From: Planctomycetota bacterium
GTDB taxonomy: Bacteria > Planctomycetota > Planctomycetia > Gemmatales > Gemmataceae
DNA length: 57,104 bases
Reading direction: 5' to 3'
Assembly: GCA_016191165.1 (NCBI GenBank)
Contig: JACPPF010000135.1
Coordinates: 1 to 57,104 of the forward strand
The notes beneath the pieces are model-generated. The model saw nothing but the letters and a program-made list of their open reading frames with translations. It was not told where the DNA came from and did no database searches. The translations under genes and the position numbers were made by a program. Positions within the stretch are counted from its first letter, which is position 1. Each line of letters starts with the position of its first letter. Positions 1 through 57,104 of this stretch are shown here, in pieces.

Positions 1-125
1 CGCTCCGCTCGCCTACGCTGCGCTCCGGCTCGCTGCGCTCCGCCAGGCCACCGCCCCGGCAAAGTCCGCCTCGGCAGCATGGGGAATTATAATTGTCGCT
101 AATGGGGAAGGGTATTTGTCGCCGA
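1..125. other. left edge, no gene seen
   Basis: This GC-rich stretch is made of short reiterated words such as GCTCCG and GCTGCGCTCC, followed by an AT-richer patch near 85-110. I see no convincing reading frame with a ribosome binding site. It lies just downstream of the RHS fragment that ends at 126. Confidence 0.4.
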
Positions 126-899
126 TCAGACCTGAATTCCAACTGCTTGCGCCTTGTTTCCACTTGGGTCCTTCAGAATCTGCGCTTTGTTTTTGACATA
201 TCGATACAGATTGCTATCCCCAGCATCAAATCCCAATGGGTCTTGGCTGATCCATCGCGCGGTCGGCGGGTCATAGTAGCGGGCGCGGTTGTTTTGTAGC
301 TGCGATTCGACGTCGAACTCGCGCCCAGTCCACGCATAGAGGCCGCGGAAGCTTGAATCGGTTTCGCTCGTGATGTTGCCGAACGCGTCATACACCAGCG
401 CGTCTTTGACCGTTGCCGCGTTGTCGAGAACTTTGCGCGTGGAACCCAGATGATCCGTCAGGTACCAGTACGCATTGCCGCCGGTGATGTAGCCGAGGTG
501 TTGATCGACGTTGTCGCCGTCGAGGTTTCGCGATGTCAAAGAACTGCTGCCGTCGAGGACGGCCCAAATGTCGAAATTCTCTGTGCCGATGGGATTGGCT
601 TTCGCGGGGTTCCAGCCCTCAAGCGCGAAACGTGTCACAACGGCTGAGCCGCCGCCTGAGCCATCCGCGTCTACCGTCTTTTGGTTGCGATTTCCTAGAG
701 CATCATACTGATAGTCCGCTGACGACTGTAAGACCGCGGTACCTTCCGTGTCTGGGTCTTCGCTCCACTTGTCCACCGAGGTCAGCTGGTTCTTGTTACT
801 ATAACCATATTTCCAGGTCACACCAGACGAATTCACGATTTTCTTCGTCATGTTCCCTTCGGCGTTGTAGGTTTTATTTCGTTGCGAGGACAATCTCAT
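126..899 (-). pseudogene. RHS core fragment (displaced 3' end of an rhs gene)
   Basis: The 257 codons hold the last YD-type repeats and the RHS-associated core: AYWYLTDHLGSTRKVLDNA, then YDAFGNI, RARYYDPPTARW and DPLGFDAGDSNLYRYV, ending in a very short tail after DPSG. Full RHS proteins carry hundreds to thousands of residues upstream. Here the frame is closed by a stop about ten codons before the first ATG, and no ribosome binding site is visible, so this is a fragment. The short tail after DPSG lacks room for a toxin domain. The core differs from that of the giant RHS gene upstream (which has a DPLLGTFSEP variant), so it came from another rhs lineage. It is either a dead relic or a silent donor of core sequence. 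Confidence 0.75.
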
Positions 900-979
900 T
901 TCGACTTGCGACGCTGTTTCTGCCCTTCATCACATTCCCATTTGGCCGCTCAGCGGTCGGGAGAAAGCGACGTCGGCGG

Positions 980-1480
980 TTAATCTGTCAACCAGTTCAC
1001 CAATGGATCAGACCAATCGCCATCAGCTCCATGCGTAGGGAACGACAGAATAATGTCTGCGTTCTCACCCGCTCCACCCGGCAGTCCATCCTGTCCTAAA
1101 CTCTTGAGCGTAATCGTCTTGTTTTCGTTGATTTGATATTGTAGCGACCTTCCCCAAGCGTCTTTGATCGAGTTGTCAAACCTCGGCAAGGTCGGAATGT
1201 TCGCAAGGCTTTTGGGAAGTTGATTGTTTTGATGTGCATAAACTAAAATCCGACGTTTCACGACCCACATCGTTGTCCTCGTCACTGTTTGATCGGAAAC
1301 CCTATCGGAAAGAAAATAACTAAAAATGCCCGTTGCTACAAGCATCAGCAGCGCAATGAACATTATGAATATCAGCAGCACCAGAAAACCCCAAATAAAG
1401 TTCCTGTAGACCATAGAGCGAGGGACACCTAAATCGGGAAGACAACGTGTACCGGATCGACTGAAATCATTACTTCGCAT
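980..1480 (-). CDS. small membrane-anchored GspG-like protein, candidate immunity gene
   Basis: The protein has one strong hydrophobic helix (about residues 26-57, rich in L, I, F and V) near the N-terminus and a roughly 100-residue exported or cytosolic C-terminal part. The C-terminal part resembles the end of type II secretion pseudopilin GspG: DAWGRSLQYQ followed by SLGQDGLPGG and a run of acidic residues. It lacks the usual prepilin FTLIE motif. A start at the internal Met of MVYRNF (about residue 24) is possible. The 5' end overlaps the end of the upstream RHS tip by 11 bases, which suggests coupled translation. By position it could encode the immunity protein for that tip, but this is inference; a stray pseudopilin-like protein is the alternative. 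Confidence 0.6.
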   Translation of the reverse strand: MRSNDFSRSGTRCLPDLGVPRSMVYRNFIWGFLVLLIFIMFIALLMLVATGIFSYFLSDRVSDQTVTRTTMWVVKRRILVYAHQNNQLPKSLANIPTLPRFDNSIKDAWGRSLQYQINENKTITLKSLGQDGLPGGAGENADIILSFPTHGADGDWSDPLVNWLTD

Positions 1481-2036
1481 TAATCACATCTCGATTGGGG
1501 AACTTCGCCTGAGCTTTCTGAAACATCCATTGCGAGAACATTCTGCAATTGTGCCTTGCAAGAGAATAGCCGTCTTCTTTTCCCACAAATGTATCGAGGT
1601 AAGCCTTGAACTCGTTGTCTTCCTCTGGAGTCGTCTGAAGAATACTTGCTACGGTGCCATTCCCAACTTTACGATTTGTCGTTTCGTCGAACACTCGACC
1701 AGTAGCCCAAGTAGCTGTCCAACTTGTGCCAATTCCAAGCCAGTTTGGTCCAACCCACCAATCGACACCACCGGTTGCCGCGAAAGTGTAGTATGAACGT
1801 CCTGTTTTCACCCATCTGTCGCCTTTCTTTTTCCAGGTATCCACAGCAATATCTTGATGGACTGCCTTGTTAACGGGATTAGGGACAAGACCGGATGAAG
1901 AGGTTGGAGCGTTTGCACCGGTAATCACATAAATGGAATTACCGCTTGGATCTATTACAACCATCGGTCGATTGTTCACGTATCGATAAAGATTGCTATC
2001 GCCCGCATCAAACCCGAGTGGGTCAACGAATAACAC
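1470..2036 (-). pseudogene. orphan RHS C-terminal tip with putative cysteine-peptidase-like toxin domain
   Basis: RHS homology begins abruptly at DPLGFDAGDSNLYRYV and runs through VVIDPSG, the conserved end of the RHS core, and is followed by about 150 residues of unrelated C-terminal domain. That domain has a HQDIAVDTW stretch and, near its end, YSLARHNCRMFSQWMF. A His early and an Asn-Cys pair late are reminiscent of permuted papain-like folds (LRAT/PPPDE type); this fold call is tentative. No in-frame RHS sequence lies upstream and no good start signal is seen, so it is an orphan tip rather than a full gene. A small membrane-protein gene overlaps its 3' end. The DPLGF stretch closely matches that of the RHS fragment at 126-899. 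Confidence 0.65.
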
Positions 2037-2425
2037 CGACGGTGTTTCGCGGCAGCGGCGACGTAACCGCGGTGTTTTACACGGGTTAGCGTCGGTTCAT
2101 CCCGGCGGAATCCGCGTCCACCAGATTTTGCGCCCGACGCGAGTTTGGCGCCGAAAAGCCGCTTTTCCCCGACGGAGGTTGTCCCGCCGTCGCTCAACTT
2201 GCCAAAGACCTCGCCACTATTCTAACCGATCCGGGCCAGCAGAGCGAGAGGGTTCTGCCGATTTTTCCGGGCGTTTCAGGCTGGCGGATGGATGGCACGC
2301 GGCATGGATCGCCTTCAATTGCCGAATGCTGACTTGCGTGTAAATCTCCGTCGTTTGCAATCGAGCGTGGCCCAGGAACGCCTGGATGAAGCGAATGTCG
2401 GCGGACCAAAGGGCGACGGTGAAGC
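2037..2425. other. gap between giant RHS gene and orphan tip
   Basis: Apart from the recombinase remnant (2217-2411) I recognise nothing in these 389 bases. A GC-rich palindromic patch, GGTGTTTCGCGG and a near inverse around 2040-2075, lies directly upstream of the orphan RHS tip. Confidence 0.4.
2217..2411 (-). pseudogene. C-terminal remnant of a tyrosine recombinase
   Basis: The minus-strand frame carries ADIRFIQAFLGHARLQTTEI and then YTQVS, the hallmark C-terminus of XerD/phage-type integrases: the LGH histidine and the catalytic Tyr of IYTQ. The upstream catalytic Arg boxes and the whole N-terminal domain are missing, and homology starts right where the giant RHS gene ends (2426). It is therefore a truncated relic. 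Its place between the main rhs gene and the orphan tips hints that recombinase-mediated or illegitimate exchange shaped this locus. Confidence 0.75.
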
Positions 2426-5400
2426 TCAGACCCGGATGGGTGCGCTCAAGATAAGCTCCTGAATCTCCTGCCACACAATTCGCGCGCCCTGGCCGGTCTT
2501 GGGGTCAACGATGCGTTTGGTCACGAACTGCAAAAGGCCCTTCATTTCGGCCAAGGCGGTTACGCTCTGGGGACGACTCACCGCCTCCCGAACGACACTT
2601 TTCGCGTACAAGAGGGCCTGCGCCTTGAATGCTCTCGAAGCCCCGAACTCCGTAAAGTACCCGAAAAGCGTGCGGGCAGCGCGTTTTTCCGCGGTATATG
2701 CGGCGGCTTCGAGGGCGTCGACAAAAACGGTTCCCGCAGCCTTCCTGGCGGCGGCCTTGCCGACCTCCTTGCCTCCCTTGCTGATCAGGGATTTGACCAC
2801 GCCGCCTGCGGAAAAGACCGTCGGCAGGAACGACGCGACATAGAAGACGACCGACAGCTTGTTGTAGCCCTTCTCCTTCGCTTTCACGGCCGCGTAGTCG
2901 AAGGCGGCGCTGACGATGAAGCTGATCGACGTATAGACGACGAATTCCATCAGGGAAACCGACGCCTGGCCGGTCGGGTCGATCCGGTTCACCGGGTTGG
3001 ACGCCGCATAGACGTAGCGATTCATCGAGAGCGGTTCGGAGAAGGTCCCAAGCAGCGGATCCATCGTCAGGAAGCGGCCTGTCGACACACTCAGGTAGCG
3101 TTCGCGCAGGTAATACTGTTCGCTGATCGAATCGCGCGGCTCCGCGGCAAACAGGTAGGCGTTGGGCGTGAGTCCGGTCTGGTGCAGCATTCGTCCGAAT
3201 GCGTCGTAAACATAGGTATCCGAGACGGCGCCCGCGATGGTGAGCAGGCGCGTACTACCCAGGTGATCGGTGTGGTAGTATGCGGTCGCGCCGATGCGTT
3301 CGGAAATCAGGCCCAGGCCCACGACGTAGGAGGTTGTGATCGTGCGCGCCGGCGAGGTTGTATATTCTTCAACGACGTGAGGCAGAGCGCGATTGGTGTC
3401 GACGAGGAGGCGCGTTTCCTGGGCGCCTTGCTTCTGCGAGACGCGATTCCCGTCCACGTCGTAGCGGTAGTCGATCCGCGTCGCGCCGGCCCCGGTGACG
3501 ATGACGGTCCGCAGGCGATTCTCGAAATCCCAGAAGTAGGTCGTCTGGCTTGTGGTCGACTGCGCGGTCAGCGTGTTGCCGTTGGCGTCGAAGGTGTAAA
3601 CCGTCGCGTTGCCCGCGGTGGTCTCGGAGGTCAGGCGATCGTTTGCGTCGAAGACGTAGACCGTCATGGCCCCGGCGTCATCACGGGTAAGGCGGTTGCC
3701 GACGGCGTCATACGTGTAATGGATGGTGCGATTGCCAAGCGTCCCGTCGGTGACGTTCTCGGTGAGCAAGCGGCCCAGGTCGTCGTAAGCATAGCTGACG
3801 ACTCGGCCGGTATTCTCGGTACGGGAGAGGACATTTCCGTTGTCGTCACGCGTGTAACCGAAGCTGGCCAGGAGGGCCGAGGAAGCGGCGACGAGCTGTT
3901 GGGACGTGAGTTGATCGCGCGCGTTGTAGGTTCTGGTCTCGATCGTGCCGTCGGGGAAATCGGTGCGGACGAGGTTGCCGACGGCATCGTAGCCATAGCG
4001 TGTGATGCCGCCGTCTGGCGCGGTGACGGTCTTCATCTGCCCGACGGCATCGTAGGTGTAGACGACGGCGCCGGCGGGCGTGGTGATGCTGACGACGTTC
4101 CCCACCTTGTCGTAGGCGTAGCGGATGAAGCTGCCGTCTGGATCGGTGCGCTGGAGAAGTCGGTCGCGGGCGTCGTAGGTGTAATTCGTCACGCCGCGGC
4201 TATCGGTGACTGACCGTCTCTGCCCGGTCGCGGTATAGGTGATGGCGACCGACGTTCCATCCGGGAATCGCTTGGAAACAAGCCGATCGTTCAGGTCAAA
4301 AGTGTAACGGATCAAGCTGCCATTGGCATCGACGGTCGCCGTCCGATTGCCGACGGCGTCATACGCGTGGGTTGATCGCTGTCCGAGCGGTAGCACGGTC
4401 GCGGTTTTTCGGCCAAGGGCGTCATATTCGTAGCGTGTGGTGCGCCCCAGCGGGTCGGTCTTGGCGACGAGATTGCCGAGCTCATCGTAAGCGAAGGTGG
4501 TGCGGTTGCCGAGGGCATCGACGGTCGCCACGACGCGTCCCTCGGCATCAAACTCCTGACCGGTCTCACTGCCGAGCGCATCGATCGATTCGAGGGTGCG
4601 AGCGGTGTCGTCATAGGCGATGCGCGCGTTGGTGCCGTCGGCATAGAGTGCGGCCAGCAGGCGGCCGGCTTCATCGTAGGTGAAGCGCGTGGTATGGCCA
4701 AGGGCGTCGGTAAGCGACAGGAGGTTGCCGTTGGCATCAAAGGATTGCCGGGTTTCATTCCCAAGGGCATTGCGGATGAGGATCTGGTTGCCGGCCGCGT
4801 CATAGCCGTACTCGGTGCGCTGGCCGAGTTCGTCGATTTCGGCCGTGACGCGGCTGGCGGTGTCGTATTCGACCTGGGTGCGCGGGTTGTCGGCGAGCGT
4901 GGCGGGCGTCGCGTCGGGATAGATTGTGGCAACGCGGCGGTTGAGTGCGTCGTATTGGTACGTGGTAACCCGGCCGGCGCGATCCGCAAACGACGTCTGG
5001 TTGCCCGCGGCGTCGTAGCCCGCCAGCTCGCTCGTGCCGTCCGGATAGACGGTCCGGATAAGGCGATTGTCGGCGTCGTAAGCAAATTGAGTGCGGCGGC
5101 TCAGGGCATCGATGAACAGCGTGCGATTGCCGGCGGTATCATACTGATACTGCGTGACATTTCCGAGCGCATCGACGGAGCGGAGCACGCGTCCCTCGGC
5201 ATCGTAAACGGCTTGATCGACGACGTTCTGAACGCCGGCCGGCGTTGTCTGCGATTGCGTTGAAGTAAGCAAGCGGCCATTGGCATCGCGCGCGAAGGTG
5301 GCGACGGCGCCGAGGCGATCGGTCTCCTGCACCGCTCGGCCGTTGGCGTCGAAGACCTGAGAAAAGACCCCGCCGTCAGCGCCGGCGACGGTAAGCGGAT

Positions 5401-8400
5401 TCCCCTGGCTGTTGTTGACCATGTCCGTGCGCCGGCCGAATGCGTCGATGATGGCAACCAGATTGCCTTGCGCGTCATACTCATATCGACTCGTGGCGCC
5501 GCGCGCGTCGGTGGCGGTGAGGAGTTGGCCGAATGCGTTGTAGGTGTAGTGGTTGGTCTGCCCGAGCGGATCGATGGAGATCAGCACATTGCCGGCGGCG
5601 TCGTAAACGGTGGTTGTCGTCTGGCCGAGCGGATCAACGACGGTGATGGGGTTATTGCCGGCGTCGTAGGTGGAACGCATGACGCCGCCGAGGGCATCGG
5701 TGCGTGCCACGATATTGCCCTGAACGTCGTACTCGTAGGTCGTCGGATTCCCCAGGGGATCGCGAATGGTCTGGAGGGAGTTGTTCGGATCATAGGTGAT
5801 CTGAACGGCGTTGCCGAGGGCGTCGATGGTGCGGTTAAGCCGGCCCTGGGCATCGTAGACGCTGCGCACGCCGGCTCGACCAAGGGGATCAAGGATTCGA
5901 GTGAGAAAATGCGGCAAGGCGGGATCGTACTGAATTTGCGTGACGTTGCCCGTGCGATCGGTGACCGAGATGAGGTCACCGGCCGTGTTGTATGCGTAGG
6001 TGACGCGCTGGCCCGCCGGGTCGGTTACTCCGACAATGCGCCCCTGGGCGTCCCGGTGAAAGGCGACGTTTGCCCCTGAAGAGCTGGCGATGCCGGCGTC
6101 CGAGTAGGTCAGCGTGTTTTGGTTGCGGTCCGTGGCCCTGGTGAGCAATCCCGTTTCGCCGTCGATCCGGTAGGCAATGCCGTCCGGTGAGGTGAGCGTG
6201 TAGCCTCCGCCGAAGTCGGGAGTGGCCGGATTGTAAGGAAGCTGCCCGTTGAGAGTGTAAAAGTTGCCGTCCGCCCCGAGAGTCAGGTAGACGTTTCGCA
6301 CGGAAAGCTGGTGGGTGACGCCGGGATCAGGCGTGAAGTTCGGAGTGAAGTACACCAGGTTGAACAGGCCATGCTGCTGGGGGGTAAACGTAAAGCCTTC
6401 ACGTTGACCGCCCGGCAAGGTGAGGTAGACTTTCGTGCCGAACTGAAACGGGGTGTACAGGCCGACAATCTCGGCTCCGCTTTTGGGCAGGCTGGTACGC
6501 AAGTCGGTGTCGCGGAAATCGAGCCGCCAGCCAAACCCAAAGTCTCCCTTGCGTGAAGCCGCGAGGGAGTCATAGATGCGCGTTACCGTGATCGGGATGC
6601 CGCCGAGCGGAATCGACATGTCGTCAAACGTGAGCTGGAAGTTCCCGAGCTTGAGTTCGCCGGAGATGCTGACGTTCTGGTCGAGGATCGATTGCAATCC
6701 GCCGGCGTTGGTGGCGACGAGTCGGAGTACGTAGGAGTCATTGGAAAGGAGCGTCGGGTCGATGACGCCGAGCGTGCCGTTGATGACATTGGTGGCGCCG
6801 CCGGCAAACTTTTTGAAAGCCGATTCGGGGGCGTCGGCGGGGCGCAGGAAGAGCTCGTAGTCAAGAAGGTTGGGATCCTGGACGGTGCCGACGACGTTGG
6901 TGAAGGTCGTGATGGTGCCGTCGGCGGCCGGGGCGGTGATGGCGATGTTCGGCGCGTTGACGACGTTCGGATCGATGACGCGGAAGGTGGCGTTCGCCGT
7001 ACCGACGTTGCCCGCCACATCGCGGGCGCTGGCCGTTAGGCCGACGATGCCTGCCGCCGTCGTGTCGAGAGCGGCCTGGCCGTTGCCGTCGAGGGCGATC
7101 GGCGTGCCGTTCACGGTCAGGTCGAGGGCAGTAACGCCGACGTTGTCATAGGCGACGACGCGAACGAACGCCGTGCCGCCGATGATGGTCGTGATTGGAT
7201 TCAGCGCGATGCCGATCTGCGGCGCGAGGGTATCCGGCACGACGGTGACATTGAACGATTGCGTGGCGCGGGCGCCGCGCGGGTCGGTGACTTCGAGCGT
7301 GACCGGATACGGCGAGCCGGGGAGCACGGAGGCGTCAGTGGCCCAGCGAATGCGGCCCGCACGATCGACGGTCATGCCGGCCGGGGCGGCGGTCAATGCA
7401 TAGAAAAGCGCGTCGCCGTCGGCGTCGCTGGCGAGGACGTCATACCGATAGGTATTTCCGGCCACGACGCGCGGCGTCGCCGTCGAGGCAATGGCCGGCG
7501 GGTGATTGAGCGCGGTCACTTGCAGGGAGAATGTCTGCAGCCCGGCGGCGCCGGTTCCACCCGGACCGTCGAAGGCTGCCAGCGTGACGTTCGTCGAGCC
7601 GATGTCGGCGGCGAGCGGACTCCACTCAACGAGCCCGGTGTTGGCATCCACGGTCAGGCCGGCGGGGCCGATCAACTTCTTGAAGTTGAGTGGGCTTGGT
7701 CCGTTGTCAGGATCGACGGCCTGGAGGGAATAAGTGAACGGCACGCCGGCGGTCGCCACGAGCGGAGGCATGGAGGTGATTCTCGGCGCTGCGTTCGGCG
7801 CCGCGGCGGCGACCTCGATCACGAACCGCTGCGACGCCTCGCCGCCAGCGCCATCGGAAACCCGCACGGTGACGTCGGCCGATCCGACCTGGCCAGCGGT
7901 CGGCGTCCACGAGATCAGGCCCGTTTGCGCGTCGATCACCATGCCCGCTGGCCGCGCCGGCAGCGAAAACGCCAACGCGACACCCTGCGGCGCGATGACC
8001 TGCATCGGGTAGAGGTACGTCGCGGCAACGCTTCCGGTGGTGGGAGGCGCTGACGAAATGATCGGCGGCACGTGCGCGCCGCGCACCGTAACCGTGAACG
8101 TCTGCGTCGCCGCGGCGCCCTGGGCGTCGATGACGCGGACCGCGACCTCGCGCTGGCCGAGTTGATCCAGGGTCGGGCTCCAGCGAAGCGCGCCCGTGCG
8201 CGCCTGGATCGACATTCCCGCCGGGGCCTGGTCGAGGCTAAACTCGAGCGGATCGCCGTCGGGATCGTTTGCCATCGCATCGTAGGCATAGATTTCACCG
8301 GCGGTCGCTGTCGTCACGGGCAGCGACGTGAACGCCGGTTGCCGATTCGGATTCTGCGAGGCGACCGTCAGCGTAAACGACTGTTCCACCAGGGGGCTGC

Positions 8401-11400
8401 GGCCATCGCTCACGCTCACCGTCACCGCATTCGGGCCGAGTATATTGTGCGGCGTCCAGGTGATGCGGCCCGTGCTGTCGATCGTCATGCCGATCGGATG
8501 CGTCGGTAAGTCGAACAGCAGCGGATCGCCGTCGGGATCCGTGACCTGCACATCGTAGAAATAGGTATTGGCAAGGCCGATGAACGTGCGCGGCGTCGCC
8601 GTGATCACCGGCGCCGTATTGGGGGTACCGGCCACCACCGGCAGATTGAAAGCCTGTGCCGCGGCAGCCCCGTGCGGATCTGCAACCGTGATCACCACGG
8701 GGTGGCTCGACCCGACTTGAGCAGCGCCTGGCGTCCAGCGCAACACGCCGTTCGCATCGATCGTCATGCCCAGCGCGAGCGAGGGCGCGTCCAGTGTGAA
8801 CGTAAGGGCGCCCCCCTCGGCGTCCTGCGCCTGCACGCGATACTCGTACGGCAACTCAGCGATGGCGGGACCCGGCGGCGTGGACGAGATGATCGGCGCC
8901 GTGTTGGCGGGAGTGACGGTGATCGTGAAATCCAGCAAGGCGACGAGGCCACGGTCGTCCATGACGCGAGCGATTCCACGTTGCGGCCCGACCTGAGGAC
9001 CCGACGGCACCCACGCGATAACGCCGGTCCGGGGATCCATCACCATGCCGTCGGGGTGAACGACCAGTTCAAAGGAAAGCGGCCGACCGTCCGGATTCGT
9101 GACGACGCTTTGATAGCGGTAGTGGACTCCGACCTGGGCGCTCGCGGTTGCCGTGCCGACAAACGCCGGCCCGCGCTGCCCGGTTGTGACGGCATGTACG
9201 CCAAAGTTATTTAGCTGCGTCGGGTCCAGTCCGTGCAACGAAATGGCGTCGATTTCCTCGTAACCGCCGTCGAGGTCGGTATTGACGTAGACCTTGACGC
9301 CCTGGACCGGGTAATCCGTGCGTGGGAACGTAACCCGGAAATCCGCGACTGCCCCGGGCACACTGGGATCGACGCCGGTCCAGACCGTGTGCAGCACATC
9401 GTTGACGTCGAGCAAATCGATTTGTGTCACGAAGCCATTGCCGAGGGTCTCACGAACGGTAACACTCTCGGCCAAGACCGGCGTGTCATATCCGACGGTG
9501 AGGAAATGGGTGCCGCTATTCTGCCCGGAGGTCGTCCATGCGTTGGGGCTATCGCCGTAGGTGAAAACGTTGGGGGCGCCCAGCACTTGAATGGCGCCGT
9601 AGCCCGGCGAACTGTATTGGGAGCTAAAGGCGATGACCGAGGAAGCGTACTGATCGATTTGGGCAATGCCCTGGCCAGGGGCGCGGGTGATGTCCACGGC
9701 GCCGGTGGAGGGCGTCGTCGGCGTCCAGCCGGGCTGCCCCTCAAGCGCCGGGCGATACGTGCCGGGTGGGAGACCTGTAAGGTGAAACAACCCCGCAGGG
9801 TCGGTCGTATCCGCTGGCTCACCGAGGTCGCGGATGCCGTTCTGATTCAGATCGATATAGGCGGTCCGGTTGCTCAGGGGCGGCGTGCCGACCACGTCGT
9901 CAAAGACGATGCCGCTGATCCCCGCCGGGGTATCGTTCGTGATGGTGAGCGTAAAGCTCTGCTCGTCGAACCCGCCGCGGCCATCTTCAACGCGAACTGT
10001 GACGTCATTGGGCCCGAGCGGCGAAACCCCTGGAACCCAGGTAGGGACGCGCGTGCCGATGCCGGAGTCGCCGAGGGTTCCGTCGTTGTGGTTGGGGGTG
10101 GCGTCGTGGACCTTCGCGGCCTGCGCCTCATCCATCGGGTAATACGCTGCCAGGCCTGGCTCGTTGCCTGTGAGCCTCCTGCCCATGTCCGCCTGGATTT
10201 GGCTCTGTGAGCGGGCAAAATCCCAGAGGCGGATCTCATCCATCGTGCCGCGAAAAAAGTTGGCGGGGTGGTCCGGCGCTTGCTGTCCCAGCACCAGGGC
10301 GTCAGCCGTGTATTGAATGGAGCGCGTGTTGACGCTCGTCCCAACCTGCGCGCCATCGATGTAGAGAAGTTGGACATTGCCTGGGTCATCGAACGTGAAC
10401 GCGAAATGATACCAGCGTCCAAGCACGGGCGTGAACGCGGCGCTCACGACGCCGAATCCCTCGACGTCGCGGCCGATGCCGGCATTCAACGTTCGCGCGG
10501 CAGCATCGAACCACAATTGATAGGACGCCCGGAAGAAGGCGTTGACGATCGATTTCTGGGCGAGGATCTGGGTCGCCTGATCGGTGTCGAACTTGAACCA
10601 GCCTTCGAGTGTCAGGTTGGTCAGGCGCAGCGTGGGCGAGTCGGGAATGACGACGCGATCGTTGCCGTCAAACGACAATCCGCCGCCGCGCGGGTCCCAG
10701 TTGATCTCACCCGTGACCCCATCGATGGTCATGCCGTCCGGCGCGGTGGTCAAGCTAAACTGTAGTGGATCGCCATCGGCATCGAGGGCGCTGACGGCGT
10801 GGGAGTAAGCCTGATCGGTCAATAGCGCCGTGGTCGGCACGCTGACGATGATCGGCGCCTGGTTCCCGATCGTTTGCCGAACGTTGACGACGAACCCCTG
10901 CGTGCTGACGCCGCCGCGACCATCGTCGGCCTGAATGGTGACGGCATTTGGGCCGATCTGATCGGAGGTCGGGAACCAGGTCACCAGGCCGGTGGCGTTC
11001 ATGGACATGCCGGCCGGGCCGTTCTGCAGGGTGAACGCGACCGGATCGGCGTCTGGATCGCTCGCGGCGGCCTGGTACGTGTACGGAGCGCCGAGGCCGA
11101 AGCGATTGAGGAGAACGGTGGCCGTGTCGCTGGCTTCATTGGCGACGATGATGTCGTCCTTGCCGTCGCCATTCATGTCCTCGACCTGAACCGAAACGGG
11201 CCGATCGCCGGCAGTGCGAATCGGAATTGGCGCGCTGAACTGCAAATTGCTCTGATTCAACAGGATGGCGACCTGATCGTCATCCGTATTGGCGACGACG
11301 AGATCGGGCCGGCCGTCGCCGTTGATATCGCCCGCGGCGAGGCTGCGCGGGGCTTGGCCGACGAAAAACGAGACGCCGGCCGCAAATGTCCCGTCGCCGT

Positions 11401-14400
11401 TGCCGCGGAAGATGGTCGCGGTGTTGTTCCCCTCGTTGGCGACGACGAGGTCCAACTTGCCGTCGCCGTCGAGATCTTCGAGGATCACACTGCTTGGCTG
11501 CGCCCCCGAGGGTAGGATCATCGGCGCCGCGAAGGCGCCGTCGCCGTTGCCCAGATAGACGAACAGCGTATTCTCGCCGCGATTGGCGACAACCAGGTCG
11601 GGGTTGAGATCGCCATTGATGTCACCGAGCGCGACGCTCGATGGCTTGTTGCCGGCGGCAATATCGGCGCGTGCGAACGTGCCGTCATTGCGGCCTAGCA
11701 GTACGGACACGGTGTTGGCGAGCCCGTTGGCGGTCACGGCGTCGAGTTTTTGGTCGCGATTGAGATCGCCCAGCGCCAGCGCGACGGGCCCACGACCGAC
11801 GAGGGTGTCGTGCAACCGGTTGAAGGTATCGTCGCCGTTGCCCGTCAGCACTTTGAGGCGATCGTTGGCTTGATTGACGGCGAGGATGTCCTTCTTGCCG
11901 TCGCCGTTGACATCGCCGGTGGCGATGGCTTGCAGGCCGGGGAGAGGCTGCAACCAAACGGTAAAGCGGTTGTAGGCGCCGGCGCTGTTGCCCGAGTCGC
12001 TTTCGAATAGATCGAGCCGGCCGTCGCCGTTCAGGTCGTGGACGACGATGCTGTCGCCGCGTCCTTGAGGATCGGCGATGAATTCGAGCGGGCCAAAGGT
12101 TCCGTCGCCGCGTCCGCGCCGCACCGCGTTCGGGCCGAAGCCGTCGTGATTGACGACGAGGTCCAGGTCGCCGTCGCGGTCGAGGTCGGCGTTGACGATG
12201 GCCCAGTGGCCGTAGTCGTAGCGCGTGGCGCCGCCGAAGGTGTGGTCGCCATTGCCCAGGAGGACCCAGGTCGCGAAAATGCCGACGCCGGCGAGATCGA
12301 GGTTGCCGTCGTTGTTGAAATCGCCTGCGGTGGTTTCCCAGAAGGACCCGGTGCCGTTGCCGCTGCGGGCCTCGATCGGCGGATCAGGGTTGGCGTTGAC
12401 GGGCGCGTCAAACAGATCGCTTGCATCCGCGGCGCCCGCTTGATGCTTGCCCTTCCACACGAACAACCTTTCCGCCACGAATCCCGGGCTGCCCTGGGCG
12501 CCGACGGGGCCGGCGTGAATGATCAGGTCGAGTTTGTTGTCGTTGTCGAAATCGCCGAGGAGGATGTTGGAGCCGTTCTCGTGCTGGATGGTGTCGTCCG
12601 GAGTTCGGCCCAAGAGCATCTGCGAACCGGCATCGGACAGGTAGGTGAATCCACCGATTCCGCCATTGGCGGTCGTATCGTAGAGCCAGATTTCAACGTT
12701 GCCGCTCAGCGAGTTGTAATTCCAGGTCCGAACGACAACGTCGGGGTGGAGGTCGCCGTTGAGATCGCCGACGGCAAGGTTCTGGCCGCCCGTGGTGCCG
12801 TCATTGGGTCCGCCGGAGAATGGCTGCCACGGGAATACCTGGAGGACGGAAAACCCGCCCGCGCCGTTTCCCAACGCCACGGCCGTGCCATGCGGCGCCA
12901 GCCAGACGACGTCCAGATGGCCGTCGCGGTCGAAGTCGGCGCTGCGGATTTGCGAGTTGAAAACGCCAAAAACGGACGAGGCAACGCGCGGCAGGACGGC
13001 GACCCCGCGGCCAAACGTGCCGTCGCCCAGTCCCGGCGCGAATGATAACGACGAAGTCAAGATCGCCGCGTCGGGAATGCCGTCCTCGTTGAAGTCGCCG
13101 ATTGTGGTCATGCCCTTGAGGCCGAGGAAACCGCTGTCGGTTTCGACATCGCGCGGCATGAAATAATCGCGCGGGGAAGCGAACGCGCCCGGGGTCGTCC
13201 CCAGCAGCAAGGACACGCCGCCCGGGCGCGTCGGGTTGAAATCGTTGATGCCGCCCGCCATGATGTCTTGCACGCCGTCGTTATTGAAGTCCCCAGCGAT
13301 GACCGCGCCGGTATACGTGCCCGCGAGGGTTTTATTCGGCACGCCCGAGCCGGCTGACGCCACATATTGTTTCAGTACGAACGTACCGTCGCCGTTGGAT
13401 TGGCCGATGGTTACGACGTTGGGCGCGCCCCGCCCCCAGGTGCCAAAGAGAAAATCGGGCTGACCGTCGCCGTCGATATCAATCGGCGCCTTGTCGGTGA
13501 ACCAAGCGACGGTCAGATTGGGAGTCTGGTAGCTTGTGTTTCCCTTCCATTCGCCGGCCCAACCCCCGGACAGATCGAGATTCTTGACGCCGAACGTGCC
13601 ATCACCGTTGTTGAGGAACACGGCGATTCGACCGAAATCCATGGTCGCGATAATGTCGGTCTTTCCGTCGCTATTGAAATCGCCAAGCCGGATGCTTTGC
13701 GACGAGCCGGCTATTCGCAAATCGGACACGGCGAAGTGGCCCGTGCCGTCGTTGGTGAAAAAGCGGATCCTGCGTTCGTCGTGGCTGACGGTAACGATGT
13801 CGTTGCCGTTCTGGCCGTCGATGTCGCCGATGGCGAGGTCCCAACCGTTGACGCCGGTGCTGATGGTTTGCAGGTTGCCGAAGCTGCCTTGCCCGTCGCC
13901 GTTCAAGATGGAGACGAAGCCGCTGTCGCCGCTGTAGATGGCGAGATCGAGATGCCCGTCGCCGTCGAGATCGTCGGTTTGCAAGCGCACCGGATGTGTG
14001 GCCGTGGCGGCGGCGACCGGGGCGTCGAACGTGCCGTCGCCGAGACCGTTGAAATACCACACCTCGTTGCGATCATGCATGGCAACGACCAGATCGAGCG
14101 TGCCGTCTTCGTCGAAGTCGCGGGCCAGGACGCCGTAACCCACCGAGGGCAATTGCAAGATGTCAACGGGATCCTGGAACGTGCCGTCGCCGTTGCCGAG
14201 CATCGTGGTAAGCCAATACTGCCGATTGAAGGGCAAGTCTCGGTACACCGTGGTGGCGACGTCCAGGTTCCCGTCCAGGTTGAAATCACCCTTGGCAACA
14301 CCGAAAACGCCCGATGCGTTTGAGTTCGGAGGCGGAAACGTCAGCGGCAACATCTCGGGCATCACGAAGAGCTGGTCCGGGTCGGGCGGCGGTTCGCCGA

Positions 14401-15946
14401 CGCTGAGTGCGCTGAACGGATCGAACGCGCCGGCGCCGACGCCCGCCGCGAAAGAGATATTCTGGTCATTCGTATTGGCGGTAACGACAGACAATACGCC
14501 GTTGTTTTTGAAGTCGCCGACCGCGACGCCCGCCGGGCCATCGCCGACCGGGATGTCGATGCGCTGGAACGCGGCGGCAACGCCGGCATCGACGATCGGC
14601 GTCGACGTGAAGATCGGCGGGCGATTGGGAGGCGGGGCGGCCACCGTGATCGTGAACTCCTGCGTGTCGACTCCGCCCCGGTCGTCGTCCACTCGCAGAA
14701 TCACCGAATGCGTGCCGACTTCTCCGGCCGATGGCGTCCAGGTTGCCGTCCCGGTCGTTGCGTCGATGAGAAGCCCCGTCGGGCCGCCGAGTTTGCTGAA
14801 GCGCAGCGCGTCCCCGCTATCGGCGTCACGGGCCGTCGCATGGTACACGTAGGTCCTGGCAGGCTGTGCGTCTGGCCCTGCCTGCGACGTGAATTCCGGC
14901 GTCTGATTCAATCGGCCCAACACGACCAGCTCATAAGTGAACGGCTTCTTGGTCGGATTCAGAAACGTGATGGCCCGAGACGCTGTCGTCGCCCCCGGCG
15001 CCAGGGTTGGTCCGCCGATCAGGTCGGTGTAGTCGTAGTACGGCGTCCCGTCTGGCAAATCACCATCCGCGCCGGTCATGACGACACCCGGATCACTGAT
15101 ATTGCGAATGCCCACCAGGAGGGGGGCATTGATCAGGTACGTGCCGTCGCCCTTGATGCTCAGGTCGGCGGTCAACACGGTGGCCTGGTCGTTGAATCGC
15201 GTTCGGCCGTAATGCGGGGTGAAACTCCCCGTGACGTCGGAGAGGAGCGCGAAGTCGATGTCGCGTTGCGTGAAGGCCGCCGCCGCCGTTCCGAGTGCGG
15301 ACGGAACCGCGCCGCCGGCCAGGCGCCTCACCTTGCTGATCGTCACCCGGTGATCCGTATCGGCATTGTTGTTGACGAGCCGAAAGATGAGCGTCCCCAC
15401 CCCCGGCGGAATTCCAGCCAGGCTGACGGTGACGGTCTTGCCGGAGCGCAAGACGCCCGGGGCGAGCGTCGGGCCGACACCCCGCGTTTCATTGAAGAAC
15501 GCATCCTGCCCCGGTCCGATCGTCGGCACAAGCGACTCGCCTGCCGCGTTCACAAACGCGACCTCGAAAGCATCGCGCACTCCGGGGGTCGCCGCGGTCT
15601 GCGGCGCACGCACATAGTTGAAGGAGATCCGGGACGAGGCGGGGCCGATAACAAAACTTTTCTTCAAAAAGACTTCAAACGACGTGCCCTCGCGAAGAAT
15701 CGCCGACGTGCCGTTGATGGTCACGGAGCCGCGGCCCGGCTGCTCGCCTCCAATTTGACCGGTGCTCCAGTTGGCAAGGCTCACGGCCGAGGGACCCGCC
15801 GGGATGCCCACACGATTGCCCGGGACCATGACCGCCAGCATGATGCGGTCTTCGAGCGACTCCACGGCCGGCCGGAATTCCTTCCTGGGAATCCTGCGAA
15901 TCGGTTCGTGGTTGCGCTTTCGAAAGAAGGAACGGAACACGCGCAT
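2426..15946 (-). CDS. giant FG-GAP/Ig-like/LamG/RHS-repeat surface protein (4506 aa)
   Basis: A single uninterrupted frame. Approximate domain order: N-terminal export-type segment with LEDRIML (31-37); putative Ig (He_PIG) unit (350-436); long FG-GAP/VCBS array of DxDGDGxxD-type calcium loops forming beta-propellers (455-1610); two He_PIG units; LamG/concanavalin domain starting at GLSFDGNDRVVIPDS (1757-1960); SdrD B-like repeat with DLNQNGIRDLGEP (2006-2076); beta-sandwich (2086-2245); seven or eight He_PIG units (2250-2900); Ig-like domains (2910-3100); RHS entry region and YD repeats such as YDAAGNQTSF (3260-4215); RHS core (HTDHLGSTRLL near 4223, RYVYAASNPVNRIDPTG near 4310-4326); variable C-terminal domain of 180 residues with two hydrophobic stretches. 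Likely an exported, contact-dependent adhesin/toxin shell. No clear immunity gene follows. Start ATG has a GAG at suitable spacing (GAGTTTGCCATG). Confidence 0.93.
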   Translation of the reverse strand: MRVFRSFFRKRNHEPIRRIPRKEFRPAVESLEDRIMLAVMVPGNRVGIPAGPSAVSLANWSTGQIGGEQPGRGSVTINGTSAILREGTSFEVFLKKSFVIGPASSRISFNYVRAPQTAATPGVRDAFEVAFVNAAGESLVPTIGPGQDAFFNETRGVGPTLAPGVLRSGKTVTVSLAGIPPGVGTLIFRLVNNNADTDHRVTISKVRRLAGGAVPSALGTAAAAFTQRDIDFALLSDVTGSFTPHYGRTRFNDQATVLTADLSIKGDGTYLINAPLLVGIRNISDPGVVMTGADGDLPDGTPYYDYTDLIGGPTLAPGATTASRAITFLNPTKKPFTYELVVLGRLNQTPEFTSQAGPDAQPARTYVYHATARDADSGDALRFSKLGGPTGLLIDATTGTATWTPSAGEVGTHSVILRVDDDRGGVDTQEFTITVAAPPPNRPPIFTSTPIVDAGVAAAFQRIDIPVGDGPAGVAVGDFKNNGVLSVVTANTNDQNISFAAGVGAGAFDPFSALSVGEPPPDPDQLFVMPEMLPLTFPPPNSNASGVFGVAKGDFNLDGNLDVATTVYRDLPFNRQYWLTTMLGNGDGTFQDPVDILQLPSVGYGVLARDFDEDGTLDLVVAMHDRNEVWYFNGLGDGTFDAPVAAATATHPVRLQTDDLDGDGHLDLAIYSGDSGFVSILNGDGQGSFGNLQTISTGVNGWDLAIGDIDGQNGNDIVTVSHDERRIRFFTNDGTGHFAVSDLRIAGSSQSIRLGDFNSDGKTDIIATMDFGRIAVFLNNGDGTFGVKNLDLSGGWAGEWKGNTSYQTPNLTVAWFTDKAPIDIDGDGQPDFLFGTWGRGAPNVVTIGQSNGDGTFVLKQYVASAGSGVPNKTLAGTYTGAVIAGDFNNDGVQDIMAGGINDFNPTRPGGVSLLLGTTPGAFASPRDYFMPRDVETDSGFLGLKGMTTIGDFNEDGIPDAAILTSSLSFAPGLGDGTFGRGVAVLPRVASSVFGVFNSQIRSADFDRDGHLDVVWLAPHGTAVALGNGAGGFSVLQVFPWQPFSGGPNDGTTGGQNLAVGDLNGDLHPDVVVRTWNYNSLSGNVEIWLYDTTANGGIGGFTYLSDAGSQMLLGRTPDDTIQHENGSNILLGDFDNDNKLDLIIHAGPVGAQGSPGFVAERLFVWKGKHQAGAADASDLFDAPVNANPDPPIEARSGNGTGSFWETTAGDFNNDGNLDLAGVGIFATWVLLGNGDHTFGGATRYDYGHWAIVNADLDRDGDLDLVVNHDGFGPNAVRRGRGDGTFGPLEFIADPQGRGDSIVVHDLNGDGRLDLFESDSGNSAGAYNRFTVWLQPLPGLQAIATGDVNGDGKKDILAVNQANDRLKVLTGNGDDTFNRLHDTLVGRGPVALALGDLNRDQKLDAVTANGLANTVSVLLGRNDGTFARADIAAGNKPSSVALGDINGDLNPDLVVANRGENTLFVYLGNGDGAFAAPMILPSGAQPSSVILEDLDGDGKLDLVVANEGNNTATIFRGNGDGTFAAGVSFFVGQAPRSLAAGDINGDGRPDLVVANTDDDQVAILLNQSNLQFSAPIPIRTAGDRPVSVQVEDMNGDGKDDIIVANEASDTATVLLNRFGLGAPYTYQAAASDPDADPVAFTLQNGPAGMSMNATGLVTWFPTSDQIGPNAVTIQADDGRGGVSTQGFVVNVRQTIGNQAPIIVSVPTTALLTDQAYSHAVSALDADGDPLQFSLTTAPDGMTIDGVTGEINWDPRGGGLSFDGNDRVVIPDSPTLRLTNLTLEGWFKFDTDQATQILAQKSIVNAFFRASYQLWFDAAARTLNAGIGRDVEGFGVVSAAFTPVLGRWYHFAFTFDDPGNVQLLYIDGAQVGTSVNTRSIQYTADALVLGQQAPDHPANFFRGTMDEIRLWDFARSQSQIQADMGRRLTGNEPGLAAYYPMDEAQAAKVHDATPNHNDGTLGDSGIGTRVPTWVPGVSPLGPNDVTVRVEDGRGGFDEQSFTLTITNDTPAGISGIVFDDVVGTPPLSNRTAYIDLNQNGIRDLGEPADTTDPAGLFHLTGLPPGTYRPALEGQPGWTPTTPSTGAVDITRAPGQGIAQIDQYASSVIAFSSQYSSPGYGAIQVLGAPNVFTYGDSPNAWTTSGQNSGTHFLTVGYDTPVLAESVTVRETLGNGFVTQIDLLDVNDVLHTVWTGVDPSVPGAVADFRVTFPRTDYPVQGVKVYVNTDLDGGYEEIDAISLHGLDPTQLNNFGVHAVTTGQRGPAFVGTATASAQVGVHYRYQSVVTNPDGRPLSFELVVHPDGMVMDPRTGVIAWVPSGPQVGPQRGIARVMDDRGLVALLDFTITVTPANTAPIISSTPPGPAIAELPYEYRVQAQDAEGGALTFTLDAPSLALGMTIDANGVLRWTPGAAQVGSSHPVVITVADPHGAAAAQAFNLPVVAGTPNTAPVITATPRTFIGLANTYFYDVQVTDPDGDPLLFDLPTHPIGMTIDSTGRITWTPHNILGPNAVTVSVSDGRSPLVEQSFTLTVASQNPNRQPAFTSLPVTTATAGEIYAYDAMANDPDGDPLEFSLDQAPAGMSIQARTGALRWSPTLDQLGQREVAVRVIDAQGAAATQTFTVTVRGAHVPPIISSAPPTTGSVAATYLYPMQVIAPQGVALAFSLPARPAGMVIDAQTGLISWTPTAGQVGSADVTVRVSDGAGGEASQRFVIEVAAAAPNAAPRITSMPPLVATAGVPFTYSLQAVDPDNGPSPLNFKKLIGPAGLTVDANTGLVEWSPLAADIGSTNVTLAAFDGPGGTGAAGLQTFSLQVTALNHPPAIASTATPRVVAGNTYRYDVLASDADGDALFYALTAAPAGMTVDRAGRIRWATDASVLPGSPYPVTLEVTDPRGARATQSFNVTVVPDTLAPQIGIALNPITTIIGGTAFVRVVAYDNVGVTALDLTVNGTPIALDGNGQAALDTTAAGIVGLTASARDVAGNVGTANATFRVIDPNVVNAPNIAITAPAADGTITTFTNVVGTVQDPNLLDYELFLRPADAPESAFKKFAGGATNVINGTLGVIDPTLLSNDSYVLRLVATNAGGLQSILDQNVSISGELKLGNFQLTFDDMSIPLGGIPITVTRIYDSLAASRKGDFGFGWRLDFRDTDLRTSLPKSGAEIVGLYTPFQFGTKVYLTLPGGQREGFTFTPQQHGLFNLVYFTPNFTPDPGVTHQLSVRNVYLTLGADGNFYTLNGQLPYNPATPDFGGGYTLTSPDGIAYRIDGETGLLTRATDRNQNTLTYSDAGIASSSGANVAFHRDAQGRIVGVTDPAGQRVTYAYNTAGDLISVTDRTGNVTQIQYDPALPHFLTRILDPLGRAGVRSVYDAQGRLNRTIDALGNAVQITYDPNNSLQTIRDPLGNPTTYEYDVQGNIVARTDALGGVMRSTYDAGNNPITVVDPLGQTTTTVYDAAGNVLISIDPLGQTNHYTYNAFGQLLTATDARGATSRYEYDAQGNLVAIIDAFGRRTDMVNNSQGNPLTVAGADGGVFSQVFDANGRAVQETDRLGAVATFARDANGRLLTSTQSQTTPAGVQNVVDQAVYDAEGRVLRSVDALGNVTQYQYDTAGNRTLFIDALSRRTQFAYDADNRLIRTVYPDGTSELAGYDAAGNQTSFADRAGRVTTYQYDALNRRVATIYPDATPATLADNPRTQVEYDTASRVTAEIDELGQRTEYGYDAAGNQILIRNALGNETRQSFDANGNLLSLTDALGHTTRFTYDEAGRLLAALYADGTNARIAYDDTARTLESIDALGSETGQEFDAEGRVVATVDALGNRTTFAYDELGNLVAKTDPLGRTTRYEYDALGRKTATVLPLGQRSTHAYDAVGNRTATVDANGSLIRYTFDLNDRLVSKRFPDGTSVAITYTATGQRRSVTDSRGVTNYTYDARDRLLQRTDPDGSFIRYAYDKVGNVVSITTPAGAVVYTYDAVGQMKTVTAPDGGITRYGYDAVGNLVRTDFPDGTIETRTYNARDQLTSQQLVAASSALLASFGYTRDDNGNVLSRTENTGRVVSYAYDDLGRLLTENVTDGTLGNRTIHYTYDAVGNRLTRDDAGAMTVYVFDANDRLTSETTAGNATVYTFDANGNTLTAQSTTSQTTYFWDFENRLRTVIVTGAGATRIDYRYDVDGNRVSQKQGAQETRLLVDTNRALPHVVEEYTTSPARTITTSYVVGLGLISERIGATAYYHTDHLGSTRLLTIAGAVSDTYVYDAFGRMLHQTGLTPNAYLFAAEPRDSISEQYYLRERYLSVSTGRFLTMDPLLGTFSEPLSMNRYVYAASNPVNRIDPTGQASVSLMEFVVYTSISFIVSAAFDYAAVKAKEKGYNKLSVVFYVASFLPTVFSAGGVVKSLISKGGKEVGKAAARKAAGTVFVDALEAAAYTAEKRAARTLFGYFTEFGASRAFKAQALLYAKSVVREAVSRPQSVTALAEMKGLLQFVTKRIVDPKTGQGARIVWQEIQELILSAPIRV

Positions 15947-16255
15947 GGCAAACTCGTTGAGCAGCGATCGGTTCGTTCAACGTAGTGAGACGAGCGCAAA
16001 ATACGCCTTTCGAAACGGATCGACCTAGTCATCCCATTTTCACGACGAGATCGCCGATCCGTCAAGTGAAAACGGACGACGTTGCCCGAAAATTCGCTAG
16101 GATCGCCAATCTCCCAATGATGCCCATTTCCCCGGTCTCATTCCTTTTCCAGGATTTGCCGGTAAAGTCGATAGGAAGGGAGCTTTCCCTTGACTCAACA
16201 CACCCGTAAGCCGATTGACTCGAAAGGTCCCGGTCCTGTGAAAAAGTGAATCACC
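15947..16255. promoter_or_regulatory. divergent intergenic region between giant RHS and BBP7 genes
   Basis: The 309 bases separate two divergently transcribed genes and must hold promoters for both. Two TTGACT words occur on the plus strand near 16192 and 16217, and a palindrome AAGGGAGCTTTCCCTT lies near 16178-16193, but I cannot pair them with convincing -10 boxes. No gene is seen here. Confidence 0.35.
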
Positions 16256-17500
16256 ATGGGTGCACGTTTGTTGAAAGCGGCCTTGATTTGCCTCGCCCTG
16301 GGCGAGCCGATCGCTCACGCGCAGGACGGGGAATTGTCGCGAGCAATCCCGGTCAACTCGACCGAAGAACTCGTGCTTCTTCTGGATGGGCCGGGTCGGG
16401 GCGGGATGTGGATGAATGCGGAGTATTTACTCTGGTGGACCCGACCGGCGCCGCTCGGCGTGCCGATCGCCACGACGGGCGACCCCACTTTACTTCGGGC
16501 CGGCGCCCTGGGGCAGTCAGGTACAGCGACTCTGCTCGGCGAATCGAACCTGCCCACGAACGCCCTGTCCGGCATGAGACTACATGGCGGCATCTGGCTC
16601 GATCCGGCCGCCACCTGGGCCATCACCGCGGGCGGGTTTTTTCTGGAACGCGGCAGCGCTCGTCAATCGGTCACGTCCGACGCCAATGGCAATCCGCCCC
16701 TGTTCATGCCAGTCAGCGACGCCACTTTCGGCGAGGATAGTTTCACCATAGCATTTCCCGCCGGTGTGAGCGGCAGCATCGCGGTGTCGGCCTCCTCGAC
16801 GCTCTGGGGCGCCGACGCGGCCATCGCCCGGTCCTGGGTTCTCAATGAAAGGAGCCAATTCCGTGCATTCCTCGGATATCGCCATCTCGGTTTGGTGGAA
16901 CGCGTTGACATCACAGCTTTCGGTACCGATTTTGGCGGTATCCTTTCCGATCCGAACAGGCCGGGCTTTGCCCAGCCGGGCGGATCCTTCTTTGCGACCC
17001 TTGACTCCTACCGTTTGGCCAACTATTTCCACGGCGGCCAGATCGGATTGCAATCCGAACACGCGTTGAGAGACCGCCTGGTCGTGACGATCGACGCGCG
17101 TATTGCTTTCGGCGCCACGTGCCAGGTCTTGGACACCCACGGGGCCACTCTCGTCCAGCAGCCAGGCCGGCCTGGTCTCGAATTTCCTGTCGGTTTGTTC
17201 GCAGGCGCCGGTTCCAGCGGCACGTTCAGGCAATCGGTCTTCAGTGTCGTGCCGGAAGTCGCGCTCAAATTCGCCTATCAATGGACCGATGGCCTGCAAC
17301 TATCGGCCGGTTACACCGTCCTCGGCTGGTCCGGCGTCGCGCGACCAGGAGATCAGATCAATCGCAACGTGGATGAGCGCGCCATTCCACTCGCCAACGC
17401 TTTCACTCCCGGCTTCCGGCCCATGACGCCAGCGCCGCCCATGCGTCAAAGCACGTTCTGGGCGCACGGTCTGAATCTTGGAATCACATTTCGCTTCTAA
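16256..17500 (+). CDS. BBP7-type outer-membrane beta-barrel protein
   Basis: The 414-residue protein starts with a signal peptide ending near IAHAQDGE. It then has the planctomycete BBP7 pattern: WMNAEYLLWWTRPAPLGVP, a first strand with a Tyr-Leu-x-Trp-Trp core, followed by alternating amphipathic strands, an SFFATLDSYRLANYFHGGQI-like segment, and a C-terminal strand ending in Phe (NLGITFRF), as usual for outer-membrane barrels. A role as a porin-like or structural envelope protein is family inference. The ribosome binding site before the ATG is weak. It is divergent from the giant surface protein and precedes another exported repeat protein, so the segment is devoted to the cell surface. Confidence 0.85.
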   Translation: MGARLLKAALICLALGEPIAHAQDGELSRAIPVNSTEELVLLLDGPGRGGMWMNAEYLLWWTRPAPLGVPIATTGDPTLLRAGALGQSGTATLLGESNLPTNALSGMRLHGGIWLDPAATWAITAGGFFLERGSARQSVTSDANGNPPLFMPVSDATFGEDSFTIAFPAGVSGSIAVSASSTLWGADAAIARSWVLNERSQFRAFLGYRHLGLVERVDITAFGTDFGGILSDPNRPGFAQPGGSFFATLDSYRLANYFHGGQIGLQSEHALRDRLVVTIDARIAFGATCQVLDTHGATLVQQPGRPGLEFPVGLFAGAGSSGTFRQSVFSVVPEVALKFAYQWTDGLQLSAGYTVLGWSGVARPGDQINRNVDERAIPLANAFTPGFRPMTPAPPMRQSTFWAHGLNLGITFRF

Positions 17501-17881
17501 CCCTACAGCGCTGTTCATTCGTTCTCGTTCCCAAGCTCCACCTTTGCACACCCGACCGGCGCCGCGCGACCGACAAGGTGGCTGGACGTCCGCGGCACGC
17601 CAAGCGCTGACCTCGCTGTGAGGCAAAGCGGTCTGGTGAACTTCTGGGGAAGAATGTCCGAATTCTTGAGCGTTTGGAGTCAGATCTCGCGCATACGGAC
17701 ATAGGGGGTTAGTTGTCCTGCACCTGAAAAGCAAAGGCAAGGGAAGCTGGAATCGTCTACCGTGCCGCCGGAGGGAACTGGGTTTTCTGCTTGCGTGGGC
17801 ATGTCCGGTAGCGTAATTTACCAGTTTCTGCCAGCACAACCGGGGCGTTTATACGGGAAGGCCGAATTCATGGAGTTTGCC
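17501..17881. other. intergenic region before the ten-repeat protein
   Basis: The 381 bases contain no recognisable gene. The downstream frame is open back to an ATG at 17762, but the better start is 17882, preceded by GGAG six bases upstream. No strong promoter or terminator was found. Confidence 0.4.
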
Positions 17882-20800
17882 ATGTGGCGAAAGTGGTTCC
17901 AACGCGCGACGCCATCGACAGGTTCGATTCGGCACGCGCGGCCGCGGCTGGAACGCCTGGAGGACCGGTTGGCGCCGGCGCTGGTTTCGATTGATCCGGG
18001 CCTATTCGTGGGCGACTACGCCCTTACCGGCACAGGTTTCATCCAGGGGCCGAGCAATGCGAACCTGGCAGCCGGTACCTACACGATGCACTTTCGAAAC
18101 GACAGCTTTCAGTTCGACGTGGATGCCGATGGGAATGTGACGAGCCGAAATCAGGGCGCCGCGCTTGGCGTTGGCAATTCGCTGGTTTTTAACTCGGTTT
18201 CGATTCAGGTTGATTCCGGGGCCTACACCGGTGGGTATCGGCCCGGTTTCGCTGGGGCTCGGGAAGGGCCCGCAACCTTGGCCGTCGTCGCCAATCTCGG
18301 AAATTACCAGGTCGGCGTCGGCGGATCGAGCGGATTCACCTTCGATGTGGATTCCAACGGCCAGATCACCAGCGATAACGGCGCCGCCGCGCATGGCGAC
18401 GGCAGCATCCTGGTGTTTCACACTTCAACCATTCGTGTTGACCCTGGTGCGTATTCGGGAACCTGGCGACCAGGCGAAATCACTTTTGGACAAGACGGCG
18501 TCCAGATTCTGACTTTGGTTCCAGGTCTCAGCAACTACCCCATGGGCGTCGGCGGCTCGTCCGGCTTCACCTACAACGTGGATGCGAACGGCATTATCAC
18601 AAGCAACAATGCCGCGGCCGCGTCCGGCTCGGGAACCTCGCTCCTTTTCCACACGAGCATTCTGCACGTCGATCCCGGCGCTTTTGTCGGCACCTGGCGA
18701 CCAGGCGAAATCACTTTTGGCCAAGATGGCATTCAGGATTTGGTGCTGGTGCCTGGGCTGAGCAACGACCCCATGAGGGTCGGCAGGTCAACCGGTTTCA
18801 CCTACGACGTTGCCCCGGACGGGAGCGTGACGAGCAATAACCCCGCGGCAGCGTTCGGCGCGGGAAATTCTCTATTCTTCCACACCAGCGTCCTCCACGT
18901 CGATCCGGGCGCCTTCACTGGTACCTGGCGGCCTGGTGAAATCTCTTTCGGCCAGGACGGGATTCAGGACCTGATTCTTGTTCCTGGCCTCAACAATTAC
19001 CCCATGGGCGTCGGCCGAGCACCGGGGTTCACCTTTGATATTGCCAACGACGGAACCGTGTCAAGCGACAATCCGGACGCGGCAACAGGCGTGGGTAATG
19101 GCCTGTTTTTTCGCACCACCGTGATCCGGGCGCCTACGCTGGCGTCTGGCGACCAGGTGAAATAACCTATGGTCAGCAGGGGGTACAGGATTTGATCGTT
19201 TTGCCTGCTCTAGGCGATTATCCGATCCATCTGGCTGGGTCCCCAGGATTCACCTTTGACGTCGATGCCGCTGGAAACATCAGCAGCGACAACCCCGCCG
19301 CGGCCAAGGGCGTTGGCAGCACGTTGTTTTTCCACAACGCTGACGTGAATATCGACACCAACGGCTACCTGGGCCTGGGGCGTATTCAGGAGGTTGCCGC
19401 GGAAAACACGAACCAGACCGTGACGATGGTGCCAGGCATTCAGGGTGCACGACTGACGGTGGCTGGTATTCCGGACGTGCCTTTCAACATTGCAGCCGAC
19501 GGCACGGTTACGTCGTTGAACCCGGCCGTGGTTGCCGCCCTGGACAACACGCTACGCTTCAACACCACGCCGGTCTACATCGACCCCGGCGCCTTCACCG
19601 GCTTTTACTACGCCCCGGCGATCAACCCCTACGACGTCGTCACCGGGGTGCAATCCCTCGGCGTGTTCGCTGGCGCCGCCAGTCTGACCATCTACCTGTA
19701 TGACCAATCGATCCAGTTCGACGTGGACTCGAGCGGAAACGTCGTCAATCATACGCCCGAGAGCGCGACGGCCGTCGGCAACACGTTGACCTTCCGCACC
19801 GCGACCATTCATATCGAGCCCGGCGATTTCGTTTCGCAATACGACGCCGCCGGGTACGAGCTGGTCACCGGACCGCGGACTTTCGCTGTCGTGATCAACA
19901 CCAATCTTGGTTTGAACATTGGCTTCGGAACTTTGCTCTTCCGCGTGGACGAGGGTGGCGTCATCACGCCTGACAATCTCGACGCCGTTTCCGTCGTGGA
20001 CAATACCATCTATTTCAACACCAGCCCCATCCACGTTGATCCGGGGAACTACCTTGGCGAGTACCTGTTTGCCGGTCTGAACGGGGACGCCCCCCAGTTC
20101 GGACCGAAGGACTACCTAATCGTCCCGGGGCTGGAATATCCGGTAAACGTCGGCGAGGAAGAGCAGTACTTCGTTCTGGACGCCGTCGGCGAGCCAAGTC
20201 CTACCGAGTTGGTATTCGACTTTGTGCTCATCACCGGGCTGAGTGGATACCGCCTGAACTTCGGCGGCAACGTTCACCTTGACTTCGACCTCGACGCCAC
20301 CGGCCACACCTTTAGCCATGACATCAACCTGGCGACGGCGACGCTGAATCGACTGCACGTCGTCAACGGCGCGGCAATCCCGCCCGCGCCGTTTCTGACG
20401 CCAATCGGCAACCAGGAAATCGCCGAAGCTTCCACGCTGACCTTCACGGCCAGCGCTCAAGGGCTGCCGGGCCATTCGTTGCGATTCAGCCTTGACGCCG
20501 GTGCTCCGGCCGGGGCGACGATCCATGCGAATTCGGGCCGATTTACCTGGACGCCCGCCGACAGCGCCGCGGCCGTCCAGATCACCGTCCGCGTCACCGA
20601 TACCGTGACGGCATTGAGCGCGTTTGAGACCGTTCAAATCACCGTGAGCAACATCGCCCCCAACGTCAAAGTTACCGGGCCCAGCAGCAACGTCCGCGGG
20701 CAAACGCGCACCTTCACCTTCGCCGCACTCGACCACTCACCCGTGGACGTGGCCAGTAATTTTACCTATGCCATCGACTGGAACGGCGACGGCGCGGTGG

Positions 20801-21579
20801 ATGAAACGCTCGTCGCCGGCAATATCGTCCAGGTCGATCACATCTTTCCCGATGCGGGCGTGTTCCAGGTGACTGTGACCACGACCGACAAGGACGGCGG
20901 GCAAAGCATCGCCGTCACGCGCCCTGTCACCGTGGTTGCCGCGATGCTGCAAGCCGATCCGAACAGGGTGGGAAAAACGGCTCTTGTGGTAGGCGACACG
21001 CCAGGTAACGACACGATCCTGTTCGAGAAAAACCCCGCGGGCGCCATTCGCGTGAAGATCAACGGCGCCACCATCGGAACCTTCCGTCCCACGGGCCGAC
21101 TGATCGCCTACGGTCAGGACGGCCACGACACGATCCACGTCGCCGCCGGCATCGCGCTACCCACCTGGCTTTACGGCGATGATGGCAACGACGACCTCAC
21201 CGGCGGTAAGGGCCACGACGTGCTCCTGGGCGGCGCCGGCGACGACGTGCTCCACGGGGGTCTCGGGCGCGACCTGCTCATCGGCGGCAGCGGCGCGGAC
21301 CAACTATTCGGCGGCGCCGGCGCCGACCTGCTCCTCGCCGGCCCGACCAACTTCGACGCCCAGGATGCCGCCCTTTCTTCAATCATGCGCGAGTGGACCG
21401 CCATCCGGCCTTATGCCGCGCGCCTCGCGCGAATTCCAACGCGTGGCTTCACCGCTCTCGATGATGACCGCATCGATACCCTCGCCGGCAACACAGGCCT
21501 GGACGCCTTCTTCGCCGAGACTCGCGACACCCTGATCGATCGCTTGCCTCGCGAATTCGTCGAAGAACCGGGTGTGTGA
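17882..21579 (+). pseudogene. ten-repeat LEDR surface protein with PKD and calcium-binding repeats, frameshifted
   Basis: Two frames, 17882-19165 and one resuming by 19192, encode one protein. After LERLEDRLAPAL come ten tandem units of about 75-80 residues. Typical unit: VDPGAFTGTWRPGEI, then GLSNYPMGVG, GFTYNVD and NPAAA. Then follow a He_PIG domain (about 20395-20645), a PKD domain with YAIDWNGDG (20650-20930) and RTX-like calcium repeats such as GGAGDDVLHGG (21170-21340). Near 19123-19130 the expected bases between two GATCCGGG words are missing: the ten bases that would encode the unit's VDPG start are collapsed, shifting the frame. The other frame continues AYAGVWRPGEITYGQ without a break. 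Either a real slipped-strand deletion or an assembly error; if real, the product ends after 427 residues. Start at 17882 has GGAG upstream. Confidence 0.8.
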
Positions 21580-21650
21580 AACAACGCACTAAAAAGTACC
21601 GCAACAAACTGGCCTGACCGTTCTACGTGTTCGCGTCGCACCCAAGCTTT

Positions 21651-21757
21651 GCTACGTATTTCGTAGGTCAGGCTTTCTAGCCTGACACCGTAGCCCATGT
21701 TAATTGATAATGGGCGCTTCGCGTCAGGCTGGAAAGCCTGACCTACAATTGCGTAGC
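21651..21757. repeat. long imperfect hairpin repeat (REP-like)
   Basis: The left arm, GCTACGTATTTCGTAGGTCA (from 21651) continuing into GGCTTTCTAGCCTGAC, pairs with the right arm ending in GACCTACAATTGCGTAGC (to 21757). An inner hairpin CCCAT...ATGGG sits at the tip. Each arm itself contains the small palindrome GTCAGGCT-AGCCTGAC. It lies between two convergent genes and may act as a bidirectional terminator or be a nonautonomous repeat. Confidence 0.7.
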
Positions 21758-21831
21758 AAGGCGCCGCATCCATGATGGCTGGTCGCGTTTTACTACGGTG
21801 CTTCTCAGCGCTTCATTGGCGGTTTCTTGTC

Positions 21832-22338
21832 TCATAGCTCCCTGCGAATCACCTCTTCTTTGAACAGCACGAATCCGGCCTTCAGATAATTGGGCAAAGC
21901 CGCGGGATGATCCAGAGTGCAGGTGTGCAACCAGAATCGCCTGGGCTCGTAGCTCCACGCCGTGTCGATGGTCCATTGCAGGAACCACCTACCAAGCCCC
22001 TGGCCGATGAATTCGGGCATGAGGCCGAACTGCATCAACTCGATTTCATCCGGCTGGCGGCGGTCCAATTCGGCGAAGCCCGCAGGCGCTCCATCGACGT
22101 AAAGGACATGCAGTTCATTCCGGGGATTGCCGAGGAGAGTGGCAAGCGCCTCGTCGGTCATCTTTCGACGACTGAGCCAATGAAACTCCTTGCCCACGGC
22201 GTCGTACAGCGACCGATAAAACGGCACGCTCGGCGATGGAACGTGAACAACGGTCAGGCCATCCCGTGGGGAGGGCACGGTGCGGTGCGATGGGGCAAAC
22301 ATTTCCAGGTAGTACACGGCGACTTCGACCAACTCCAT
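21832..22338 (-). CDS. GNAT-family N-acetyltransferase
   Basis: The protein (168 residues from the chosen start) shows the GNAT acetyl-CoA fold: a strand ELHVLYVDGAPAGFAEL, then IELMQFGLMPEFIGQGLGRW, where Q/G-x-G-x-G/A (GQGLGRW) is the pyrophosphate-binding loop, and a C-terminal HPAALPNYLKAGFVLFKEE motif typical of the final helix and strand. The substrate cannot be told from sequence. I chose the ATG at 22338 (MELVEV) because GAGGAGG lies eight bases upstream; a GTG three codons earlier would sit inside that site. The gene lies 33 bases after the ilvD stop, same strand, and so may be cotranscribed with it. Confidence 0.85.
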   Translation of the reverse strand: MELVEVAVYYLEMFAPSHRTVPSPRDGLTVVHVPSPSVPFYRSLYDAVGKEFHWLSRRKMTDEALATLLGNPRNELHVLYVDGAPAGFAELDRRQPDEIELMQFGLMPEFIGQGLGRWFLQWTIDTAWSYEPRRFWLHTCTLDHPAALPNYLKAGFVLFKEEVIRREL

Positions 22339-22371
22339 ACGGTACACCTCCTCGAACCGTTCAACAAAGCC

Positions 22372-24045
22372 TCACGAGGTGATCGCCCCCTCGGACGCCG
22401 AGCTGACCGTCCTGGCGTATTTCGCCAGCACACCCCGTTTTTCCTTGGGGGGCGGTTGTTTCCATTCTGCCGTCCTTCGCTGGCGCTCCGGCTCGGACCA
22501 GGCGACCGAGACCTCTTTCTTTTCAGCGTCGATGGTGACGATGTCGCCGGTCTTCAGCAAGGCGATCGGCCCGCCCACGTGCGATTCCGGGGCGACATGG
22601 CCGACGACCAGGCCGCGCGAACCGCCCGAGAATCGGCCATCGGTGATGAGACCAACGTGTTCCCCCAGGCCCTGGCCGGAGAGGGCGGCGGTCACGGAGA
22701 GCATTTCGCGCATACCGGGCCCGCCGACCGGGCCTTCGCCGCGCACGACGATGATGTCGCCGGGCTTGATTTCGCGCTTTTGCAGCGCCTCGAAGCAAGC
22801 TTCCTCGCCGTCGAAGACCTTGGCCGGGCCCGTGATCTTGCGCGTTTTCAAGCCTGCGACCTTGGCAACCGCTCCGTCGGGCGCCAGGTTGCCCTTGAGG
22901 ATGATGATGTGCCCGGTCGGGTGCATCGGCTCCTTGATGGGCTTGATGACTTTTTGCTCGCGCGTGTAGATGCTCGGCACGTCCTTGAGGTTTTCCGCGA
23001 GCGTCTTGCCGGTCACGGTCAAGCAATCGCCGTGCAGATAGCTGGCGTCGAGGAGTGCCTTCATCACGGCGGGGGTTCCGCCGGCCTTGTGCAGGTCGAA
23101 CATCACGTATTTGCCGCCGGGCTTCAAGTCGGCGAGGTCGGGCACCTTGTCGCCGAGGCGATCGAAGTCGGCGAGCGTCCACGGCACTTCCGCTTCGCGG
23201 GCGATCGCCATCAGATGCAAGACGGCGTTGGTCGAACCGCCCAGCGCGAGCACGAAGGTGTAGGCGTTTTCGAGCGATTTGCGCGTGATGATGTCGCGCG
23301 GCTTGATGCCCTTTTCGATCAGCGCGACTAGGTGTTTTCCCGCCAAGAAGGTTTCCCTATCCTTGGCCGCGGACACCGCCGGATAGCTCGCGTCAAACGG
23401 GAGCGACATGCCCATGGCTTCGATGGCGCTCGACATGGTGTTGGCGGTGTACATGCCGCCGCACGAACCGGCGCCGGGGCAGGCCTCGCATTCGACCTTG
23501 TGGACGCCTTCAGCGGAGAGCTTGTTGGCCTGAAATTGGCCGACGGCCTCAAAGATGGAGACGATGTCGATATCGCCGGCCTCGCCGACGCCGGGCAGGA
23601 TCGAGCCGCCGTAAACGAAGATGCTGGGGACGTTGAGGCGGGCGATGGCCATCAGACATCCGGGCATGTTCTTGTCGCAGCCGCCGATGGCCAGGACGCC
23701 GTCGTGATTCATGCCGCCGGCGACGACCTCGATGGAGTCGGCAATCACCTCGCGGGAAACGAGGGAATAGCGCATGCCCTGATGGCCCATCATGATGCCG
23801 TCGGACGCGGTGGGCGCACCGAAGGTCTGTCCCACGCCGCCACCGGCGCGAATGCCTTCGAGCGCCTTGGTCGCCAGCCGATTGAGGTGGGCGTTGCACG
23901 GCGTGATGTCCGAATGAAGATTGGCGACGCCGATCATGGGCCGATCGAAATCGTCGTCCATGAAACCCACCGCGCGCAACATGGCGCGGTTCGGCGCTCG
24001 GCCGATGCCACCGGTGGTGGTGAGACTGTGACGCTGGTCGGACAT
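22372..24045 (-). CDS. ilvD: dihydroxy-acid dehydratase
   Basis: Converts 2,3-dihydroxy-isovalerate and its methyl homologue to the keto acids that precede valine, leucine and isoleucine. The full-length 557-residue protein has the family's iron-sulfur cysteines: C50 in ITPCNAHL, C123 in GGCDKNMPG and C195 in [17 protein letters not shown], consistent with the short-type [2Fe-2S] subgroup. The C-terminal SSASEGAIT is also typical. Near the C-terminus (bases 22474-22497) the coding DNA for SEPERQRR matches 22 of 24 bases of the palindromic repeat arm near 37482-37505, suggesting a repeat-derived or repeat-donating segment. The start ATG at 24045 is well supported by homology to the N-terminus ([17 protein letters not shown]). 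Confidence 0.95.
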
Positions 24046-24211
24046 GCTGTTGACTCCGTTTTTTTTGGTTTCGTTCTCGCAGTCAGGTTATGTTGCCCGG
24101 AGCACGCAGGCCAGCGGCGCGGCGGAAAAATCGTTGCAGGCGCTCAAGTTTCATGGCCCCGCGAGCCGATCTTTGTCGATACCTGCCATTTCTTCAAGCA
24201 CGGAGGCGAAG

Positions 24212-24679
24212 ATGATCCGAACGGTGGCCTCGGCCTGGGAGTATTTTGAAAAGTGGCACAGTCGCCGCGCCCACCCGCCGCGAACTACATCCCTCCGAGT
24301 CGCGCCGCTGGAGGACCGCATCACGCCGGCGTTGCCGATCGACCCGGCCCCGGCCGTGCAACCTGCTCCGGTGGTGATCGTCCTGGCCCGGATTGAACCG
24401 CCCGCGTCGGTTCCGGTGGGGCAGATTTCGCTGGAAGCGAAGGTTCGCACCGACCTGTTTGGCGTGGGCGGTGGGAATACAGTACCGACGAGCGAGAACG
24501 AACTGGGAATGAACGAGGAAGGTGAGCCCCAACGGCCCGGCATGGTGCGACAGGATATCCAGGAGGAGCCACCGCCGCCGGAACCCCGGGACGAACAACC
24601 CGAGCCTGATCCCAACCCGGCGCAAATGGTTTTCGCCACGGAATCGGCCGGGGCTTGTTCGGCAATACCGGATGCGTGA
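24212..24679 (+). CDS. small LEDR-motif exported protein, unknown function
   Basis: 155 residues from the ATG at 24212, which has GGAGG five bases upstream; the longer frame back to 24044 would overlap the ilvD start and is unlikely. The N-terminal part carries VAPLEDRITPALP, matching the LEDR segment of the two large surface proteins in this window. The remainder is proline- and acid-rich (EEPPPPEPRDEQPEPDPNP) with no recognisable domain and probably disordered. I do not recognise a family beyond the shared N-terminal motif. Exported or surface location is inferred from that motif. Confidence 0.6.
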   Translation: MIRTVASAWEYFEKWHSRRAHPPRTTSLRVAPLEDRITPALPIDPAPAVQPAPVVIVLARIEPPASVPVGQISLEAKVRTDLFGVGGGNTVPTSENELGMNEEGEPQRPGMVRQDIQEEPPPPEPRDEQPEPDPNPAQMVFATESAGACSAIPDA

Positions 24680-24704
24680 GTGAGTGAGTTGTTTAGGAAC
24701 GGAA

Positions 24705-24777
24705 CCTGTCTTCGTTTAGCGCCCGCGCCGCGCATTCGGTCCCAGGTCGCGCGGTGCGGGCGCTAAACGAAGACAGG
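24705..24777. terminator. perfect 22-bp inverted repeat between convergent genes
   Basis: The left arm at 24705-24726 (CCTGTCTTCGTTTAGCGCCC and two more bases) is exactly reverse-complementary to 24756-24777, with a 29-base GC-rich loop. It lies between the stop of the LEDR protein gene (24679) and the stop of the opposing hydrolase gene (24789). Likely a bidirectional terminator; it shares the TTTAGCG/CGCTAAA words with the palindrome family seen elsewhere in the window. Confidence 0.7.
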
Positions 24778-24788
24778 TCGCGCGGTAC

Positions 24789-25601
24789 TCACTTCTCTTT
24801 CTTTTCCTTGGCCCAGTAATGCAACTGCACGATCAACGGGCGCGGGCGCTGCGGATCGCGGTTGAGCTTGATCACATTTTCGTCCAGCACGGCGATGCGG
24901 CGTTTCTCCACGTCCTCGTAGAATTCATCCACGGGAAGCACATCCTCAAACACCTTGGTGCCAAAGTGCATCGGGAACACATATTCCTTGGGTTTGAGCT
25001 GGGCGACGACTTTTTTCGCTTCCGCTCCATTGAGCGTGTAGATGCCGCCGACCGGGATCATGACCACGTCCACCGGGCCGATGCGTTTGAGCTGCGACGG
25101 CGTCAAAAGGTGGCCGAGATCACCCAGGTGAGCGATGCGCCAGCCATCGACCTCGACAACGAAGACCGCGACTTTGCCACGCGCCAGGCCTTCGGAGTCG
25201 TCGTGGTAGACGCCGACCGTCTTGAATTTCAATTCGCCGATGGTTTTCTGAAAGATGTTCCAGTCCGCCCGGTTCCCCGGCGTCTTCAGGCCGCGCAGGA
25301 TCGTCGGCTTCTTTCCCTTCTCAATCTTGATCGCCTCCATGCGTGTGTGGTCTGGATGGTTATGGCTCATGCAGACGATGTCGGCAGGATGCTGGTTGAC
25401 GATACCGTCAGGGTGATACGCAGGGATGGTATGCGGATCGAAGGCAACACGTGTGCCCTTGCTGGTGGTGAGGATGTAGAACGACTGGCCGTGGTACTCG
25501 ATCTTGATCGGCCCGCCCGCCTTGCCGCCTGAGTGAGCGGTGGATGCGCCGAGAAATGCCGATCCGAACAGAACGAGAATGGCGAATGCCCAAAGACGCA
25601 T
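24789..25601 (-). CDS. secreted metallo-beta-lactamase-fold hydrolase
   Basis: A signal peptide (MRLWAFAILVLFGSAF, cleavage near AHSGG) is followed by an MBL fold of the UlaG-like type. The metal site motif HxHxDH is present as SHNHPDH (H80, H82, D84, H85), the second metal motif as HLGDLGH near residue 171, and a C-terminal MHFGT. The substrate is unknown; relatives are annotated as metal-dependent hydrolases. The ATG at 25601 is chosen because GAGGAG stands seven bases upstream; a longer frame to 25727 lacks such a site. The gene follows apgM on the same strand with 139 bases between. Confidence 0.85.
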   Translation of the reverse strand: MRLWAFAILVLFGSAFLGASTAHSGGKAGGPIKIEYHGQSFYILTTSKGTRVAFDPHTIPAYHPDGIVNQHPADIVCMSHNHPDHTRMEAIKIEKGKKPTILRGLKTPGNRADWNIFQKTIGELKFKTVGVYHDDSEGLARGKVAVFVVEVDGWRIAHLGDLGHLLTPSQLKRIGPVDVVMIPVGGIYTLNGAEAKKVVAQLKPKEYVFPMHFGTKVFEDVLPVDEFYEDVEKRRIAVLDENVIKLNRDPQRPRPLIVQLHYWAKEKKEK

Positions 25602-25739
25602 GGAAAAACTCCTCACTTGTTGGCCGCCACCTGAGGCGGAGCGCGTACGCAGTGGCCATGATACCGCAATCCATCGCGCCAGCCAAGCAAAATCCAGCCA
25701 AGGAAAGGACGCACTAGGCCATCGCAACCAACGCGGAAA

Positions 25740-26957
25740 TTATGCCAGAAACCAGCGCATCAATTCGTGTCCTTTCGCAAAGACTTGACTCGCCCCATCG
25801 GCCACGATTTCGTCATAGGACGCCTGCCCCTGGGGTGCGACGCCCGTTCCAGCAACGGCGAACGGGACCATGCCGTGGGCATGAGCACGCGTTCGCAACG
25901 GCGTGCGATGATCCGGTGAGATCAGGATGCGCCACTCGCCATGAGCAGGCAGTTCCGTGAGAAGTGGCCCGACGATCCTCTCATCGATCCGCTCCAGGGC
26001 ACGCACTTTTTCGTCGGTCTTGCCCTCGTGCGACGCCTCATCCGGCGCCTCCACGTGAACGCAAACCAGATCATGGGTTTTCAAGGCCTCGATGGCGTAC
26101 CGTCCCTTGGCAGCGTAATCGGTGTCGAGGTAGCCAGTCGTCCCAGGCACGTCGATCCGCGTCCAGCCAAGCAGAATCCCGACGCCACGGACAAGATCGA
26201 CGGCACTGATGATCGCGCCTTGCTTCCCATACAACTTTGCGAATGGCGTCAAGCTGGGAGCGCGGCCCTGGCCCCAGAGCCAGATTTGCGTGGCGTCGCG
26301 GTTCTTGGCCGTGCGGCGAGCTTGATTGGCGGGATGGTCGCGCAGCACGTCCCGGCTCTTCGCCATCAGATCGCGCAAGAGATCGGCGCCGGCGCCTTTG
26401 GGAAGGTAGGCGTGAATGCGTTGATCCGGGATGTCGTGCGGTGGCTGCGTCTTGGTGTCCGAATCGAACGGAGCGCCGGGCCCACGATAGATCAGGATGT
26501 TTCGGTAGCTGACGCCAGCGTGAAACTCGAGTTGACCTTTCAATCCGCCGAATTGAACCGCGCCCCCAAGCTTGGCCTGGATTGTTGCGATCAACGCCTT
26601 GCCATCGTCGGAGGAGATGTGTCCGGCAGTGAAGTCACGCATTTCCTCGTTTTCGACATGCACGAGGTTGCAACGAATCGCCCAATCGTCGGGGCCAAGT
26701 GGCAGCCCCATCGCGGCGGTTTCGAGCGGCGCCCGGCCTGTGTAAACCTTCAGCGGATCGTAGCCGAACAGGCTCAGGGTCGCCACGTCGCTGGCCGGGG
26801 TCAGGCCGGGCGGGACGTTGTCCGTCCGGCCCACGATACCGGCTTGCGCGACACGATCCATATTGGGCGTGCGCGCCGCCTGCAAGGGCGTTTTACCCCC
26901 CAGCGATTTTTGTGGCTCATCAGCGCAGCCATCTGGAATGACAATGACGTATTTCAT
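25740..26957 (-). CDS. apgM: cofactor-independent phosphoglycerate mutase, archaeal type (or homoserine kinase-like)
   Basis: The 405-residue protein belongs to the alkaline-phosphatase superfamily branch of archaeal-type iPGM. Visible metal and catalytic elements: IPDGCADEP at the N-terminus, the nucleophile-Ser region LTPASDVATLSLFGYDP, HVEAPDEASHEG and SPDHRTPL with AHAHGMVPF near the end. It would interconvert 3- and 2-phosphoglycerate in glycolysis. Bacterial members of this clade have also been proposed to act as homoserine kinases, and nothing here decides between the two. The start at 26957 (MKYVIV) is set by homology; no strong ribosome binding site is visible. Confidence 0.85.
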   Translation of the reverse strand: MKYVIVIPDGCADEPQKSLGGKTPLQAARTPNMDRVAQAGIVGRTDNVPPGLTPASDVATLSLFGYDPLKVYTGRAPLETAAMGLPLGPDDWAIRCNLVHVENEEMRDFTAGHISSDDGKALIATIQAKLGGAVQFGGLKGQLEFHAGVSYRNILIYRGPGAPFDSDTKTQPPHDIPDQRIHAYLPKGAGADLLRDLMAKSRDVLRDHPANQARRTAKNRDATQIWLWGQGRAPSLTPFAKLYGKQGAIISAVDLVRGVGILLGWTRIDVPGTTGYLDTDYAAKGRYAIEALKTHDLVCVHVEAPDEASHEGKTDEKVRALERIDERIVGPLLTELPAHGEWRILISPDHRTPLRTRAHAHGMVPFAVAGTGVAPQGQASYDEIVADGASQVFAKGHELMRWFLA

Positions 26958-27001
26958 GGTGTGGGTGCTGTCTCTTATGGTGATCTTCGGGCAACGCGCT
27001 G

Positions 27002-27622
27002 TCAACCGAAAATCTGCGGCAACAGCATCGGGTTCACGCGGTCCATCAGGTGCATTCGGCACAATTCGGCGATGGTTTTGACCTCCATCTTGAACAGAAG
27101 GTTGGCTCGATGGATGTCAAGCGTCTTGGGGCTGATCTCCAATTCCTCGGCAATCCGGCGATTGGGAAGGCCACGCACCATGCGCACGAAGACCTCGCGT
27201 TCGCGTTGGGTGAGGGACCGGATTTTTTGCGAGGCCGCCGCCCGATCGTCCAGGAGTTGTTGGTATTTTCCGGACAGAGCGAGCGCCCGCCAAACGCTCT
27301 CGACCAGGGCCTCGGTATTCTCCACAACGTCAAAGGCGCCGGCCTTCATTGCTTGAACGGCGACGGCCAACGGCGCATTTCCAGCAAACAGGACGACCGG
27401 CACAATGAACAGGGCTTGTTCTAGCTCTCGCATCACGTTCGGCCCGGCGCACAACTCGGCGACAACGCAGCCGACCGGGGTATCCTCGTCATCTTGATCG
27501 ATCAACGCCTTTACGCTTGCAAAGAAGAGCAAACCCAGGCCAGCCGACTTGATCGGCCCTTTCAACCGATTGGCAAAACTCGCATCGGCGGCAACCACGC
27601 CCACCGGTTTCTTTGCACTCAT
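27002..27622 (-). CDS. FixJ/LuxR-type response regulator with degenerate receiver
   Basis: A 206-residue protein with an N-terminal receiver-like domain (about 1-115) and a C-terminal LuxR-type HTH (137-195: LTQREREVFVRMVRG, then NRRIAEELEISPKTLDIHRA), which will bind DNA. The receiver is unusual: the phosphoacceptor Asp position reads E56 (GCVVAELCAG), the conserved Thr/Ser region is FAGNAP, and the conserved Lys near the end is replaced (VVENTEAL). A phosphorylation-independent or permanently active state is inferred. The ATG at 27622 has GAGGAG just upstream; the frame extends to a TTG at 27646. The regulated genes are unknown. Confidence 0.88.
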   Translation of the reverse strand: MSAKKPVGVVAADASFANRLKGPIKSAGLGLLFFASVKALIDQDDEDTPVGCVVAELCAGPNVMRELEQALFIVPVVLFAGNAPLAVAVQAMKAGAFDVVENTEALVESVWRALALSGKYQQLLDDRAAASQKIRSLTQREREVFVRMVRGLPNRRIAEELEISPKTLDIHRANLLFKMEVKTIAELCRMHLMDRVNPMLLPQIFG

Positions 27623-27779
27623 GGCTCCTCGCTCCAATCGAAGCAAAAAAGGGGAGCCAGACCGGCGCCCGGTTTACGCGTTGGCCCGTCACGCGGGTCG
27701 ATCGAGTACTGGAATTTTGCTTATTCTATTCGATGTTGACAAAGTTGCGTAGGTGCTTGCCGATTGAATCGGTCGGCCA

Positions 27780-28535
27780 TCACGGTTTCGGCAACGTCAC
27801 CACGACATAGCGGCAATAACGTTGCCAGCTGGGCAATTGACCAAGCAGAATATCATCACACCAGCCGAGCATGGACACCACGCGCCCTTGTCTGACCAGG
27901 CGTCCCAGCATCGACAACAGCTGATAGCCGCGTGCTTGCAAGTCGGGAAAGACCGTGCACAATTGCCGAAGGTCGGAGGGGCGCCAGGGCATTTCGCCAT
28001 CGGTCCGATTTTTTCCTGGATAGGGCAACCGTTGACGCGCCCAGCCAAGCCAGCGGTTCCCGCCCCAGGGCTCACAGAAGACGGCCACACCCCCCGGCGC
28101 CAGGACGCGTTCGATCTCCTCGGCGGCGCGGCCCAGATCAAGGTGATGCAAAATCGCGTTGCCCCAAATGCGATCAAATGACCCATCTGCAAACGGCAAT
28201 CGCTCGCCATCGCAGATGGCAAATCGAACGGCGACGCCGTTGCGTTCAGCCCGGGTGCGCGCCTCGCGCAGATAGCCGAACGAAAGGTCGCACGCTGTCA
28301 CGAGAGCGCCGCGCCGCGCCAGCACGACCGACGCCATGCCATGCCCGCAACCAAGATCGAGCACGTGCTTTCCCTTCACGTCGCCGAGCTTGTCGAATGC
28401 GGGCTCGATCCAGGTTTCGTGCCGGAGATATGCCGCATCGTCAAAGCGATATTCGTGCGGCTGCAAAGCGCGTGCGCGATGAGCCGCTTGCAAATCGTGA
28501 AATCGGCGTTCGTCCCGCAACCGCGCCTGCGACAT
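27780..28535 (-). CDS. class I SAM-dependent methyltransferase
   Basis: The 251-residue protein has the class I Rossmann signature VLDLGCGHGMASVVLARRG (motif I, SAM binding), an acidic strand TACDLS, CDGERLPFADGSFDRIWG (motif II/III) and ILHHLDL, followed by EIERVLAPGGVAVFCEPWG. This pattern resembles UbiE/SmtA-type small-molecule methyltransferases; the acceptor is not predictable. The start ATG at 28535 (MSQARL) is chosen for GGAGGGA seven bases upstream, rather than the ATG at 28556. It is divergent from the nitrilase-family gene, sharing a 90-base promoter region. Confidence 0.88.
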   Translation of the reverse strand: MSQARLRDERRFHDLQAAHRARALQPHEYRFDDAAYLRHETWIEPAFDKLGDVKGKHVLDLGCGHGMASVVLARRGALVTACDLSFGYLREARTRAERNGVAVRFAICDGERLPFADGSFDRIWGNAILHHLDLGRAAEEIERVLAPGGVAVFCEPWGGNRWLGWARQRLPYPGKNRTDGEMPWRPSDLRQLCTVFPDLQARGYQLLSMLGRLVRQGRVVSMLGWCDDILLGQLPSWQRYCRYVVVTLPKP

Positions 28536-28565
28536 GACGGCTCCCTCCGTGGTCATTCGGAATAG

Positions 28566-28571
28566 TATAAT
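28566..28571 (+). promoter_or_regulatory. candidate -10 box of divergent promoter
   Basis: TATAAT on the plus strand overlaps ATTATACT on the minus strand, so one AT-rich core could serve both the methyltransferase gene and the nitrilase-family gene. No good -35 box is evident, so this is only a candidate. Confidence 0.3.
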
Positions 28572-28624
28572 CGGGAAGCCCGCTGGTGAGCAACGCGAGC
28601 CTGCGGGATACCGAGGGGGGGAAC

Positions 28625-29458
28625 ATGGCAAGCCGGAAAATCGCCACCGTGCAGATGAACGTCGCTTTCGCAGATCGGGCGAGAAACCTGAACGCGATCC
28701 GCGCCCACTTGCGTGAAGCCGCGTCGAACGGCGCGAAGCTCGTCATCTTTCCGGAATGTGCTCTGTCGGGCTATTGCTTTGAAAGCGTGGCGGAAGCGAT
28801 CCCGCACGCGGAACCAGTCCCCGGCCCCAGCACCACGACGCTTGCCGACGACTGTGCGACGCTCGGCATTGCCACGGTCGTCGGGTTGCTCGAAACTTCG
28901 GGCGACCGCCTCTTCAACGTGTGCGTTTTGATCGGCCCGTCCGGCATCATCGCGACGTATCGCAAAATTCACCTTCCCTTCCTCGGCGTCGATCGCTTCA
29001 CCACGCCCGGCGATCAGCCGTTCGCAGTCCATGATCTGGGCAGCCTCAAGGTGGGCATGAATATTTGCTACGATGGCAGCTTCCCGGAATCGGCCCGTTG
29101 CCTGATGCTGCTCGGCGCCGACCTCATCGTGCTGCCGACCAACTGGCCAACCGGCGCCATCACCACCGCCAGGACCCTCATTCCCGCCCGGGCCCTGGAG
29201 AACCACGTCTACTATGCCGCGTGCAATCGGGTCGGCACGGAGCGCGGCTTCAATTTCATCGGCATGAGCCGCATCCTCGGTTGCCGCGGCGAGTTCCTGG
29301 CGGTTTCGGAAAATGACGAGCCGACGATTCTGTATGCGGAGATCGAGCCGGAGAAGGCACGCGATAAGCACCTGGTGAACATGCCCGGCAAATACGAACT
29401 TCACCGCACGCGCGATCGCCGGCCGGAGATGTACGCCCCCATCACCAGGCCCGTTTAG
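28625..29458 (+). CDS. carbon-nitrogen hydrolase (nitrilase superfamily)
   Basis: The 277-residue protein has the full catalytic triad of the superfamily: E44 in FPECALSGY, K114 in YRKIHLPFLG and C148 in GMNICYDGSFPES. The cytoplasmic enzyme would hydrolyse an amide or nitrile C-N bond; members of this branch include omega-amidase and carbamoylputrescine amidase-like enzymes, and the exact substrate is open. The ATG at 28625 follows GAGGGGGGGAAC and is preferred over 28586. A short hairpin follows the stop. Confidence 0.9.
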   Translation: MASRKIATVQMNVAFADRARNLNAIRAHLREAASNGAKLVIFPECALSGYCFESVAEAIPHAEPVPGPSTTTLADDCATLGIATVVGLLETSGDRLFNVCVLIGPSGIIATYRKIHLPFLGVDRFTTPGDQPFAVHDLGSLKVGMNICYDGSFPESARCLMLLGADLIVLPTNWPTGAITTARTLIPARALENHVYYAACNRVGTERGFNFIGMSRILGCRGEFLAVSENDEPTILYAEIEPEKARDKHLVNMPGKYELHRTRDRRPEMYAPITRPV

Positions 29459-29459
29459 C

Positions 29460-29478
29460 CGCTCGCCTTTGGCGAGCG
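29460..29478 (+). terminator. short hairpin after nitrilase gene
   Basis: CGCTCGCC-TTT-GGCGAGCG is a perfect 8-bp stem beginning two bases after the stop codon. There is no U-tract, so terminator function is a guess. Confidence 0.4.
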
Positions 29479-29605
29479 TGTCAGCGACGATATGATAGTG
29501 GCATGAGCGACTTCAAACCTTGCTCTCCGTAAAACAATACCGCACAACCCGCAGGTTCGCTGCGCTCACCCGCGGGCTTCTTGAGCACGCACGGAGTCAA
29601 CCATC

Positions 29606-31351
29606 ATGGCCGATAAAGAAACTACTCCCCCCGCTGACGTGGGGGGCTCGTCAAACGCGGGCGGTTCGCTGAACTTCATCCACCAGATCATCGAGGAAGA
29701 CAACAAGACCGGCCGCTTCGAGGGCCGAGTCTGCACGCGCTTCCCGCCCGAACCCAATGGCTACCTGCACATCGGCCATGCCAAGTCGATCTGCCTGAAC
29801 TTCGGCACCGCCAGGAAGTACGGCGGCACGTGCAACCTGCGCTTCGATGACACCAACCCCGAGAAGGAAGAGCAGGAGTACGTCGATTCCATCATGAACG
29901 ACGTCCGCTGGCTGTTAGCCGGAAGCGCAAGCGACGGAAAACCCGACCCCTGGGATGGCCTGTTCTACGCGTCCGACTATTTCGATCAGCTCTACGAATG
30001 GGCCGTCGCCCTCACCAAGAAGGGCAAGGCCTACGTCTGCGATCTGACGCCCGACCAGGTTCGCGAAACGCGGGGCACGCCGAACAAGGCCGGCGAGAAT
30101 AGCCCGTTCCGCGATCGCTCCGTCGAGGAAAACCTCAAGCTCCTCGAAGGCATGAAGAATGGCGAATTCCCCGATGGCGCGCGCACGCTGCGAGCGAAAA
30201 TCGACATGGCGTCCCCCAACATCAACCTGCGCGACCCGGTCATGTATCGCATTTTGCGGGCCACTCATCACCGCACGGGCGACCAGTGGTGCATCTACGC
30301 CATGTACGATTACGCGCATGGCCAAAGCGACTCGATCGAAAAGATTACCCATTCGATCTGCACGCTCGAATTCGAGCACCACCGACCGCTTTACGAATGG
30401 TTCATCAAGGAACTCGGCATCCATGCTCCCCAGCAGATCGAGTTCGCGAGGCTCAATCTCACCTACACGATCATGAGCAAACGCAAACTGCTCAGGCTCG
30501 TCAAGGACAACCACGTCAGCGGCTGGGACGACCCGCGCATGCCGACAATCAGCGGCCTGCGCCGCCGCGGCTACACGCCGGAATCGATACGCGCGTTTTG
30601 CGAGCGCATCGGCGTCTCCAAATATGAAGGCACCATCGAGATGGCCTGGCTGGAGGACGCCCTGCGTGCCGACTTGAACAAGAAAGCCCAACGCCGCATG
30701 GCCGTCTTGCGGCCACTCAAGGTCGTGATTGACAACTATCCCGAAACGCAGATCGAAGAGTTGGACGCCGTCAACAATCCCGAGTATCCTTCCGCCGGCA
30801 CGCGCAAGGTGCCCTTCAGTCGTGAGTTGTATATCGAGCACACCGACTTCCACGAGAATCCGCCGAAGGGCTATTTCCGTCTCGCGCCGGGCAAGGAAGT
30901 TCGCCTGCGCTGGGCCTACTTCCTCAAATGCGAAAAAATCATCAAGGACGACGCGGGCAACGTCATTGAGCTACGCTGCACCTACGACCCCACGACCAAG
31001 GGCGGCAACGCACCCGATGGCCGAAAGGTCAAGGGGACTATCCACTGGGTCAGCGCCCATCATGCGGTCCCCGCGGAAGTGCGGCTCTACGACCACCTGT
31101 GCAAGGTGCCATTCCCGGAGGACGTTCCCGAGGGCCAGGACTTCCTCGTCAATCTCAATCCGAATTCACTGGAGGTGGTGACCGCGATGCTGGAGCCAAA
31201 TCTGATGAACGCGGCCATCGGCAGCAGTTATCAGTTTGAACGCCTCGGCTATTTCAACGTCGACAAGGATTCCGCCGCGGGCAAGCTGGTCCTCAACCGC
31301 GCGGTGACGCTGGCGGATACCTGGGCGAAGATTGAGAAGAAGGGGAAGTGA
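29606..31351 (+). CDS. glnS: glutaminyl-tRNA synthetase
   Basis: Charges tRNA-Gln with glutamine in the cytoplasm. The 581-residue class I synthetase has the HIGH signature at 55-58 ([15 protein letters not shown]) and the KMSKS-like loop TIMSKRKL near residue 289, followed by the C-terminal anticodon-binding beta-barrels ([15 protein letters not shown]). Members usually have about 550 residues; extra residues [16 protein letters not shown] (around 103-118) stand where homologues have a shorter loop before YASDYF. The coding DNA there (TTAGCCGGAAGCGCAAGCGA) looks like a dispersed repeat. The ATG at 29606 has GGAG upstream. Confidence 0.95.
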
Positions 31352-31381
31352 CCGTCAATTCACGGGAATAGCTGCGATCAT

Positions 31382-32560
31382 TCACTGTTTCTGTGCCGCC
31401 ACCACGCGCAGCAGTTCGCCGTCGCCCGGCGCCAGCGTGAAGCGTGCGATGGTTCCTTTGCCGGCCTGCTCCAACTTCACGGGCTCCCACTTGGCCGCGC
31501 GGCGATTCAACATTTCGAGCCCGGCGACCTCGGAAGTAAATCGCAACGCCAGCGTGCGGGCCTTGTCCACGGCGTGATTGACGGGCATGAGATACCGATT
31601 CTTCTGCTCATCGTGAAAAATGCTCACCAGGCACGAGTCGCCCTCGGGGCGCACCCAGGAGTTGGCGGGCGCCTTCTCGCCTCCCGTCGGCGGCAGGGGG
31701 TCGGTGTGATAGACGGCGTGGTTTCGCAATTTCAACAAGACCGGGCCGATCGCCTTCAACTCCTTCGCGACCGCTGACACCGTCGCCGCCTGCTCGGTGA
31801 TGCCGAACACCGGCTTGCCGTTCTCCAGCACGGCATTGCGGTTCTTGTCCATCTTGCACGTGACAAACCACGGCGGCCAAAAATGGAATGCCTGCACCCC
31901 ATACGCCAGCGCGCAGTACATCGATTGCCGAATCTGCGCGGGCGGATTGTTGGAACCCAGGCAGCGCATTTGCGGAATGTCGTGCTTGACGCTGAGGTCA
32001 CGAAACATTCGCAGGTAGAGAAAATACCGCTCCGGGTGGTTCTTGCGATACCAGTGATAGTGATAGTAATCCAGCACCATCGGCTTCACGACCTTGACGA
32101 ACTCCGGGAACTGGTTGTACTCGGCGCGATTGATGAACAGCGTCGGATGATTCGGGTCGGCCGCCTCGAATTGCCGGGCGATGTTCGCAAACCCGGGAAA
32201 CGCCCGGCTCGTACGGCGATCGGAAATGAAATACCCGAACACCGCGGGATCGTCCTTCAGCTTCGGCGCCGCCTTCAGCATCTTGCCGATGTCGATGCTG
32301 CCGAGCCTCACCATCAGCCCGGCCTTGCGGCACACGTCGAGTTTGTCCATCTCGGCCTCGACGCAGTTGAAGTGCTTGGAGACGGTGTATTTTGCGAGAT
32401 GTTCCTGAATCTCGGGCTGATTGGGGAAATCAGCGTAGACGATCACCATGATCGCGGGGAAGCGGTACTTGGGTTTCTTGTCGGGCTGAGTTGCGGTGGA
32501 ATAGGGCCCGATCGCAACCCAAAGCAAACAGACAGTCAAATTTGCACGTAGCAGTTTCAT
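31382..32560 (-). CDS. secreted protein of unknown function, glycosidase-like
   Basis: A 392-residue protein with a signal peptide (MKLLRANLTVCLLWVAIGPY) and a soluble body. The pattern of alternating strands and aromatic-rich segments, such as MVLDYYHYHWYRKNHPERYF, GYFISDRRTSRAFPGFANIA and a C-terminal beta-sandwich with PGDGELLRVV, resembles TIM-barrel glycoside hydrolases with a C-terminal all-beta domain. I do not recognise a named family and cannot assign catalytic residues. GGAGGG five bases before the ATG supports the start. It converges with glnS. Confidence 0.65.
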   Translation of the reverse strand: MKLLRANLTVCLLWVAIGPYSTATQPDKKPKYRFPAIMVIVYADFPNQPEIQEHLAKYTVSKHFNCVEAEMDKLDVCRKAGLMVRLGSIDIGKMLKAAPKLKDDPAVFGYFISDRRTSRAFPGFANIARQFEAADPNHPTLFINRAEYNQFPEFVKVVKPMVLDYYHYHWYRKNHPERYFLYLRMFRDLSVKHDIPQMRCLGSNNPPAQIRQSMYCALAYGVQAFHFWPPWFVTCKMDKNRNAVLENGKPVFGITEQAATVSAVAKELKAIGPVLLKLRNHAVYHTDPLPPTGGEKAPANSWVRPEGDSCLVSIFHDEQKNRYLMPVNHAVDKARTLALRFTSEVAGLEMLNRRAAKWEPVKLEQAGKGTIARFTLAPGDGELLRVVAAQKQ

Positions 32561-32645
32561 CTTTGCCCTCCGGTTTGTGCTGAAGGCACAATCCTACCCG
32601 ATCAGAAATGGGCACGCAATGATTTGGTCGCGCGAGTTTTTTTGC

Positions 32646-32670
32646 TTCCCTCTCCCTCTGGGAGAGGGGA
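32646..32670. repeat. dispersed CCCTCTCCC palindrome
   Basis: CCCTCTCCCTCTGGGAGAGG and its flanking bases form a near-perfect palindrome, matching 21 of 22 bases of the segment within parA at 55897-55919. It lies between divergent genes, so it is probably a mobile repeat rather than a terminator here. Confidence 0.65.
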
Positions 32671-32762
32671 GACCATGATGTTGCCGCAACCGAGCTTTCC
32701 CGATGGCCAGCGGCGCGGTACAAAGGACGAGAACAGGACTCCCTACTTCTCGGGGTTTCATC

Positions 32763-32867
32763 ATGTACCGCATCCTCGCAACCGTTTTGCTCCTCGCCTT
32801 CGCGCTGCCGTGCCACGCGCAGCAAAAGCCGAACACGCTGACGCCGAAGGAAATCGCCGACGGTTGA
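32763..32867 (+). pseudogene. duplicated 5' end of the DUF1080 gene
   Basis: An ATG followed by 33 codons reproduces the signal peptide and first residues of the DUF1080 protein 796 bases downstream (RILATVLLLAFALPCHAQ..., up to EIADG), then stops at TGA. Nucleotide identity to 33565-33660 is about 95 of 96 bases; sequences outside the duplication differ. The two copies flank the small two-gene cassette at 32923-33527. Confidence 0.85.
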
Positions 32868-32880
32868 ATTCAGTCCGTGG

Positions 32881-32886
32881 TATAAT
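32881..32886 (+). promoter_or_regulatory. candidate -10 box for the two-gene cassette
   Basis: A perfect TATAAT lies 37 bases before the first cassette gene's ATG. The -35 region is poor, so the call is tentative. Confidence 0.35.
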
Positions 32887-32922
32887 GGCCACATCGTTTC
32901 CGATGGATTTCGAGGGACAGCC

Positions 32923-33222
32923 ATGTCCAGTTCGATGCAATCGACGCCGAGTCCCGTCAGTGTGTTTCAGGCGCAGTTTGGCATTCCGCCGGGCACGCAA
33001 GATCCCAGAGCCGAGTGCGCCCATTGGGAACGCTTGTGCGCGGAGCTTCTCGCCGAGCAACAGCGGCTGCGCGCGGAACTCGATCGAGCACGCCTTGAGA
33101 AAATCATTGCCGAAGAAACACCGGTCGCATCCATGAAAGAGATTTACGCCCAGGTGGATCGATCAACCTCGATTCAGGAAATCATTGCCGAGATGGAAAG
33201 GGAGTTGGAGCCCGAGAAATGA
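32923..33222 (+). CDS. small coiled-coil protein, antitoxin-like
   Basis: A 99-residue acidic protein with a predicted coiled coil (about residues 38-62: LLAEQQRLRAELDRARLEKI) and an acidic C-terminus (EIIAEMERELEPEK). It has no recognisable family. GAGGGAC upstream of the ATG supports the start. The stop overlaps the start of the next gene by four bases (ATGA), indicating translational coupling, a layout usual in toxin-antitoxin pairs. The antitoxin role is inference from size, charge and arrangement. Confidence 0.6.
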   Translation: MSSSMQSTPSPVSVFQAQFGIPPGTQDPRAECAHWERLCAELLAEQQRLRAELDRARLEKIIAEETPVASMKEIYAQVDRSTSIQEIIAEMERELEPEK

Positions 33223-33527
33223 ACGACCCGCCTCCGTCGTCCTACCGCCTGGATCACGCATCTGGTGTGCCAGTGCAAATCAATCAAATCAAGGTTGCCG
33301 CGAAGAGCGCGGGGAAACTTCGCCAATTCATTGACATCATGAAAGAGGCCGTCTCTCGTCTGGAAACGGATCCGCACGGCTGGGGCGATCCGGAATATCG
33401 CTCAAAAGCCGTGGACGCGGTGGTTTGTCACGGTCTAATCCGTCCCGTGGTATTCCATTACGTGATCTACGAAGCTATTCACGCGGTGGTCATCTTGAAC
33501 GTGAAGATGTATACCGCTTTCGATTGA
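33219..33527 (+). CDS. small basic protein, toxin-like partner
   Basis: A 102-residue protein. The C-terminal half (LIRPVVFHYVIYEAIHAVVI, then LNVKMY) has the alternating strands at the end of RelE/ParE-type toxins, where a final beta-hairpin follows a V-x-Y-x-Y/I pattern, but overall similarity is too weak for a family call. It is translationally coupled (ATGA) to the acidic coiled-coil gene upstream. The pair lies between two copies of the DUF1080 gene's 5' end. Confidence 0.55.
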   Translation: MNDPPPSSYRLDHASGVPVQINQIKVAAKSAGKLRQFIDIMKEAVSRLETDPHGWGDPEYRSKAVDAVVCHGLIRPVVFHYVIYEAIHAVVILNVKMYTAFD

Positions 33528-33558
33528 CCTTTGCGATCCTATTTAGGGAGTCCCAGCC

Positions 33559-34716
33559 ATGCCACGCATCCTCGCAACCGTTTTACTCCTCGCCTTCGCG
33601 CTGCCGTGCCACGCGCAGCAAAAGCCGAACACGCTGACGCCGAAGGAAATCGCCGACGGCTGGATTCTGCTGTTCGATGGGGAGACGACGTTTGGGTGGC
33701 GGCATGGTTTGCTTAACCCCAACGGTAGGCTTGAAGTGTCCAACGGCGTTCTCCAGACGCAATTCGTTTTCAGTTTGACGACCAGGGCGGCTTTTCCTGA
33801 ATTCGAGTTACACGCGGATTATCAAGGCCAGGCCGTAAGCGGACCGAAAATTGCACTGGGCTTGCGCAGCGCACGGAATAGCTCGACGTATTTTCAGCGT
33901 GATTTGGGGGATGTTGAGGCATGGACGTCGGTCGTACTTCATGTGAAGCCAGGCATGATTGACATGAGGATTCCAAAGGCCAGGGAATATGTTAGCAAAC
34001 TTCTGGACAAGAATGCACTACCGGCGCATATCTTCTTTTACCCGCCACCCAGGGGAATGCAGCTCCGCAACGTGAAATTGCACCCTCTCAACATGAAGCC
34101 GCTTTTCAACGGCAAGGACCTCACCGGCTGGAATATCTTTCCCAACAAGAAATCGAAGTTCAACGTCAAGGACGGCGCCATCCACCTCAAAGACGGCCCG
34201 GGCGACCTGCAAACCCTCAGCAAATACAAGGATTTTATCCTGCAGCTCGAATGCAAGTCCAACGGCAAGCATCTCAACAGCGGCATCTTCTTTCGTTGCC
34301 GCGATAACGAATACCAGAACGGCTACGAGGCCCAGATTCGCAATGAGTTCACCGCCAAGCCGACGCAGAAATATCTGATCGAGGAATACGATCCGAAGAC
34401 TCACAAGCTGATCGGCAAAAAGGAACAGTTCTTCACGGCTGTCGATTGGGGCACCGGCGCGATCTATCGCCGACAACCCGCGCGCAAGGCGATGTCGAAG
34501 GATGGCGAGTGGTTCACGATGACGATCGTCGCCCACGGCAACCACTTCGCGACCTGGGTCAACGGCGTGCAAGTCACCGACTGGACCGACAACCGCCCCA
34601 AAAGCGACAACGCCCGCAAAGGCTGCTGCTTGAACGCGGGGCACATCAGCATCCAGGGGCACGATCCGACGACGGATCTGAGCTTTCGCAATATCAGGAT
34701 TGCCGAATTGAAATGA
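33559..34716 (+). CDS. secreted DUF1080 (3-keto-disaccharide hydrolase-like) protein
   Basis: A 385-residue exported protein. The signal peptide MPRILATVLLLAFALPCHAQ is followed by a degenerate first LamG-like region (residues 34-175) and a canonical DUF1080 domain (180-385): PLFNGKDLTGWNIFP, LNSGIFFRCRDNEYQNGYEA and a final strand LSFRNIRIAELK. Members are found in planctomycetes and verrucomicrobia, where they act on sugars or polysaccharides; the specific substrate here is not known. AGGGAG precedes the ATG. The first 34 codons are duplicated at 32763. Confidence 0.88.
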   Translation: MPRILATVLLLAFALPCHAQQKPNTLTPKEIADGWILLFDGETTFGWRHGLLNPNGRLEVSNGVLQTQFVFSLTTRAAFPEFELHADYQGQAVSGPKIALGLRSARNSSTYFQRDLGDVEAWTSVVLHVKPGMIDMRIPKAREYVSKLLDKNALPAHIFFYPPPRGMQLRNVKLHPLNMKPLFNGKDLTGWNIFPNKKSKFNVKDGAIHLKDGPGDLQTLSKYKDFILQLECKSNGKHLNSGIFFRCRDNEYQNGYEAQIRNEFTAKPTQKYLIEEYDPKTHKLIGKKEQFFTAVDWGTGAIYRRQPARKAMSKDGEWFTMTIVAHGNHFATWVNGVQVTDWTDNRPKSDNARKGCCLNAGHISIQGHDPTTDLSFRNIRIAELK

Positions 34717-34724
34717 CTGGTTGA

Positions 34725-34762
34725 CGTTTAGCGCTCGCATGGCGCCGCGCGAGGGCTAAACG
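34725..34762. terminator. TTTAGCG palindrome between convergent genes
   Basis: CGTTTAGCGCTCGC pairs imperfectly with GCGCGAGGGCTAAACG around a GGCGCC centre, in the 52 bases between two convergent stop codons. It is a member of the window's GGCGCC palindrome family and probably ends both transcripts. Confidence 0.6.
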
Positions 34763-34768
34763 CAAGCC

Positions 34769-35386
34769 TCAAGCATCCATGTCGTAGGCAACCTTCAACC
34801 AGCGCTTCACCTCGTCGTCGATCTCAGCCATCGACGTGATCGGAATGCGATGGGTGATGCGGTCCTTCTTGGCGAATCCGCCGGTGTCAAGCAAGCGGCC
34901 CTTGACCTTGGTGTCCTTGAGCGCGAAGCCCATGTCGATGCGCGTATTCGTCGTCGGCTTGATCTGGGCGAAGACGTGATGGCGATAGAGCGGGACGATC
35001 GTCTTGCACGGGCATGCCTTCACGTCCTTCGCCAGGCCAAGGCACATTTTCAAAATTGTATCGTAGATCGGCTTGAGCCCGGCTTTCTTGCCGGCGAACA
35101 TTTCTTGCACATAAACCTCGGCCTGCTTGAGGTAGACCTCCGGGGAATCGTCCCATGTGGCGATACCAAGCGAGCGCTGAGCGAGCCACGACGCGGTGTT
35201 CGAGCCGAAGTTGTGTGTCGCCTTGAGCCAGGCCCGGCGTTCGGCCTCGCTTGCGGGAGCATCCGTCTCGATGACCTTCATCCATTCGTCCAGAGAGCGG
35301 CCGGTTTTTGCTTTCAGGTCGGCGATCCATTTCTGGACCATCTCGACGCCGGGGTGGACGCTGTAGAGGGTTTTTCGTTTGGGCAT
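34769..35386 (-). CDS. DUF4287 and DUF5655 domain protein
   Basis: The 205-residue protein combines an N-terminal DUF4287 segment (SLDEWMKVIE, HNFGSNTASWLAQ, residues 29-72) with a C-terminal DUF5655 domain (about 85-205: YVQEMFAGKKAGLKPIYDTI, RIPITSMAEIDDEV). Both are widespread domains of unknown biochemical role. The ATG at 35386 is chosen by homology to the domain's usual beginning; the longer frame to 35992 lies inside der. No strong ribosome binding site is visible. REP palindromes flank both ends of the gene. Confidence 0.82.
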   Translation of the reverse strand: MPKRKTLYSVHPGVEMVQKWIADLKAKTGRSLDEWMKVIETDAPASEAERRAWLKATHNFGSNTASWLAQRSLGIATWDDSPEVYLKQAEVYVQEMFAGKKAGLKPIYDTILKMCLGLAKDVKACPCKTIVPLYRHHVFAQIKPTTNTRIDMGFALKDTKVKGRLLDTGGFAKKDRITHRIPITSMAEIDDEVKRWLKVAYDMDA

Positions 35387-35403
35387 GGCACGGATTCCAT
35401 TTG

Positions 35404-35457
35404 CCGCTTGCGGCGTGGCGTTCGCGCGGCGCCATGCGAGCGCTAAACGCAAGCGGC
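35404..35457. repeat. GGCGCC-family palindrome with CGCTTGCGG ends
   Basis: CCGCTTGCGG at the left and CGCAAGCGG at the right pair across an inner GCGTTCGCGCGGCGCC unit and its partner GAGCGCTAAACG. It fills the gap between der and the DUF4287 gene and directly abuts the der stop codon. Confidence 0.65.
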
Positions 35458-36888
35458 TTACACATCGTCCCACAACTCGCCGACTTCCTTGGCTTTCTTC
35501 TTCGTGGCCCGCGCACGCGAAATCCGCTTCGGCTTCGTTGCCGGCTCCGCGACCGGCTCTTCCGGCGCCTGGGACTTCAGCCGCAGGTATAACTTGATCG
35601 GCACATCGGGAAAACGGAAATGATCGCGCAACGTCTTCAGCAGGTAACGCCGATAGGTCGGATCGAACAGGCCGGGCCCATTCGTGAACAACACAATCGT
35701 CGGCGGCAGGATCGCGACCTGCGTGGCGTAATAAACCTTGGGCAGGCGGTTCTGCCTGACCGCGGGAGACTGATCGAGCATCGCCTGCTGGATGACGCGA
35801 TTGAGGTCGCCGGTGCCGACGCGCGTACCCGCCTGCTTGTGCAGATTCTGGGCCAGGTCGAGCAATTGCTGAACGTTCTTGCCTTCCTTGGCCGTGACGA
35901 AGGCGATGGGCACAAAATCGAGGCTGGGGAACGTCTTGTGGACGTAGTCGCCGAACTCGCCGGTTACGATTTTGTCCTTTAAGAGATCCCACTTATTCAC
36001 GACGAAGATCGCCGGCTTGAAGTTTTCGAGCACGTAGCCAGCGAGTTGCTTGTCCACCATGCTGACTGGCTTGGCGGCGTCGAGGAAGTGCATGACGACA
36101 TCGGCCCGGCGGATCGAGCGTTCGGCGCGGGCGAGGCTATAAAACTCCACGTCGCTGCGCAGGCTGCCGCGGTTGCGCACGCCGGCGGTGTCGATCGCGA
36201 GGATGGTCTTGCCGTCTTTCTCGAAGCGGACATCCACGCTGTCGCGCGTCGTCCCCTCGACCTCGCTGACGATGGTGCGTTCTTCCTGGGCCAGGCAATT
36301 GATGAACGTGCTCTTGCCGGTATTGCGCTTGCCGACGATGGCGAGCTTGATTGCGGACTCTACTTCCTTGGCGGGGGCGTCCCAGTCCGCGGGCGGAAGC
36401 AGCTTGAGAATGCGCTTGAGCAACGCGTCCTTGCCGCGCTTTTGCTTGGCGCTGACGCAGACGACTTCGCCAAGGCCGAGCTTGTAGAACTCGCCGACTT
36501 GTTCTTCCTGATGCGGCGAATCGCACTTGTTGGCGACCAGCAGGACGGGCTTATCCAGCCCGCGCAGGCGGCGCGTGACTTCATCGTCCAGTGGCACCGG
36601 CCCCGTACGGACGTCGACGAGAAAGATGACAAGATCGGCGCGATCGATGGCAAATTGAATCTGGCGTTCGACATCGGCCGTGAGGTTGTCGATGTCCTCG
36701 ATCCCCATGCCGCCGGTGTCGGTCAATTCGAGGTAGCGGTCGCCGATGGGCACTGGCGCGGTGATGCGATCGCGCGTGACGCCAGGCGTTGGATCGACGA
36801 TGCTGATGCGCCGGCCCGCCAGCCAATTGAAGAGCGACGACTTGCCAACGTTGGGCCTGCCGACTATCGCCACCTGCGGAATCGCCAC
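35458..36888 (-). CDS. der: ribosome-assembly GTPase Der (EngA)
   Basis: A double GTPase needed for large ribosomal subunit assembly. The first G domain starts with GRPNVGKSS (P-loop) and carries DTGGMG (G3) and NKCD (G4); the second has GKRNTGKST, DTAGVR and NKWD; a KH-like C-terminal domain follows (FTNGPGLFDPTYRRYLLKTL). A basic tail rich in Arg and Lys ends the protein. I chose the GTG at 36888 (VAIPQVAIVG) because GAGGAG lies eight bases upstream; 476 residues fit the family. In the second P-loop, NTGKST replaces the usual NVGKSS, still a valid Walker A. Confidence 0.93.
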   Translation of the reverse strand: MAIPQVAIVGRPNVGKSSLFNWLAGRRISIVDPTPGVTRDRITAPVPIGDRYLELTDTGGMGIEDIDNLTADVERQIQFAIDRADLVIFLVDVRTGPVPLDDEVTRRLRGLDKPVLLVANKCDSPHQEEQVGEFYKLGLGEVVCVSAKQKRGKDALLKRILKLLPPADWDAPAKEVESAIKLAIVGKRNTGKSTFINCLAQEERTIVSEVEGTTRDSVDVRFEKDGKTILAIDTAGVRNRGSLRSDVEFYSLARAERSIRRADVVMHFLDAAKPVSMVDKQLAGYVLENFKPAIFVVNKWDLLKDKIVTGEFGDYVHKTFPSLDFVPIAFVTAKEGKNVQQLLDLAQNLHKQAGTRVGTGDLNRVIQQAMLDQSPAVRQNRLPKVYYATQVAILPPTIVLFTNGPGLFDPTYRRYLLKTLRDHFRFPDVPIKLYLRLKSQAPEEPVAEPATKPKRISRARATKKKAKEVGELWDDV

Positions 36889-36900
36889 GATGTTCACTCC

Positions 36901-36992
36901 TCGCCAGGGCCGCTTCTCGTTTAACGCTCGCTTCCCGTACACCAATTCCAACCATGTTTCGCGCGAACGCTAAGCCGCTAGCGGCCTGGCGA
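36901..36992. repeat. inverted repeat upstream of der
   Basis: TCGCCAGGGCCGCT at 36901-36914 pairs with AGCGGCCTGGCGA at 36980-36992 with one bulge. Inside are TTTAACGCTCGC and GCGCGAACGCTAAG words typical of the GGCGCC palindrome family. It lies in the leader region of der, so it may affect its expression. Confidence 0.5.
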
Positions 36993-37007
36993 GGATATTG
37001 TATTCAT

Positions 37008-37250
37008 TCAGCGCACGAACGCTTCAAACCCGCGGGCCCGCAGAACCTGTGCTTGCCGGGCGGCATCGAAGCGATTGTGATAGGAGCCCATCACTCGCCA
37101 CGGCTCATGGTTGCACTCGCGAAAATAGACCCGGTAGTGATGGTGATGCGGGCGGCGCTGCGGCGGACTCGCCTCCGACACAACCGGCAAAGCCAGCGGG
37201 GACAGCAAACTCAAGGAAGCGGCTCCTGCGATCAGGCCTTTGCGGAACAT
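37008..37250 (-). CDS. small exported His-rich protein, unknown function
   Basis: 80 residues: a signal peptide (MFRKGLIAGAASLSLLSPLA, cleavage near SEASP), a short His run (RRPHHHHYR) and a compact C-terminal segment, CNHEPWRVMGSYHNRFDAAR, followed by AQVLRARGFEAFVR. The latter has a weak SPOR-like or S-x-Y-like rhythm, but I cannot assign it to a family. The AGAGG before the ATG at 37250 supports the start; the longer frame to 37520 runs into the adjacent palindrome. Confidence 0.65.
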   Translation of the reverse strand: MFRKGLIAGAASLSLLSPLALPVVSEASPPQRRPHHHHYRVYFRECNHEPWRVMGSYHNRFDAARQAQVLRARGFEAFVR

Positions 37251-37442
37251 GGGAAGCCTCTCTTCTTTTCGGGTTTTTTGTTGTGCCCATCGCACTTGCG
37301 CTGGGCTTCGACCGAACAACGCGATGCCGCAGCCGCGCTTGCGCGTGAGCAACCCGCGCCGACGAGGTCTCATTTTTTTCTCACGGCAACCATCGGAACA
37401 CGGATAGGATGTATTCACCGGATTCCAGGGTCTTAGATCAAA

Positions 37443-37500
37443 GCCTGAGCGCCAGCGAAAGGCTTTTGACCCCGTCGATGCCCTTCGCTGGCGCTCAGGC
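37443..37500. repeat. GAGCGCCAGCGAA hairpin repeat
   Basis: GCCTGAGCGCCAGCGAA at 37443-37459 is exactly complementary to TTCGCTGGCGCTCAGGC at 37484-37500, a 17-bp stem with a 24-base loop. The right arm with its neighbours (37482-37505) matches 22 of 24 bases of the ilvD coding DNA at 22474-22497. It lies between divergent genes. Confidence 0.75.
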
Positions 37501-37523
37501 TCCGAAAGAACATTCGCCACGCC

Positions 37524-38042
37524 GTGAAAACCGCACGCCGCCTAATTCTGATCGCGCCGCTGCTGGCGGGACTCGTCATATGGTTCGCGCTTTGGCAACT
37601 CGAGAAGCACTACGAAAAACAATATGCGGGGATTGAACATTACACGCAAATCGAAGACGGCCTCTACCTGGGAGGCAATCTGACCGAACCTCCGCCCGGA
37701 ACGCAAGCCGTTTTGAATTTATGCGAGCACGACGATCCGTATTGGTGCGACGTTTATCTGTGGAAGCCCATCCGGGATTCGACCCCGGCGCCGAAGATCG
37801 AGTGGCTTGCCGAGCAGGTCGATTTCGTCGAGAAGCAGCGCAACGAAAGGCGCATTACCTATGTGCATTGCTTCGCGGGTGTAAGCCGAAGCGGCATGGT
37901 AGTCACAGCCTACCTGATGCGCGAACACGGGTGGACGCGCGACGAGGCGTTGGCCAAGATTCGCGAGAAGAGGCCGCAGGTGAGGCCGAACCGGGCGTTC
38001 ATGGAGTTGCTTGCGAAGTGGGAGGTCCGGTTGCGAGGCTGA
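37524..38042 (+). CDS. membrane-anchored dual-specificity phosphatase
   Basis: A 172-residue protein with an N-terminal membrane helix (LILIAPLLAGLVIWFALW) followed by a compact cysteine-based phosphatase domain. The P-loop is VHCFAGVSRSG (C116 nucleophile, R122), and the general-acid loop is likely around CEHDDPYWC. The class dephosphorylates Ser/Thr/Tyr or other substrates; the domain here would face the periplasm-like space or cytoplasm according to topology. The start codon is GTG at 37524 with a weak GAAAGAA upstream, so the exact start is uncertain. Confidence 0.85.
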   Translation: MKTARRLILIAPLLAGLVIWFALWQLEKHYEKQYAGIEHYTQIEDGLYLGGNLTEPPPGTQAVLNLCEHDDPYWCDVYLWKPIRDSTPAPKIEWLAEQVDFVEKQRNERRITYVHCFAGVSRSGMVVTAYLMREHGWTRDEALAKIREKRPQVRPNRAFMELLAKWEVRLRG

Positions 38043-38064
38043 TTTCAATTGGCATTGCCAGAGG

Positions 38065-38096
38065 AAAAAAAATCCCATGTGGTGTGCACATGGGAT
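38065..38096 (-). terminator. Rho-independent terminator of the PEP-CTERM-like gene
   Basis: On the minus strand a perfect 10-bp stem, ATCCCATGTG and CACATGGGAT with a 5-base loop, is followed by eight T residues. It sits 29 bases after the stop of the minus-strand gene at 38125, and also lies past the end of the plus-strand phosphatase gene. Confidence 0.85.
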
Positions 38097-38124
38097 CTCT
38101 TGTCACGTCATCCGGATTTGCTGA

Positions 38125-39969
38125 TTACGCTGGCGTTTCCGGGTTGGCCTTTCGGCGGCGCAGGAACCACAGTCCGGGCAAGCCGAGCAGGCCGAGGAGC
38201 AAGGAGGCGGGCGCGGGAACGACGTGCCCGCCGCCGCAGTTGCCGCCGCGACCGCCGTGGTTGCCGCGGTTGGACTGATTTTGGTTTTGGTTTTGGTTTT
38301 GCTTTTGTTGTTGTTGCTGCTGGTTGGTAAGGGTCTGGGTGAAGTTAATGAGGGGGTTGTTGTTTTGGCCCTGGTTGGAGGTGCCGTCGCCCTGCCCGTT
38401 GCCGCCGCCGCTGCCGGTCCCGCCGCCCAAACCGCCGCCGCCGCCCACGACGCCCGAGGGGCGATTGAAGGAGCCAACGAGGGAAGGAACGCCGAAGCCG
38501 CCGCCACCGCCACCGCCCATGTTCCCGCCGCCGAGTCCGCTGAAGCCGCCGGTGATGCCCGCGAAGCCTGGGGCGGCCGCGCCGCCGCCACCCGGTTGCG
38601 GCGTGGCGCCAACGCCGAGCGAGGTGCCGACCGCCAGCGCCAGCGCCGCCGCGTCCGCGCCGCCCGCGGTCAGGGCGATGCCGTTGGCGTCGGTCGTGCT
38701 GCGAGCGACCGCATCTTCGGCGAAGTAGCTCGCCAGCCTCATGCCCTGGCTCACCGCGGCCGCCGTGGGCGTGTCAATACGAATCGGCGCCGCCATCGGC
38801 GGTTGATCCGACGTGAAGCCGAACACCACGCTGCGATAGCCTTGACGCAGCAGGTTGGCGTTGCGCCAGTCAACCCGGAAAATGGCACGAGTGATTTCGT
38901 CCTCGATCAAGTCTTCGCCCACCGGCGGCACGATCGGCGCCGCGCGTTCCTCGTTGGTCGAGTACATCAACTGAACGAAATCCGGCTCCTTGGCCGATTC
39001 GCTCGCCTTGAGCAAGCCCTGGCCGAAGCTGAGGAGCTTGATGTTGCCCTTGTCGATTTGGCCAACGACCTGCTTGAGTTCGCCATAGGCCTTGGATTCC
39101 TGAACGTTGAGCGAACCCTGATCGACGCCGAAGCCCTTTTCGAGATCGCCCAGAGAATACGACCGAGCGCGCCGGCTGAAGGCAGGATGCGAAAGGCTCA
39201 ACTCGACTGCGGGCAAGTGCGAAAACGCCAGGCGAATGATCTTGTCGCGCTCCACCTTGTTCTTGCCGTCATCGACGACCTGCTTGATCGGCTTGCCGTT
39301 CACATCGGTATCGTTCACGTTGGCGACGAAACTGGAATCGCGAAAATGGCCCCACGAGGTGATGTAGCGCGGATCGACCAGCAGCTTGAGCGCGAAGCTG
39401 GCGATGTCATCCGTCACCGGCACATCGACCTGGGCCTTGGCCTTGGGATCGAAAAGCGGATTCACAATGCCGCCGCCCCCCTTGGCCCCCTTGACCAGGT
39501 TCAAACGCGGGTCGAGGTTGCGATCGTTCACGACCTGGTAAAGGTAGAGGTAACGCGCCTTGGCGTCATAGCGAGGCGACATCGTGTCCTTGAAGCTGCG
39601 GCCCGCCTCGAAACGGGCGTCAAAGTTGGTAAGACCGGTGCTGAACGTGTCGCCGTCGATCGTGCCCATGTTCTTGAACACTGCGAAATAGACCGTTCCA
39701 CCCATGATCTTGAATTTCTTCAACGCCTGCGGGGCGAAGCTCACCCGGCGAATCAAGTCACCGTCCGGCGAAAAGATGTCGTCGGGATTACCGGGTCGAG
39801 TATAGCCGCTCACCTCGATCGACGAGCGAGCGACCTTCTCGTCCTTGGGCTTGGCGGCCTCCTGGCCGGAAACCGTCAACGGCACACAGGCGAAGAGCGC
39901 CAGAAGCGCCACGCCTGCGAGACAGGCGTCTCTCACAGTGTACTTGCGTGCATTGGATGAAGTCGTCAT
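38125..39969 (-). CDS. PEP-CTERM-like exported protein with low-complexity region
   Basis: The 614-residue protein has a signal peptide (about 1-36), a soluble domain of roughly 390 residues, a Gly-rich and Gln/Asn-rich low-complexity linker (with runs of Q and repeated QN) and a C-terminal sorting segment: VVPAPASLLLGLLGLPGLWF followed by LRRRK. This matches the PEP-CTERM plan (a VPEP-like motif, hydrophobic helix, basic tail), with VPAPAS as a variant. Proteins of this class are normally processed by an exosortase; none is encoded in the window. The soluble domain has no family I recognise. The ATG follows GAGAG. A strong terminator follows at 38065-38096. Confidence 0.8.
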   Translation of the reverse strand: MTTSSNARKYTVRDACLAGVALLALFACVPLTVSGQEAAKPKDEKVARSSIEVSGYTRPGNPDDIFSPDGDLIRRVSFAPQALKKFKIMGGTVYFAVFKNMGTIDGDTFSTGLTNFDARFEAGRSFKDTMSPRYDAKARYLYLYQVVNDRNLDPRLNLVKGAKGGGGIVNPLFDPKAKAQVDVPVTDDIASFALKLLVDPRYITSWGHFRDSSFVANVNDTDVNGKPIKQVVDDGKNKVERDKIIRLAFSHLPAVELSLSHPAFSRRARSYSLGDLEKGFGVDQGSLNVQESKAYGELKQVVGQIDKGNIKLLSFGQGLLKASESAKEPDFVQLMYSTNEERAAPIVPPVGEDLIEDEITRAIFRVDWRNANLLRQGYRSVVFGFTSDQPPMAAPIRIDTPTAAAVSQGMRLASYFAEDAVARSTTDANGIALTAGGADAAALALAVGTSLGVGATPQPGGGGAAAPGFAGITGGFSGLGGGNMGGGGGGGFGVPSLVGSFNRPSGVVGGGGGLGGGTGSGGGNGQGDGTSNQGQNNNPLINFTQTLTNQQQQQQKQNQNQNQNQSNRGNHGGRGGNCGGGHVVPAPASLLLGLLGLPGLWFLRRRKANPETPA

Positions 39970-40223
39970 GGAGTGCTCTCTTCAGGGGATGCCAAAAATA
40001 CTGGTTGTTCCGGTGAAGTGGATATCGCAATCAGCGTGCCGCGATCGAATCAACACCGGTTTTTTTCAAACTGGGCAAATTCGCCCTGTTTTTTGCCAGC
40101 TCCGGCCCGCGACCCTGGGCTTCGACCCAACACGCCCCACCTGATTGATTGCGGTGTGAACCAAAGTTTACAGTTGGGTGTAAATCGCCCTTTACGGTAG
40201 AAAAACGTGACCCCGGCGCAGGC
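39970..40223. promoter_or_regulatory. gap before the PEP-CTERM-like gene
   Basis: 254 bases between the polysaccharide deacetylase stop and the PEP-CTERM-like gene start hold the latter's promoter region. AGAGAG precedes its start. I see no further structure. Confidence 0.3.
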
Positions 40224-41126
40224 CTATACGCCCAACAGGCCGACCCGGCTCTTGCATCGATAAACCCAGTCGAGGCACCCACTCAGGTGCAATTCGAGGT
40301 GGCCTATCGATCGAAAGTAAGGCATGGCCTCCCGAGGCAGGATTTTCCCACGCAGGCTCGGCTCGATGAAGCCGTTGTAGGCCGAGAAACAGGCGTCATA
40401 GCCAAGCTCATGCACCAGGGGCAAATACGCTGGGCGAAAGTTGCTTTTCCCGCCGAACGGATAGGCGAACCAGCGCACCGGTGTTTGCAAAAGGTCTTCC
40501 AGAATCCTTTTGGACTCAGCCAATTCGCGGCGGGCCTCGTCGGGGCCGATGGTGCCGAAATCGGGATGGCTTACCGAATGCGAGCCAATCTCGTGGCCCA
40601 GCCGTTGCATTTCCCGGGTGTCGCGCCAATCGAGGTTCGGCATCCTGGGCAAGTCGTGATCCCACGGAAAAACGTGCTCGGTGCCCACGTACTGGGTCGG
40701 AATGAAGAACGTCGCGGGCAACCCATGCTCGGCCAGGACGCGGGCGGCGAACAGGTTGTCGCGGTAGCAATCGTCGAACGTGATCGCGACCGTTCGTGGC
40801 GGCGGCGTGGCGCCGGTCATCAAAATACGATGAACTTCCGCGAGCGGCACCACGTTGAAGCGGTCGCGCATCAGCTGGCAGAATTCGCGAAACCAGGCCG
40901 TGGTCACCGTCAACCCGTCCGGCGGAATCGCATCGGTCACGCGATGAAATAACGTCACCGACATGAAACGCCGACCGGACCAAAAAGCCAAATGCTCCTG
41001 GGCACTCATCGCGCCAGAGTATTTGTATAGGCCATGAATCGCGGATTTCACCAGGTGTTTCATGACGGAATGCTTGTGCGACAATAAACCAATCGGTAAC
41101 CAGCCGCAGGCAGTTTGGGCATTCAA
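40224..41126 (-). CDS. polysaccharide deacetylase (NodB family)
   Basis: A 300-residue protein with the NodB core. Motif 1 is TFDDCYRD (D118 catalytic base, D119 metal ligand) and motif 2 is SHSVSH (H183, H187 metal ligands), followed by RWFAYPFGG and the C-terminal GYDACFSAYNGF. It would de-N-acetylate a sugar polymer. Cytoplasmic or membrane-associated placement is not clear: no classical signal peptide is seen. The start is ambiguous (41126 or the Met at 41063); neither has a good ribosome binding site. It is divergent from a nucleotide-sugar epimerase gene, so it may belong to a polysaccharide pathway. Confidence 0.87.
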   Translation of the reverse strand: MNAQTACGWLPIGLLSHKHSVMKHLVKSAIHGLYKYSGAMSAQEHLAFWSGRRFMSVTLFHRVTDAIPPDGLTVTTAWFREFCQLMRDRFNVVPLAEVHRILMTGATPPPRTVAITFDDCYRDNLFAARVLAEHGLPATFFIPTQYVGTEHVFPWDHDLPRMPNLDWRDTREMQRLGHEIGSHSVSHPDFGTIGPDEARRELAESKRILEDLLQTPVRWFAYPFGGKSNFRPAYLPLVHELGYDACFSAYNGFIEPSLRGKILPREAMPYFRSIGHLELHLSGCLDWVYRCKSRVGLLGV

Positions 41127-41171
41127 CTATAGGTTAAGCTTCGACGAAAAGCCAATCTTCGGAGGCGCAAA

Positions 41172-42098
41172 GTGAAACGATGTCTCGTAACGGGCGGCGC
41201 CGGCTTCATCGGCTCTCACCTGGTCGATGCCCTGGTCGCGGATGGACAACGGGTTCGCGTTCTGGATGACCTCAGCAGCGGCAACCGGGCCAACCTGGCG
41301 GACGCGGGCGATCGCGTCGAGATCATTCAGGGCAGCGTGACCGATCCGCTCGCCGTCGATCAGGCGGTCGCCGGCTGCGACGTCGTTTACCACCTGGCCG
41401 CGATCGCGTCGGTGACCAAGAGCGTCGAGGCGCCGCTCGTGTCGCACGAGGTTTGCGCAACCGGAACCCTCCATGTCCTGGATGCCTCCCGGCGATTGGG
41501 AGTGCGGCGCGTCGTCTTTGCCGGCAGCTCCAGCGCCTACGGCGATCAGCCTGGCGATGAGCGCAGCGAGGACGATCCGCTGCTTCCTCTTTCCCCCTAC
41601 GCCGCCGCCAAGCTCGCTGGAGAACACTATTGCCAGGCCTGTACGAGTGTGTACGGATTGGAGACGGTGCGCTTGCGCTTTTTCAACGTGTTCGGCCCCA
41701 GGCAGGACGTCAAAAGTCCCTATTCCGGCGTGATCGCGCTTTTCAGCGATGCGATGAGCAAGGGCAAAACGCCGACCATCTTCGGCGACGGCAACCAGGC
41801 GCGCGATTTCGTTTTCGTGGCCAATGTCGTGCAAGCCCTACGCCTGGCGGCCGAAGCGCGGAACGCGGTGGGCCGGGTCTACAACATCGGCAGCGGCGGC
41901 AGCGTCACGATCCTGGAACTGGTGCGACACCTGAACGATCTGCTCGGCACGAAGATTACGCCGATCCATCAACCGCCGCGTGCCGGAGATGTGCGCATCT
42001 CGCAAGCCTGCATTCGGCGTGCCCGTAACGAATTAGGCTATGATCCAAAGGTGACATTCCGGGAGGGGCTGGCGAAAACCCTGAGTGGTTCTCGATAA
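41172..42098 (+). CDS. NAD-dependent nucleotide-sugar epimerase/dehydratase
   Basis: A 308-residue extended short-chain dehydrogenase. The NAD-binding GGAGFIGSH is at residues 8-16, the catalytic Ser region is GSSSAYG (119-124), and YxxxK is Y143/K147 in SPYAAAKLAGEHY. The later segments RFFNVFGPRQ and PPRAGDVRISQA fit UDP-glucose or UDP-N-acetylglucosamine 4-epimerases and UDP-glucuronate-type relatives; the precise substrate is not decided. The GTG at 41172 has GGAGG six bases upstream. It likely supplies a sugar for the neighbouring polysaccharide genes. Confidence 0.88.
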   Translation: MKRCLVTGGAGFIGSHLVDALVADGQRVRVLDDLSSGNRANLADAGDRVEIIQGSVTDPLAVDQAVAGCDVVYHLAAIASVTKSVEAPLVSHEVCATGTLHVLDASRRLGVRRVVFAGSSSAYGDQPGDERSEDDPLLPLSPYAAAKLAGEHYCQACTSVYGLETVRLRFFNVFGPRQDVKSPYSGVIALFSDAMSKGKTPTIFGDGNQARDFVFVANVVQALRLAAEARNAVGRVYNIGSGGSVTILELVRHLNDLLGTKITPIHQPPRAGDVRISQACIRRARNELGYDPKVTFREGLAKTLSGSR

Positions 42099-42171
42099 CC
42101 CACCCTACATCGTTTGCAACGTTGAAGCTCGCGCGGCGGTTTCGCGCACCGCTGCCCGAGCGGCTACCGAC

Positions 42172-43323
42172 TCAACAATCCGAAACCAACTCCCAATCGC
42201 GCGCCTCACCGACCGTCCCCTTGAATCCTGCCTGTGCCGCCTTGATGAGATTGACCATCTCGCGTGCCGTCACGTAGTGATAGTGGAACGTCGAATTCGT
42301 CCTCGCCAGCGCCGCCAGGTCTTCGTGGAATTGGACCATCGGCGCGCCGAGCAAGACTTCGTGATCGACCTCGGGCGCTCCGTGGGCGTGCAGCTTGACG
42401 AAATACCAATCAGGCCGGCCGGGAACTTGAACCCTCGCCTGTAGCCAGCGCATGAGCCGTTCGACGCTGGGTGGTTGCGACGTCTGCAAACACCCGTTCT
42501 CCACGCCAGGCATGAAGCCCCATTTGCGTTTGCTCCAGTCCAGCAGCAGCGGTCCTTGCACCATCAAGAGCGCGTTTTCAGTGGAAGCGCCGTCGGCGAT
42601 GGCGACGTCCTGCGAGCGCGGCCCGTCGGGGCGATCGCACGCATGATAAATGCGATTGATGATCGGCGGCTGCGTCGCGCTCGGCGCGGACGGGAACGTC
42701 AAATCGGCATAGCAACCCGTCTCAAGCAGGATCGGAATCTCGTGCTCGACGCCGCAAAACTTGCCGTCGGGCCGGGCGTTGCATAGCGCCCAGTTGCCGT
42801 GGATGAACGCGTACATCGCCACCCCGGTGTGCTTGTGCCGGGCGAGAAGGCCGTGACCAAGCAGGACCTCCTTGAAGCTGATGAGTTTTTCGCGCAGTCC
42901 CTCCGGCGTGTCATTGTCGTGGTGCAGGTGAATCTCGACTTCGCCAAAGCCGGCCTTACACAGGCCGGCCAGAGCGTCGAGGTATTCCTTCTCGTATTCT
43001 TCAATTGGAAAAAAGAACGAATAGCGCGGCGGCCGACCATCGGCATCGCGAAAGCGGCCGAATTGCTTTGGATACTCTTCGACCCATTTCGCGACGCGCT
43101 TGCGCCCCGTCTCCCGGTCAGCGTTGCCCCACTTGGGCTCGAAATGATCGCAAATGCAAAGGATGACGTGGATTTCGTCGTCAAGTTTCGGGAGCTGAAA
43201 GCGCTGGCGTTCGCGAAGAAAGGTCGGCAGCCAGCGCAACATGTGCCGCCGCCGCAGCTGCCAGTAGACGCCCCCCAGGACGATGCACGCCACGACGAAA
43301 ACGCCGAGGACAAACCACTCCAT
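42172..43323 (-). CDS. membrane-anchored deacetylase-like protein of a polysaccharide locus
   Basis: A 383-residue protein with an N-terminal membrane helix (FVLGVFVVACIVLGGVYWQL) and a soluble domain with conserved-looking polar motifs: ICDHFEPKWG, FPIEEYEKEYLDAL, EVEIHLHHDNDTPEGLREKL and AFIHGNWAL. The early Asp-His and the HLHHD motif resemble metal-ligating motifs of the glycoside hydrolase/deacetylase superfamily, but I cannot confirm the family. It lies with a polysaccharide deacetylase and a sugar epimerase, so a function in extracellular polysaccharide synthesis or modification is inferred. No strong ribosome binding site precedes the ATG at 43323. Confidence 0.6.
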   Translation of the reverse strand: MEWFVLGVFVVACIVLGGVYWQLRRRHMLRWLPTFLRERQRFQLPKLDDEIHVILCICDHFEPKWGNADRETGRKRVAKWVEEYPKQFGRFRDADGRPPRYSFFFPIEEYEKEYLDALAGLCKAGFGEVEIHLHHDNDTPEGLREKLISFKEVLLGHGLLARHKHTGVAMYAFIHGNWALCNARPDGKFCGVEHEIPILLETGCYADLTFPSAPSATQPPIINRIYHACDRPDGPRSQDVAIADGASTENALLMVQGPLLLDWSKRKWGFMPGVENGCLQTSQPPSVERLMRWLQARVQVPGRPDWYFVKLHAHGAPEVDHEVLLGAPMVQFHEDLAALARTNSTFHYHYVTAREMVNLIKAAQAGFKGTVGEARDWELVSDC

Positions 43324-43405
43324 GCGAAAACCTCCAGGCCTGGGTGAACCTGAGCAAGTTTAGGGTGGAAGGTAGGTTTTTCAATAACCGTGAGATTCGG
43401 CGCCG

Positions 43406-44188
43406 TCATTCGCGTGTGGCGATGCGCGCCATCGATTCGAGCGCGTCAACGGAAATGGACACGGTCAGACCACGCACACTCGCGTCGGCCATCAAGACCT
43501 GCGTGAGGAAAGCACTGCGGTTCAAGCCGTTGCGGCCATGAAAGCTGTTGAGTTGGCCGTGCTCGCCAAGGTAGTCGGTTCCGTTGAGATCAAGCCCGCG
43601 CGCGCTGCTGGGGCCACCTTTCGCCCATGGGCCGTTGTCGGTTGCCGTTTCGGAAACCGCGAGCACGTTGGACTCGCCTCGTTTCAAGTCGGCAAGCGTG
43701 ATGACGCGTTCGTATCCGAAAAACCCGGCATCCGGATCGCCGAGCGGACGCCAGGCCGCATCCTTGCCAACGCCCGTGATGCCGACGTAGTGGGTGTAGG
43801 GATAGGGAGCGCCAGGGTGCGGATTGGCGGGGCAATTACTCGCGAACTGATTTGACCGGGTCACATACCAGTTCTCAGGATCATCAAACGGCACTTTTCG
43901 ATTGGCGACCCATTTCGGATCCATGTGCGCGATGAGGAACGGTGTGATTTCGTAAAACCAGCTCAATCGTTTCTCCGGCGAATGTTCCCTGGTTGGCGGC
44001 AAAGCTGTGGCGAACGGAACCTTCTCGTTGGCACTGTTGTAGTTGTGCAGCGCAACTCCAAGCGTTTTCAGGTTGTTGGCGCAGGTGGTGCGCGCCGCGA
44101 CCGTTCCCACGCTCTTCACGACGGGAATGAAAAGGCCCACGACGATGACCGCGAGCAGGATTGCGACGATGATGGAGGCGCGTTTCAT
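43406..44188 (-). CDS. DUF1559-like protein with membrane anchor
   Basis: A 260-residue protein beginning with a hydrophobic helix (IIVAILLAVIVVGLFIPVVK) and then the DUF1559 signature ARTTCANNLKTLGVALHNYN. It lacks the classical prepilin FTLIELL cleavage motif and the central region is shorter than in other DUF1559 proteins in this window, but a C-terminal FLTQVLMADASVRGLT corresponds to the family's end. Probably anchored in the inner membrane or exported, function unknown. It begins nine bases after the stop of the DUF5615-like gene, so the three genes may share a transcript. Confidence 0.8.
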   Translation of the reverse strand: MKRASIIVAILLAVIVVGLFIPVVKSVGTVAARTTCANNLKTLGVALHNYNSANEKVPFATALPPTREHSPEKRLSWFYEITPFLIAHMDPKWVANRKVPFDDPENWYVTRSNQFASNCPANPHPGAPYPYTHYVGITGVGKDAAWRPLGDPDAGFFGYERVITLADLKRGESNVLAVSETATDNGPWAKGGPSSARGLDLNGTDYLGEHGQLNSFHGRNGLNRSAFLTQVLMADASVRGLTVSISVDALESMARIATRE

Positions 44189-44197
44189 GGATTGATC

Positions 44198-44605
44198 TCA
44201 CGGAAGCCACAAGCGACCGACGCCGCGATAGTTGTCGATATACAAAAGGTATTGCAGCATCGATTCGACAACGCGATTTGCGTAAGGCCTGCTCAGGGAA
44301 ATCTGATTCGGGTCAGCCAACGTCAGTACTGGCAGACTTGTCAACGTGTTGCAGGCCAGGATCGTTGCCTCAAGAGAGTCAACGCCATCCTTGTTCCGGT
44401 TGGCCGTGATCAGTACGATCTGCTCCTTTTGACACGCTTGCCAAAGAACTGCATCCGAAACGTCGTGGCTCAAGCACAGATCGGCGAATGTCCGCACGGA
44501 CAGATTTAGACCTAGCCAGATTTCCCGCCATGCCTCGCTGTCGAGCAAGCTCACCATTACATTCATTTGACCGTGAACGTCATTATCCGCCATGATCGCA
44601 CGCAT
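44198..44605 (-). CDS. DUF5615 (PIN-like) toxin-like protein
   Basis: A 135-residue protein starting MRAIMADNDVHGQMN with an early Asp pair, then ADLCLSHDVSDAVLWQACQK and VLITANRNKDGVDSLEATI. The order of acidic residues (DND near the start, then a later D) and the VLITANRNKD strand match PIN-like DUF5615/Mut7-C toxins, which act as ribonucleases. The start ATG at 44605 has GGAG seven bases upstream and lies inside the end of the DUF433 gene (23-base overlap), a coupled pair. Confidence 0.75.
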   Translation of the reverse strand: MRAIMADNDVHGQMNVMVSLLDSEAWREIWLGLNLSVRTFADLCLSHDVSDAVLWQACQKEQIVLITANRNKDGVDSLEATILACNTLTSLPVLTLADPNQISLSRPYANRVVESMLQYLLYIDNYRGVGRLWLP

Positions 44606-44927
44606 CGCCGTTCTCCAGGGCCATTTTCCGACGGTCCGCCCACAGTTTCTCATACTTGGCATGCATGGCGTCAATCTTCGCTTGTAGCTCCGGCGGATGC
44701 CCGCGGGCAACCCGGTCGAGAATTTTTTGATAGTCGGCCAGCACTTCTTCCTTGTGCTCCTCGATGTATTGCAGCGCCGCGCAAACTTGGTTCGACGACA
44801 ACCCGAGCATCACCGCGATGTAGGTGTGATGGTGCCCCTCGCGGGCATAGTCCCAGATGCTATAGACGGTAATGCGCGTGCCCTTGATTTCCGGCCCGCG
44901 ACCGCGATCGATGATTTCGGTGCTCAT
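44583..44927 (-). CDS. DUF433 antitoxin-like protein
   Basis: A 114-residue protein with the DUF433 winged-helix-like core: EIIDRGRGPEIKGTRITVYS, then WDYAREGHHHTYIAVMLGLS and ALQYIEEHKEEVLADY. Such proteins are the usual partners of DUF5615/PIN-like toxins and bind DNA to repress their operon. A C-terminal basic/acidic helix extends it. The ATG at 44927 has GGGAGGTGG upstream. It overlaps the toxin-like gene. Confidence 0.85.
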   Translation of the reverse strand: MSTEIIDRGRGPEIKGTRITVYSIWDYAREGHHHTYIAVMLGLSSNQVCAALQYIEEHKEEVLADYQKILDRVARGHPPELQAKIDAMHAKYEKLWADRRKMALENGDACDHGG

Positions 44928-44987
44928 GATGAACCACCTCCCTGGTGCCATTATAGCCGCATGCATTTTGGTGTGGCGGCCAAACCG

Positions 44988-46730
44988 TCACTCCTTCCGC
45001 TCAAACACCACTCGCCCGCCCACCACCGTCGTCAGCACGCGCGTGTTGCCCAGGTCGGTACACGTCAAGTAGTCGCGGTCGATCACGATGAAGTCGGCGA
45101 GCTTGCCGCGTTCGAGCGTGCCCTTGTCCTTTTCCTCGCGGCCCAGGAATGCGTTGTTGATCGTATAGAGCCGAAGCGCCTCTTCGCGGGTGAGGCATTC
45201 TTCGGGAACCAACACTTTGCCCGATTCGAGCTTGCGGGTGACGGCGGTTTCGATGCCCAGCCAGGGGTCCCAGGGGTTAGTCGCCTTGCGGGGGTCGAGC
45301 TTGACCATGTGGTCCGAGCCGCCGCCGATGGTGGTGTACTTGAGCCAGCTCTTGTAGGGCTGAAACCATCGGATGCGTTCCTTGCCGAGGACGTTGTTGA
45401 GCGTGTTGCCGTCCTTGTACAGCCAGGCGGGTTGCACGTCGGCGACGACGCCGAGGCGTTTGCAGCGTTCGAGGTTTTGTTGCGATGGGAAATTGGCGTG
45501 AGTGATGCAGAAACGCAAATCTTTGATCGGCACGATGCGATCGACAAACTCGTAGCTATCCAGAAGCACATCCATCGCGCCTTCGCCGGCACAATGCGCG
45601 GTGATCGCCCAGCCACGGCGGGCGGCCTCCTCGCCGAGAATCTTCACCTGCTCCGGCGGCGTGAAGAGCAGACCGCGGTAGTCTTTTTCGACAATCTGGT
45701 ACGTCGGCCCGGGAGGCCAGGGCTGACGCATGTACGCGGTGCCGTTCAACATGCCGCCGTCAAGAAAGAACTTGATCGGTCCGATGCGAATCCAGACGCC
45801 GCCGCGCCCGGTTGGCCCATACTTCTTGTCCTTGCCCGGCAAGGCGTCGAGGCGTTTGACGATTTCCTCGCGCGTTCCTGATGGATTGAAACCAGGGCAG
45901 ACATTGATGCGCACGGTCAGTTCGTTCTTCTCGTGCAAGTCGCTGTAAAGATCGAACGCTCCGCGGCTCGAACTGCGATCCGAGATGCTGGTGATGCCGA
46001 AGGAGTTGTAAAGTGCGAATAGTTTCTTGACGGCCTCACGTCGATCCTGCGTGCTCGCCTTGCCGCCGGGGACGCCGCGCAGAAGGCCGGTGGCGTTGCG
46101 CAACATGCCCGTGAGTTCGCCGGTCTTGGGATCCTTGACAATGACGCCGGCGCGGGGGTTCTTGGTTTCCTTGGTGATGTTGGAAACTCTCAGGGCCATC
46201 GAGTTGACCATACTCGCCGGCCCGGCGTTATGCCAGACCGGATGTTTCGGAGCGACCGCGTCGAGTTCCGCGAGCGTTGGGAAACGCGCCTCCTTGAAGC
46301 GCGTCGGAAACGCGAAACGCAGGACGATCCATTCGCCCTCGGGCAGCTCTTTCGTCTTCTTGCGGATGTAGGCGAATACGTCGTCCAGTGATTTCAAGTA
46401 CGGCAATTCCTCGTTGAACTCGCTGGTCGCCGCCCCGAGCGGGTGCGTGTGGCTGTCGTAAAGTCCCGGCAAAATGTTGCGTCCCTTCGCGTCGATCAGC
46501 CTGGTCCTGGCGCGCTTGTGCTTGAGCACCGCGTCATTCGTGCCGACGGCAAGGATGCGATCGCCCTTGACGGCGATGGCCTGGGCGATCGTGAACTTGG
46601 CGTCCACGGTTAGCACTTTGGCGTGGTGGTAAATAAGATCGGCCGGTTCTGCGTCCTGGCCTTCGACAGGCGTGATTTCGACGAGGAACGGGAGTGCGAG
46701 AAGGATGAGGAAGAGGTAGCGCGCTTTCAT
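44988..46730 (-). CDS. exported amidohydrolase (YtcJ-like)
   Basis: A 580-residue secreted amidohydrolase of the metal-dependent superfamily. After a signal peptide (MKARYLFLILLALPFLVEIT) come the entry strand HHAKVLTVDAKFT, the DSHTHPLG motif (H94, H96 metal ligands), a TAHCAGEGAMDVLLD motif and the late TIGGGSDHM, where Asp is the general base. The C-terminal TTVVGGRVVFERKE closes the beta-sandwich. Substrate unknown. The start ATG at 46730 has GAGG seven bases upstream and is preferred to 46754. Confidence 0.88.
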   Translation of the reverse strand: MKARYLFLILLALPFLVEITPVEGQDAEPADLIYHHAKVLTVDAKFTIAQAIAVKGDRILAVGTNDAVLKHKRARTRLIDAKGRNILPGLYDSHTHPLGAATSEFNEELPYLKSLDDVFAYIRKKTKELPEGEWIVLRFAFPTRFKEARFPTLAELDAVAPKHPVWHNAGPASMVNSMALRVSNITKETKNPRAGVIVKDPKTGELTGMLRNATGLLRGVPGGKASTQDRREAVKKLFALYNSFGITSISDRSSSRGAFDLYSDLHEKNELTVRINVCPGFNPSGTREEIVKRLDALPGKDKKYGPTGRGGVWIRIGPIKFFLDGGMLNGTAYMRQPWPPGPTYQIVEKDYRGLLFTPPEQVKILGEEAARRGWAITAHCAGEGAMDVLLDSYEFVDRIVPIKDLRFCITHANFPSQQNLERCKRLGVVADVQPAWLYKDGNTLNNVLGKERIRWFQPYKSWLKYTTIGGGSDHMVKLDPRKATNPWDPWLGIETAVTRKLESGKVLVPEECLTREEALRLYTINNAFLGREEKDKGTLERGKLADFIVIDRDYLTCTDLGNTRVLTTVVGGRVVFERKE

Positions 46731-46851
46731 GGGGTGCCTCGACAGAACGAACATCCTGCGGCCTTTCGGCCGCGGGCGTGGGAAACTGCCTTTGCACCAG
46801 TGTCCATGAAGGCGAGGGGGATGCCAAGGAAAAAATCCGGGATTTCAGGTC

Positions 46852-47841
46852 TCAGAAATCGTTGGGCACGACCTCGTCGCCAGCGCGCGTGCCGAGCGCT
46901 CGCCAGGTGGCGAGGCTAATCGAATTCTGAATCGAACGGCACGTGCCATCCAGCAGAAGAACGTTGACCAGGCCGCTGTGATAGCTTCGCGAGGTGACGG
47001 CTGCATAGGTAATTCCCGTCGTTGACTTTCCCTCCCGACTGGACGTGAAATCAATGTCGAAAGTGGCGCCGTTATACGCGAAGGGAACCGCCGTGTTTGG
47101 CCCAAAGGCCGTGGTAAAGCCGGTTTGATGCACGCGCGCGTCCACCCACTCGGTGTGTCCGGAATCGGGCTTGAAACTGCCGCCAAAAGCGCCCACCACC
47201 GTCGGGTCCGTCGGCGGCGCGACCCCGAACGCAGACGGGTTTCCGCCGTCGCGCAGGTAGGGCGTATACATCTTCACCTCGGCAAACGCCAGCGTGTTAC
47301 TGGTCCCATCCTGGATCTGCGGCAGTCGGAATCTTTGGTTTACGATGAAGGCCCCGTCCCCGCCCTGCTGCGTGGCCGCGTTAAAGACCATCCAGGTGCC
47401 AAAATTGGCGCCATAGCTGACTGGGTAATGAGTCAACGCTCCATCCGGCCTTGGGCGGTCGTTGCCATCGCTGGGACAGATGTGGATTGGCATCCGAATC
47501 TGCGTGATGGCCGGTTGCACATCGTAGGTAAGGCCGAAATTGATATTGCGATAAACGTTGTCCTGCTCAACGTACGGAAGAAGTCTCGCCAGGACCGACC
47601 ACGACGAGCTAATCACGCCAGACGGATACGTCCCCCCAGGAGGCAGGCCGCGATTGGCGTCATGGTAGCTGTGCAGCGCCAGGCCGATTTGTTTCAGGTT
47701 ATTCAGGCACGAGGTCCGGTTGGCGGCTTCCCTGACTTTTTGGACGGCGGGAACCAACAAGGCGATCAAGATCGCGATGATGGCAATGACGACGAGCAAC
47801 TCGATCAACGTGAAGGCGGGACGGGTTCGACAAGTGCGCAT
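46852..47841 (-). CDS. DUF1559 pseudopilin-like protein
   Basis: A 329-residue member of the planctomycete DUF1559 family. The N-terminus has the prepilin signature [20 protein letters not shown] with the cleavage-site Phe, followed by [20 protein letters not shown]. The C-terminal [20 protein letters not shown] is the family's characteristic end. Probably processed by a prepilin peptidase and anchored or assembled in the envelope; exact role unknown. AAGGAGTG precedes the ATG. The leader (47842-47954) carries a hairpin and a palindromic operator also found in front of the second DUF1559 gene and hemP. Confidence 0.92.
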
Positions 47842-48194
47842 GTGACCGCACTCCTTTCAGGTGGGAAGGACTGCGAGGCGCATTGCGAACGGATGCGAGA
47901 ATCCAACTCGCTGCGGTGGCTGAGCTGCCTCTTATTGATTCGTAATCTCAACAAGGGCATCCTAGGGATCAAGAGGCCATGGCGGCAAGGCCCTGAATCT
48001 TGGCAAACAGGGGCGAATCCTTCACTTTGACTCGTAACATCTTGAACAACAATCGGTTAAGCACAGAACGATCGATTGGCGAAAACTCCCGAAAAATCTT
48101 GAAACCATGTCTCAACAACAAAAGTGCCCTCAGCGCACGGCCCGCAGTCATGGGGTGGGGGATCATGCTGCGGTACCGCCGCCGAGTGGTCTGT
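47842..48194. promoter_or_regulatory. leader of the first DUF1559 gene and intergenic region
   Basis: 353 bases without a convincing gene. A 33-base stretch beginning near 47868 (GAAGGACTGCGAGGCGCATT and following) is identical to the leader of the other DUF1559 gene; the RNA could fold as CGCAT-N9-ATGCG. Further upstream is the operator at 47932-47954. A 65-codon frame on the minus strand (47969-48166) is not convincing. Confidence 0.6.
47932..47954 (-). promoter_or_regulatory. Fur-like operator, copy A
   Basis: The minus strand reads TTGAGATTACGAATCAA within a 23-base conserved block: an inverted repeat TTGA-N9-TCAA. It starts 91 bases upstream of the first DUF1559 start codon. Two related copies lie at 52093 and 52216. 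Fur-family binding is inferred from the neighbouring hemP. Confidence 0.6.
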
Positions 48195-49514
48195 TTAGGG
48201 CTGCTTGCTACCTATGCGGTACAGCGCCGTGCCCGAGCGAACGTAGATCGCGCCATCCACGACGGCAACGCCGTAGAGCACCGAGGCAAGATTGTAGTCT
48301 CCTTGACCGGAAACCGACGCGGAGTTACCAGGCCGGCCTGGACCGTCCGTTTCAAAAAGCACGTTGGATGCAACCTTCACGAAGGAAGGGCCGGACTTGA
48401 TAACCGTCGTCGTCCCATCCTTGCCGAAGAAGTAGACGCGCCCACCCGCACCGACTGGCGACGCCCAGCACGGGCCGTCGATGCGCTCGGCATACTGCTG
48501 TTTCCCGGTCGCAAGATCGACGCAAACCACGACGCCCGCCTGGTTCACGAAATAGGCATGTCCTTGGTAGGCAAGCGGCGTCGCGTAGCTCGAAATCGCC
48601 CTGTCCGCTGACCAGGCGAGGGCAAAGGAACGCTTGCCGCCTTTCGCGACGAGTTTCAGACAACAATTGGATTTGGCGGCCTTTGCGGAATCGGTGCCCT
48701 TGCGGCTAATGCCGGCGCCGACCACAATCACGTCGCCGGAGGCCGACGCGGAAGGAATTGTGTTGCCCAGGATGCCATCCATTTCCCAGAGCAGGGTGCC
48801 TTTATCGGCGTCGTAGCCTGCGACCGTTCCATTACTACTGACGACAATTTCCGCCTTGCCATCGCGTTGGGCAATGACGGGCGACGCCCAGGAGCCTCGG
48901 CTCTTGCGCCCCGTTTTCCAGCGGTTCTTCCCGTTTTTCTTGTCGATGGCCACCAGATAGGAGGGGCCGCTGTGATCGACGAGGATGACGACCGCGTCTT
49001 TGGTTTGGGCTGGCGAACTGCCCAGGCCATGGTTTCCTTTAAACTCGCCGTAGTCCTTGACGAGCGAGCGAGACCAGAGCAGTTTGCCCGAGTGGGAGAA
49101 CGCGAGTAGATCGCCGCCTTCGAAGAAGGCGTAGACCGCATCGGAATCGACGATCGGCGTCGGTGCAGCCTTGCTGACGCTAAAAGTCCATTTCGCCTTT
49201 TGCGTCGGCTCAAACGTGTGAGACCAAGCCTTCTTGCCCGTGCTGGCGTCGATTCCGAGGACATGGCCCTTCTCGCGATTGGCGCCAGAGACCGCCGTCA
49301 CGAAGACGCGATCCTTCCAGACCACGGGGCTGGACTGTCCGTGGCCTGGAAGGTCAATGCGCCAGGCGATATTTTCCTTCGCGGACCACTTGATCGGCAC
49401 CTTGATCGCGTTTGCAACCGAATCGCCCCGGCCACGAAACCCGGGCCAAATATCGTCGGCTTGGGCGACTCGGGTGACAAACAACGCCATTGCCACAGAT
49501 AGGACAATTCTCAT
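48195..49514 (-). CDS. secreted PQQ-like beta-propeller protein
   Basis: A 439-residue exported protein: signal peptide MRIVLSVAMALFVTRVAQAD, then WPGFRGRGDSV, the usual beginning of planctomycete PQQ-like propellers, and repeated blades with A/V-x-D-x-x-T/K-G-K motifs (GIDASTGKKAWSH, AIDKKNGKNRWKTG, YDADKGTLLWEMD, CVDLATGKQQY). The repeated W-rich blades indicate a scaffold or sugar/quinone-binding propeller; enzymatic function is not implied. AAGGGA precedes the ATG. It lies downstream of the kelch gene on the same strand. Confidence 0.88.
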   Translation of the reverse strand: MRIVLSVAMALFVTRVAQADDIWPGFRGRGDSVANAIKVPIKWSAKENIAWRIDLPGHGQSSPVVWKDRVFVTAVSGANREKGHVLGIDASTGKKAWSHTFEPTQKAKWTFSVSKAAPTPIVDSDAVYAFFEGGDLLAFSHSGKLLWSRSLVKDYGEFKGNHGLGSSPAQTKDAVVILVDHSGPSYLVAIDKKNGKNRWKTGRKSRGSWASPVIAQRDGKAEIVVSSNGTVAGYDADKGTLLWEMDGILGNTIPSASASGDVIVVGAGISRKGTDSAKAAKSNCCLKLVAKGGKRSFALAWSADRAISSYATPLAYQGHAYFVNQAGVVVCVDLATGKQQYAERIDGPCWASPVGAGGRVYFFGKDGTTTVIKSGPSFVKVASNVLFETDGPGRPGNSASVSGQGDYNLASVLYGVAVVDGAIYVRSGTALYRIGSKQP

Positions 49515-49564
49515 GTTGGGTCCCTTGTAATTTCCCGTACGGGTGATTTCCTCAGTACTGGCTT

Positions 49565-50545
49565 TTACTGTTTTTGCCCCGCGGCAATGGTTTCGACCAT
49601 GGAGAGATTGCCGTCACGGGACCCGCCGCCAAGCACGAGGAGCCAACCGTCGTTGGCTGCGACCAGGCGATGGACCACCCGCTTTTTCGCGAGCGAGCCA
49701 ACTTCATCCCAGGCGTTTTTTTTCAGGTCGAGGCGATACAGTTTGCCGTCCGTGGGGCTGGCGAAAAGCGTTCCCGCGGAGGCGCAGACCGCCGGGGTAA
49801 ATCCGTTGCGTGATGGCCCGGGCAATGCGGGGCCTTTCGACCATCGTTGCGTGGCCGGGTCAAAAACGTCCACGGACTTATCCGTGCCGTCAGGTCCCAT
49901 GCCGCCGACGACATAGACTTTGCCCTCGAGCGCCGCGACGTTCAGGGCGCGCCGTTGGAAGGGCTGCTTGATCGCTTCCCAGCGGAGGGTTTTCTGGGAA
50001 AGGTCGAGTACCGCGCCAGTCTGGTGCCAGATGCTCTTCTTGCCCCTGCCATTCATCTGCCAGCCGCCCAGGACGTAGATGCGGTTGCCGACGACGGTGG
50101 CGTCGTGGGACGATCGGCCAGCGGGAAGGTCGGGCAGGGGCGCCCATTTGCCAACGGCCGGATCGAATACCGCACAAGTTGCCAGGGAATGATTGTCCGA
50201 GGCCGAGGTAGGCTTGTTTCGTGGCTGCATACCGCCGATGCGGTACAACTTGCCGCCATGGGCGACCATTGCGAGCCCCTGGATCGCGGGACCGCCGGGG
50301 AGTTCTTCCCAGCCCTTGGGGTTGGAAAGGTTGAGTCGGCGAAACTTCCCGGTGACCGCTTCCGTGGAGTAGGTATGTGTCTTGCCAATGTGGCCGCCAT
50401 AGACGTAGACCTGACCCTCGCAGACCGCGGCCCCAAAGCTGGAAAATGCCTCGGGCATCGCGGGATATTGGGTTTTGGCATCCTGACCCTGGGTACCACC
50501 GACGGCCAACAGGACCAAGAACAACGCGGATAGTTTACAACGCAT
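49565..50545 (-). CDS. secreted kelch-repeat beta-propeller protein
   Basis: A 326-residue protein with a signal peptide (MRCKLSALFLVLLAVGGTQG) and kelch blades: VYVYGGHIGKTHTYS, KLYRIGGMQPRN, IYVLGGWQMNG, VYVVGGMGPDG and LLVLGGGSRDG, each with the double Gly and the following aromatic strand. Five or six blades form one propeller. Function unknown; similar planctomycete proteins are surface or periplasmic. I chose the ATG at 50545 because AGGAG is close upstream. A terminator-like hairpin lies immediately upstream. Confidence 0.85.
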   Translation of the reverse strand: MRCKLSALFLVLLAVGGTQGQDAKTQYPAMPEAFSSFGAAVCEGQVYVYGGHIGKTHTYSTEAVTGKFRRLNLSNPKGWEELPGGPAIQGLAMVAHGGKLYRIGGMQPRNKPTSASDNHSLATCAVFDPAVGKWAPLPDLPAGRSSHDATVVGNRIYVLGGWQMNGRGKKSIWHQTGAVLDLSQKTLRWEAIKQPFQRRALNVAALEGKVYVVGGMGPDGTDKSVDVFDPATQRWSKGPALPGPSRNGFTPAVCASAGTLFASPTDGKLYRLDLKKNAWDEVGSLAKKRVVHRLVAANDGWLLVLGGGSRDGNLSMVETIAAGQKQ

Positions 50546-50558
50546 CAAAGATCTCCTG

Positions 50559-50599
50559 AAAAAAAAACGCAAAGACTCCCGGGGACACCAATCCCCGGG
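50559..50599 (-). terminator. Rho-independent terminator between lipoprotein and kelch genes
   Basis: On the minus strand CCCGGGGA-TTGGTG-TCCCCGGG forms an 8-bp GC stem followed, after ten bases, by a run of nine T residues. It lies between the lipoprotein stop and the kelch start, so it would separate the two transcripts or act as an attenuator of the kelch gene. Confidence 0.65.
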
Positions 50600-50607
50600 C
50601 GGGGACA

Positions 50608-50642
50608 TTCAAAAAATCAGGTACGGGGCAAGCCCTTTGGGA
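50608..50642. repeat. 35-bp direct repeat, copy 1
   Basis: Identical to 50682-50716. The second copy encodes the lipoprotein C-terminus (KGLPRT and stop); this copy lies downstream of the stop and is not coding in that frame. Confidence 0.85.
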
Positions 50643-50681
50643 GTCGCTTTGGCCAGTTGCTTGCTGTACTCTCGCATCACT

Positions 50682-50716
50682 TTCAAAAAATCAGGTACGG
50701 GGCAAGCCCTTTGGGA
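50682..50716. repeat. 35-bp direct repeat, copy 2
   Basis: Second copy of the 35-bp repeat; overlaps the 3' end of the lipoprotein gene. The copies are 74 bases apart, pointing to a local tandem duplication. Confidence 0.85.
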
Positions 50717-50948
50717 ACTCCTTCTTTCGGGCCGGTATCAAGACAGTACGCGTGAATCGCGCCCATTCGGCCTCTTTCTGAAGCCGAGGCTCGCCTGCCT
50801 TCAGGCGTTCGAGCGTGGCCGCTTCAAATTTCGACTCGGGCGGCATGGCCTTCCACACCTCCAGGGTGACGGGTTCGGCCGGCGGAAGTTCGACCGTACC
50901 GCCACACCCGGCCGCCAAGAAAACCATCCACAAGAAAAAACGTTTCAT
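50691..50948 (-). CDS. small lipoprotein
   Basis: An 85-residue protein with a lipoprotein signal: MKRFFLWMVFLAAGCGG, lipobox LAAGC with the Cys to be lipidated. The mature part, about 70 residues, is charged (EVWKAMPPESKFEAATLERL) and helical; no family recognised. The ATG at 50948 has GGAGG six bases upstream, better than the TTG two codons before. The 3' end carries one copy of a 35-bp direct repeat. Confidence 0.75.
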   Translation of the reverse strand: MKRFFLWMVFLAAGCGGTVELPPAEPVTLEVWKAMPPESKFEAATLERLKAGEPRLQKEAEWARFTRTVLIPARKKEFPKGLPRT

Positions 50949-51069
50949 GAACAACCTCCAAGGTTTTTCGCCGTTGATTCAATTCCATTCGCAGACCCCG
51001 TAAGGCGGGCCTCGCGGCGCTCGACCCACCCTACGAAAACCGCCGCCATCTATTTGGCGGTTTGGATTG

Positions 51070-52002
51070 CTAGTCGAGCGACGCCACTTCGTCACCAGCG
51101 CGGGTGCCGAAGGCCTGATAGGTGGCCGGCGAGATCGACTGAGTCACAAAACGAACGGTGCCGTCCACGAGGGCGAAATTGGCGCCGCCGGGATGTTGAC
51201 TGCGGAATGCCCCGTAGACAGTGGTGGTGTGGTCGTGCTTGTTGAACGGATGATACGTGGTGCCCCAAGCATATCCGATGTACCCGTAGGCCCACACTCC
51301 TCCCATCGCCGTGGAGGGTACGCCCTGCGGCGCGAAATCGGTCTCACCGACGAGGAATGTGTTCGAGGTGCCATCAACGATCGACGCCATGCGGGTGACC
51401 GTGCCTCGATTCGGCGACGCGGCGTTGGCGGCGTAACTCGGGTCGAGCGTCGGTACGATCGTGCCGTTAAACGCCGGCTCGGGCACGCCATAGGCGTTGT
51501 AATAGTGCAGCAACACCACGTCCTGCGTCCCCGCGCAAAACAGGTAACTCGTGTAGGCTCGGTTCTCCGGAAGTGCCGCGGTCGGCGGACTCATCGTTGG
51601 GCAAACATAGGTCGGAATCAACATTTGCTGCAACATCGCGTTGGTGAAGCCGTCGCCATTGGAATCGACGGTGCTGTTACGCGGCAGCTTCGGGTCCCAG
51701 CGGCGCGCCACGGCATCCTGTTCCAGGTAGGGCAGAATCAGGATGTGGCCCGTCACCCAGGTTGCCGTCGCCTCGCCAGGCTGGCGATCACGAACCGCGT
51801 AGGGAAATTTTCGGTTGGCGTCGTGGTAAAGGTGCGTGGCGATGGCGATCTGCTTCAAGTTGTTGGAGCAGTACGTTCGGTTGGCGGCTTCCCTGACTTT
51901 TTGGACGGCGGGGACCAGCAAGGCGATCAAGATCGCGATGATGGCAATGACGACGAGCAACTCGATCAACGTGAAGGCGAGGCGGGATTTGCGCGTGCGC
52001 AT
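51070..52002 (-). CDS. DUF1559 pseudopilin-like protein
   Basis: A 310-residue DUF1559 protein, a close relative of the one at 46852: [20 protein letters not shown], then [20 protein letters not shown] and a C-terminal [14 protein letters not shown]. The first 60 codons are nearly identical between the two genes, and so is the leader, indicating a duplication; the central parts differ. Role in the cell envelope unknown. The ATG has AAAGGAG upstream. Confidence 0.92.
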
Positions 52003-52092
52003 GGCTACGCACTCCTTTCTAAAAAAGAAGGACTGCGAGGCGCATTGCGAACGGATGCGGGATCGTTCCTGCTGCGGTAGCGGAGCGGCCTC

Positions 52093-52115
52093 TAATTGAT
52101 ACTAAATCTCAACAA
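52093..52115 (-). promoter_or_regulatory. Fur-like operator, copy B
   Basis: Minus strand reads TTGAGATTTAGTATCAA inside a 23-base block, again TTGA-N9-TCAA, exactly 91 bases upstream of the second DUF1559 start codon, the same distance as copy A. Confidence 0.62.
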
Positions 52116-52215
52116 AGTTATGATAGACGGCGCGCCGACCGCCGGCAACTCATTTCCTTATTTTTTTTATTTTTTTCCAGGACCGCCAGCAGATCGGAAT
52201 GGACAGACTGTTATT

Positions 52216-52238
52216 TTGTTGACACGAAGTCTCAATAA
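52216..52238 (+). promoter_or_regulatory. Fur-like operator, copy C (hemP)
   Basis: The plus strand reads TTGACACGAAGTCTCAA in a 23-base block; its reverse complement (TTGAGACTTCGTGTCAA) matches copies A and B at most positions. It ends 38 bases before the hemP start codon, a usual position for repression of a haem-uptake gene by an iron-dependent regulator. Confidence 0.65.
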
Positions 52239-52275
52239 TCATAGCCTGATCCAAGCACGATTTGAGGACCACGCC

Positions 52276-52461
52276 ATGAATGACGCCGACGATCCGGACC
52301 TTCGCGCCGAAAATCCAGCGGGACAGGAATCAGAAAATCCGCCTAGAATGGTTTCCGCCCAGGAACTCTTCGCCGGCGAGCGTGAGATTTGCATCGAGCA
52401 CGAAGGCGAGGTCTATCGTTTGCGCATCACGCGGCGGAACAAATTGATATTGCAGAAGTGA
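52276..52461 (+). CDS. hemP: hemin uptake protein HemP
   Basis: A 61-residue protein whose second half is the HemP signature: AQELFAGEREICIEHEGEVY then RLRITRRNKLILQK. HemP proteins are small and iron-regulated, and belong to haem uptake loci; their exact mechanism is unclear and some regulate haem receptor genes. The ATG at 52276 is supported by GAGGA seven bases upstream and fits family length. Upstream is an operator shared with two DUF1559 genes. No haem receptor is visible in the window, so this hemP is alone. Confidence 0.88.
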   Translation: MNDADDPDLRAENPAGQESENPPRMVSAQELFAGEREICIEHEGEVYRLRITRRNKLILQK

Positions 52462-52475
52462 AAGCAAAATTCGTT

Positions 52476-52505
52476 TAGCGTTCGCGCGGCGCCGCGCGAA
52501 CGCTA
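52476..52505. terminator. perfect 30-bp palindrome
   Basis: TAGCGTTCGCGCGGC is followed directly by its exact reverse complement, with no loop. It lies between the convergent ends of hemP and the alpha/beta hydrolase gene, and is the most perfect member of the GGCGCC palindrome family. Confidence 0.75.
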
Positions 52506-52517
52506 TGCCGCAAGCGG

Positions 52518-54818
52518 CTACTTCGGCGCCGCCCACTTCAGATGCCGGTGCAGAAACGCAAACGTCCCTCGCCCTTGAATGACGTGCCCGCCGATAAAGA
52601 ATTCGATCTCGGTGCGATTGCCGATACCGAGCTGGGCGTAGAATCGGCGCACCTTGGCGTACTCGAACGCGACATACTCATCCAGGCCGACGCCATCGGA
52701 ATGACCGCGTTCCACCATGAAGGGTCTGGGCGCGATGAGCGCCGCCATCTCCGCGTAGTTGAAGGTGTTGCCCAGATCGAATTCGTACATTTCGTATTCG
52801 CCCGTGAACATGTAGCTGCCTTGCCAGTCGAGGTTGATGTTCTTCCATATCCACTCGTTGAAATCCCCCGAGCAGATCGACAGGCAGTAACGCAACACCA
52901 GCGATGGAATACGCATCGCGACCTTGCCGCCATACGACAGGCCGTAGTAGGCGATGCGGGCGGGATCGACAAAGGGCAGCGTTTCCAGGAAGTCGATGAT
53001 GCGCTCATGCTGCGCGACGATGAACGAATAAAGTGACAGGCCCAGCGGGTTCGCCTTGCGCACGGCCTGGCGGAAGTGGTTCTTGAAGATGTACGGATTC
53101 TGCGGCGCGAACACGACGAAGCCGCGCTCCGCCAGCTGGGTGCCGAACGAGTTGTAATAGGCGGTCTTCACTTTCGGATTGCACACATCGCTGGGTCGGC
53201 CTTCCAGTCCGTGCTGACAGACGACGCATGGGCGCTTCTCGCCGGGCTTGATTCCCTTCGGCACGAGCAGGATGCCGTGGCAGATGACGTCCTCGTTCAG
53301 GTCGAGCACGACTTCGTAGGCGGTGTACTTCGCCGTCTCATACATCTTGCGCGTGCGCGGGTTGAGCGGCGCCTTGGACGCGGGGAGCTTGCCGATGATG
53401 TCCTCATGAAAACGCTGGCGGATCGGCTCCTGCGATTTCCTCAATGCGTCAAGCGAGGACGTTTTCAACTTGTTCCACACGCTCTGCTGTCGGCGCGGCA
53501 CCGCCCGCGTGAGTTGATTTTGCGTGAAGTCCACGGCCTCGTCGAATTGCCGTTTCTGACGCACATTGGGGTCGTAACCCAGGCGCAATTCCTTGGGCTG
53601 GGTCTCGCGCTCCATGCGTGCCTTCCAACGTTTCTGGCTGGCGGCATCGATGGGCGGGTCCATCAGGTCGGCGAAGGGCTTCGCTTCAAGCGTGGTCAGC
53701 GAGCGGCCTTCAAACTTGGTGAGCGTGCGGAATTTCTCGTACTCGGCGAAAGCAACCTTCGGATCGGCGAACCCGAGCATCCCCGGCGCCGCGCCGCCGC
53801 TGCGCCCCTTGCGCGGCGTCGGCGGGCCCTTGACGTTTGGCTCTGTTGAATACTCGACGTTCACCTTGCGAGCGCCATTGGGCGCCCCGGCCAGCATCAG
53901 CAACTCGGCATCGCCGAATTCCTTGAGCAGGCCAAAAACATTGCGATAGATCGGCTCCCGGTGCAGTTCGTTGCGATTGTTGACGTACCCGCTGACATAG
54001 GTGTCCGTGATGCGCGGATCAATCGCGGCACTGTAAAGCGCGATCAGGCCGCCCTCGCCGTAGCCCCAGATTTCGACAGGCGGAACCCTCAACTCACCCT
54101 TTTGGAGCCAGTCGATCGCTGCCAACACCTTTTGCACTTCGTAGCCGATGATGTGCCGGCCCATCTCGAAACCCATGCGATAAATGAACTCCCGGTGCGG
54201 CTGATTGGTGAATCGGCCGATGCGCGCGCTGCCCGAGAAATCGTCTTGCCGATTGATGAGCATGGGAACGATCACCCGATAACCGTCCTCGGCGAGGCGG
54301 CGCGCGTACTGCGAATTCTTTGGCACGCCGGCGGCGACGCCGACAAGTTGCTCGGGCGTCCAGTCGGCATCGGGAATGGCGACGGCGCACGCCCTGGGCT
54401 TGCCCGTCGGCTCCAGCAACAGGCCTTCGCCGTTCATCCCGGGCAGGACCGACCAGCGGATGGCGTAGACCTTGTAGTACTTCGTCTGCGCCACCAGCGA
54501 GCCTTGCTCCACGGTCGCGATCTTGGTTATGATGACCGGCACGCGCTGGTCGACGACGCCGATCATCTTGCGCAGGCGCTCACGATTGCCCTGGACCGAT
54601 TGATGAAACGCCTTGACGGAAGTGAAGTCTGGCTTCCAGTATTTCGCACGGTCCTTCTCGGCAAGAACGGTTTGCTTGTCGAGGTAACGATGGATGCCGT
54701 CCACCATGAGCTGGGCGAAATCCTGGTCGCCGCGCAACAGTTGGGTGCCGGGCAACGCCTGGGCCGAGGCCAGGGATACGGATAACAGGACGCAAATGCA
54801 CGTACCGACATAACGCAT
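52518..54818 (-). CDS. secreted tandem alpha/beta hydrolase, acetyl xylan esterase-like
   Basis: A 766-residue exported protein (signal peptide to about residue 20) with two alpha/beta hydrolase-like halves. In the first half the nucleophile elbow reads WGYGEGG, with Glu (E255) in place of Ser, so this half is probably inactive. In the second half, GLSYGG carries Ser628, with a likely catalytic His at 745 (IGGHVIQG) and an acidic residue before it (GHSDGVGLDEYV). Family: dienelactone hydrolase/acetyl xylan esterase-like. The substrate may be an ester-linked polysaccharide, inferred only. GGGGGAC precedes the ATG. Confidence 0.85.
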   Translation of the reverse strand: MRYVGTCICVLLSVSLASAQALPGTQLLRGDQDFAQLMVDGIHRYLDKQTVLAEKDRAKYWKPDFTSVKAFHQSVQGNRERLRKMIGVVDQRVPVIITKIATVEQGSLVAQTKYYKVYAIRWSVLPGMNGEGLLLEPTGKPRACAVAIPDADWTPEQLVGVAAGVPKNSQYARRLAEDGYRVIVPMLINRQDDFSGSARIGRFTNQPHREFIYRMGFEMGRHIIGYEVQKVLAAIDWLQKGELRVPPVEIWGYGEGGLIALYSAAIDPRITDTYVSGYVNNRNELHREPIYRNVFGLLKEFGDAELLMLAGAPNGARKVNVEYSTEPNVKGPPTPRKGRSGGAAPGMLGFADPKVAFAEYEKFRTLTKFEGRSLTTLEAKPFADLMDPPIDAASQKRWKARMERETQPKELRLGYDPNVRQKRQFDEAVDFTQNQLTRAVPRRQQSVWNKLKTSSLDALRKSQEPIRQRFHEDIIGKLPASKAPLNPRTRKMYETAKYTAYEVVLDLNEDVICHGILLVPKGIKPGEKRPCVVCQHGLEGRPSDVCNPKVKTAYYNSFGTQLAERGFVVFAPQNPYIFKNHFRQAVRKANPLGLSLYSFIVAQHERIIDFLETLPFVDPARIAYYGLSYGGKVAMRIPSLVLRYCLSICSGDFNEWIWKNINLDWQGSYMFTGEYEMYEFDLGNTFNYAEMAALIAPRPFMVERGHSDGVGLDEYVAFEYAKVRRFYAQLGIGNRTEIEFFIGGHVIQGRGTFAFLHRHLKWAAPK

Positions 54819-54874
54819 GAGAAGTCCCCCGCGACTGGTTGTTTCTGACGATGATATGCCAAGCGCACCGATGT

Positions 54875-55455
54875 GGGAACGCTAATCTACGCTCATCGAC
54901 GCTGATTCAGAAAGAAAAGCGTGATCGTCTTTCGGGATTAGCGTAGAGTATTGCCGATTAGCGTTCCTTTTTTTGGAGAACCAAACCATGTTCAAAGACG
55001 AAGGTTATCAGTTCATGGAGGCGGCGTTTGAAGTCTACAATGAACTCGGCTACGGCATGGCGGAGGAAATCTATCAGCAGAGCCTGGAAATCGAGCTGTC
55101 GCTTCGCACGATTCCGTTTCTTACCAAGCAGGAACTCAAGGTGTTCTACAAGGATCGGGAACTCACCACTCGTTACCGGCCCGATCTGCTTGTCCATGGT
55201 GGCATCGTCGCCGAACTCAAGGCCGTCGCGGAGCTAGCGTCGGAGCACGAGGCCCAGCTATTCAACTACATGCGCGTTTCTCGGTACGCCGTTGGCTACC
55301 TCGTCAACTTCGGGCACAAGGGCGATCTGCATTGGAAACGCTTCATCCTCAGCGATTTGCACAAGCGAACGGAACACTAACCTACGGTGATCGGCGCTAA
55401 TCGGAAAACGGCATTCCCTTACCCATTAGTGGAGATCAGCGTGGATCAGTGTTCC
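54875..55455. mobile_element. TIR-bounded unit carrying a GxxExxY gene
   Basis: The left end GGAACGCTAATCTACGCT and the reverse complement of the right end, GGAACACTGATCCACGCT, match at 15 of 18 positions, with weaker similarity over about 32 bases. Each flank is also an inverted repeat by itself (54875-54967 and 55371-55455), with internal GATTAGCG/CGCTAATC words. Between them lies only the GxxExxY gene. No transposase is present. Confidence 0.6.
54988..55380 (+). CDS. GxxExxY family protein
   Basis: A 130-residue member of the GxxExxY family: GYGMAEEIYQQSLEIEL shows the eponymous motif, followed by KVFYKDRELTTRYRPDLLVH, GGIVAELKAV and FNYMRVSRYAVGYLVNFGH, a PD-(D/E)xK nuclease-like core (RPDLLV, ELK). 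The biochemical role is unknown. The family is known from intervening sequences in rRNA genes and other inserted sites. The ATG at 54988 has GGAG upstream; the gene lies between two related inverted repeats. Confidence 0.85.
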   Translation: MFKDEGYQFMEAAFEVYNELGYGMAEEIYQQSLEIELSLRTIPFLTKQELKVFYKDRELTTRYRPDLLVHGGIVAELKAVAELASEHEAQLFNYMRVSRYAVGYLVNFGHKGDLHWKRFILSDLHKRTEH

Positions 55456-55555
55456 TACCCGGGCAAGGCGGGCAAGGCGGCAAGGCGAAACCGGGGTTTC
55501 ACGATTTCCGCGATCCGTTTATAATCCTCGCAACTCGAACCAACGGAGTCCACCC

Positions 55556-56443
55556 ATGCGAAGGATCGCAATCCTCAATCAAAAAGGCGGCGTCGGCAAG
55601 ACGACCACCTCGGTCAATCTCGGCGCCGCCCTGGCCCGGGCAGGCAAACGCGTCTGCATCCTCGATCTCGATCCGCAAGCCCATTCCACCACGCACCTCG
55701 GCATCGAACCCGACGGCAGGACGCCGTCCATGTACGACGTGCTCATCGACAACAAACCGCTGGCCGAGGTTCGCCAGCAAATCGACGACAACCTCTGGCT
55801 CGTCGGCTCGGACATCAACCTCGCCGCCGCGGAGGTGGAACTCGCCGGCGTCGTTGGCCGCGAGGTCATCCTGCGCGATTTGCTGGCCACGGACCTCCCC
55901 TCTCCCTCCGGGAGAGGGGTCGGGGGTGAGGGAGGGTTCGACTTCGTCCTGATGGACTGCGCTCCGTCGCTCGGCGTCTTGACGCTCAACGCGCTCTGCG
56001 CGGCCAGCGAAGTCTTCATCCCCCTTCAGCCGCACTTCCTGGCCCTGCATGGATTGAGCAAGCTACTCGAAACAACCTCCCTGGTCGCCAAGCGCATCAA
56101 TCCGCACGTGCGCGTCACCGGAGTGATTTTGTGCATGTGCGAGGCGAACACCCGGCTGGCCCAGGAAGTGGAACGCGACCTCAACGAATTCCTCAGCGGA
56201 AGCCGCACTCAGAACGTGCCGTGGAATCAGGCTCGGGTCTTCGACGCACGCATTCGCCGCAACATCAAGCTGGCCGAGGCGCCGAGCTTCGGCAAATCGA
56301 TTTTCGCCTACGCACCGTCATGTCACGGCGCCGAGGATTACCTGGCCCTGGCGATGGAAGTGCTGGGCGAGCCGATGCCGAAGGTGGTCAGCGCCAAGGT
56401 GAAAAAAATTTCCAGCGCGGAATTCCAGGAAGCCCAGGGGTGA
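55556..56443 (+). CDS. parA: ParA/Soj-type chromosome partition ATPase with repeat-derived insertion
   Basis: A 295-residue deviant Walker ATPase: Walker A KGGVGKTT (10-17), switch DLDPQAHST, and Walker B VLMDCAPSLG (131-140). It would segregate DNA or position cargo. Residues 114-127 (LPSPSGRGVGGEGG) have no counterpart in usual ParA, where the preceding helix runs directly to FDFVLMD. Their DNA (55892-55935) contains the palindrome CCCCTCTCCC-TCC-GGGAGAGGGG found also at 32646-32670. CGGAG precedes the ATG. No parB follows in the window. Confidence 0.88.
   Translation: MRRIAILNQKGGVGKTTTSVNLGAALARAGKRVCILDLDPQAHSTTHLGIEPDGRTPSMYDVLIDNKPLAEVRQQIDDNLWLVGSDINLAAAEVELAGVVGREVILRDLLATDLPSPSGRGVGGEGGFDFVLMDCAPSLGVLTLNALCAASEVFIPLQPHFLALHGLSKLLETTSLVAKRINPHVRVTGVILCMCEANTRLAQEVERDLNEFLSGSRTQNVPWNQARVFDARIRRNIKLAEAPSFGKSIFAYAPSCHGAEDYLALAMEVLGEPMPKVVSAKVKKISSAEFQEAQG
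55897..55919. repeat. CCCTCTCCC palindrome inside parA
   Basis: CCCCTCTCCCTCCGGGAGAG and three further bases form a palindrome that shares 21 of 22 core bases with 32646-32670. It is translated in frame as part of ParA. Confidence 0.75.
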
Positions 56444-56484
56444 GGCGAAGCCGAACCCCTGGGTTCACGCCATACAATGCCCCC

Positions 56485-56925
56485 ATGAGCAAAATCTCCA
56501 TCCACTCCCCGCAAGAACGCATCACGATCGACCGCGGCCGCATGCGCGAAATCGCCCGCGCCGTGCTCGATGGCGAGGCGGTCAAGGACCACGAGATCAG
56601 CCTCGCCTTTGTCGATAACGTCACGATCCATCGGCTCAACAAGCAATATCTCGACCATGATGAGCCGACCGATGTCATCACATTTCCCTACAGCAACGCC
56701 GGTGCGAGGAAGCTCGAAGGCGAACTCGTGATCGGTGTCGAGGTCGCGCAAGAGCAAGCCGCCGAGCGCGGGCACGACGTGCAAATCGAACTTTCCCTGT
56801 ACGTCATTCACGGCCTCCTGCATTTGTGCGGGTATAACGACAAATCGCCCAGGGACGAGGCAACGATGCGCGAACGCGAGCGACATTATTTGGCAAAGGT
56901 GGGGTTGCCGGATATCGTCGCGTGA
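56485..56925 (+). CDS. ybeY: endoribonuclease YbeY, rRNA maturation factor
   Basis: A 146-residue protein that processes 16S rRNA and takes part in ribosome quality control. The core NKQYLDHDEPTDVITFPY and the zinc motif HGLLHLCGYND are typical. The first two metal ligands are H109 and H113; the third position, normally His in GYDH, is D119 (GYND). Asp may substitute as a ligand. The ATG at 56485 fits the usual length; a ribosome binding site is not obvious. It follows parA by about 40 bases on the same strand. Confidence 0.92.
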   Translation: MSKISIHSPQERITIDRGRMREIARAVLDGEAVKDHEISLAFVDNVTIHRLNKQYLDHDEPTDVITFPYSNAGARKLEGELVIGVEVAQEQAAERGHDVQIELSLYVIHGLLHLCGYNDKSPRDEATMRERERHYLAKVGLPDIVA

Positions 56926-56936
56926 GCCGCTTGCGG

Positions 56937-56970
56937 CTTAGCGTTCGCGTGGCGCCGGGCGAACGCTAAG
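56937..56970. repeat. GGCGCC-family palindrome after ybeY
   Basis: CTTAGCGTTCGC pairs exactly with GCGAACGCTAAG around GTGGCGCCGG. An adjoining CCGCTTGCGG word before it matches the ends of the copy at 35404. It follows the ybeY stop and may end its transcript. Confidence 0.7.
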
Positions 56971-57065
56971 TGGTCCGTTTCACAAATAACGTCGTGGTTA
57001 GTTTAGACTTTTGGTATAAGGAGGTGAACCCCCAGAAAAAAACCCGGCAAGGAAAGGAAGCCGCT

Positions 57066-57104
57066 ATGCCAGGTCCACTGCCGACTCCTTGTACCTTCCC
57101 CGAC
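57066..57104 (+). CDS. 5' end of an unidentified gene, cut by the window
   Basis: An ATG preceded by GGAAAGGAAG opens a frame MPGPLPTPCTFPD that continues off the window. A second strong site, AAGGAGGTGAA, lies near 57019 but leads to no obvious start. Thirteen residues are too few to name the product; a transposase-like or IS-borne gene is conceivable, given the repeat just upstream. Confidence 0.35.
   Translation, partial: MPGPLPTPCTFPD

Follow-up and report, generated by a model that had tools for sequence, protein, structure and literature searches.

A short minus-strand region near the start of contig C174 of a Planctomycetota genome (G000) probably represents an orphan RHS toxin-tip/immunity module, in which a predicted envelope hydrolase of the permuted NlpC/P60 type is paired with a T2SSG-like immunity protein and is found without an RHS carrier. 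The window, that is, the whole stretch of DNA analyzed, corresponded to the entire contig (57,104 bases) in a 7.2-Mb, 183-contig genome that was 95% complete. According to the proposed mechanism, the tip would be a cysteine hydrolase of the circularly permuted NlpC/P60 type with an early histidine (H60) and a late cysteine (C164), which, when joined to a complete RHS carrier, would be delivered into the periplasm of a neighboring cell. The target of the tip there would be the envelope, in which it would most likely cleave acyl bonds of membrane lipids, while the small protein encoded next to it would hold its T2SSG-like domain outside the inner membrane by means of a single-helix anchor and block the toxin. 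Since it has neither a carrier nor a clear start, the present tip is probably a silent or reserve cassette.

The orphan RHS fragment and its genomic setting

On the minus strand, on which all features of the window described here are located, the genes were arranged in the order of a full-length RHS/YD-repeat gene of 4506 aa that differs from the orphan in core and tip (2426..15946), the 3' end of an Xer recombinase gene, the orphan RHS fragment, a small gene and a second RHS fragment (126..899). The latter, which is of the same core type as the orphan, ended approximately 10 residues past a DPSG motif and had no tip. The orphan fragment itself (1470..2036), identified by its ORF and an RHS model match, was predicted to encode a short core header and a toxin tip (188 aa in total, GTG start); it began at DPLGFDAGDSNLYRYV, followed by a tip of 155 residues, and its reading frame stayed open to position 2096. 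The abrupt start of RHS similarity noted in a preliminary description of this DNA was borne out by two models, as the similarity started at the DPLGFDAGD motif and covered positions 49-75 of TIGR03696 (E 8e-5), and a local RHS-core profile matched the fragment from profile position 54 of 81, so that the similarity was confined to the final portion of the core. At the DNA level, the core header (DPLGFDAGDSNLYRYVNNRPMVVIDPSGN, 1938..2027) was 83-90% identical to window positions 190-242 and to places on contigs C17, C42, C178 and C177, all belonging to other RHS fragments of the same genome, a similarity beyond chance. No evident ribosome site preceded the GTG start and no promoter-like site above chance was found at the header, start signals being poorly known in this phylum. 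The G+C content of the tip and the small gene taken together was 46.5%, compared to 61.1 +/- 2.7% (lowest value 53.5%) for 537 equally sized windows from the remainder of contig C174, which points to a foreign origin of the pair.

In Salmonella, experiments have established the existence of orphan RHS tips linked to an immunity gene (PMC3967940). Like the orphan rhs-CT/rhsI module STM0292 of Salmonella LT2 (PMC3967940), the fragment is a displaced 3' RHS piece, far below the length of a full rhs gene, in which part of the core leads into a new C-terminal tip with a small gene directly downstream. Like the orphan rhs-CT/rhsI modules of the Enterobacteriaceae (PMC3967940), it is located behind a full-length rhs gene and has a tip that occurs on long RHS proteins elsewhere, and it may also share their lack of obvious start signals. 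It differs from the Salmonella orphan, for which 522 bp of core at 95% has been described (PMC3967940), in having no core in common with the neighboring full-length gene, and from the enterobacterial modules in its header of only about 90 bp and in the Xer recombinase remnant in front of it. The earlier likening of the unit to enterobacterial orphan rhs-CT/immunity cassettes held for the core piece, the tip and the linked gene, but not for the relationship to the 4506-aa rhs gene.

A search of the genome with the RHS core profile gave 11 core matches at E<=1e-5. Long RHS frames were limited to the 4506-aa gene of the window and one gene on C178, neither of which was matched by the orphan header or tip. 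The 4506-aa gene showed no DNA match to the header, which matched short RHS fragments only, and the idea of the orphan as a donor cassette for this neighboring gene was rejected because the core differs. No long RHS gene bearing the orphan header was found in the assembly by either the header search or the core-profile search. The orphan is thus one among numerous RHS fragments of the genome, and since the long RHS genes were not matched by its header, a recombination partner, if any, is absent from the assembly.

The tip family and its predicted fold

The tip domain (1473..1937) is a candidate member of the permuted NlpC/P60 (LRAT/PPPDE-like) group. When the window tip alone was used to scan genome and viral collections for nearest relatives, none was obtained. 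A profile built from the window tip and a distant relative in G311 drew members from G503, G591, G467 and G460, and later members were added from G781, G121, G843 and G963, giving a family of 10 tips, that is, the window tip and nine more in other Planctomycetota genomes. Within the Planctomycetia the family was found in 5 of 337 genomes; plasmid and phage searches for the tip gave nothing, and neither did PADLOC for the tips. An RHS header was present on all ten tips except a cut remnant in G121, and in G591 and G843 the tip was carried by long RHS frames of 2657 and 1705 aa, respectively, corresponding to full-length-type RHS proteins. The occurrence of the same tip on full RHS genes, proposed as a check in the preliminary description, supports the assignment of the fragment as an RHS tip. 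In six genomes (G311, G591, G460, G467, G781 and G963), tandem RHS fragments continued after the tip. The G311 locus (L030, 4456-18943) was a long tandem array made up alternately of RHS tips and small genes for membrane or exported proteins. The G503 protein (L109, 394-1101, plus strand) carried a signal peptide directly ahead of the family tip with its minimal RHS header, resembling a stand-alone secreted effector.

Alignment of nine members revealed invariant His, Val, Gly, Tyr and Cys columns within a pattern of H-x-x-(I/V/L)-x-V early and Y-x5-(N/T)C late in the tip. All intact members retained the early His and the late Cys, which are H27 and C131 of the tip and correspond to H60 (codon 1857..1859) and C164 (codon 1545..1547) of the ORF; these are predicted to be a catalytic residue and the nucleophile, respectively. 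The cysteine is part of the late HNC motif that had been noted in the new C-terminal domain, and this motif was recovered in the present analysis.

The five best matches in a profile search of the tip family against PDB were HRASLS2, RARRES3, PLAAT4 and PPPDE1/2, all of which are permuted papain-like enzymes. Each match was weak (E 0.05-0.19 in one search, 0.014-0.26 in another), and in a further PDB profile search 11 of the 12 matches listed belonged to permuted papain-like enzymes. The similarity was centered around the Y-x5-NC motif, and a control profile of reversed sequences gave no PDB match at E<=10. Curated family models (Pfam, TIGR) did not reach cut-off for the tip; several members gave weak Pfam matches to Peptidase_C97 or LRAT, the former being the commonest (E 0.015-0.05, below cut-off). 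Matches of a single tip to troponin and antibody structures in PDB were dropped as chance matches. The structure prediction suggested in the preliminary description was of little use, as the AlphaFold models (pLDDT 38 for the window tip from a single sequence, 47 for a relative from two sequences) were too poor for fold comparison and were left out of the fold searches. Membership in the permuted fold also implies a histidine that precedes the cysteine, and this order was found with both residues conserved. Taken together, the PDB profile matches, the clean reversed control and the His-before-Cys order make a permuted NlpC/P60 (LRAT/PPPDE-like) fold likely, in line with the LRAT/PPPDE resemblance considered at the outset. 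In its best profile matches the tip resembles the HRASLS/PLAAT and LRAT lipid enzymes and the PPPDE (C97) peptidases, but it differs from these groups in scoring below significance, in its bacterial toxin context and in having no match to a curated family. An RHS tip with HTGIAV ... YSVFADDTCHSFTW on contig C17 of the same genome (L025, 618-1829, minus strand) may also be related to the permuted papain-like tip.

With regard to substrate, two permuted NlpC/P60 toxins are informative. Tox-Act1, a type VI secretion system (T6SS) effector with phospholipase activity, shows toxicity when located in the periplasm but none in the cytoplasm, and is paired with an immunity protein of two membrane helices (PMC12994826); TseH also has phospholipase activity and acts on phospholipids (PMC12994826). 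By analogy with the activity of these two toxins, an envelope-lipid hydrolase is favored for the tip, with a PPPDE-like peptidase activity also possible. Under the latter reading, to which we assign a clearly lower probability, the tip would target peptidoglycan peptides or proteins rather than lipids, as do PPPDE and canonical NlpC/P60 peptidases. PPPDE peptidases were among its best profile matches, Peptidase_C97 was the most frequent weak Pfam match, and for polymorphic toxins, tips of the NlpC/P60 and papain-like types have been predicted to be cell-wall or protein peptidases (PMC3482391). Against this, the best profile matches came from the HRASLS/PLAAT phospholipase/acyltransferase group, and the permuted members that have been assayed as toxins, Tox-Act1 and TseH, act on phospholipids (PMC12994826). 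The favored lipid hydrolase resembles the Tox-Act1/Imm-Act1 pair of Salmonella (PMC12994826) in its predicted permuted papain-like core with His before Cys and in the exported or membrane immunity gene directly downstream; it differs in being an RHS tip and in an immunity candidate with one helix and a T2SSG-like domain in place of two helices, the two systems having been likened by description. The tip would add a likely permuted NlpC/P60 toxin family to those carried by RHS proteins, in a class of toxins whose action on lipids has only lately been demonstrated, for a T6SS effector.

The T2SSG-like gene downstream of the tip

The candidate immunity gene (980..1480) encodes a protein of 166 aa composed of a single-helix anchor and a T2SSG-like domain. 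It starts within the last codons of the tip, so that the stop of the one and the start of the other overlap by the 11 bases initially reported (1470..1480, ATGCGAAGTAA). One strongly hydrophobic stretch was seen by hydropathy (residues 31-49, 1334..1390; Kyte-Doolittle 3.16), and residues 102-144 (1049..1177) matched Pfam T2SSG with 33.2 bits (gathering score 21, E 5.8e-8). The earlier assignment as a small, one-helix, GspG-like protein was therefore upheld. The similarity to the GspG major pseudopilins (T2SSG, PF08334; TIGR01710) lies in the C-terminal D-x-W-G ... G-x-D-G-x-x-G-G pattern. In contrast to these, the translation contained no prepilin peptidase motif (G, then F/M at +1 and E at +5) before the helix, the score against the TIGR gspG model (38.3 bits) fell far under the cut-off of 88.85, and the relatives in G781 and G121 were lipoprotein-like. 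For these reasons a role of the small gene as a pseudopilin was rejected, and the pseudopilin-like nature attributed to the protein earlier was at most partly sustained.

The same gene order recurred at two further loci. In G781, a lipoprotein-like T2SSG gene (23.1 bits, cut-off 21) followed an RHS protein with the same tip, the two overlapping or being at most 6 bases apart, and the next RHS module came thereafter. In G121, a lipoprotein-like T2SSG gene was overlapped by a truncated tip that retained the Cys motif, the place of the front half of the tip being occupied by a transposase-type gene. The tip and a T2SSG-type gene were thus adjacent at three loci (the window, G781 and, with half a tip, G121). 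T2SSG relatives of the small gene were detected in about 24 of 347 Planctomycetia genomes. As this family and the tip family are both rare, the three direct adjacencies are judged not to be due to chance. In a tree of 18 T2SSG relatives, the window gene was placed apart from those of G781 and G121, so that the three paired genes did not form one clade (weak support); with the same weak support, this would mean that the pairing arose twice or was lost elsewhere.

From the position of a T2SSG-type gene directly behind the tip in G781 and behind the truncated tip in G121, the small gene is likely to be the cognate immunity gene of the tip. It could instead be a bystander, that is, a member of a widespread family of exported T2SSG-domain proteins lying next to a genuine toxin. 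In about 21 of the 24 carrier genomes (those other than G000, G781 and G121), no RHS gene or tip was detected within approximately +-1.5 kb of the T2SSG relative (+-6 kb for eight of them), the RHS protein near the G781 gene being one that was detected by profile and missed by a regular-expression scan. These unpaired relatives may be solitary immunity genes or have another role. The position directly 3' of the tip, with stop/start overlap in the window and G121 and a distance of at most 6 bases in G781, the rarity of the partner tip family (5 of 337 Planctomycetia genomes) and the occurrence of exported genes in the same place behind all ten tips argue against a bystander, which is considered improbable. 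The immunity role proposed in the preliminary description was in this way supported by the recurrent pairing, while the family turned out not to be dedicated to RHS toxins.

By inspection and hydropathy, the gene behind the tip was predicted to be exported or membrane-bound in 10 of 10 cases, as judged by a signal peptide, lipobox or membrane helix. Besides the three T2SSG cases, single-helix proteins were encoded behind the tip in G591 and G843 (in G843 by a gene beginning some 500 bases downstream of it), multi-helix proteins in G311 and G963, proteins with a signal peptide in G460 and G467, and a lipoprotein-like one in G503. The genes following five other RHS tips of G000, used as a small control, were less hydrophobic overall (maximum 0.8-1.8 versus 1.7-3.2). 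The exported site of the partner genes fits a toxin working outside the cytoplasm, and the recurring tip/T2SSG order together with the exported genes behind ten tips supports a toxin-immunity pair that would act at the envelope. In G503, the lipoprotein-like gene was followed by a gspG-like gene with a prepilin motif (L109, 1132-2165, plus strand). A T6SS sheath gene was present in 8 of the 10 tip-bearing genomes, including G000.

GspG and pseudopilins are not mentioned in the text consulted of the main polymorphic-toxin survey, and a search of a limited literature collection gave no paper linking pseudopilins to immunity in such systems, with one incidental match. The exported GspG-like (T2SSG) domain is proposed as a probable new kind of immunity protein, and the pair is small and directly testable.

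Xer recombinase genes beside RHS cassettes

Window positions 1978-2403 matched positions 1013-1438 of contig C144 at 89% and contained the 3' end of an Xer tyrosine recombinase gene. This remnant (2217..2403, 62 codons) was 92% identical to the intact gene on C144, and the non-coding stretch between its stop and the RHS header (2037..2216) was also homologous to C144, where an RHS header leading into a Tle3-like lipase tip is found behind an intact Xer gene (411 aa) and a primase-like gene (898 aa). By hand count from the alignment, 4 of 187 bases differed in the Xer remnant, compared to roughly 1 base in 4 in the stretch from the stop to the header, which suggests that the Xer part was moved or converted later than the adjoining stretch and that a recent recombination boundary lies near the Xer stop.

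The fragment could alternatively be decaying debris, left as a functionless, cut 3' half after a mobile primase-Xer element had entered an RHS gene. Its header adjoins the Xer remnant with no promoter-like site above chance, the next RHS fragment is devoid of a tip, and on C144 the Tle3-like tip that follows the same header and Xer gene (L024, 184-1101, minus strand) contains one in-frame stop. Such decay is nevertheless rather unlikely, given that all 188 codons of the tip frame are uninterrupted and include the two residues predicted to be catalytic, that the overlapping downstream gene is intact as well, and that similar short-header modules with immunity-type genes occur in tandem on C177 and C42 of the same genome (two headers on each) and in G311, G591 and G963. 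A further short-header module followed by an immunity-type gene was located on C122. The reading as an orphan toxin-tip/immunity module is accordingly preferred.

All three places of this Xer family in G000 (C144, C27 and the remnant on C174) directly preceded RHS tips or fragments. A primase-like gene with one or two Xer genes was found beside RHS tips on C144 (L024, 1013-5009) and C27 (L063, 4068-6491) and, in other classes, in G071 (L093, L094 and L095; three copies that are not independent), in G210 (L092; on both sides), in G131 (L096) and, weakly, in G161 (L098). Every RHS core in G071, G210 and G131 (four, two and one, respectively) was located no farther than about 7 kb from a primase-Xer element, with no other RHS core found in these genomes by the core-profile search. 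G414, G171, G056 and further genomes, in several cases on short contigs, did not show such an association. Seen in at least four genomes, the link is more than chance, the element either moving the cassettes or being merely tolerated there. Among the cassettes of G000, neither a common recombination site nor a conserved intergenic motif was found, and none of the terminal or att-like repeats around the cassettes was convincing.

Only tentatively, primase-Xer might be a mobile Planctomycetota element serving to carry, spread or shuffle cassettes of RHS tips and immunity genes, as a toxin-bearing counterpart of the Bacteroidales rAID, in which a tyrosine recombinase is associated with arrays of orphan immunity genes (PMC12247911). 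The rAID (PMC12247911) was the nearest known analogue found, since in both cases a tyrosine recombinase lies beside arrays of immunity-type genes. The arrays described here differ in also carrying RHS toxin tips, in the pairing of the recombinase with a primase and in having no conserved intergenic motif. The link between RHS arrays and primase-Xer genes represents a testable route for cassette spread. At the contig break near the module lies a GC-rich repeat (window positions 1-128; 127 bp in the match) whose sequence agrees to 99% with the beginning of contig C137.
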